Origin: Oscillospiraceae bacterium
GTDB lineage: Bacteria; Bacillota; Clostridia; Oscillospirales; Ruminococcaceae
Length of the DNA stretch: 32,347 bases
Direction: 5' to 3'
NCBI GenBank assembly: GCA_031260665.1
Contig: JAISLD010000024.1
Span: 1 to 32,347, forward strand
A program made the position numbers and the translations under genes. Under the pieces are notes generated by a model, which was not told the DNA's origin, searched no databases, and saw only the letters and a program-made list of their open reading frames with translations. Below, piece by piece: positions 1-32,347 of the stretch (position 1 is its first letter; each line of letters begins with the position of its first letter).

Positions 1-432
1 GAGCTGATTCAGCTGATGGGACTCGAAAAGTCCCTCGTTTACTTCTCCGCTTCGCTGAAATCAAACGAGGCGGTTCTCGACAAAGTGCTTCGCGGCAAAT
101 ACATCACGTTGTATGACGAGGACCAAGATTTGCTTGAGGACGTAATCATCGAGGTGAAGCAAGCGATTGAAATGAGCAACATCTTTTCTAATATACTTTC
201 CGGTACAGCCGACGCTTTCTCGGGGATAATCTCAAACAACTTGAACAACGTGATGAAAGTGCTGACGGTTATCACGATTGTTATGGCAATGCCGACAATG
301 GTGTTCAGCTTTTACGGTATGAACGTCGATATGCTGCCGTTTGTCTACAATCCCCTCCCTGCCCTCGCTATCGCCGCCGCCCTTGCTATCATCGCGGCTG
401 TGTTTTTAACCAAGAATAAGTTTTATAAGTAA
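1..432 (+). CDS. corA: CorA-family Mg2+/metal transporter, C-terminal part (5' end outside window)
   Basis: The reading frame is open from base 1, so only the last 143 residues are present. CorA proteins are pentameric inner-membrane channels for Mg2+ and sometimes Co2+ or Ni2+, with a cytoplasmic funnel, two C-terminal membrane helices and a periplasmic GMN loop. What is visible is the end of the long stalk helix (acidic and polar, roughly residues 1-85), a first hydrophobic helix leading into PTMVFSFYGMN, a short loop, then a second helix rich in Ala and Ile and a short basic tail (KNKFYK). The YGMN signature in its expected place is the main evidence. The loop residue after GMN is Val rather than the common Phe, a mild variation. 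A strong hairpin follows 11 nt after the stop. Metal specificity cannot be read from this fragment. Confidence 0.9.
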   Translation, partial: ELIQLMGLEKSLVYFSASLKSNEAVLDKVLRGKYITLYDEDQDLLEDVIIEVKQAIEMSNIFSNILSGTADAFSGIISNNLNNVMKVLTVITIVMAMPTMVFSFYGMNVDMLPFVYNPLPALAIAAALAIIAAVFLTKNKFYK

Positions 433-442
433 ACAAACATTT

Positions 443-482
443 AATGCCCTCTCTCCTCACCAATGTGGGGAGAGAGGGCATT
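443..482. terminator. Bidirectional hairpin terminator between corA and the lipoprotein gene
   Basis: An 18-bp stem (one U-G pair near the loop) closes on a 4-nt CAAT loop; the arms begin AATGCCCTCTCTCC and end GGAGAGAGGGCATT. The flanks (AACAAAC on the left, GTTTGTT on the right) can extend the pairing and supply T-rich tails in both directions. It lies between convergent genes, so it can end both transcripts. Confidence 0.85.
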
Positions 483-499
483 GTTTGTTCACTGCTTCG

Positions 500-1780
500 T
501 CAAAACTTCGTGTACTTAACAGCAAGGTCGGAGAACACCAAGTCGGCGTTTCCACGTGGAGCAGAGTAGTTTTCAACGCTGGTAATCGTTTTCTCAAGCC
601 AATCTATCTGGAAAATGCTGACTGAGGGCAGCGTCACACCTTTGTCAATCTGTATCTTGTTGTTGCGGTCACGCACCTCGCCGACAAACACGGGGTTCTG
701 CCCGTTGCTCACAAAGTCGTACTGTGATTCAGAAATGTCCGCAGTTCCGGCACGGCAAGCCTCGTTGTTCAGCTTGACCATCGCCACCAAACCATACTTC
801 AGCCCGTCTGTGTTCAGCCCACCGTCAAACGCGTCGTGACGCGCTTTCTGCACACAGTTGACGATATAAGTGTTGAGGTTGAGATAAAACCCCGTGAGAT
901 ACTGCGTCGGCGCAAGTTCGGGGAGGTTGGGCGCGAAGGCTATCACTTTCACGCCGATTTGTTCGCAATACTTTATCCCGTATTCATTTGATTGATAAAT
1001 AAAGATTATGTCGTTGCCTGCTTTTACAAGCGAATCAATCGCTCGTTTAGTGTCGGTGTTCGAGTCGGACAGTGCCCACGCAAGGTTGATTTCAACCGCA
1101 AGGTTGATGACAGGCACGTCACGCACCCCAAGAGTGAACGCATCGACAATGGCGTTCGCGTTGAACAGGTTGTTGTCGGCGACCACGCCGATTTTGTTGA
1201 CGACGGTGTTGAACGCCGCAACCGTGCCGCAGACATTCGCGGGCTGATAGAGCGAAGGCTGAAGCGAGGCTTCATTGGCTGCGTAGTTCTTTGAACCGTA
1301 AACGATATAGCGTATGCCGCCTGTTTCGTTCTTCGCGGCTTTGTCAACAGCGGCGGCATAGTGATTCGACGCCGCAACGATGACGTTCACGCCCTCTTCA
1401 CGAAGCACTTCAACTGCATCGGGAAACTGCTGAACCAGTACCTGCTCCATATAGCAGGTTTCCACCCCAAGCAAGACCTCGATGTCTTTGCGCGCCTTTT
1501 CAAACGAAGCCGCCTGCGGGTCGCCTTTCACCGTGTCGGGATAGATGAAACCCACTTTGGTGTAGAGCGGCGCGTTCGGGTCGGGCGTGGTCGTCGTCGA
1601 TTCGGTTTCGGGTGGCACCGTGACAGGCTCCCCGTCCTCGCCTACAACGGGTTTGCCCTCTGTGTCGGTCAGATAAACAGGCTCTTCTTCCCCCTCGCCC
1701 TCAGCTTCTGTCTTACAGGCATAAAGCGACAGCGACAGCGAGCAAGCGAGCGCAAACGCAAGCAGTTTTTTTAATCTCAT
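500..1780 (-). CDS. BMP/PnrA-family substrate-binding lipoprotein
   Basis: This is a 426-residue exported lipoprotein. A basic N-terminus (MRLKK), a hydrophobic segment and the lipobox LYAC give a lipidated Cys22. A low-complexity Glu- and Thr-rich linker follows to about residue 70. The rest resembles the basic-membrane-protein (BMP) family of periplasmic-binding-like folds: a first strand reading KVGFIYP, a middle section with NANAIVDAFTLGVRDV and the NLAWALSDSNTD stretch, and a C-terminal IFQIDWLEKTI close to the family's end motif. BMP/PnrA proteins typically bind purine nucleosides for ABC import. No permease or ATPase genes adjoin it, so it is an orphan here. It follows the purine genes by 59 nt on the same strand, which fits a purine-related ligand, but that is inference. 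The ATG lacks a strong ribosome-binding site. Confidence 0.8.
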   Translation of the reverse strand: MRLKKLLAFALACSLSLSLYACKTEAEGEGEEEPVYLTDTEGKPVVGEDGEPVTVPPETESTTTTPDPNAPLYTKVGFIYPDTVKGDPQAASFEKARKDIEVLLGVETCYMEQVLVQQFPDAVEVLREEGVNVIVAASNHYAAAVDKAAKNETGGIRYIVYGSKNYAANEASLQPSLYQPANVCGTVAAFNTVVNKIGVVADNNLFNANAIVDAFTLGVRDVPVINLAVEINLAWALSDSNTDTKRAIDSLVKAGNDIIFIYQSNEYGIKYCEQIGVKVIAFAPNLPELAPTQYLTGFYLNLNTYIVNCVQKARHDAFDGGLNTDGLKYGLVAMVKLNNEACRAGTADISESQYDFVSNGQNPVFVGEVRDRNNKIQIDKGVTLPSVSIFQIDWLEKTITSVENYSAPRGNADLVFSDLAVKYTKF

Positions 1781-1839
1781 AGGCTACCGAAAGTGAAAGA
1801 TATGATACACTATTTATATCGACCGAAAACAAAGCCAAC

Positions 1840-2544
1840 TTAAGCGTTCTTGTTTATAATCCGCTCGTCATAGTCGCCGCTTGCCGTGTCGATAACGCGG
1901 ACATATAGCGATATGCGATTGCTCTCATCAAGCGAATTCCACACTTCAGAAGCAAACTCGTCTATGCCGCCGCTTATCTCTATCTTGACAGGTTCGCCGA
2001 CGAAAGACGGCAGCGGCTCACCGTCGCCTTTGTAAGTGTGGATAAAGTGTCCGCCGCCTTTTATCGGGTTTGAATACGCGAAAGTTTGGCGCAAAGTCGC
2101 GCCCTTGTCGCCGCTGTCTGTCTTGAGAATAGACAACGCATAGTTGAACTCGTCGCCGATAAGGTGAGCGATTCCCGATATCCTCGGTGTGTAGTTCGGG
2201 TGGTCCGGCTCAAACTCACGACCGCGAAGCGACTGCTCAAAGCTGTACTGTTTATCCATAAGCTCCGCGATTGTGTCGGTTTGGTCGCCGTTTGTCACAA
2301 TCGTTTTGTTTCCGAGGGTACGGACAGCGTTATAGATAACAAGCGACGGGTCGGTCATCTTGCTCTCGTCAAACGCCTTGGTTCTCACGGTGTCGCCGTC
2401 AGTCACGAACACACGGTTGCGTGAGTTGTCGCTTCTTCCCATAATGAAGTACGCAAGCACAGCACGTCCGTCTCTGTTTCTCCCAATGATAATCCCACGT
2501 CCCGGGTAAGCGTTGCCTTTAAGGTAATCGTTTATTTTTAACAT
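1840..2544 (-). CDS. purO: IMP cyclohydrolase, PurO-like
   Basis: The 234-residue product resembles the PurO-type IMP cyclohydrolase family, which closes FAICAR to IMP in the last step of purine synthesis. PurO is best known from archaea and also occurs in Firmicutes whose PurH lacks the cyclohydrolase domain. Supporting blocks are the N-terminal GRGIIIGRNRDG, then AYFIMGRSDNSRNRVF, the central DHPNYTPRISG and the GGGHFIHTYKGDGEPLPSF stretch. I place the start at the ATG giving MLKIND because a GGAG box inside the end of purN sits 7 nt upstream; an in-frame ATG 18 nt earlier would overlap purN and lacks such a site. It is the last purine enzyme in the cluster. No purH, which would supply the formyltransferase step, is in the window. 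Confidence 0.85.
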   Translation of the reverse strand: MLKINDYLKGNAYPGRGIIIGRNRDGRAVLAYFIMGRSDNSRNRVFVTDGDTVRTKAFDESKMTDPSLVIYNAVRTLGNKTIVTNGDQTDTIAELMDKQYSFEQSLRGREFEPDHPNYTPRISGIAHLIGDEFNYALSILKTDSGDKGATLRQTFAYSNPIKGGGHFIHTYKGDGEPLPSFVGEPVKIEISGGIDEFASEVWNSLDESNRISLYVRVIDTASGDYDERIINKNA

Positions 2545-2548
2545 AATC

Positions 2549-3106
2549 TTACTCCATATCACAAAGTTGTTTCACCGCAAACGGCAGGATTACCTGCTCG
2601 GCTTCGGTCATAACTCGCTGTTGTAAACTCTCGGCGGTGTCGCCCGGCAACACCGCAACCGCTTTTTGCGCGATAATCGGACCACCGTCACATACTTCAG
2701 TAACATAATGGACGGTGGCGCCTGTCAGCTTCACACCCCTCGCGAGAGCCGCTTCGTGGACTTTAAGCCCGTAGAATCCCTCTCCGCAGAAAGACGGAAT
2801 GAGCGACGGATGCACGTTGATAATCTTGTTTGCGAACTCACGGCAGAACTGAGGCGGCAGTATCTTAAGGAAACCGGCGCAGACAATGAGGTCGGGTGCG
2901 AATTTACGCACACACTCGGCGATGTCGCCGACTATCACTTCCGCGTGTATCTTCGCCGCTTTCGCTCTCTCGAGAGCATAGGCTTTGCCGCTTGACGACA
3001 GCACCGCGACTATCTCGCCGTTTGTGTTGCCCTGTCGGTCGTCTATCAGTGCCTGCAGGTTGGTTCCCCCACCCGAAACCAGAACGACTATCCTCTTTTT
3101 CGTCAT
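2549..3106 (-). CDS. purN: Phosphoribosylglycinamide formyltransferase (GART)
   Basis: This 185-residue enzyme transfers a formyl group from 10-formyl-tetrahydrofolate to GAR, the third step of purine synthesis. The N-terminal phosphate-binding loop SGGGTNLQAL is present. The catalytic set follows in order: Asn and His in NVHPSLIPSF, and the Asp in VCDGGPII, matching the Asn/His/Asp triad of the family. The length is typical of bacterial PurN. Its ATG overlaps the end of purM by 4 nt (ATGA), and purO begins 4 nt after its stop, so the three genes are probably translationally coupled. Confidence 0.96.
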   Translation of the reverse strand: MTKKRIVVLVSGGGTNLQALIDDRQGNTNGEIVAVLSSSGKAYALERAKAAKIHAEVIVGDIAECVRKFAPDLIVCAGFLKILPPQFCREFANKIINVHPSLIPSFCGEGFYGLKVHEAALARGVKLTGATVHYVTEVCDGGPIIAQKAVAVLPGDTAESLQQRVMTEAEQVILPFAVKQLCDME

Positions 3107-4146
3107 ACAAGCGTAACTCCGCGTTCGCCGCGCCGCACCTCGCCGATGATAATCGCTTGCACGTCCTCTTCCCCGAGAATAGCTATTGCCGCACCCGCGT
3201 CCGCTTTATCAACCACGGCGGTCATTCCGATTCCCATATTGAATGTGTTGTACATATCGTGTTCGCTGATGTTGCCGCGCTTTTGTATCAGCTTGAACAG
3301 CGGAGGTATGTCGTAAGAGTTCTTCGCGATGATTGCCGTCAGTCCCGCAGGAAGTGAGCGCGGTATGTTTTCGTGAAAACCGCCGCCCGTGATATGCGAC
3401 AGCGACTTCACTTTGACACTTTCCAGCAGTTTAAGCACGGGTTTGACGTAAATCTTGGTTGGGATAAGCAGTTCTTCGCCGAGAGTACGGTTCGAATACA
3501 TCATTCGTTCAACCAGCGGCGCGCCCACGTCTTTGATGTCAAAGATTTTTCTTATGAGAGAGAACGCGTTTGAGTGAACTCCGCTTGACTTAAAGCCGAT
3601 GATGATGTCGCCTTCCTTGACGTTATTGTTATCAAGAATGTTCTTTTTATCAACCACACCGACAGCAAAGCCCGCTATGTCGTAGTCGTCGGGGTCCATA
3701 ACATCCGGGTGTTCCGCCGTTTCACCGCCGATTAAGGCGCAGCCTGCTTGAACACAGCCGTCTGATATGCCCGACACAATCGAAGCGATTCGTTCGGGAT
3801 AGTTTTTGCCGCAAGCGATGTAATCGAGAAAGAACAGCGGCTTTGCCCCACAGCAAACAATGTCGTTCACGCTCATTGCCACTGCGTCTATGCCTATGGT
3901 GTCGTGACGGTTCATCAGTTGCGCGATACGCAGTTTGGTTCCCACTCCGTCTGTTCCCGACACAAGGACGGGTTCTTCCATATCGCCGAAGTTCGGGGCG
4001 AACAACCCACCGAACCCGCCTATCCCGGTCAACACGCCGCTTGTGAACGTCCGTTCGACGCTGCCTTTCATCAGACGGACAGATTCGTACCCCGCGGTGA
4101 TGTCCACTCCCGCGTTCTTGTAACTTTCAGAAAAACTTTCTTTCAT
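3103..4146 (-). CDS. purM: Phosphoribosylformylglycinamidine cyclo-ligase (AIR synthetase)
   Basis: This 347-residue enzyme uses ATP to close FGAM to AIR, the fifth step of purine synthesis. The family landmarks are the glycine-rich GIGGFGGLF near residue 43, the ATP-binding SGTDGVGTKLRIA, DAVAMSVNDIVCCGA, the ALIGGETAEHPDVM block and SSGVHSNAFSLIRK; the HITGGGFHENIPR motif is in the C-terminal domain. The length is normal. The 135-nt gap to purF upstream is the largest inside the purine block and could hold a processing site or weak internal promoter; I see no convincing -35/-10 pair there. A weak AAGGA lies 11 nt before the ATG. Confidence 0.97.
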   Translation of the reverse strand: MKESFSESYKNAGVDITAGYESVRLMKGSVERTFTSGVLTGIGGFGGLFAPNFGDMEEPVLVSGTDGVGTKLRIAQLMNRHDTIGIDAVAMSVNDIVCCGAKPLFFLDYIACGKNYPERIASIVSGISDGCVQAGCALIGGETAEHPDVMDPDDYDIAGFAVGVVDKKNILDNNNVKEGDIIIGFKSSGVHSNAFSLIRKIFDIKDVGAPLVERMMYSNRTLGEELLIPTKIYVKPVLKLLESVKVKSLSHITGGGFHENIPRSLPAGLTAIIAKNSYDIPPLFKLIQKRGNISEHDMYNTFNMGIGMTAVVDKADAGAAIAILGEEDVQAIIIGEVRRGERGVTLV

Positions 4147-4281
4147 TATAATGTAAATCCTTATGTTTTTGTTTAGACGAAGTGTAGTAATCGCTGATTA
4201 GCTAACCGTTTCTTCATTTCACTCGGGACTACGTCAATGGCTTTTCAGTCGCCCTTGACCTTCGGAAATATACGCAAGTTG

Positions 4282-5715
4282 TTAACACTGCAGTTTGTAT
4301 TCAAACTTGTCTTTCGGCATCTCGTCGGGCACATCAATCGGGTATTTACCCGAGAAGCAACCGTCGCACATACCGACGTTCGCACCCTTTGCGATTTGAT
4401 TGACGTGTTCGATGCTGAGATACCCAAGCGAATCCGCGCCGATTGACGCGGCAATCTTCTCAAGCGGCATTTGGCACGCGATAAGTCTGTCGCGGCTGTC
4501 AATGTCGGTGCCGAAGAAGCACGGGTGCATAAACGGCGGCGAAGATATCCGGACGTGAACCTCTTTTGCTCCCGCTTCTCTGATGAGATTGACGAGGATT
4601 TTGGTCGTTGTGCCACGAACAATGCTGTCGTCAATGATTACCACGCGTTTGCCTTTCACCGCCGACATAACGGGGTTCAGCTTTATTCGAACAGAGCTTT
4701 CCCTCATTGCCTGTGACGGCTGAATAAACGTGCGACCGACATAGCGGTTCTTTATCAGCCCCGTTTCATACGGAATCCCCGACTCACGCGAGAAGCCAAG
4801 CCCCGCGTCAACGCCGCTGTCGGGCACGCCGATTACTATGTCCGCATCAACAGGGTGCTCTTGCGCCAAAAATCTGCCTGCTCGCATACGCGCCTCGTGG
4901 ACAGGCACACCCTCGATTACGCTGTCGGGGCGAGCAAAGTAGACGTATTCAAACACGCAGAGGTTGCCGCCGCAGGTTCGCTTGCCGTCTTTGTGGGTCA
5001 CGCTTGAGATACCGTTGTCGTCAATCACCACCACTTCACCGGGAAGCAAGTCGCGGATAAACTTTGCACCGATACTGTCAAGCGCACAACTCTCGCTTGC
5101 CGCAACATAGCCTTTGCCGCCGCCGAGTTCACCGAGGCAAAGCGGACGAAAGCCGTTGGGGTCGCGCATTGCAACGAGTTTCTTCGGCGACATCATCACC
5201 ACGGAATACGCGCCCTTAATTTTGCGCATTGCGTTGTGTGCCGCGTCTTGAATCGAGTCGGTGTAGAGCCGTTGCTCGGTTATCGCGTAGCTTATCACTT
5301 CGGAATCTGAAGTCGAGTGAAAAATGCCGCCAATCAGTTCGTATTCTTCGCGAAGTTCCCTTGCGTTGACGAGGTTGCCGTTGTGTGCAATCGCCATCGG
5401 TCCCTTAACGTGACGCACCGTCATCGGTTGCGCGTTGTGGATACTGACGTTTCCTGTTGTTGAATACCGAACGTGACCCAAGGCAATCTGCCCCGTACCG
5501 AGTTTCTGCAGCTTTTCTTTGGTGAACACCTCGTTCACAAGCCCAAGTTCCTTGACGTCGGAGAACACGCCTCTGTCGTTTACGACAATGCCGCAGCTCT
5601 CTTGCCCTCGGTGCTGAAGCGCGTATAACGCTTGATATGTGAGGAACGCCACGTCCTCACGTTCACGCGTGTATATACCGAACACGCCACATTCTTCTTT
5701 TATGTTACCTGTCAT
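4282..5715 (-). CDS. purF: Amidophosphoribosyltransferase
   Basis: This 477-residue enzyme makes 5-phosphoribosylamine from PRPP and glutamine, the committed step of purine synthesis. It starts with a short propeptide (MTGNIKEE); after its removal Cys9 becomes the N-terminal glutaminase nucleophile, as in the Bacillus-type enzyme. The glutaminase domain contains ALGHVRYSTTG and the AHNGNLVN block. The synthetase domain has the PRPP loop VVIIDDSIVRGTT at about residues 358-371. Cysteines in NLCVFEY, MHPCFFG and MCDGCFSG fall where the Bacillus enzyme binds its 4Fe-4S cluster, so an oxygen-sensitive cluster-bearing form is likely. It starts 17 nt after purC ends. A regulatory feature upstream of it alone is not apparent. 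Confidence 0.97.
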   Translation of the reverse strand: MTGNIKEECGVFGIYTREREDVAFLTYQALYALQHRGQESCGIVVNDRGVFSDVKELGLVNEVFTKEKLQKLGTGQIALGHVRYSTTGNVSIHNAQPMTVRHVKGPMAIAHNGNLVNARELREEYELIGGIFHSTSDSEVISYAITEQRLYTDSIQDAAHNAMRKIKGAYSVVMMSPKKLVAMRDPNGFRPLCLGELGGGKGYVAASESCALDSIGAKFIRDLLPGEVVVIDDNGISSVTHKDGKRTCGGNLCVFEYVYFARPDSVIEGVPVHEARMRAGRFLAQEHPVDADIVIGVPDSGVDAGLGFSRESGIPYETGLIKNRYVGRTFIQPSQAMRESSVRIKLNPVMSAVKGKRVVIIDDSIVRGTTTKILVNLIREAGAKEVHVRISSPPFMHPCFFGTDIDSRDRLIACQMPLEKIAASIGADSLGYLSIEHVNQIAKGANVGMCDGCFSGKYPIDVPDEMPKDKFEYKLQC

Positions 5716-5732
5716 ATCTGCCTCGCTTTGTG

Positions 5733-6443
5733 TTATTCGCCGAGCAAGCGTTTCAGTATCTCACGATACGCTTCTTCTTCTCCGCCCAAGCTGCGGCGGA
5801 ACCTGTCTTTGTCGAGTTTCTCGCCTGTGGTTGAATCCCAAAAGCGGCAGGTGTCGGGGGAAATCTCGTCGGCAAGCACGATTGTGCCGTCTGATGTTTT
5901 GCCGAATTCCAACTTGAAGTCAATCAGTTCGATGTTCACTTCTTTAAGATAAGCTGTCAGTATGTCGTTTATCTTGAAAGAGTAGTCGGCGATTAGGTCA
6001 ATCTCTTCTCTTGTCGCCCACCCCATTGCGAGAATGTGATAATCGTTCACAATCGGGTCGCCGAGTGCATCGTCCTTGTAGCAATACTCGAGGACTGTCT
6101 TAGCGAGTTTCTCGCCTTCAGGTCTGCCCACACGCTTGGCTAAAGAACCCGCGATGATGTTTCGCACTATCACTTCAAGCGGAACAATCGTCACTTTTTT
6201 CACTGCGGTTTCTCTCTCCGAGAGTTCTTCAACATAGTGTGTCGGTATTCCTTCTTTCGCAAGAAGTTTCATCAAGTGATTGGTCACGCGGTTGTTGATG
6301 ACTCCTTTGCCGAGAATCGTCCCTTTTTTCTCGCCGTTGAACGCCGTTGCGTCGTCTTTGTAATCAACAATAAGCACCTCGGGGTTGTCGGTAGTGAAAA
6401 CTTTCTTCGCTTTTCCCTCGTAGAGTTGGTCTTTCTTTGTCAT
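5733..6443 (-). CDS. purC: SAICAR synthase
   Basis: This enzyme condenses CAIR with aspartate using ATP, the step after PurE. The 236-residue product begins [16 protein letters not shown], where the YEGKAK strand binds ATP, and contains the FNGEKKGTI segment, the [10 protein letters not shown] strand, and the DFKLEFG and [11 protein letters not shown] blocks typical of the family. The start is the ATG preceded by GGAGGG with 7 nt spacing; a longer reading beginning with TTG would place that ribosome-binding site inside the gene and is less likely. Only one base separates the purE stop from this ATG. PurE then PurC are consecutive pathway enzymes as well as consecutive genes. Confidence 0.97.
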
Positions 6444-6444
6444 A

Positions 6445-6942
6445 TCAGTTCCCTCCAAATTCCGCCGACACTTTGCGGTCAGCGTTGATATTTTTTTGCC
6501 GTTGTTCCTCTTTGAATGTCAGTAGCTTCTTATAAAGTTCGTCGTCACTTGCTGCGAGAATCTCCGCCGCCAAGTATCCCGCGTTAGCGGCACAGTCAAC
6601 GCCGACTGTCGCGACCGGGACACCGGGCGGCATCATCACGGAAGCAAGCAGTGCGTCTATTCCTTCAAGCGACTTTGACTTCAGCGGAAGCGCGACAACA
6701 GGGAGCGCGGTGTTCGCCGCAACCGCACCCGCAAGGTGCGCCGCCATTCCTGCGGCGGCGACAATGACGCCGTAACCGTTTTCATAAGCGCAAGTCGAGA
6801 ACGCCGCAACTTCGGCGGGGCTTCGGTGCGCCGACATAACACGCACCGTTGTTTCAATCCCGAAACTTTTCAGTGCTTCCACGGTTTTGCGAACAAGGTC
6901 AAGGTCACTGTCGCTTCCCATTATCACTGCGGCTTTTTTCAC
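6445..6942 (-). CDS. purE: N5-carboxyaminoimidazole ribonucleotide mutase (class I PurE)
   Basis: The 165-residue product converts N5-CAIR to CAIR. It carries the class I signatures: [11 protein letters not shown] at the N-terminus, the SAHRSP active-site loop around residue 40, and the [15 protein letters not shown] helix. It starts with GTG, supported by AAAGGAG placed 7 nt upstream. Class I PurE normally works with the ATP-dependent PurK, which is not in the window. The C-terminal tail of about 20 polar residues is slightly longer than the minimal fold. It follows pheA by 12 nt, joining the aromatic block to the purine block. Confidence 0.96.
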
Positions 6943-6954
6943 GTTGTTGCTCCT

Positions 6955-8088
6955 TTATTTCTCAAGATAATTGCCGAAGAATCTAAACTCGCCGTACTGC
7001 TTTGACAACTCGCCGATGAATCTCGCGGCTTTCTCGTCGGTAAGCGAAGCGGCGAAGTCAAAGTAAAAGCGAAACTCAAAGTCTTTCCCGGGCACGGGGC
7101 GGCTTTCAAGTTTGTGCAGGTTGAATCCCGAAGCCGCGAACTTACCGAGAAGTGCGTACAGGCTGCCGGGTTCGTGAGGAAGCGAGAGCGAAACGCTCAC
7201 CTTGTCACTCCCCGGGTAGATTTCAAGGTCGCGGGTTATGCAGATGAAGCGAGTGTAGTTGTTTTGATTGTCCTGAATGTTGTCGGTAAGGATATCAAGC
7301 GAGTGATACTTGGCACATTCAGATGAAGCGATTGCCGCCACGCCGTCATGTTCAGCCGCGTACTTAGCGGCGAGTGCTGTGTTCGGCATCTCACGGATTT
7401 CTATTTCTTTCGGCAGTTTCGCGAGATACTCGCGGCACTGCCCTATCGCCTGCTCGTGTGACACAACTTCTTTGATGTCGCTCAGTTTCGCGCCTGTTTT
7501 TGCGAGAAACGAGTGCCCAACGTGAAGCGTCAGTCCACGAACAATGTGGAAGTTGTATTTAAGCATAAGGTCATAGACTTCGCCGACTGTGCCGAATGTG
7601 CTGTTTTCAAGCGGAAGCACGCCAAAACGGCAAAGTCCGCTTTGCACCGCGCCAAACACCGAGGCGAAGTTGCCGAAGTAGGTGATGTTGGCAAGTGGGA
7701 ACAGCTTGTCCGCCGCTTGCTGTGAGAACGCGCCGTCCGTCCCTTGAACAGCGACTGTCGCTTTTTCAGGGAATAACTTATCCGTGCTTTTTATCGCGGC
7801 GACAACCTCGTCGGTCAGTGCGGTCGCTTTGGGCGAGAGCGCCGACTGCTTTGCTCTGCTGATGTCAAACAGCAACTGAAACACGGCGCGAACCGCCTTT
7901 TCGTTTTCACCCGCGTGTTCGGTCACACGAGCGAGAATTTCGCGTTCGCGCGACTTGTCAAGCGTTGGCGTGCCGTTTGCCTGCTTTGCCGCGGCGACAT
8001 CGCCGACGATTGTCATTCTCTCGGCGATAAGACGCGCGATTTGGTCGTCAATGCCGTTTATTTCTTTGCGAAGTGCTTCCAAGTCCAT
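6955..8088 (-). CDS. pheA: Bifunctional chorismate mutase / prephenate dehydratase (P-protein)
   Basis: The 377-residue product makes prephenate from chorismate and then phenylpyruvate, the route to phenylalanine. An AroQ-type mutase domain fills about residues 1-90 (LEALRKEINGIDDQIARLI, then the DKSREREIL helix). The dehydratase domain spans about 105-285 and contains the diagnostic NYTRF. The C-terminal ACT domain has ESRPVPGK, part of the usual phenylalanine-binding site, so feedback inhibition by Phe is expected. I use the ATG with GGGAG 5 nt upstream; an ATG 12 nt earlier has no such site. aroC precedes it by 18 nt, so the enzyme follows the one that makes its substrate. Confidence 0.96.
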   Translation of the reverse strand: MDLEALRKEINGIDDQIARLIAERMTIVGDVAAAKQANGTPTLDKSREREILARVTEHAGENEKAVRAVFQLLFDISRAKQSALSPKATALTDEVVAAIKSTDKLFPEKATVAVQGTDGAFSQQAADKLFPLANITYFGNFASVFGAVQSGLCRFGVLPLENSTFGTVGEVYDLMLKYNFHIVRGLTLHVGHSFLAKTGAKLSDIKEVVSHEQAIGQCREYLAKLPKEIEIREMPNTALAAKYAAEHDGVAAIASSECAKYHSLDILTDNIQDNQNNYTRFICITRDLEIYPGSDKVSVSLSLPHEPGSLYALLGKFAASGFNLHKLESRPVPGKDFEFRFYFDFAASLTDEKAARFIGELSKQYGEFRFFGNYLEK

Positions 8089-8106
8089 TGCTTCTCCCAT
8101 ATACTA

Positions 8107-9090
8107 TTATAATATAATATCAAGCGTGGCAATCGCCGCCACTGCCTCAATCACGGGCACGGCACGAAGCGCAATGCACGGGTCGTGCCTGCCGACAATC
8201 TCAAGAGTCGCGTTCTCTTTCGCCGAAAGGCTGATTGTCTGCTGCGGTTTCGCGATAGAGGGCGTCGGCTTCATCGCCGAGCGAAACACTATGCTTTCGC
8301 CCGAAGTTATCCCACCGAGGATACCGCCGCTGTCGTTTTTGGTCGTTTTCACCGCTCCGTTTTCTATGCAAAACGGGTCGTTGTTCTCGGAGCCAAGCCG
8401 TTTGGCACCGCTGAACCCACTGCCGAACTCAATGCCCTTCACTCCCGGCACCGCGAACACCGCATAGGCAAGCCGCCCCTCGACGCCGTCCCACAGCGGA
8501 CCGCCGTAACCTACATTCAGTCCCGATATTTCGCAGGAAATAACGCCGCCGACCGAGTCGCCAAGTTGTTTCACTCGCCCTATTTCAGCAAACAACGCGG
8601 TTTCATCACCGCTTACTTCGCCGACAGACACGAGTGTGGCGTTCACATTTATGCCGCGCCGTGAAAGAATCTGCTTTGTTATTGCGCCAAAGGCACAAAG
8701 CGGCGCGGTCAGTCTTGCGGAGAAATGCCCGCCGCCACTCATATCCGCGAAGCCGCCGTATTTCATATAAGCGGTGTAATCGGCGTGACCGGGGCGAGGT
8801 TTGTCGGCAAGTTTGTTGTAATCACCGCGCCGCGTGTCGGTGTTGGCAATAGTCAACGCAAGCGGAAAGCCCTCAGTGAAGCCGTTCCTTATTCCCGAGT
8901 CAACGTGAACAGCGTCAGGCTCTTTTCTCGCTGTCGTGAGTGCGCCGCCCGTGGCTCTGCGAGCCATAAAAGCGGCAATCTCATCAAAATCAACGGCTTC
9001 CCCATGCGGCAGCCCGTCCATAACGCCGCCAACACATTCGCCGTGAGAACCGCCGAACAACGTCAGCTTTAGGTTTTGTCCCTTGAACAA
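8107..9090 (-). CDS. aroC: Chorismate synthase
   Basis: This enzyme eliminates phosphate from EPSP to give chorismate, using reduced FMN. The family motifs are all visible: FGGSHGECVGGV near the N-terminus, KPRPGHADYTAYMKYG, then the SGGGHFSARLT block, NDSGGILGGITSG and RHDPCIALRAVPV. At 327 residues it is shorter than the usual 350-390; the shortening is at the C-terminus, soon after the RHDPC motif, and the core looks complete. The start codon is TTG, supported by GGAG placed 7 nt upstream and by the normal N-terminus MFKGQNLKLTLFG. It lies 13 nt after aroA. Confidence 0.95.
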   Translation of the reverse strand: MFKGQNLKLTLFGGSHGECVGGVMDGLPHGEAVDFDEIAAFMARRATGGALTTARKEPDAVHVDSGIRNGFTEGFPLALTIANTDTRRGDYNKLADKPRPGHADYTAYMKYGGFADMSGGGHFSARLTAPLCAFGAITKQILSRRGINVNATLVSVGEVSGDETALFAEIGRVKQLGDSVGGVISCEISGLNVGYGGPLWDGVEGRLAYAVFAVPGVKGIEFGSGFSGAKRLGSENNDPFCIENGAVKTTKNDSGGILGGITSGESIVFRSAMKPTPSIAKPQQTISLSAKENATLEIVGRHDPCIALRAVPVIEAVAAIATLDIIL

Positions 9091-9103
9091 TGGTCTGCTC
9101 CGT

Positions 9104-10279
9104 TCATGTATCTTCAGCTAACTGAACTCCCCCGCCAAGTGAAACAAAGTCCTCCCAAAACTTCGGGTACGACTTCGCTACGCACTCGGCGTTCGAGATA
9201 ACCGCGCCGTTTGTCGAATAAGCCGCCGCGATTGCCGCCGCCATCACTATTCGGTGGTCGTTGAAACCATTGACGTCCCCGCCACGAAGCCCACCGCCGC
9301 GAATCGTCACGGTTTGCTCATCGGCGACAGCTTTGCCGCCAAGCGACTTGATGAGCGAGCAAACTGACTCCACGCGGTCGCTTTCCTTGAGGCGCAGACG
9401 CTCTATATTGGTGAACACCGTGTCTGTGTCAAGAAAAGCCGCACGTACCGCCAAAATCGGGAACAAATCGGGGATATTCTTGACCGACACACGCTCGCTC
9501 ATTGAAGCAAGCAGGTTCTTCGCTTCCATATCGCCTTGCGATGAGTTCACATTAAGTTCAGCAACCTGAACACCACCGCCGAGAGCGTTCGCGGCAAGGA
9601 AGAACGCCGCACTCGACCAGTCGCCCTCGACCGCGATATCTTCTGATGCATCTCTCGTGTAACTCTGACAACCAAAAATGTGATAAATCGGCTTCACACC
9701 ATCAAAGTCGAAGCTCCACCTCACGCCAAACATATCGAGCGTGTCAAGCGTCATCTTGACATACATCTCCGACTGAAGCTCCGTTGTGATAACGATGTCG
9801 CTATCCTCTGAAAGCAGTGGCAGAGCCAAAAGCAGGCCCGATATATACTGTGAGCTGACGTTTCCGGGCAAGAGATATTTGCCGCCGTGCAGTTTTCCGG
9901 AAACCGTGAACGGCAGTTTGTTTGAGCTGAAACTCGCTCCGCGGCTCGTCATCACGCCCATTAACTCGTCGTTCGGGCGGTCCGGCAATCTGCCGTGACC
10001 TACAAAAGTCGCGCGACCATTCGCAATAACAGCGGTAAGCGGCAAGAGAAGCCGAAGCGTCGTTCCGCTTTCTCCGCAGTCAAGAACAGGCGAGTTTTCG
10101 GTCATCAAATGGGCTAAACACCGCCTTGTTGCGTTCACATCATCGTTTGAATCTGGAATTTTCACGTTTATAGGTTTTCGCGAAAGCGCCGCGCCGATAA
10201 GCAACCTGTGCGCCATTGACTTGGAGGCAGGCGCCGTGACCATGCCCGATAAGCGTTTAGGTTTTACAATCGCGTACAT
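9104..10279 (-). CDS. aroA: 3-phosphoshikimate 1-carboxyvinyltransferase (EPSP synthase)
   Basis: The 391-residue product joins PEP to shikimate-3-phosphate. Signature segments are APASKSMAHRLLIGAAL (substrate-binding Ser-Lys-Ser), DCGESGTTLRLLLPL, GHGRLPDRPNDELM, the SSQYISGLLLALP loop, RLRLKESDR and NDHRIVMAAAIA, together giving the usual catalytic Lys, Asp, Glu and Arg positions. It is somewhat shorter than the roughly 430-residue proteobacterial form. Its ATG lies 23 nt inside the end of aroB in another frame, so translation is probably coupled. No shikimate kinase gene, which would supply its substrate, is in the window. Confidence 0.96.
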   Translation of the reverse strand: MYAIVKPKRLSGMVTAPASKSMAHRLLIGAALSRKPINVKIPDSNDDVNATRRCLAHLMTENSPVLDCGESGTTLRLLLPLTAVIANGRATFVGHGRLPDRPNDELMGVMTSRGASFSSNKLPFTVSGKLHGGKYLLPGNVSSQYISGLLLALPLLSEDSDIVITTELQSEMYVKMTLDTLDMFGVRWSFDFDGVKPIYHIFGCQSYTRDASEDIAVEGDWSSAAFFLAANALGGGVQVAELNVNSSQGDMEAKNLLASMSERVSVKNIPDLFPILAVRAAFLDTDTVFTNIERLRLKESDRVESVCSLIKSLGGKAVADEQTVTIRGGGLRGGDVNGFNDHRIVMAAAIAAAYSTNGAVISNAECVAKSYPKFWEDFVSLGGGVQLAEDT

Positions 10280-11312
10280 ACACCAGTCCGCTCTCTACTT
10301 CCCGCTGAAACTTGGCAAACGTCACGCGTTTCACGCGGCACTCGCCGATGTTTTCACTCGGAAATATCACATTTATGGAATCGCCGTCTTTCTTCTTGTC
10401 GTTCATCGCCGCGTTCACGATTTGCTCTGACGTGAACTCCGTCGCCACAGGTAATTCATACCGCTGAAGCAACCGCGTTACACGCGAATTTTGGCACAAC
10501 AAAGCCATTCCGATTGCAACAGCGAACCCGTGAGGCGTTTTGTAGCCGCTCAATTTTTCAATGGCGTGCCCCACTGTGTGGCCGAAGTTCAGTTTGGCGC
10601 GTTCGCCGTTGTCAAACTCGTCTTTACGGATAAAGTCCGCTTTTATTTTGACTGAACGCGTGATTATATCAGCGAAGTCGAGCGTGTCTGACGTGTTTCG
10701 CTCAAGCAGCTCGAACAACTCTTGGTCAGCAATGATTCCGCACTTGATTATCTCCGCGATACCGTTCGAGATGTTCATGTTATCAAGTGTAGTGAACGCC
10801 GATACATCGCAGATGACGCGCTTCGGCTGCTTGAATGTGCCGACAAGGTTCTTACCGGTCGGTAGGTCAACGCCGTTTTTGCCGCCAACTGCCGCGTCCG
10901 CCGCCGCAAGAATGGTCGTCGGCACGTTCACCACGTCAATGCCACGCATATAAAGTGCCGCCGCAAGCCCGCCCGTGTCCGTGACGACACCGCCGCCCAA
11001 ACAGAACAACGTGTCGCTTCTGGTTGCGCCAAGTCGAGCAAGCTCTCCGAGGATATGCCCCACCGTGTCAAGGGTTTTGTGTTCCTCGCCCGAAGCAATC
11101 ACTACCGCTTTCACGTCACGAAAAGAGCGGCGAAGACCCGTTTCAAGCGAATCAAGATACAGCGGAGCGACGTTTTCATCTGTCAAGACATACGCCGTGC
11201 TGCCTTCTTTACCTGCGGGGAACGCACCGACCACTTCCGTCAGCAGTCCGTCACAGATAACGACCTCGTATGGGGACGAACACTCAACACGAACAGATTT
11301 CATCTGCAGCAT
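10257..11312 (-). CDS. aroB: 3-dehydroquinate synthase
   Basis: This NAD- and metal-dependent enzyme closes DAHP to 3-dehydroquinate. The 351-residue product shows the NAD loop SGEEHKTLDT, the CLGGGVVTDTGG glycine loop, the ADAAVGGKNGVD block, and three metal-ligand regions: the Glu in NGIAEIIKCG and the His residues in LNFGHTVGHAIEKL and HGFAVAIGM. Several normally constant residues differ: GDxxGF is TDTGGL, VDSSVGGKTG is ADAAVGGKNG, and HGEAV is HGFAV. The metal ligands themselves are kept. I choose the ATG whose A is the last base of the aroF stop (TAATG); an ATG 9 nt later is possible. The longer open frame upstream lies within aroF. Confidence 0.94.
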   Translation of the reverse strand: MLQMKSVRVECSSPYEVVICDGLLTEVVGAFPAGKEGSTAYVLTDENVAPLYLDSLETGLRRSFRDVKAVVIASGEEHKTLDTVGHILGELARLGATRSDTLFCLGGGVVTDTGGLAAALYMRGIDVVNVPTTILAAADAAVGGKNGVDLPTGKNLVGTFKQPKRVICDVSAFTTLDNMNISNGIAEIIKCGIIADQELFELLERNTSDTLDFADIITRSVKIKADFIRKDEFDNGERAKLNFGHTVGHAIEKLSGYKTPHGFAVAIGMALLCQNSRVTRLLQRYELPVATEFTSEQIVNAAMNDKKKDGDSINVIFPSENIGECRVKRVTFAKFQREVESGLVYVRDCKT

Positions 11313-12313
11313 TACTTCACCGCCGCCAACACTTTGTCGACCTTGCCGCGAAGCTCTTTGAACTGAAGCGGCGTGAGAGATTGCGGTCCGTCGCAAAGTG
11401 CGTGTGCCGGGTCGTGATGCACTTCTATTATCAGCCCGTCCGCACCCGCGGCAGCCGAAGCAAGCGACATCGGCGCGACATACTGGGCGATACCAGTTGC
11501 GTGGCTTGGGTCAACAATGACAGGAAGGTGCGTCAGCTGTTTCAGCACCGACACCGCAAGCAAATCAAGCGTGTTGCGTGTGTATGTTTCAAATGTGCGG
11601 ATACCGCGTTCGCAGAGAATTACGTTGCCGTTACCACCCGCCATTATATATTCGGCACTCATCAAAAATTCTTCTATCGTTGAGGAGAACCCGCGTTTAA
11701 GTAGAATCGGCTTGTTCAATTTGCCGAGTTTCTTCAGCAACTCAAAGTTCTGCATATTGCGCGCGCCGACTTGAATGACATCGACGTTTTTGAACAACGG
11801 CAGATGTTCGGGGTCCATTATCTCGGTGACTATCGGCAGCCCCGTGACTTCTTTCGCTTTGAGAAGCAGTTGAATCCCCTCTTCTCCCATTCCTTGGAAG
11901 GAATACGGCGATGTTCTCGGCTTGAACGCACCGCCGCGAAGCATATCCGCACCGAATTCTTTCACCTGTTCCGCCGTGAACGAAAGCTGTTCTTCCGATT
12001 CAACCGAGCAAGGTCCCGCGATAATCGCGAAGTTGCCGCCCCCCACCTTGACGCCGTTTACGTCAACGATAGTGTCGTCGGGGTGAAAGTCGCGGCTCGC
12101 GTTCTTGTAGGGCTTCTGGATACGCCGCAAGTCTTCGACAATCCCCATTGAACGGATAACATCCTCGTCAAGTTTTGACGTGTCGCCGATAAGCCCCAAG
12201 ATTGTTTGAAACTCACCGACGGTCTTTTGAACACGCAGGTTCTTGTCCTCAAGCCACTTCACAAGGTTGTCAACCTGTGCTTCGCCTGTCCTGTGTTTGA
12301 CTATGATTACCAT
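11312..12313 (-). CDS. aroF: 3-deoxy-7-phosphoheptulonate (DAHP) synthase with N-terminal regulatory domain
   Basis: This first enzyme of the shikimate pathway condenses PEP with erythrose-4-phosphate. Residues 1 to about 75 form a small ferredoxin-like domain (MVIIVKHRTGEAQVDNLV), as in type I-beta enzymes where it mediates feedback inhibition by aromatic amino acids. The catalytic barrel starts at about residue 95 with AIIAGPCSVES and continues through LRGGAFKPRTSPYSFQG, GARNMQNFELL, the KPILLKRG strand and VDPSHATG. Length (333) and domain order match the Thermotoga-like I-beta group. AGGGGA sits 8 nt before the ATG. The 55-nt gap to aspS holds a small CCGC-TTTT-GCGG hairpin (12342-12353) without a clear T tract. 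It heads the aroF-aroB-aroA-aroC-pheA run. Confidence 0.96.
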   Translation of the reverse strand: MVIIVKHRTGEAQVDNLVKWLEDKNLRVQKTVGEFQTILGLIGDTSKLDEDVIRSMGIVEDLRRIQKPYKNASRDFHPDDTIVDVNGVKVGGGNFAIIAGPCSVESEEQLSFTAEQVKEFGADMLRGGAFKPRTSPYSFQGMGEEGIQLLLKAKEVTGLPIVTEIMDPEHLPLFKNVDVIQVGARNMQNFELLKKLGKLNKPILLKRGFSSTIEEFLMSAEYIMAGGNGNVILCERGIRTFETYTRNTLDLLAVSVLKQLTHLPVIVDPSHATGIAQYVAPMSLASAAAGADGLIIEVHHDPAHALCDGPQSLTPLQFKELRGKVDKVLAAVK

Positions 12314-12368
12314 TTTCTTTGTCCCCTAACTTTATAATTCGCCGCTTTTGCGGTCTATATATATAACT

Positions 12369-14126
12369 TTATCCTTTGTGCCTTATCGTGATGTGCGCCT
12401 CGCGAAGCTGCACCTCCGACACCTCCGACGGAGCCGACAACATAACGTCTTGCCCGTTTGAGTTCAGCGGAAACGCGATGACTTCACGGATATTTTCTTC
12501 TTCCGTCAGAAGCATAAGAAGTCGGTCAACACCGAACGCCATTCCTCCGTGAGGCGGCGCGCCAAACTTGAACGCACCGTATAACGCGCCAAAACGCGCC
12601 TTCACGTCCTCCTCGCCGTAACCCGCTATCTCAAACGCTTTCAGCATTGTTTCGGGGTCGTGGTTGCGGATAGCGCCTGAAGCCAGTTCAACACCGTTTA
12701 TCACCAAGTCGTACTGATACGCCTTGATGTCAAGCGGATTCTTGTTGTTAAGCGCATCAAGCCCACCATAAGGCATAGAGAACGGATTGTGCGAAAACTC
12801 GGGGCTTCCGCTCTCCGCGTTCGCTTCATACATCGGGAAGTCGCAGACCCAGCAGATTGCAAACCTTGTGTCGTCAATCAGCCCCATTTGCTTGCCGACT
12901 TCTGTTCGTATTAGCCCCGCGAACTTCTCCGCCACACCTGCCGCGTCCGCAATGAAATACAGCACATCGCCGACTTCAAGCGCGCTTCTCGTCTTGACCT
13001 CGCTTCGTTGCTCGTCAGTCAAGAACTTGTCGATTGGACCGAGCAGCTTGCCGTTTTCATCAAGCTCGACATACCCAAGCCCTTTCATTCCAACCGAGAG
13101 AGCGTAGGCTTCCATATCTTTGAAAAACTTCTTCGATTTCACCGACATTTGCGGCACGCGTAAACCCTTGACTGTTTTGCCGCGAAACGGCTTGAAATCT
13201 GATGTTTCAAACAAATCGGTCAAGTCAATAAGGAACAACGGGTTCCGCAAGTCGGGTTTGTCGGTGCCGTATGTCGCGAGTGAATCGGCGAACGCGATAC
13301 GTTTGAACTTTGTTTCACCAAACGGTTTGTCGCTAAAGGTGGCAAGCAAATGCGAGATTATCTCCTCACCTGAACGAAACACGTCCTCTTGTTCAGCGAA
13401 CGCAAGCTCCATATCCAGCTGATAAAACTCGCCTGCTGTTCTGTCAGCCCTCGCGTCCTCGTCACGGAAGCAAGGCGCAACCTGAAAGTAACGGTCAATC
13501 CCACCAACCATATATAGTTGCTTGAATATCTGCGGTGCTTGAGGCAACGCGTAAAACTTGCCGTGGTGCTTTCTGCTCGGCACCAAGAAGTCACGCGCAC
13601 CCTCGGGTGACGAAGCGGTGATTATCGGTGTCTGCAACTCAAGGAATCCCATATCAGACATCTTGCGCCGTGTTTCGGCAATCAGCCGCGAACGAAACAC
13701 GATTCTGTCGTGAACCGCACGGTTTCTTAGGTCAAGATAACGGTACTTTAGCCGTGTGTCCTCGCCGACCGACTTCGACTGCGGTATCTCAAACGGAAGC
13801 TCCGCCGATACTCTGCCCAGCACATCAATCGCAACAGCCGACAGTTCCACCGTGCCTGTGCTTATTTTAAGATTAAACGTGTCTTTGTCGCGGGTTACTA
13901 TCTCGCCCGACACCGACACGGCAAACTCACGCGATACGTCTTTCAGCAAGTCCTCGTCATACGCCTTGACTTGAAGCACGCCGTAATGGTCGCGTAAATC
14001 AAAAAACATTATGCCGCCGTGGTCACGAATGTTCTCCACCCAACCGGCAACACGAACCGTAGTGCCCGCTGTCTTTTCCGCAATATCCGCCGTGGTATGC
14101 GTGCGGTATTTGTTCTCATACGTCAT
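12369..14126 (-). CDS. aspS: Aspartyl-tRNA synthetase, probably non-discriminating
   Basis: The 585-residue product is a bacterial-type class IIb synthetase: an N-terminal OB-fold anticodon domain (GWVENIRDHGGIMFFDLRD), the class II catalytic core with motif 2 at FRDEDARADR, a GAD insertion in the middle, and motif 3 at GMAFGVDRLLMLL. In the anticodon domain, His36 sits where discriminating enzymes such as the E. coli one have Leu; from what I recall of the family, His there marks AspRS that also charges tRNA-Asn. The gene overlaps gatB by 4 nt and follows gatC-gatA-gatB, the amidotransferase that would convert Asp-tRNA-Asn to Asn-tRNA-Asn. Together these support a two-step route to Asn-tRNA; that is inference until an asnS search is done. 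Confidence 0.96.
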   Translation of the reverse strand: MTYENKYRTHTTADIAEKTAGTTVRVAGWVENIRDHGGIMFFDLRDHYGVLQVKAYDEDLLKDVSREFAVSVSGEIVTRDKDTFNLKISTGTVELSAVAIDVLGRVSAELPFEIPQSKSVGEDTRLKYRYLDLRNRAVHDRIVFRSRLIAETRRKMSDMGFLELQTPIITASSPEGARDFLVPSRKHHGKFYALPQAPQIFKQLYMVGGIDRYFQVAPCFRDEDARADRTAGEFYQLDMELAFAEQEDVFRSGEEIISHLLATFSDKPFGETKFKRIAFADSLATYGTDKPDLRNPLFLIDLTDLFETSDFKPFRGKTVKGLRVPQMSVKSKKFFKDMEAYALSVGMKGLGYVELDENGKLLGPIDKFLTDEQRSEVKTRSALEVGDVLYFIADAAGVAEKFAGLIRTEVGKQMGLIDDTRFAICWVCDFPMYEANAESGSPEFSHNPFSMPYGGLDALNNKNPLDIKAYQYDLVINGVELASGAIRNHDPETMLKAFEIAGYGEEDVKARFGALYGAFKFGAPPHGGMAFGVDRLLMLLTEEENIREVIAFPLNSNGQDVMLSAPSEVSEVQLREAHITIRHKG

Positions 14127-15532
14127 TTAAGTTTCTTCTCCAGCGTTTCTTTGATAATCTTTGGTGTAGCCGCGCCTTTCAGCAGGCTGTTCGCCTTGCC
14201 CATAAGAAAGCCGAACACTTTTTGTTCGCCGTTCTTCAGTTGAGCGACTGCCGCCACGTTTTCGGCAAGAATCTTATCTATCGTGTCGCTGACAAGCGAC
14301 AAGTCCTCTTTAATGAGGTAGTTGTTTTGTTCGCATATGCTGTCGGGCTTGCTCCCTGTCGCCAACATCTCGCGCAAGATATCCTTGAGGTGTGAACGGC
14401 TCACTTTGCCGCCCTCAACCAATTCGATTACACGAACAAAGTCGGCGGGAGTGAACGGCAGGTTGTCGGTCGTGCCTTCACCGAGGTTGATTCGGTAAAG
14501 AAGTTCCGACAGCAGATAGTTCGCTATCTTTCGCGGTTCGTCAAGCAGAGTCGCCGCTTCGTCAAAGAAATCGCTGAGGTGCTTATCGGCCACGATGTTT
14601 TCCGCGTCTTTATGCGGAATACCGCACTTGTTCACGTATCTGTCATACCGCGAACTCGGCATCTCGGGCATTGTACCGCGAATCACCGCGATTTCTTCTT
14701 CGGTTATCAGCACAGGCGGGATATCGGGGTCAGGGAAGTAACGATAATCGTGTGCGTCCTCCTTTGAACGAAGCGATGAGGTTTCACCTGTTCCGTCGGA
14801 GAAGCGAAGCGTTTCTTGCGTCACCTTGCCGCCTTTGCCGAGAATCTCGCCTTGACGGTGGGTTTCGTATTCAATAGCTCTTGCTATTGAACGAAGCGAG
14901 TTGAGGTTTTTTATCTCCGAACGAGTGCCGAGTGTGTCGGCGTGTTCGTCGGCAAGCGAGATGTTTACGTCAACACGCAGGCTTCCCTGCTCCATTTTGC
15001 CGTCTGATATTCCACAGTACATATATCTCGCCCGTATCTCCGCGACAAACTCTGTCACTTCTTCAGCGGAAGCAAAGTCAGGTTCGGTCACCAATTCAAT
15101 CAACGGGATACCGCAGCGGTTGTAGTCAGCGAGAGTCGCGCCTCCCTCGTGGGTCAGCTTCCCCGCGTCCTCCTCGAGATGAATACGGTTAATTCGTATA
15201 ACTTTGCCTGATTTCAGCCGCACCTTGCCGTTTAAGCAGACGGGTCGCGGCATTTGGCTTATCTGATAGGCTTTCGGCAAGTCGGGATAGAAATAGTTCT
15301 TCCTGTCCCACTTGGTGAACAGCGATATATCACATTCTGTCGCCATTCCCGCTCTGATGATAAACTCGACAGCTTTTTGATTCAAAACAGGCAGGGTTCC
15401 CGGCAGACCCGAACATACGGGGCAACACCGCGAGTTTTCACTGCCGCCGAATGACGCGGGGCAGGTGCAGAACACTTTTGACTGCGTCAGCAGTTCCGCG
15501 TGGATTTCAAGACCGATTGTTGGTTTAAGCAT
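14123..15532 (-). CDS. gatB: Asp/Glu-tRNA amidotransferase subunit B
   Basis: GatB phosphorylates the misacylated Asp or Glu on tRNA and holds the tRNA; ammonia comes from GatA. The 469-residue product has the N-terminal IGLEIHAELLTQSKVFC with the Cys pair CTCPASF, the metal- and ATP-binding RKNYFYPDLPKAYQISQ, HLEEDAGK, the IPLIELVTEPD segment and the KNLNSLRSI strand, then the YRYFPDPDIP block. The last 150 residues are the helical and YqeY-like tail domain that contacts tRNA. I use the ATG giving MLKPTIGLEI; another ATG 12 nt upstream is equally open and neither has a strong ribosome-binding site. It lies 27 nt after gatA and overlaps aspS. Confidence 0.95.
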   Translation of the reverse strand: MLKPTIGLEIHAELLTQSKVFCTCPASFGGSENSRCCPVCSGLPGTLPVLNQKAVEFIIRAGMATECDISLFTKWDRKNYFYPDLPKAYQISQMPRPVCLNGKVRLKSGKVIRINRIHLEEDAGKLTHEGGATLADYNRCGIPLIELVTEPDFASAEEVTEFVAEIRARYMYCGISDGKMEQGSLRVDVNISLADEHADTLGTRSEIKNLNSLRSIARAIEYETHRQGEILGKGGKVTQETLRFSDGTGETSSLRSKEDAHDYRYFPDPDIPPVLITEEEIAVIRGTMPEMPSSRYDRYVNKCGIPHKDAENIVADKHLSDFFDEAATLLDEPRKIANYLLSELLYRINLGEGTTDNLPFTPADFVRVIELVEGGKVSRSHLKDILREMLATGSKPDSICEQNNYLIKEDLSLVSDTIDKILAENVAAVAQLKNGEQKVFGFLMGKANSLLKGAATPKIIKETLEKKLK

Positions 15533-15559
15533 TGTTGACCACATTTAGATTGAATTGAT

Positions 15560-16993
15560 TCAAGGTATGTCTTTACGTCTGAAGTTCCGTTCAAAGAAGT
15601 CAGCCGCACCGATTATTCCACCCTCGTCAAAGCGTTTCCCGATAAGCGACATACCTATAGGCAAGCCGTCGTCCGTATAACCGCAAGTCGTGTTTATCCC
15701 CGGGAGATAGGCGATGTTTGCCATTACGGTGCAGATATCGGCTAAGAACATCTTTATCGGGTCGTTCTCGGAGCTTCCGATTTTGAACGCGGGTTCGGGG
15801 GCGGTCGGTGTAAGAATAATGTCGGCTTTAGTGAACACGTCGTTGTATTCTTTTATAATCTCTTGACGGAGAGCCTGCGCTTTGCGGTAATACGCGTCGT
15901 AGTAGCCGCTTGATAACGCATAGTTGCCGAGAAGGATTCGCCGCTTCACTTCCGCGCCGAACCCTTTATTGCGGCTGTCAACAATTCGCTGTTCGTATGT
16001 CGCGCCCTCACCGCGAAGCCCGTACTTCACGCCGTCAAACCGCGAGAGATTAGACGCGGCTTCGGCGCAAGCAAGGAGGTAGTACGCCGACACAGCATAG
16101 TCAAACACTTTCATTGAGCAAGGCACAAGTGTCGCGCCGCTTTCCTCAAAATACTTTGCCGCGTTTAACACGGCGGTTCTCACGTCGTCGCCGACCGTAT
16201 CGCCGAAGTATTCATCGGGCAAAGCGATACGAAGCCCACGAACATCACGGTTCAGGTATGACGTGAAGTCGGGAGTCGGCACGTTTGCCGAAGTAGCGTC
16301 ACGTTTGTCGTAACCCGAGATGACATTCAGCACTTCGGCGGAGTCGGCGGCGGTCTTGGTGAACACGCCGATTTGGTCAAGCGACGAAGCAAACGCCACA
16401 AGCCCATAGCGTGACACTCTGCCGTAAGTCGGCTTTATCCCCGTGACACCGCAGAAAGACGCGGGTTGCCTGATTGAGCCGCCCGTGTCGCTGCCGAGTG
16501 CAAACGGCGCGAGCCTTGCCGCCACAACCGCAGCGCTTCCTCCCGATGAACCACCGGGCACACGCGTGACGTCGTACGGATTCTTCACACCGCCGAACAC
16601 GGAAGTCTGTGACGAACTGCCCATTGCAAACTCGTCCATATTCGTCTTGCCTGTCAAGACATAGCCGCTTTGCTTCAGCCTTTGCACCACATCCGCGTCA
16701 TACGGCGGGATAAAGTCGGCTAACATCTTTGAGGCGCAGGTTGTCTTGATGCCGTCGGTGCATATATTGTCCTTCACCGCTCCCGGTATCCCAAGAAGCG
16801 GCGCGTTCTCTCCTGCCGCGATACGCAGGTCGGCAACTTGCGCGCTTTCAACAGCAAGGTCACTTGTCTGTGTGACATACGCGAAGTATTCGTCTTTGCG
16901 CTCACTGAACGAAGCAAGAAGCTCCGCAGACGTGATTTCACGAGAAACAAGCTTCTCTCGCATTGATTTGATTGATAATTTAGTCAGTTCCAT
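15560..16993 (-). CDS. gatA: Asp/Glu-tRNA amidotransferase subunit A (glutaminase)
   Basis: GatA is the amidase-signature subunit that releases ammonia from glutamine for GatB. In the 477-residue product the catalytic Lys is Lys74 (GIPGAVKDNIC), the cis-Ser lies in the PGGSSGGSAA loop near residue 149, and the nucleophile is Ser173 in GSDTGGSIRQPASFCG. The downstream GIKPTYGRVSRYGLVAFASS is the typical GatA continuation, and the DIILTPTAPEPAF strand lies in the C-terminal part. It starts 9 nt after gatC. The order C-A-B is the common Firmicute order. Whether the complex serves Asn, Gln or both depends on which other synthetases the genome has. Confidence 0.97.
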   Translation of the reverse strand: MELTKLSIKSMREKLVSREITSAELLASFSERKDEYFAYVTQTSDLAVESAQVADLRIAAGENAPLLGIPGAVKDNICTDGIKTTCASKMLADFIPPYDADVVQRLKQSGYVLTGKTNMDEFAMGSSSQTSVFGGVKNPYDVTRVPGGSSGGSAAVVAARLAPFALGSDTGGSIRQPASFCGVTGIKPTYGRVSRYGLVAFASSLDQIGVFTKTAADSAEVLNVISGYDKRDATSANVPTPDFTSYLNRDVRGLRIALPDEYFGDTVGDDVRTAVLNAAKYFEESGATLVPCSMKVFDYAVSAYYLLACAEAASNLSRFDGVKYGLRGEGATYEQRIVDSRNKGFGAEVKRRILLGNYALSSGYYDAYYRKAQALRQEIIKEYNDVFTKADIILTPTAPEPAFKIGSSENDPIKMFLADICTVMANIAYLPGINTTCGYTDDGLPIGMSLIGKRFDEGGIIGAADFFERNFRRKDIP

Positions 16994-17002
16994 TGTTCTA
17001 TA

Positions 17003-17287
17003 TCACTCGACATTCATCATTTTAGGGATAACATAGCAGTCGTTTTTCGGCTGTGTGTTTGAAAGCAGTCGTTCAGGCGAAAACGGCTCTTCCGCTTTAT
17101 CGGCACGAAGCGAAGCGAAGGGCACCTCGTTTTTGTCGAGAGTGTCGTCATAAGTGAGGTCAATCGCTTTCACTTTATCCATCAGCGCGATGATTCCGTC
17201 AAGCTGACGGCGCGTTGTTTCAGCCGATTCATCGTCAAAGGATAGCTTCGACAGCACGCAAAGGTGTTCAAAGGTTTTGTTGTCCAT
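17003..17287 (-). CDS. gatC: Asp/Glu-tRNA amidotransferase subunit C
   Basis: This is the small belt subunit that clamps GatA to GatB. The 94-residue product starts MDNKTFEHLCVLSKLSF, with the usual two N-terminal helices (QLDGIIALMDKVKAIDL), then an extended tail with the TLDKNEVPFASLRAD segment. I reject the longer open frame that extends upstream, because the promoter boxes lie inside it. A promoter (TTGAAA, 17 nt, TATACT) ends 34 nt before the ATG, making gatC the first gene of the long minus-strand block. The ribosome-binding site is weak (GGGA, about 11 nt away). Confidence 0.92.
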   Translation of the reverse strand: MDNKTFEHLCVLSKLSFDDESAETTRRQLDGIIALMDKVKAIDLTYDDTLDKNEVPFASLRADKAEEPFSPERLLSNTQPKNDCYVIPKMMNVE

Positions 17288-17321
17288 TGTGATAGATTCC
17301 CAGCAAACATAATTCTGTACA

Positions 17322-17350
17322 AGTATATCATAAATTGAGAGTAATTTCAA
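17322..17350 (-). promoter_or_regulatory. Sigma-A-type promoter for the gatC-led block
   Basis: Read on the minus strand: TTGAAA at 17350-17345, 17-nt spacer, TATACT at 17327-17322. The predicted transcript starts near 17315, about 28 nt before gatC. Its -35 box is one arm of a perfect dyad shared with the opposite promoter. Confidence 0.75.
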
Positions 17351-17354
17351 GTGC

Positions 17355-17383
17355 TTGAAACTTGCGCTGACTTGTGTTATAAT
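17355..17383 (+). promoter_or_regulatory. Extended -10 promoter for the activase gene
   Basis: TTGAAA at 17355-17360, exactly 17 nt, then TATAAT at 17378-17383 preceded by TGT, giving an extended -10. The transcript would start near 17390, about 40 nt before the TTG start codon. It diverges from the gatC promoter with only 4 nt between the two -35 boxes. Confidence 0.85.
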
Positions 17384-17428
17384 AATAAGGATTGTAATTA
17401 AACATACTGATATGGAGAACACTTCACA

Positions 17429-20400
17429 TTGAAACTGATAGGACTTGACTGCGGTTCAACCACCGTAAAAGCCGCCGTTCTTGACGAGAACGGCAAGTTG
17501 CTGTTCGGCAAATACGAACGGCATTATTCTGACATAAAGAAAACCCTGACGGAACTTCTCCTCGAGGCACTCGACCACGCGAACGACAGCGTTGTGCGTG
17601 TGGCGGCGACAGGTTCGGGCGGTATTTCAGCGGCGAAGTGGCTGAACGTGCCGTTCGTGCAAGAGGTCGTCGCGGGTGCGGAAGCAGTGAGCAGGATTAT
17701 CCCGCAGACCGATATAGCGATAGAGCTGGGCGGCGAGGACGCAAAGATAACGTACTTCACGGGCGGACTTGAGCAGCGAATGAACGGTACGTGCGCGGGC
17801 GGCACAGGCGCGTTTATCGACCAAATGGCGGCACTGCTGAACACAGACGCGGGTGGGCTGAACAAACTTGCAGAAGAATACACGACTATCTACCCTATCG
17901 CGTCAAGGTGCGGCGTCTTCGCTAAGAGCGACATTCAGCCGCTGATTAACGACGGGGCAAAGAAGTCGGACATCGCGGCGTCGGTGTTTCAGTCTGTGGT
18001 GAACCAAACTATCTCGGGACTTGCCGCAGGAAAGCCGATTCGCGGCAAAGTCGCGTTTCTCGGCGGACCGCTTCACTTTTTGCCTGAACTTCGCAAGTGC
18101 TTTGCGAGAACGCTGAAGCTGACAGACGAGAACATCATTATTCCCGACAACCCGAACTTGTTTGTCGCAATCGGCGCGGCGTTGTCGGCGACAGCCGAAG
18201 AAATCAGCACCGTGGAACTTCGTCACCACATCGAACTTATGCGGACCGCCGCTGTTCACGAAGTTGAGCGACTGGAACCGTTGTTTGACACCGAAGCGGA
18301 GAAGTCGGCGTTCTTGTCGCGCCATTCATCTTGTGTTATCCCCGAGTTGCCACTTAAAGAACACAAAGGAGCGTGTTACTTCGGTGCGGATATGGGCAGC
18401 ACCACAACCAAAGCGGTGCTGACAGATAAAGACGGCAACATTCTCTATTCAAGTTACGTGGGCAACCTTGGCGACCCGTTGACCAGCGTCATTCATATAT
18501 TAAAAGACGTTTACGCGAACTTGCCAAGCGGCGCGTTCATCGCGAAAGCGGCGGCGACAGGTTACGGCGAACGCCTTGTTATGGCGGCACTCGGCATTGA
18601 TATCGGCGAAGTTGAAACAATGGCGCACTTTCGTGCCGCGGAGAGCGTGCTGCCCGGTGTCGAGTTCATTCTCGACATAGGTGGGCAGGATATGAAGTGT
18701 ATCCGCGTCAAAGACGGGGCAATCGGCTCTATCTTGCTGAACGAGGCTTGCTCGTCGGGTTGCGGCTCGTTCCTTGAGAATTTCGCGGTAGCTCTCGGCA
18801 TGAACGCCGCTGACTTCGCGGCACTCGGACTTTCCTCTGAAAGCCCCGTTGACCTCGGCTCACGTTGCACCGTGTTTATGAACTCACGGGTTAAGCAGGC
18901 GCAAAAAGAGGGCGCGTCTGTCGCCGACATATCGGCGGGGCTGTCTTACTCTGTCGTAAAGAACGCGCTCTTCAAAGTAATCAAAATACGTACGCCCGAA
19001 CAACTCGGCGACAAGATAATCGTTCAAGGCGGCACGTTTCTTAACAACTCGGTGCTTCGCGCTTTCGAGAAAGTGTCGGGACGCGAGGTCGTTCGACCTG
19101 ACAAGGCGGGGCTTATGGGAGCGTACGGCGCGGCACTGACCGCGATATCTCGCGACGATAATCAAGGCTCAAGTATACTGTCGCAAGAGAAACTCGAGCT
19201 TCTCACCGTCAAGAAGTCAACGGCGAGGTGCGGCAAGTGCGAGAACAACTGCCTGCTGACTATCAGCCGCTTTGGCGACGGCAAGGCGTTTGTCACCAAC
19301 AATCGCTGTGAGAAAGGAGCGGCGGGCGGCGGCGCCACCGCTGACCTACTGCCCAACCTGTTTGATTATAAATACAAAAAGCTGTTTGACTACACGCCGC
19401 TTGACGAAGCAGAGGCGAAACGCGGCGTGGTCGGCATACCGCGTGTGCTTGGAATCTACGAGAACTATCCGTTCTGGTTCACGTTCTGGACAAAACTTGG
19501 CTACAGTGTTAAACTCTCGCCGAAGTCCTCGCGTGAAGTATACGACAGCGGGATTGAAACAATGCCAAGCGAGTCGGTCTGCTACCCCGCGAAACTTGCG
19601 CATGGTCACATCGATAAGCTATTAAAAGACAATGTCAAGTTTATATTCTACCCCTCGCTTCCGTATGAGTTTGACGACAGAACAAAGACAGGCGGCGACA
19701 ATCACTACAACTGCCCCGTTGTCGCGAGTTACAGCGAAGTCATCAAAAACTCTGTGCCGGAACTTCGTGAACCCGACGTCACGTTCTTGAACCCGTTTCT
19801 GCCGATTTATCACCCGAAGCGTATGGCTGAACGCCTGACCGATGAACTTGCGTTCCTTGGAATAGGCGGTGCGGAGATAGGCGTGGCTCTCGCGGAAGCA
19901 TACGCGGAAGATGAGAAACACAAAGCAGACATCAAACGAAAAGGCGAAGAAACGCTTGCTCTCTTGAAGAAAACGGGTCGGCGCGGCATTGTGCTTGCAG
20001 GCCGACCATATCACGTTGACCCCGAGGTGAACCACGGTATCCCCGAGATGATGAACTCCTCGGGATACGCGGTGTTCACCGAGGACAGCTTGTCACATTT
20101 GGGCGGGCTTATCCGACCGCTTCGTGCCGTTGACCAGTGGGTCTATCACACACGGCTTTACAACTGTGCCGATGTGGTGGGCAAAGAGCCTTGCCTTGAA
20201 CTTGTTCAGCTGAACTCGTTCGGTTGCGGACTTGACGCGGTGACGACAGACGAAGTTGAGGAGATACTGCGGACTTACGGCAAACTCTACACCTGCCTTA
20301 AAATAGATGAGGTGAACAATTTAGGCGCGGCACGGATACGACTGCGTTCGCTCATATCTGTGTCTGACGAACGAGTGAAACGCGGCGACAACACAGTTCG

Positions 20401-21661
20401 TGAATTCACCGCGTACCAAAAGCCGCCGATATTCACAAAGAAAATGCGCGAAACCCACACGGTTCTCGCTCCACAGATGTCGCCAATGCACTTTGGCTTG
20501 TTAGAGGCGGCGTTCACACACAGCGGTTACAACTTTGTGGTGCTTGATAAGCGTGGGCGTGACGTGGTGGACGCGGGGCTGAAGTACGTCAACAACGACG
20601 CGTGCTACCCCGCGATACTGGTTATCGGGCAGCTTATGCACGCACTTGACAGCGGAGAATACGACCTCACGCAAACTTCTCTGCTTATTTCACAGACAGG
20701 CGGCGCGTGCAGAGCGACAAACTACATCGGAATGATAAAGAAAGCGCTTGCAGATGGCGGATACGGCAACATACCGCTGATTTCTCTCAATGTAGTCGGT
20801 ATGGAGAAGCAACCGGGCTTCTCGCTGTCGCCGACACTTGCGCTTCGCTGTATCGAGGCGCTGATTTACGGCGACTGCCTCAGCCGTTGTCTGCTTCGTG
20901 TTCGCCCCTATGAAACGCACAAAGGCGACGCGATAATCGTGTTCAACAAATGGCAGGAGAAACTGAAAGCGGAGCTGAAAGCAGCAAGCCTGCCTACCTT
21001 TGCGGCTAACCTAAAGCAAATTGTCGCGGAGTTCTCGGCGATTGAAACGCTGGATATCAAGAAACCGCGTGTCGGGTTAGTCGGTGAGATTCTCGTCAAG
21101 TATCACCCTGCCGCAAACAACGATGTTATCGATTTGCTGGAAGCGGAGGGAGCGGAAGCGGTGGTGCCTGACCTCATGGGTTTCATCTACTTCATCTGCG
21201 ACCACGCAAACAGCAGGTACGACTTTCTCACGGTTTCAACCAAGCGGCATCTTCTTTCAAACGCCGCGATATCGCTCTTTGAATATCTCGAGAAGCCCTA
21301 CCTTGAAGCGATAACGGGCACAAAATTCGGCAGTTTTCTTCCGATAAAGGAAATGAGGAAGTTGGTTGACGGCGTGGTGTCAACGGGGAACATCGCGGGG
21401 GAAGGTTGGTTCTTGTCTGCCGAAATGGTGGAGCTGATACATTCGGGGGTGAACAACATCGTTTGTATGCAGCCGTTTGCCTGCTTGCCGAACCACGTTA
21501 CGGGGAAAGGAATCATCGGAGAACTGCGCCGCCGTCACCCCGAATCGAACATCGTTGCGGTTGACTACGACCCCGGTGCTTCTGAAGTGAATCAAATCAA
21601 CAGAATAAAACTTATGCTGACACAGGCGGTGAGAATGATTGAACAAGAAAACGCGGTGTAA
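17429..21661 (+). CDS. Large 2-hydroxyacyl-CoA dehydratase activase fusion (BadF/HgdC tandem plus HgdB-like domain)
   Basis: The 1410-residue product contains two successive ASKHA-fold activase domains, a cysteine-rich linker and a long dehydratase-related C-terminal half. Domain 1 (about 1-255) has GLDCGSTTVKAAV, Cys122 (NGTCAGGTGAF) and Cys161 (SRCGVFAKSD). Domain 2 (about 313-575) has GADMGSTTTKAVL, Cys441/445 (CSSGCGS) and Cys480 (SRCTVFMNS). In single activases such Cys residues hold a 4Fe-4S cluster at a dimer interface. Next comes Cys601-x2-Cys604-x3-Cys608. The remainder resembles DUF2229 and the HgdB-like fold, with ESVCYPAKLAHGH, GRPYHVDPEVNHG and GEILVKYHPAANN. These oxygen-sensitive proteins couple ATP to low-potential electron transfer; the substrate of the long fused form is not known to me. 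It starts with TTG, with GGAG 11 nt upstream. No separate dehydratase genes adjoin it. Confidence 0.9.
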   Translation: MKLIGLDCGSTTVKAAVLDENGKLLFGKYERHYSDIKKTLTELLLEALDHANDSVVRVAATGSGGISAAKWLNVPFVQEVVAGAEAVSRIIPQTDIAIELGGEDAKITYFTGGLEQRMNGTCAGGTGAFIDQMAALLNTDAGGLNKLAEEYTTIYPIASRCGVFAKSDIQPLINDGAKKSDIAASVFQSVVNQTISGLAAGKPIRGKVAFLGGPLHFLPELRKCFARTLKLTDENIIIPDNPNLFVAIGAALSATAEEISTVELRHHIELMRTAAVHEVERLEPLFDTEAEKSAFLSRHSSCVIPELPLKEHKGACYFGADMGSTTTKAVLTDKDGNILYSSYVGNLGDPLTSVIHILKDVYANLPSGAFIAKAAATGYGERLVMAALGIDIGEVETMAHFRAAESVLPGVEFILDIGGQDMKCIRVKDGAIGSILLNEACSSGCGSFLENFAVALGMNAADFAALGLSSESPVDLGSRCTVFMNSRVKQAQKEGASVADISAGLSYSVVKNALFKVIKIRTPEQLGDKIIVQGGTFLNNSVLRAFEKVSGREVVRPDKAGLMGAYGAALTAISRDDNQGSSILSQEKLELLTVKKSTARCGKCENNCLLTISRFGDGKAFVTNNRCEKGAAGGGATADLLPNLFDYKYKKLFDYTPLDEAEAKRGVVGIPRVLGIYENYPFWFTFWTKLGYSVKLSPKSSREVYDSGIETMPSESVCYPAKLAHGHIDKLLKDNVKFIFYPSLPYEFDDRTKTGGDNHYNCPVVASYSEVIKNSVPELREPDVTFLNPFLPIYHPKRMAERLTDELAFLGIGGAEIGVALAEAYAEDEKHKADIKRKGEETLALLKKTGRRGIVLAGRPYHVDPEVNHGIPEMMNSSGYAVFTEDSLSHLGGLIRPLRAVDQWVYHTRLYNCADVVGKEPCLELVQLNSFGCGLDAVTTDEVEEILRTYGKLYTCLKIDEVNNLGAARIRLRSLISVSDERVKRGDNTVREFTAYQKPPIFTKKMRETHTVLAPQMSPMHFGLLEAAFTHSGYNFVVLDKRGRDVVDAGLKYVNNDACYPAILVIGQLMHALDSGEYDLTQTSLLISQTGGACRATNYIGMIKKALADGGYGNIPLISLNVVGMEKQPGFSLSPTLALRCIEALIYGDCLSRCLLRVRPYETHKGDAIIVFNKWQEKLKAELKAASLPTFAANLKQIVAEFSAIETLDIKKPRVGLVGEILVKYHPAANNDVIDLLEAEGAEAVVPDLMGFIYFICDHANSRYDFLTVSTKRHLLSNAAISLFEYLEKPYLEAITGTKFGSFLPIKEMRKLVDGVVSTGNIAGEGWFLSAEMVELIHSGVNNIVCMQPFACLPNHVTGKGIIGELRRRHPESNIVAVDYDPGASEVNQINRIKLMLTQAVRMIEQENAV

Positions 21662-21676
21662 TCGGGCTTGTTTTTT
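21642..21676 (+). terminator. Possible weak terminator at the end of the activase gene
   Basis: AACAAG in the last codons pairs with CTTGTT just after the stop, followed by a run of six T. The stem is only 6 bp with a 19-nt loop, so termination is likely partial. The T run overlaps the -35 region of the mreB promoter. Confidence 0.3.
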
Positions 21677-21696
21677 CTGTTGATATATGATATAAT
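21668..21696 (+). promoter_or_regulatory. Extended -10 promoter for mreB
   Basis: TTGTTT at 21668-21673, 17 nt, TATAAT at 21691-21696 preceded by TGA, so it is an extended -10 with a weak -35. The start site would be near 21703, giving a leader of about 250 nt before mreB. Confidence 0.7.
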
Positions 21697-21719
21697 AGGC
21701 AGAAGTGTCTGCTATGGGC

Positions 21720-21794
21720 TTTGCGGACGTGCTCGCCCCGCTGGAGCAACCGCCCTTTGACGCGCAATTGTCACACATTTTCAAGGTGTGACAA
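21720..21794 (+). promoter_or_regulatory. Structured leader element, copy 1 (mreB leader)
   Basis: This consists of a 48-nt core (21720-21767) followed directly by a 27-nt hairpin (21768-21794; arms TTGTCACAC and GTGTGACAA). The core ends pair (TTGCG with CGCAA). Inside, TGCTC pairs with GAGCA around the loop GCCCCGCTG. The core matches 41 of 48 positions with the leader of the DRE-TIM/murC unit, in the same orientation relative to transcription and at nearly the same distance from a TATAAT. A near-direct 22-nt repeat flanks it (21695-21716 and 21794-21815, 3 mismatches). The function is unknown: a cis-acting RNA, or a promoter-bearing small repeat. Confidence 0.65.
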
Positions 21795-21837
21795 TAGGTA
21801 CAAGTGTCTGTTATGCACACTTTATTATTAAAGTAAA

Positions 21838-21920
21838 CACTGATTGGCTGACGAAGAAGCAGTGTTCTCCTCACCACCTTTGGCGGGGAGGGGGAACGCT
21901 AAGTGATTAGTCAATCGGTG
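21838..21920 (+). promoter_or_regulatory. Large imperfect stem-loop just upstream of the mreB ribosome-binding site
   Basis: The outer arms (21838-21851 and 21907-21920) pair over 14 positions, three of them G-U only in the + strand RNA. An inner segment (21861-21900) pairs over a further 11 positions, again using U-G pairs, around an apical CCTTTGG. The mreB ribosome-binding site GAGGT (about 21940) lies 19 nt after the structure. It could attenuate, protect or sequester the message, or be a decayed palindromic repeat. Confidence 0.5.
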
Positions 21921-21951
21921 GTCACAAAATTTCCTCCGCGAGGTAAGATAG

Positions 21952-22971
21952 ATGTCCTCTCTTGATATAGGTATTGATTTAGGTACAGCGAACGTAATCA
22001 TCACACTTGGCGGCAAAGGCATTGTTATCAACGAGCCGAGTGTCGTGGCTTACGACCGCAAGAAGCAAGAAGTAGTCGCCGTTGGACTTGAAGCGTATAA
22101 GATGATAGGCAGAACGCCCGAGTATATCGTAGCGGTGCGCCCTCTCCAAGACGGCGTTATTTCTGACAACGATATGACCGAGGTGATGATTCACGAGTTC
22201 ATCAAGAAAGTCAAAGGCAGCGTGGTTCTGAAGCCGCAGATTATCCTCTGCGTGCCTTCTTCAGTCACCGATGTTGAAAAGCGAGCCGTCATTGAGGCCG
22301 CGTTGTCGGCAGGCTCACGAAAGGTCTGGCTGATAGAAGAACCTATCGCGGCACTTCTTGGTGCAGGCGTTGATATCACACTGCCGGGCGGCAAAATGGT
22401 GGTGGATATAGGCGGCGGCACCGCTGATATCGCCGTCGTGTCGTTCAACGGTATAGTTCACTCGGAGTCAATCAAAATGGCGGGCAACAAGTTTGACGCG
22501 TCGATTATTCGCTATGTGAACCAGAAGTTCAAGCTGCTGATTGGTGAAAAGACAGCGGAGATGGCAAAAAAGCAGATAACAAACGTGTTTGACCCCGACG
22601 GTTCTCGCAAAATGGACGCAAAGGGGCGCAACCTCGTTGACGGGCTTCCCTCACGTGTTGAGATAACCGACATCGATATGGAGAAGGCACTCCGCGAGGA
22701 CGTCAGCACGCTCATCTCGGCAATCAAAGATGTGTTTGAGAAAACGCCGCCTGAACTTGTCGGCGATATCTTGGTGAACGGGATAATTATGACGGGAGGC
22801 GGCGCAATGCTTGGCGGTCTGCCGCAGCTGATAACGCACGCGCTTCGTGTCCCCTGTTATGTCGCCGACAATCCTATCGAGTGTGTCGCCCGCGGTGTAG
22901 CGAAAGCGTTTTCTTGCTCCGACCAGCTGCTCGACGGCTTTGAGTTGGTGTCGGTCTACAAGTACAAATGA
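21952..22971 (+). CDS. mreB: Rod-shape-determining protein, MreB/Mbl family
   Basis: The 339-residue actin-like protein polymerises under the membrane and guides the lateral wall synthesis machinery. Actin-fold nucleotide motifs are in place: phosphate 1 GIDLGTANVIITLGG (residues 7-21), the INEPSVVAYD strand, LIEEPIAALLGAGVDI, phosphate 2 MVVDIGGGTADIAVVS and the adenosine loop IMTGGGAMLGGLPQL. The length is standard. The N-terminus is short and lacks the basic amphipathic helix of Gram-negative MreB, as expected for Firmicutes. GAGGT lies 7 nt before the ATG. No mreC or mreD follows; a strong terminator comes 13 nt after the stop, so it is transcribed alone. A long structured leader precedes it. 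Which MreB/Mbl/MreBH paralogue it is cannot be settled here. Confidence 0.95.
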   Translation: MSSLDIGIDLGTANVIITLGGKGIVINEPSVVAYDRKKQEVVAVGLEAYKMIGRTPEYIVAVRPLQDGVISDNDMTEVMIHEFIKKVKGSVVLKPQIILCVPSSVTDVEKRAVIEAALSAGSRKVWLIEEPIAALLGAGVDITLPGGKMVVDIGGGTADIAVVSFNGIVHSESIKMAGNKFDASIIRYVNQKFKLLIGEKTAEMAKKQITNVFDPDGSRKMDAKGRNLVDGLPSRVEITDIDMEKALREDVSTLISAIKDVFEKTPPELVGDILVNGIIMTGGGAMLGGLPQLITHALRVPCYVADNPIECVARGVAKAFSCSDQLLDGFELVSVYKYK

Positions 22972-22984
22972 GCCACGAGTTATA

Positions 22985-23020
22985 AAAACATACGCATACA
23001 GAAATGTATGCGTATGTTTT
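22985..23020 (+). terminator. Rho-independent terminator of mreB
   Basis: A perfect 16-bp stem (5' arm AAAACATACGCATACA) is closed by a GAAA tetraloop, and its descending arm ends in a T run. It starts 13 nt after the mreB stop and is symmetric enough to work in both directions. Confidence 0.85.
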
Positions 23021-23044
23021 TGTGTTGCGTATAGCAACCATAAG

Positions 23045-23456
23045 CATTATCCCAAAGGTCATACCGCTCGGCGTACAAGCGGGCGACCGCTCGGTGCCAG
23101 AGTGGCAACAGCTAATGCAATACATTATCCCATCGGCGCACAGGCGGGTGACCACTCGGTGCCCGAGTGGCAACAGCTAATGCGATACATTATCTCGAAG
23201 ATCATACCCCTCGGGCGCACAGGCGTGCGACCGCTCGGTGCCCGAGTGGCAACAACTAATGCGATACATTATCCCGAAGGTCATATCTCTCGGTGGCACA
23301 GGTGGGCGACCATTCGGTGCCCGAGTGGCAACAGCTAATGCAATACATTATCCCATCGGCGCACAGGCGGGTGACCACTCGGTGCCCGAGTGGCAACAGC
23401 TAATGCGATACATTATCCCAAAGGTCATACCTCTCGGTGGCACAGGTGGGCGACCA
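23045..23456 (+). repeat. Tandem array of six 65/79-bp units with a conserved hairpin
   Basis: Units begin CATTATCCC at 23045, 23123, 23188, 23267, 23346 and 23411, with lengths 78, 65, 79, 79, 65 and a partial last unit of 46. Units 2 and 5 are identical over all 65 bases, so a two-unit block (143-144 bp) has itself been duplicated. The short units lack 14 nt just after CATTATCCC. Each full unit holds an 8-bp hairpin, CCACTCGG-TGC-CCGAGTGG in its canonical form. Variants CCGCTCGG and CCATTCGG keep pairing through G-U in + strand RNA; unit 1 has one mismatch. Alternating unit lengths break any reading frame. The role is unknown. Confidence 0.9.
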
Positions 23457-23588
23457 AAAAGTCCTTTCCACTTCACAGGAGTGGAATTACCGCGATGCAT
23501 CAACTATACCTTGTGTATAATTATATTTCGTATAACGCGCAAAACAGTGACTTATACGCATTAACCCGATAGAATCATCTTGATAAAC

Positions 23589-23616
23589 AAAAAAAAGCGC
23601 CGCATAAAGCGGCGGC
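23589..23616 (-). terminator. Rho-independent terminator for the murC transcript
   Basis: On the minus strand a 6-bp GC stem (CGCCGC with GCGGCG, loop TTTAT) is followed directly by eight T (23596-23589). It lies about 390 nt beyond the murC stop, so the transcript would carry the downstream repeat array as a 3' untranslated region. Confidence 0.75.
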
Positions 23617-23649
23617 ATTGTTTGAAAGACGTGTTCGTTTAATACAAAA

Positions 23650-24018
23650 TATTTCGCATAACTTTTATTATAAGGAAATAGGCAGCCCCCTGCCCTTGCG
23701 CACAAAACGACTCTTATAAAAAAATGCATTTCGCATAACTTTTATTATTTAGCAATAACGAAAGTTTAAGCCACAAGAGCTATTAGTTTCCCTGCTCTTT
23801 TAATGTTAAATGTACTTGTAAACACAAAGTATTTCGCATAACTTTTATTATTTAGCAATAGGTGGTCGCCCTGCCCCTATGTCGTTGAACGGTTCTATTT
23901 AAGGGAAGAAGTATTTCGTATAACTTTTATTATTTAGCAGTAGGCGGTAGTCCCTGCCCTTGTGTGCAAAACGACTCTATAAAAATGCATTTCGCATAAC
24001 TTTAATTATTTAGCAATA
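23650..24018 (-). repeat. Five-copy repeat that includes the 3' end of murC
   Basis: A 31-nt motif ending TTATTTAGCAATA on the + strand occurs at 23650, 23727, 23830, 23912 and 23988, spaced 77, 103, 82 and 76 nt. The last copy covers the final MurC codons (Ile-Ala-Lys) and stop, and copies 2 to 4 keep the same stop-codon sequence outside the gene. The spacers after copies 1 and 4 are also alike (both contain CCCTGCCCTTG, then AAAACGACTCT and ATGCATTTCGC). Spacers 1, 3 and 4 can form a 5-bp hairpin right after the motif. A further 13-nt partial match, TATTTCGTATAAC, lies near 23523-23535. The copies are not exact and the spacers are too long and related for a CRISPR. Confidence 0.85.
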
Positions 24019-25367
24019 AGCATATCGGACACCTTATAAACGTCGCCGCACCCCATCGTGATGATGAGGTCACCGTCACTCGCGAGCTCTCGCGCCCTGT
24101 CCGCAACACGCACAAAGTCGCCGAGCATTTCCGCCCCAACAATCTTTGCGGCAAGCATATCGGCGGTCACGCCCCACGCGTTCGCTTCCCTGCCGCCCAT
24201 TATGTCCGTCAGCAAAACCTTGTCGGCAAGCGACAACGCCTCGGCAAATTCGTTCATCAGTTCGTTAGTTCGTGAATACGTGAACGGCTGATGGATGACA
24301 ATCACTCGCTTAAACCCCATTGTTTTCGCAGCGTTCAGCGTCGCCGCGACTTCTGTCGGGTGGTGGGCATAATCATCAACCACGACTGCGCCGTTCAGTG
24401 TGCCTTTGCGTTCAAACCGCCTACCTACGCCATTAAATGCGTTCAGCCCCTCGCAAATAGATGAAAACTTTGTTCCGCGGAGCAACGCGGCAGCGGCTGA
24501 CGCAACAGCGTTCAGCACATTGTGCGTACCCGGCACACGAATCGTCACATCACCAATGCATTCAGCTTTGCCAATCAGCGTGAACTTTGTTTCAAACGGA
24601 GCGATATATTCGATATTTGTTGCATAATAATCGTTGGTGTCGGCGAAGCCGAACGTCACGCGTTTGCCCGCAAAGCCGCTCTGTTCCACGGCTTTCACGG
24701 TGTTCACGTCGTCGCCGTTATAGAGAACAGCGTCACGTGTCATTCCCACGAACCTGCTAAATGACGTGATAAGGTTTTCCATATTGCCAAAGTAGTCGAG
24801 GTGGTCGTTGTCTATGTTAAGCACTATCGACAGCGTGGGCGAAAGGCGCAGAAACGTATCCTTAAACTCACAGGCTTCAATCACAATTGAATCGCCGTTT
24901 CCGCTTTTTCCGTACCCGTGAACAGCAGGGAGTTTGCCGCCGATTACCGCCGACGGGTCTGCCCCGTCAGCAAGGAGAATCTGCGTCAGCATTGATGTCG
25001 CCGTGGTTTTGCCGTGTGTGCCGCAGACACAAAGCGCGTGTTGATACCAACTGCTCACGAGTCCAAGCAGTTCACTTCGTTCACGTACCTCGATATTAAG
25101 TGAACGTGCCGCAATCAGCTCCACGTTGCTTTCGGCTATAGCAGCTGAATAAACGACAAGTTCAGCACCGTTCACGTTTTCAGCCGAATGTCCCAGCATC
25201 ACTTTCACGCCGTTTGCTTCAGCCAAGCGAAACGTCGCGGTGTCGTTGTTGTCCGAACCGCTGAGTTCAAAGCCTTTGGCGAGCAGGATTTGCTCTAACG
25301 GCAACATTCCGCTGCCCCCGCACCCGATGAAATGAACTTTTTTCTTGCCCGAAAGGAAGTCTTTCAT
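24006..25367 (-). CDS. murC: UDP-N-acetylmuramate--L-alanine ligase
   Basis: This cytoplasmic ligase adds L-Ala to UDP-MurNAc, the first peptide step of peptidoglycan precursor synthesis. The 453-residue product has the N-terminal UDP-binding GCGGSGM (residues 16-22), the ATP loop GTHGKTTAT (116-124), EACEFKDTFL, the NIDNDHLDYF segment with the Mur-family metal-binding His, GTHNVLNAVA and the C-terminal-domain DDYAHHPTEV motif. AGGTG lies 5 nt before the ATG. It is separated by 98 nt from a DRE-TIM-like gene on the same strand and probably shares its promoter and structured leader. The extreme C-terminus (MLIAK) and stop lie within a repeat that recurs four times downstream, so the exact C-terminus may have been set by the repeat. 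Confidence 0.97.
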   Translation of the reverse strand: MKDFLSGKKKVHFIGCGGSGMLPLEQILLAKGFELSGSDNNDTATFRLAEANGVKVMLGHSAENVNGAELVVYSAAIAESNVELIAARSLNIEVRERSELLGLVSSWYQHALCVCGTHGKTTATSMLTQILLADGADPSAVIGGKLPAVHGYGKSGNGDSIVIEACEFKDTFLRLSPTLSIVLNIDNDHLDYFGNMENLITSFSRFVGMTRDAVLYNGDDVNTVKAVEQSGFAGKRVTFGFADTNDYYATNIEYIAPFETKFTLIGKAECIGDVTIRVPGTHNVLNAVASAAAALLRGTKFSSICEGLNAFNGVGRRFERKGTLNGAVVVDDYAHHPTEVAATLNAAKTMGFKRVIVIHQPFTYSRTNELMNEFAEALSLADKVLLTDIMGGREANAWGVTADMLAAKIVGAEMLGDFVRVADRARELASDGDLIITMGCGDVYKVSDMLIAK

Positions 25368-25398
25368 TGTTCACCTAATTAAAAATACAAGCACACAA

Positions 25399-25413
25399 GG
25401 CAAAGCCGCGCCG
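25399..25413. repeat. 15-bp GC-rich repeat in the gap between the DRE-TIM gene and murC
   Basis: GGCAAAGCCGCGCCG here occurs again, reverse-complemented, at 32318-32332 within a set of palindromes. In this gap it can form part of a bulged 8-bp hairpin with GCGGGCTT to its right. It is too short to class as an element, but looks like a remnant of a dispersed palindromic repeat. Confidence 0.4.
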
Positions 25414-25465
25414 AAACGCGGGCTTGTCTAATGTATATGCAGGTTTTATGCAGTTTATGTCAATA

Positions 25466-26419
25466 TTAACTGAAGAAATCGCTTTTCTTCTTCGATAAGA
25501 GCGACAGCTCGGGTGAGCAGTCCTCAATCGCGCCACGAATGTCGGCGACGCTCTCCTCAAACTGCAAAACTTTCGTCAGCTTTCGCTCTGTCATTGGGCG
25601 AAACATCCTGTTCCTCGCAACGATTGTTTCAAAGAAATCAACCTCTTTGATTGGCACGCGATTGCCGTCAATCCGCGGCACGAGCCGTGGTTTGTGCGTG
25701 TAAATCGCCATTAACGCGTCCACCGCGTCGAAATTCATGCCGAGGTCGTCTTTGCCGATAAACATCGCTTTGCCCATTCCCTTGACAAAGCTGTCGTTCT
25801 TGACTTGGCGGTACAGCACAGAGAGCGTCAGATACAGCCCCTCAAGCGAAGCAAAGCCGCTTCCGTCGCCAAGGTGAGCGGTCACGCTGTCGGTTTCGGC
25901 AAGGCAGGCGCGAACGGCGCAGTCAATCGCGTTCATACTTGTGTCGATTGGGCAGATGTCAAGCGGTGTTGAATAACGCGAACGATAAGCGGCGACTATC
26001 TTGTGAATCTCGCTGCCGTCGCCCAAGTCGCCAAGCAAGCGCACCAACGAAAACTTTGTGAGGTCAATGTTGTCGGAAACGACTTTCATATAAGCGATAG
26101 GGTCCTCGCAGCCAAACGGTGCTTCCAGCATAACAGGCGTGTTGAACCGCTCCGCTAAGTACGACAGACGAAGCGGAAGCAGCACATAGCCGAAGCCCAA
26201 GCTGTCAACAAGGTCTATCGCCGCCGCATCGTGCAAGCGGTATATCAGGTGGCTTCGGTCAGCGACGACTATGGTGTGAAGCAAGGCGTTCAAGTCAAGC
26301 TCAACGTAAGACACGCCGCTCTCAATGAGAGCGTTTGTATATAAGAATATGTTTGCTTTGGTTGTGCCTTGCCTAAAATTTGCCTCGACAAGGCTGCGGT
26401 CTATCAGCACGGTTTTCAT
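25466..26419 (-). CDS. Degenerate DRE-TIM metallolyase-like (isopropylmalate/homocitrate synthase-like) protein
   Basis: The 317-residue product follows the layout of the HMGL-like barrel: an N-terminal VLIDRSLVEANF where active enzymes have D-T-T-L-R-D-G-E-Q, then ALIESGVSYVELDL where they have a GVDYIEVG-type strand, and GDGSGFASLEGLYLTLSVL (184-202) where they have the G-E-R-x-G-N-A-S-L-E segment. The metal-binding H-x-H-N-D is missing: the equivalent strand reads LDICPIDTS (153-161), and the catalytic Arg of the first motif is Val. I therefore expect it not to do the usual acyl-CoA/2-oxoacid condensation. It could be a regulator, a binding protein or an enzyme with altered chemistry. It precedes murC and starts behind the structured leader. 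The ATG has a weak AGGT site. Confidence 0.65.
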   Translation of the reverse strand: MKTVLIDRSLVEANFRQGTTKANIFLYTNALIESGVSYVELDLNALLHTIVVADRSHLIYRLHDAAAIDLVDSLGFGYVLLPLRLSYLAERFNTPVMLEAPFGCEDPIAYMKVVSDNIDLTKFSLVRLLGDLGDGSEIHKIVAAYRSRYSTPLDICPIDTSMNAIDCAVRACLAETDSVTAHLGDGSGFASLEGLYLTLSVLYRQVKNDSFVKGMGKAMFIGKDDLGMNFDAVDALMAIYTHKPRLVPRIDGNRVPIKEVDFFETIVARNRMFRPMTERKLTKVLQFEESVADIRGAIEDCSPELSLLSKKKSDFFS

Positions 26420-26447
26420 AAGTACCTGTTAAGTTGATTCACGACTA

Positions 26448-26522
26448 TTATACCATATCGTAGATATGATATAATTGCGTATCAGAGGGCGGTTGCCCCA
26501 ACGGGGCGAGCCCGTACGCAAA
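26448..26522 (-). promoter_or_regulatory. Structured leader element, copy 2 (DRE-TIM/murC leader)
   Basis: Read on the minus strand, a 48-nt core (26522-26475) is followed directly by a 27-nt hairpin (26474-26448; arms TTATATCATATC and GATATGGTATAA around TAC). The core ends pair over 7 bp (TTGCGTA with TACGCAA). Inside, GGGC pairs with GCCC and GCCCC with GGGGC; an alternative GCTC/GGGC pairing is shared with copy 1. The hairpin's second arm contains most of another extended -10 (TGGTATAAT, 26455-26447), so it may also be a second promoter. Confidence 0.65.
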
Positions 26523-26544
26523 ATATAGCTGATTGAGTGTGTCT

Positions 26545-26573
26545 ATTATACCACATTATCAGCTTCATTTCAA
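26545..26573 (-). promoter_or_regulatory. Sigma-A promoter for the DRE-TIM/murC unit
   Basis: On the minus strand TTGAAA (26573-26568), a 17-nt spacer, and TATAAT (26550-26545) preceded by TGG. The start is predicted near 26538, giving a leader of about 120 nt that contains leader element copy 2. Confidence 0.85.
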
Positions 26574-26584
26574 CCGCTGTGACG

Positions 26585-26613
26585 TTGCTTTTTTATGACT
26601 ATTATGTTATAAT
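26585..26613 (+). promoter_or_regulatory. Extended -10 promoter for the HD-domain gene
   Basis: TTGCTT at 26585-26590, 17 nt, TATAAT at 26608-26613 preceded by TGT. The start would be near 26620, about 60 nt before the ATG. Confidence 0.7.
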
Positions 26614-26678
26614 TATCTTTGGCTTAGGCTTTGTGGGAATCTCCCCACCTCTACTCACCAACCAACAAGGGCTTCAGT

Positions 26679-27275
26679 ATGATTTACGCACAGACACAAG
26701 ACGAACTGCAGTTTGAAGAAATCTATCGCGGCAAAATCAAGCGAGAGGGTGCCGACAAGCTCTACGACTTCTTGAAAGACAGCGACTTCTTTGTCGCACC
26801 CGCAAGCACGCGCTTTCACGGCTCATACGAGGGCGGTCTGCTTCGCCACTCGCTCAATGTCTACGAATGTTTGATCGATTTGGTTGACCGACCGCGTTAT
26901 AAAGACAACTACGGCTTCAACTACAGCGAAGAAACTATCGCGCTTGTATCCCTGCTCCACGATGTTTGCAAGGTGAACATCTACAAAAAGACTTATCGCA
27001 ACCGAAAAAACGAAAGCACGGGTCAATGGGAATCCTACCCGTTCTATGAGTTCAACGACAACCTGCCTTACGGTCACGGCGAAAAGTCGGTCTATATGGT
27101 CGGCGGCTTCGTCAAGCTGACGCGTGAGGAATCAATGGCAATACGTTGGCACATGGGCTTCTCGGGCCTTGAGGAGAAGAACACAATCGGCAAAGCACTC
27201 GAAATGTATCCCCTCGCATTTCTCCTCGCAACCGCCGATATGGAAGCAAGTTACTTTATGGAATCGAATACTTAA
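26679..27275 (+). CDS. HD-domain phosphohydrolase-like protein
   Basis: The 198-residue protein has an HD-fold metal site: His57 (GGLLRHSLNVY), His94-Asp95 (LLHDVCKVNIYKK), His133 (YGHGEKS) and His158 (IRWHMGFSG). This spacing resembles stand-alone HD proteins related to the C-terminal domain of YhaM-type 3'-5' exoribonucleases and small nucleotide hydrolases. The RNA-binding OB domain of YhaM is absent. The substrate is unknown. I choose the ATG at MIYAQTQ, with AAGG about 9 nt upstream; the frame is open 48 nt further, but that would put the ribosome-binding site inside the gene. The stop codon and final two codons (Asn-Thr) lie in a 36-bp tandem repeat. ftsK follows in the same direction after about 100 nt and may be co-transcribed. 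Confidence 0.85.
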   Translation: MIYAQTQDELQFEEIYRGKIKREGADKLYDFLKDSDFFVAPASTRFHGSYEGGLLRHSLNVYECLIDLVDRPRYKDNYGFNYSEETIALVSLLHDVCKVNIYKKTYRNRKNESTGQWESYPFYEFNDNLPYGHGEKSVYMVGGFVKLTREESMAIRWHMGFSGLEEKNTIGKALEMYPLAFLLATADMEASYFMESNT

Positions 27276-27343
27276 TTAAAAACAAGCTGTTTTAGGTAAT
27301 CGAATACTTAATTAGAAACAAGCTGTTTTAGGTAATCGAATAC
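27262..27343 (+). repeat. 36-bp tandem repeat (2.3 copies) that includes the stop of the HD gene
   Basis: Copies at 27262-27297 and 27298-27333 differ at one base; a 10-nt start of a third follows (27334-27343). The first copy begins inside the last codons of the HD gene (AATCGAATACTTAA, coding part of Ser, Asn, Thr, stop). Each copy can fold AAAACA-AGC-TGTTTT. The unit is a multiple of three, so even readthrough would meet the same stop again. Confidence 0.9.
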
Positions 27344-27377
27344 ATAACACTTAATCATTATTTTCAGGAACAAAACT

Positions 27378-30206
27378 ATGCCCGTCGTTAAAAAGCCAAG
27401 TTCAACCTCAAAAACAGCGGCTGAACCGAAGCGAACCCCCTCCGTTGTCCGTGAGAAAGTCCTTGCCGAAGAGAAAACAAGGCGGCAACGATTCTCGATA
27501 TTCCTGTTTGCGCTCGGAGTTCTTCTCATCGTGTTCTCGCTGGTCGGCAACGTCCACGCGGAAACGCCGAACGTCACTGATTCCATCAAGTCGTTCCTCT
27601 ACGGAATGTTCGGTGTGTCGGTGTTTCTCACAGGACCCGTCGCTATCTACATCGCCGTCAATCTCTCGCGTGAACACGCGGCTGCGCCTATTCGCTTGTG
27701 GCAGCTCGCGTTTTATATGGCGCTCGTCAGTGGCGCGGCGCACATTTTTCTCGGAAAAGCCGACTTCACAAAAGTCGAGGGCTTCAAAGAAACCGTGGCT
27801 CTCGCTTTTTCACTCGGCAAAGAAGTAGTCGGCGGCGGTGTTTACGGGTTGATACTCGGCGTTCCGCTTATGCTGTTCGGGAAGATAGTCGCGGGTGTGA
27901 TTATCGTCCTTATGCTGTTCGTCACGCTGACGTTTTCGCTTCAGATAACGCTGTCCGATGTGATTGACGTGTTCAAGAAACCGTTTGGTCATTTCAAGAA
28001 CCGCGCCGCCGAGGGAATCGAACGCGGTGCGGCACGCCGCGAGATACTGCGGGAAGAACGCCGCGAACAACTTGAACGCGAACACCGCGAGAAGCTGACG
28101 CACAAAGCGACACGCGAGGAAATCAACGCGGTGCATAAGCAAGTTGCTCGGTTTGAAACTCTGTCGCCTACCAAGCCGACCGAAGAAGGCGCGGACCTCC
28201 GCGAGAAGATTCGGCGTGCCGACGACCTTGTGCGCCCCACACCTGTGTTCACCGATAACACACCGATTCAGTCACAACCGATTCAATCTGAACCGACTCA
28301 GTCGGAGCCGATTCAATCTGAACCGACTCAGTCGGAGCCGACTCAGTCGGAACCGACTCAGTCGGAGCCGACACCAGCTGAACCAATACAAAAACGAGTG
28401 ATACCGCCGTTTTTCCCAATCGAACCGACAGTACCGGCAGTACCGGCAGTACCGACAGCACCGCAAGAAATCCCGCCCGACTTGCCGTTTGACTTGGCGG
28501 AAGAAGAAAACCCCGTGACGCAGGCAGTTCAAGCGCTGCAAGACGAGAAAGCCGAAGAAGAAAAGGCTCGTAAAGAACTTGAGCAGAAACTGCTCGCCGC
28601 TGAAGAGCCGCAACCCGAAGAAGTAAAGCTCCCAACCGAGTCGCCGCTTTCAAACGACCAAACCGACAAAACCGACCGCACCTTTGAGGCGGAACGCGAC
28701 ATCGCGGCGTTGCTAAGCCGATACACACTCCCCCCGACGTTGCTGCTGAACGACGTAATCATCACGCGGCAACCCGATGAGATTGAGCAAGAGTTGGCTC
28801 TCAACTCCGACAAGTTGGTTGAAACACTGAAGAGTTTCGGTGTGATGACAAAAGTTATCGGCGTTTGTCGCGGTCCGTCTGTCACACGATACGAGGTGCA
28901 ACCTGCTGCCGGTGTGCAGATATCAAAAATCACGCGTTTGGTTGACGACATTGCGCTTAGTTTCGCGGCGGCAGGCGTGCGAATCGAAGCGCCTATCCCG
29001 GGGAAAGCCGCAGTCGGTGTTGAAGTTCCGAACCGTCACACCGACACCGTGCCTTTCCGTTCTCTCATCGAAAGCCCGCTCTTTGGCGCAACCAAGAGCA
29101 AACTCGGTGCGGCAATCGGCGTTGATATCACGGGGCAAACGATTGTCGCCGATATTGCCAAGATGCCGCATATCCTCATCGCAGGCACGACAGGTTCGGG
29201 CAAATCCGTATGTGTCAACTCAATCATAATGAGCATACTCTTTCGTTCCGTGCCGAACGAGGTGCGGCTGCTGATGATTGACCCAAAAGCCGTTGAGTTT
29301 ATGATATACAACGGAATTCCGCACCTGCTGATTCCCGTGGTGACCGACCCGAAGAAAGCGGCGGGCGCACTTGGTTGGGCTGTGACCGAAATGCTTGCGA
29401 GATATAAACTCTTTGCCGAGAACAACGTCCGCGACCTTGCGGGGTACAACGCACACTTAAAGAAGCACGCCCCCGATAAAGAGCCGCTGCCGCAAATCGT
29501 CATCTTCATTGACGAACTTGCCGACCTCATGATGGCGGCGCCCGGTGAAGTCGAGGATTCAATCTGTCGGCTTGCACAAATGGCTCGTGCCGCCGGTATG
29601 CACCTCGTTATCGCGACACAGCGGCCGTCTGTCAACGTGGTCACGGGTGTTATCAAGGCGAATATCCCAAGCCGTATCGCCTTGAAAGTCGCTTCTCAAG
29701 TGGACAGCCGCACAATCATTGACTCTGCGGGTGCGGAGAAGCTGCTCGGTAAAGGCGATATGCTCTACTTCCCTGTCGGTGCGCCCAAGCCGATACGCGT
29801 GCAGGGGTGCTGGGTTTCTGAAAAAGAAGTTGACCGTGTGGTCGAGTTCATCAAGAACAGCTTTACTTTAAGTTACGACACCAGCGTTATCGAGGAGATT
29901 GAACGTCAAGCAGAGCAAGCCGAGTTGTCGGGCGGCAAGAAGAAAAAGCAGTCTGACGACGACGACTTCGGGGAGGTTGACGGCGGCGATGAACGGCTTG
30001 AGGACGCGATTGACGCGGTGCTTGAAGCGGGACAGGCAAGCACGTCGTATCTTCAGCGTAAACTGAAACTCGGCTATGGCAGAGCGGCGCGTTTGATTGA
30101 TTTGATGGAAGAAATGGGCGTGGTCGGTGAGTTCGAGGGGAGCAAGCCACGACAAGTGATTATGACGCGGCAGGAGTGGCTTGAACGCAAGATGAACAAG
30201 TCATAA
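27378..30206 (+). CDS. ftsK: FtsK/SpoIIIE-family DNA translocase
   Basis: The 942-residue membrane-anchored, hexameric dsDNA pump clears chromosome DNA from the division or sporulation septum. A basic N-terminus is followed by about four hydrophobic helices (roughly 36-57, 73-96, 107-126, 147-187), then a long charged linker. The linker has a Pro/Gln/Ser/Glu pentapeptide repeat at about 296-335 and a Val-Pro-Ala repeat. The motor has the Walker A GTTGSGKS at 603-610 and Walker [12 protein letters not shown] with Asp712-Glu713. The C-terminal winged-helix gamma domain (about 865-935) includes [21 protein letters not shown], which reads orientation sequences on the chromosome. AGGA is 8 nt before the ATG. 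No other division genes adjoin it, so FtsK versus SpoIIIE cannot be decided. Confidence 0.96.
28263..28382 (+). repeat. 15-bp tandem repeat inside the ftsK linker
   Basis: Eight 15-nt units (the last one diverged) encode Pro-[IT]-Gln-Ser-Glu repeats. The commonest unit contains CCGAC-TCA-GTCGG, itself a small inverted repeat, so the coding DNA is a string of hairpin-prone units. A shorter 9-nt GTACCGGCA repeat encoding Val-Pro-Ala follows near 28429-28455. Copy number is likely to vary between strains by slippage. Confidence 0.9.
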
Positions 30207-30220
30207 GCCCCTGCCGGGGC
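30207..30220. other. Small GC hairpin directly after the ftsK stop
   Basis: GCCCC-TGCC-GGGGC begins at the base after the stop codon. It has no T tract and is followed 33 nt later by a full terminator. It resembles the inner hairpin of the leader element but without the rest of it. Confidence 0.4.
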
Positions 30221-30253
30221 GGGCAATAGACGTTGCGCACCACGGCTGAACAT

Positions 30254-30293
30254 AAACAAAACCCTCTCTTCTTTAGAAGAGAGGGTTTTGTTT
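30254..30293. terminator. Bidirectional terminator between ftsK and the histidine kinase
   Basis: A perfect 19-bp stem with a 2-nt nominal loop: the left arm starts AAACAAAACCCTCTCTTCT and the right arm ends GGGTTTTGTTT. The A-rich and T-rich ends provide tails for both converging transcripts. Confidence 0.9.
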
Positions 30294-30304
30294 ACAAGGT
30301 TCAT

Positions 30305-32152
30305 TCATAACAGTCTGCTTGTCAAACTCCAGAGTTCACTCGGATAAAACGGCTTCAAGATGTACGCGTCGTTGACGCCGTTATCTTTGACACCGCTGTC
30401 CGCTGTCATAATGACAATCGGCGTGGTCACACCGAGCGCCTTTATCTTCTTTGCCGATTCAAGCCCGTCTTGTCCTTGCATAACCACGTCCATAAAAATC
30501 AGCTTGAACGGGTTCTGCTTCCTTGCCGAAGCGATAGACACGCCTTCCCAGCCGTTTTCAGCCGTGTATACCTTCAGCCCCGACTTCTCGAGTATCGCGG
30601 TGATAATCTCGCGGCTTGGCATATCGTCGTCAACCACAAGCACGTCGCCCTCAAGGTGTGGGCACTCGCCGTCAAACGGCGACTCGTTCACGCGTTTTAT
30701 CACAGGAACAGAGTCGTCGTCGGCGCAACGGAACGGCAGCACAAACGAGAAACGGCTGCCTATGCCGGGGCTGCTCTCGGCTGTCAGCTTGCCGCCCATA
30801 AGTTCAACAAAGCTCTTTGTGATTGCAAGCCCAAGCCCCGTGCCGCCGTAACGCCGCGACGTTTCGCCTTTCGCTTGCACAAACGGCTGAAACACCGCCT
30901 CAAGTTGCTCGGCAGTCATTCCGATACCGGTGTCGCTCACTTCAAACGCCATCTTGATGTGTTTGTCCTCGTATTCGCTTTCAGTATCGACAGTCAGCTT
31001 CACAATACCGCTTTTCGTGAACTTAAGCGCGTTGTATACGAGGTTGAGCAAACATTGGCGCAGTAGATTCGGGTCGCCGTATACGGGGCGAATCGCGGTC
31101 TGCTCCGTGAATGTAGCAAACGATATGTTCTTCGCTGTGGCTTTTGGTTGACATATGTTCTTGACGGTACGCACAATGTCGGTGATAGATATCGGGACGT
31201 ATTCAGGTGCGACGTAACCCGAATCAAGTTTTGCTATGTCAAGGATATCACCTATCGTTACCAGCAGAATCGCGGAGCTGTCGCGTATCTTGTGGAGATA
31301 ATCCTCGGCTCTCTCGGTCAGCACATCATCAAGAGCAAGTTCCGTGTATCCGATAACGGCGGCAAGCGGGGTGCGAAGTTCGTGGCTGATGTTCGCAATG
31401 AACGATGTCTTGGCACGGTCGGCTGTTTCGGCTCTCTGCCGATTTTGCTCCGCCTCGTGTGACATTCGCCGTTCTTCGTCAATCTCTCCCTTTGTGAAGT
31501 TCAGCACGTTTTGCAGTGAGCGTTCAAGGTCTATAATCTCTTTGTATCGCGGTTTCCAGTCGAGATGTTCGGTTTCACCTTTGGCTGCCGCGTCAAGCAC
31601 ACGGCTGAGCGAACGAAGTTCCGACAAGAATTTGCGTTTACAGAGAACATTTACCGCAACTATCATTGCAATAGCGAACAACGTGATTGCGATTGCCGAC
31701 ACAACGCCTGTTTCAAGGCTGTCGCCGAGTATCTCGCTGTGAGATACAATAGCAAAGATGTATGAGTTTTCGTATTCGCTTTTACCGTATATGTATTTCT
31801 CGCTGTTTATCTGAATAGTGCCGCGGTTTTGCTCCGCTCCTTCAATGTGCACACCGATTAACGCGTCGTTTGCGCAGAGAAGCACGCGGAAGTTCTGGTC
31901 GCAAACCGCGATGAAACCGTCCTCACCGACACGCGCAGACAGCACAAGACGCGCGGTGCGTGATTCGCTTGACTCACCGGGCTGAGAGGGCGCGTACTTC
32001 AGCTCTTTTTCTATGTGGGCGAGGTCGGCGGTTATGTAGTGTTCCGCAAGATTCATCTCATAGACATATATCAAAACGGCGGACAAGAACGACAGTACCA
32101 CGAGAGCAATCAATGACACCAACAACTGGGTTCGTATAAGGGCGTTTTTCAT
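30305..32152 (-). CDS. Hybrid sensor histidine kinase with C-terminal receiver domain
   Basis: The 615-residue membrane sensor has helices at about 8-32 and 146-171 around an extracytoplasmic region of about 110 residues that I cannot assign to a ligand class. A cytoplasmic linker and coiled region (about 172-245) leads to HisKA with phospho-acceptor His257 (NISHELRTPLAA). The ATPase domain shows the N box Asn374 (NLVYNALKF), Asp407 (DTGIGM) and GGTGLGLAIT. The receiver (about 503-615) has the acidic DDD cluster (508-510), phospho-acceptor Asp555 (FMDVVMQGQDG) and Lys600 (ILKPF). No DNA-binding partner, Hpt domain or second regulator adjoins it, so its output is unknown. I start at MKNALIRT because AGGCGG lies 5 nt upstream; the open frame further upstream runs over the promoter. 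Confidence 0.95.
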   Translation of the reverse strand: MKNALIRTQLLVSLIALVVLSFLSAVLIYVYEMNLAEHYITADLAHIEKELKYAPSQPGESSESRTARLVLSARVGEDGFIAVCDQNFRVLLCANDALIGVHIEGAEQNRGTIQINSEKYIYGKSEYENSYIFAIVSHSEILGDSLETGVVSAIAITLFAIAMIVAVNVLCKRKFLSELRSLSRVLDAAAKGETEHLDWKPRYKEIIDLERSLQNVLNFTKGEIDEERRMSHEAEQNRQRAETADRAKTSFIANISHELRTPLAAVIGYTELALDDVLTERAEDYLHKIRDSSAILLVTIGDILDIAKLDSGYVAPEYVPISITDIVRTVKNICQPKATAKNISFATFTEQTAIRPVYGDPNLLRQCLLNLVYNALKFTKSGIVKLTVDTESEYEDKHIKMAFEVSDTGIGMTAEQLEAVFQPFVQAKGETSRRYGGTGLGLAITKSFVELMGGKLTAESSPGIGSRFSFVLPFRCADDDSVPVIKRVNESPFDGECPHLEGDVLVVDDDMPSREIITAILEKSGLKVYTAENGWEGVSIASARKQNPFKLIFMDVVMQGQDGLESAKKIKALGVTTPIVIMTADSGVKDNGVNDAYILKPFYPSELWSLTSRLL

Positions 32153-32164
32153 ATGGACCGCCTG

Positions 32165-32197
32165 TAACTGTAAAATATGGCTAAAGTTAACTGTAAA
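32165..32197. promoter_or_regulatory. Direct repeat in the histidine kinase leader
   Basis: TAACTGTAAA occurs twice (32165-32174 and 32188-32197) with start-to-start spacing of 23 nt, between the promoter and the ribosome-binding site. It could be a two-site operator on one face of the helix or simply chance AT-rich sequence. Confidence 0.35.
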
Positions 32198-32212
32198 GTA
32201 GGATATATAGGT

Positions 32213-32241
32213 ATTATACCACAAACTGACGCAATCGTCAA
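32213..32241 (-). promoter_or_regulatory. Sigma-A promoter for the histidine kinase
   Basis: On the minus strand TTGACG (32241-32236), 17 nt, and TATAAT (32218-32213) preceded by TGG. It is the best -35/-10 pair in the window; the start is predicted near 32206, about 55 nt before the ATG. Confidence 0.9.
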
Positions 32242-32273
32242 TCATAGTTGACAAGTTTATTATATAGCCAGTT

Positions 32274-32336
32274 AAACTCAAAACACTAAAGTGTTTTGAG
32301 TTTTCGCCGCGAAGCGGCGGCGCGGCTTTGCCGCGC
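32274..32336. repeat. Cluster of three palindromes at the right edge
   Basis: First, a 14-bp stem with nominal loop AA (32274-32303; arms AAACTCAAAACACT and AGTGTTTTGAGTTT), which may be a terminator for whatever lies to the right. Then CGCCGC-GAA-GCGGCG (32305-32319) and GCGCGGC-TTT-GCCGCGC (32320-32336). The last two include a 15-mer also present at 25399-25413. Confidence 0.7.
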
Positions 32337-32347
32337 ACTGGCGTATC

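Follow-up and report, generated by a model that had tools for sequence, protein, structure and literature searches.

The window, by which we mean the whole stretch of 32,347 nucleotides that was analysed, carries two related leaders, one in front of mreB on the plus strand and the other, on the minus strand, in front of a gene for a 317-aa product that is followed by a Mur ligase gene. This product, named 'DRE-TIM' in the first-pass annotation, is without a Pfam match up to E 0.01, and the name is used below only as a label for the second copy. As that annotation had reported, a -10 box and a hairpin are common to both leaders, and re-measuring gave the same spans, i.e. 104 nt from TATAAT (21691-21696) to the hairpin end at 21794 for mreB and 103 nt from TATAAT (26550-26545) to the hairpin end at 26448 on the minus strand for DRE-TIM/murC. 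The 48-nt core with 41 identical positions was recovered as well (the best ungapped 48-mer starts at 21722 on the plus strand and runs downward from 26520 on the minus strand). Chance is excluded for this likeness, as a 61-nt query taken from the DRE-TIM copy finds the mreB copy at E 8.3e-11 in the genome that contains the window (G000). The features are the following.

21668..21673, plus strand: -35-like hexamer TTGTTT of the mreB copy (3/6 to TTGACA, spacing 17)
21691..21696, plus strand: left -10 box TATAAT (TGnTATAAT) of the mreB copy
21697..21721, plus strand: leader between -10 box and core of the mreB copy, by eye an imperfect inverted repeat (ATAGGCAGA/TCTGCTAT)
21722..21769, plus strand: 48-nt core of the mreB copy, with mismatches in stems P2 and P3
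21768..21794, plus strand: right hairpin of the mreB copy, with GACAAT in place of TATAAT in a 3' arm that pairs fully with the 5' arm
21791..21815, plus strand: degenerate restart of the unit in the mreB copy, 21/25 identical to 21692-21716
21952..22971, plus strand: mreB, the gene behind the first copy (MreB_Mbl, E 1.9e-124)
24006..25367, minus strand: Mur ligase gene (murC of the first-pass annotation), next after the 317-aa gene
25466..26419, minus strand: gene behind the DRE-TIM copy, 317 aa
26447..26452, minus strand: right -10 box TATAAT (TATGGTATAAT) of the DRE-TIM copy, which is the 3' arm of the right hairpin, about 28 nt 5' of the start codon
26448..26474, minus strand: right hairpin of the DRE-TIM copy (13-bp stem region, loop of about 3 nt)
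26473..26520, minus strand: 48-nt core of the DRE-TIM copy (P1 TGCGT/ACGCA, P2 GGGC/GCCC, P3 GCCCC/GGGGC, TC + AACC loop)
26521..26544, minus strand: leader of the DRE-TIM copy, of type B, common to loci L010, L015 and L017
26545..26550, minus strand: left -10 box TATAAT (TGGTATAAT) of the DRE-TIM copy
26568..26573, minus strand: -35 hexamer TTGAAA of the DRE-TIM copy (5/6, spacing 17)

The two copies are in different states. The DRE-TIM copy is intact, with the -35 hexamer TTGAAA, both -10 boxes and a stable fold, since as single-stranded RNA it folds much better than its shuffles (z -4.98, 0/200). The mreB copy is old: P2 and P3 contain mismatches, the right -10 box has become GACAAT, a degenerate restart lies behind it and no excess folding energy over shuffles is seen for the single-stranded RNA (z -1.16, 20/200). 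With its core lost, this copy is hardly plausible as a functional regulator of mreB. The earlier remark that the leader is not a known riboswitch class holds for Rfam 15, with which the window has no match at gathering score, while a search with 17 loci of the element family returned only T-box and tRNA matches at that score. Below it, Chloroflexus-1 (24.7 bits against a gathering score of 181.5, opposite strand, 21719-21894, E 2.1e-4) and dfrA-dnaX (20.8 bits against 48.6, at 26447-26492, E 4.8) were considered and rejected.

Copies, neighbouring genes and the core hairpin

In G000 (1.46 Mb, 95.6% complete), the 61-nt query has 25 matches, each with E ≤3.5e-9, which correspond to 15 loci when the contig-end pairs L015/L017 and L016/L023, whose end sequences agree, are each scored as one. 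Units are about 80-100 nt long and seven of the 15 loci have two or three of them in tandem, with a period of 96-117 nt; since contigs break at two of these arrays, the arrays may be longer. A sixteenth locus, before metG, is a core-less remnant that keeps both ends. The leaders between -10 box and core fall into types that are shared across unrelated loci, type A by L009, L011, L013 and L014, and type B by the DRE-TIM copy of the window, L010 and L015/L017.

An open reading frame on the same strand lies behind the element at all 16 loci, although for the 15 core-bearing ones the script took same-strand frames only. A Pfam match was found for 13 of these 15 frames, the exceptions being that of L020 and the DRE-TIM gene. 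The genes encode a Mur-ligase-domain protein, an aldehyde-alcohol dehydrogenase (adhE-type), a hexapeptide transferase, two ABC ATPases, a cation (zinc) efflux protein, a MiaB-like protein, HisRS (hisS), a Rce1-like protein, a histidine kinase, an M16 peptidase, a HGSNAT-type protein, MreB and, at the remnant, MetRS (metG). Because these genes are unrelated, they do not form an envelope regulon. By eye, an element array also stands directly before a tRNA-Ser-like gene in another genome (L261, G115), and a core-like hairpin lies among tRNA-gene fragments in a third (L254, G167).

An exact-pattern scan for the core returned at least 115 stretches, 39 of which were dropped (other bacterial groups, chance-like or masked). 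Of the 74 distinct cores kept, 62 entered the alignment (A2) and 12 stayed outside, some being near-duplicates and some (L092, L130, L162) unfit for a 7-bp P2. The core hairpin reads P1 (5 bp), an AT bulge, P2 (7 bp), a TC/AACC internal loop and P3. Pairing is kept in 93.0% of the cells of A2, a percentage raised by leaving out the cores unfit for a 7-bp P2, and P3 is invariant because the search pattern fixed it. Two-sided changes occupy 198 cells against 57 in shuffles, and covariation amounts to 0.496, where shuffles give 0.124 and a slid pairing no more than 0.107. Two of the five measures were no better than shuffles, namely the number of pairs with a two-sided change (10 against 9.8, 386/500) and that of further pair types (33 against 30.9, 123/500). 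Judged from this alignment, the core is a hairpin that covaries strongly among relatives in the same bacterial order.

The spread of the core depends on the model used. The exact pattern occurs in three of 197 genomes, a model of the whole unit matches in nine of the 60 genomes of the genus (G000 included), and the core model matches in at least 20 of the 147 genomes of the order, with at least 21 copies in G000, 18 in G150, 12 in G124 and 11 in G160, numbers that are lower bounds because six sites that looked core-less proved to have cores missed by stricter filters. These six sites came from a search for an autonomous copy by means of left hairpins without a core, and all six inspected have one. 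At the congener loci L048, L050, L051, L055, L057 and L059, the same P1 and TATAAT end hairpins surround a core of another type, which has no TC/AACC loop; this second type was read from 13 whole-unit-model loci minus L049, L056 and L061. A phage or plasmid origin was rejected, as phages and plasmids gave no match to the window copy at E 0.01. The exact core pattern is found in two viral contigs (150 nt were read on each side), in one of which (L361) it lies, by eye, near a stretch that resembles a variable region as found in the target genes of diversity-generating retroelements.

Occupied and empty sites, and arms that match the target

A unit consists of a -10 box, a leader, the core and a hairpin whose 3' arm is another -10 box, so that in tandem arrays the right -10 of one unit doubles as the left -10 of the next. 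With D standing for the TATAAT-containing -10 box and D' for the reverse complement of it that the element carries, the order is D - tip1 - D' - core hairpin - D' - tip2 - D. This is plainest in the genus g7, where the left flanking hairpin reads TATAATA-GCCGC-AAA-GCGGC-TATTATA and the right one ATTATAC...GTATAAT.

Four g7 species with many copies each (G030, G088, G106 and G147) were compared. The gene starts behind eleven copies were searched in five genomes and gave ten ortholog groups, with gene starts 83-98% identical. The junction is clean in six groups (g267, g268, g275, g281, g283 and g269), which provide 11 comparisons with left flanks identical at 54/82 to 72/74 positions and right flanks at 50/77 to 65/72. 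The inserts measure 109-111 nt for one unit and 215-220 nt for two, and the filled site is laid out as promoter, unit and second -10. In g267, for instance, the empty site reads ...ttgacaaacATGGTATAATA|agcatagacgg and the filled one ...ttgacaaacATGGTATAATA|111 nt ending in ATGGTATAATA|atcgcagacgg. At one g7 gene, the number of units varies between species (2, 3, 2 and 1 in L270, L273, L277 and L286).

A second target was found in the genus g14, where one copy stands in the terminator T-tract of a T-box-like valS leader. The filled site (L369) reads ...ggggcgaacTTTTT|element|TTTTTattgcccc and the empty ones (L371, L386) ...ggggcgaacTTTTTTTgcccc. The inner arms of T-tract copies are A-runs that complement the target, and many copies in the genome collection likewise stand after terminators. 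A crude sort of the 74 cores by their left hairpin gave 33 with a T-run, 11 with a -10 box, 14 with another hairpin and 16 with none, although at least three of the 14 (L115, L116, L154) look -10-type by eye. Occupied and empty orthologous sites, the signature of a mobile element, are thus both seen, to judge from the alignments, in g7 (the six clean groups) and in g14 (valS and asnS). The 'core' flag used in the g7, g14 and mreB-upstream comparisons was a loose pattern that also fires on T-box sequence in g14, and presence was therefore judged by eye. Insertion was told from excision by parsimony, without a tree. For the copies in G000, both window copies included, no empty site was found; the mreB product of the window is only 64-74% identical to those of congeners, and the upstream sequence of the gene differs.

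At the level of sequence, these comparisons establish that a filled site and its empty ortholog are told apart by one or two units placed at the -10 box, that the left -10 still follows the upstream sequence of the old promoter and that the second -10, at the right end, stands at about the old distance from the gene. G000 points the same way, since a -35 match of at least 4/6 precedes 10 of the 16 left -10 boxes and none of the 19 right copies, against 12.7% of random positions. The idea that the unit is a small mobile repeat carrying its own promoter comes close: the repeat is mobile, yet a complete promoter does not travel with it, as the -35 side is locus-specific and the element sits in a pre-existing -10.

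Not every group is so simple. A -10 box flanks the element on both sides, yet the right copy is not always derived from the target: in g281 the target TTGTATAATA differs from the right -10 copy ATGGTATAATA, and in g272 the filled left -10 TGATATAATA differs from the TGGTATACT of all three empty sites. Two of the ten g7 groups, as aligned, do not appear to fit simple target duplication. The junction is not clean in g276 (flanks 47/82 and 40/85), g280 is also poorly aligned, and in g271 a third species has only a remnant of the right hairpin. L340 (G106, group g268) and L387 may be scars.

The arms inside the element follow the target closely. In 31 loci, the 5' arm of the right hairpin forms 251 of 279 possible Watson-Crick pairs with the local left -10 (shuffles 229.7, sd 3.0, 0/20000) and the base before TATAAT matches the arm in 22 of the 31 (expected 9.3, 1/20000), although shuffles overstate independence because the copies are related. 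These loci were hand-chosen, with related copies included and both the second core type and loci lacking a right hairpin left out. The arms follow rare target variants as well: at L268, which has TACAAT as its target -10, TTGTAC is found in both inner arms. However, the match is not always present, since L010 and the DRE-TIM copy of the window match their targets only with G.T pairs. Two explanations remain for the arms, which may have guided insertion by pairing and then been corrected as palindromes, or may have been copied from the target at insertion. One copy, at L054 (1495-1640), was inserted outside a promoter: the last stretch of a coding sequence (GTGAAATAA, leuS by eye) serves as its left arm and is matched by the inner arm.

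A probable mobile element at the -10 box and its alternatives

Taken together, these observations very probably reflect a non-autonomous mobile element of ~100-110 nt whose insertion site is the -10 hexamer of a sigma-70-type promoter already in place. The core and the end hairpins would be recognised by an enzyme acting in trans, and the inner arms would either choose the target by base pairing or be rewritten from it afterwards, e.g. by template switching at imperfect palindromes. RNA started at the left promoter would carry the element as a structured 5' leader, and the right extended -10 may start a short one. Insertion into a -10 box should destroy the promoter, a problem that this element family seems to have solved: as one -10 is kept on each side, it can spread through the 5' leaders of essential genes (tRNA synthetases, miaB-like, mreB). 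Nature would thereby supply empty, single and tandem variants of the promoter of one and the same gene. The element also points to a mobilising enzyme that has hairpins as its substrate, in a broad group of bacteria of the intestinal type.

A bolder version, which we put forward only tentatively, is that of a promoter-hunting element whose own arms define the landing site (the -10 box or, in related subfamilies, the T-tract of a terminator), each new target then serving as template for the arms, so that matched hairpins arise along with a fresh -10 for the next unit. If true, bacterial DNA would here move in a new, target-templated way, and the host promoter would be preserved while a structured leader is added.

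Among the alternatives, the one that survives best, though unlikely, is an element like REPIN/RAYT or IS200/IS605 that owes its mobility to a Y1 (HUH) transposase with single-stranded hairpins as substrate. The hairpins at both ends without terminal inverted repeats and the short target motif on both sides would suit it, as would the pairing of an inner segment with the target, which is also a property of IS200/IS605 guides. However, the end hairpins differ strongly between loci of one genome, and PF01797 (Y1 transposase) has no match in G000, at its 95.6% completeness, nor in six further genomes of the genus that carry the element. The family is present in eight of 20 genomes, with and without elements, and a Y1 transposase was rejected as partner because its presence shows no pattern with that of the element.

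A conserved cis-regulatory RNA (riboswitch or attenuator) co-controlling a regulon, the reading that the first-pass annotation had offered for two envelope functions, is now improbable. Its attractions are the gene on the same strand behind every G000 locus and, by eye, behind 20 of 20 loci of g7, the strong covariation of the core and an HD-domain-type gene (by eye) at which each of the four g7 species has kept the element. Insertion at -10 boxes is by itself sufficient to explain the orientation bias, with no need for selection on regulation, and the bias has its exceptions, since among six further loci the copy at L366 is antisense to dnaK, before which it lies (gene named by eye), and the orientation of L365 is uncertain. 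The unrelated genes, the filled and empty orthologs, the varying number of units at one locus, the T-tract version placed after terminators, the right hairpin without a U-tract behind it and the lack of an Rfam match at gathering score all seem difficult to reconcile with such an RNA. The association with mreB is not conserved either. MreB was found in 30 of the 31 genomes of the genus sample, and the 330 nt before the gene contain no element in the 27 other genomes with a full upstream side. The gene before mreB encodes a BadF/DUF2229 protein in the window and a tRNA nucleotidyltransferase-type protein in the two cases tested (L206, L203). An envelope regulon was accordingly rejected, the lost fold of the mreB copy being a further argument. 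A leader can thus be conserved, covary and precede many genes without being a riboswitch.

Equally improbable is an RNA intermediate, in which a transcript of the element, with its D' complementary to the -10 strand, would be reverse transcribed into the target. RNA pairing would fit the G.T pairs by which D' matches the target in L010 and the DRE-TIM copy, and the element is presumably transcribed from its own site, but RVT_1 has no match in eight element-bearing genomes (G150, G160, G106, G147, G030, G088, G085 and G010). It is present in G000, G124, G115, G037 and G177 and in nine of 20 genomes overall, and a reverse transcriptase was rejected as partner for want of a pattern, eight of the element-bearing genomes among these 20 having none. 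Local tandem duplication of a promoter by recombination, without transposition, would account for the near-identical tandem units within a locus but is extremely improbable, given the same core and leader types before unrelated genes and the single units with empty orthologs.

Known systems and other repeats in the window

The mobile element favoured here shares features with several families of small repeats. REPINs and REP sequences are defined in PMC8049555 as short, dispersed, hairpin-forming, non-autonomous, extragenic and locally amplified, and to that extent the element resembles the REPIN/REP-RAYT systems. It differs in not consisting of two inverted REPs, having a single asymmetric core with a TC/AACC loop, and in targeting the -10 box; the RAYT side has no counterpart, as no Y1 transposase was found in G000. 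MITEs are likewise short and non-autonomous and have a repeated target at the two ends, to which the -10 boxes flanking this element may correspond, but terminal inverted repeats, expected of a MITE of a DDE insertion sequence, are absent from the aligned units, in which the end hairpins are by eye different palindromes. The inner arms are instead complementary to the target, and one core serves two targets (-10 box and T-tract). BOX, ERIC and RUP intergenic repeats are modular hairpins near genes that occur as tandem modules, like the element, which unlike them is placed exactly in the -10 box and oriented toward the gene.

In the guide-directed insertion of IS200/IS605 elements and with the bridge RNA of IS110, segments of the element pair with the target, as here, but no enzyme of the IS200/IS605 kind was found in G000 and in the element described here the arms also follow rare variants of the target. 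Putative mobile promoters reportedly place a similar promoter sequence before non-homologous genes, whereas the -35 side of the present element is local and the -10 box is split, a second one being added. Such promoters (Matus-Garcia et al. 2012) are cited in PMC9944727. Among open-licence papers, titles and the first lines of abstracts contain no description of an element that targets the -10 box. By analogy, the element would appear to work like guide-paired small transposable elements, and on the comparisons made here it belongs to no family among those considered.

The window contains other repeats as well. On the 3' side of mreB, 23068-23437 is made of tandem and higher-order repeats with units of 65 and 79 nt (88-93% matches), which include the hairpin CCACTCGGTGCCCGAGTGG and the motif GGTCATACC; similar text, GGTATGACC, is found before metG (L359) and near L018. 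A 52-nt repeat (TATTTCGCATAACTTTTATTATTTAGCAATA) occurs five times between mreB and the Mur ligase gene (23647-24036), with its copies spaced 76-103 nt apart. A 36-nt tandem repeat (2.6 copies, 92% matches) occupies 27255-27347, just before a 942-aa open reading frame at 27378, and within this frame a 15/30-nt tandem repeat (ACCGACTCAGTCGGA, 28262-28384) encodes a low-complexity protein stretch.
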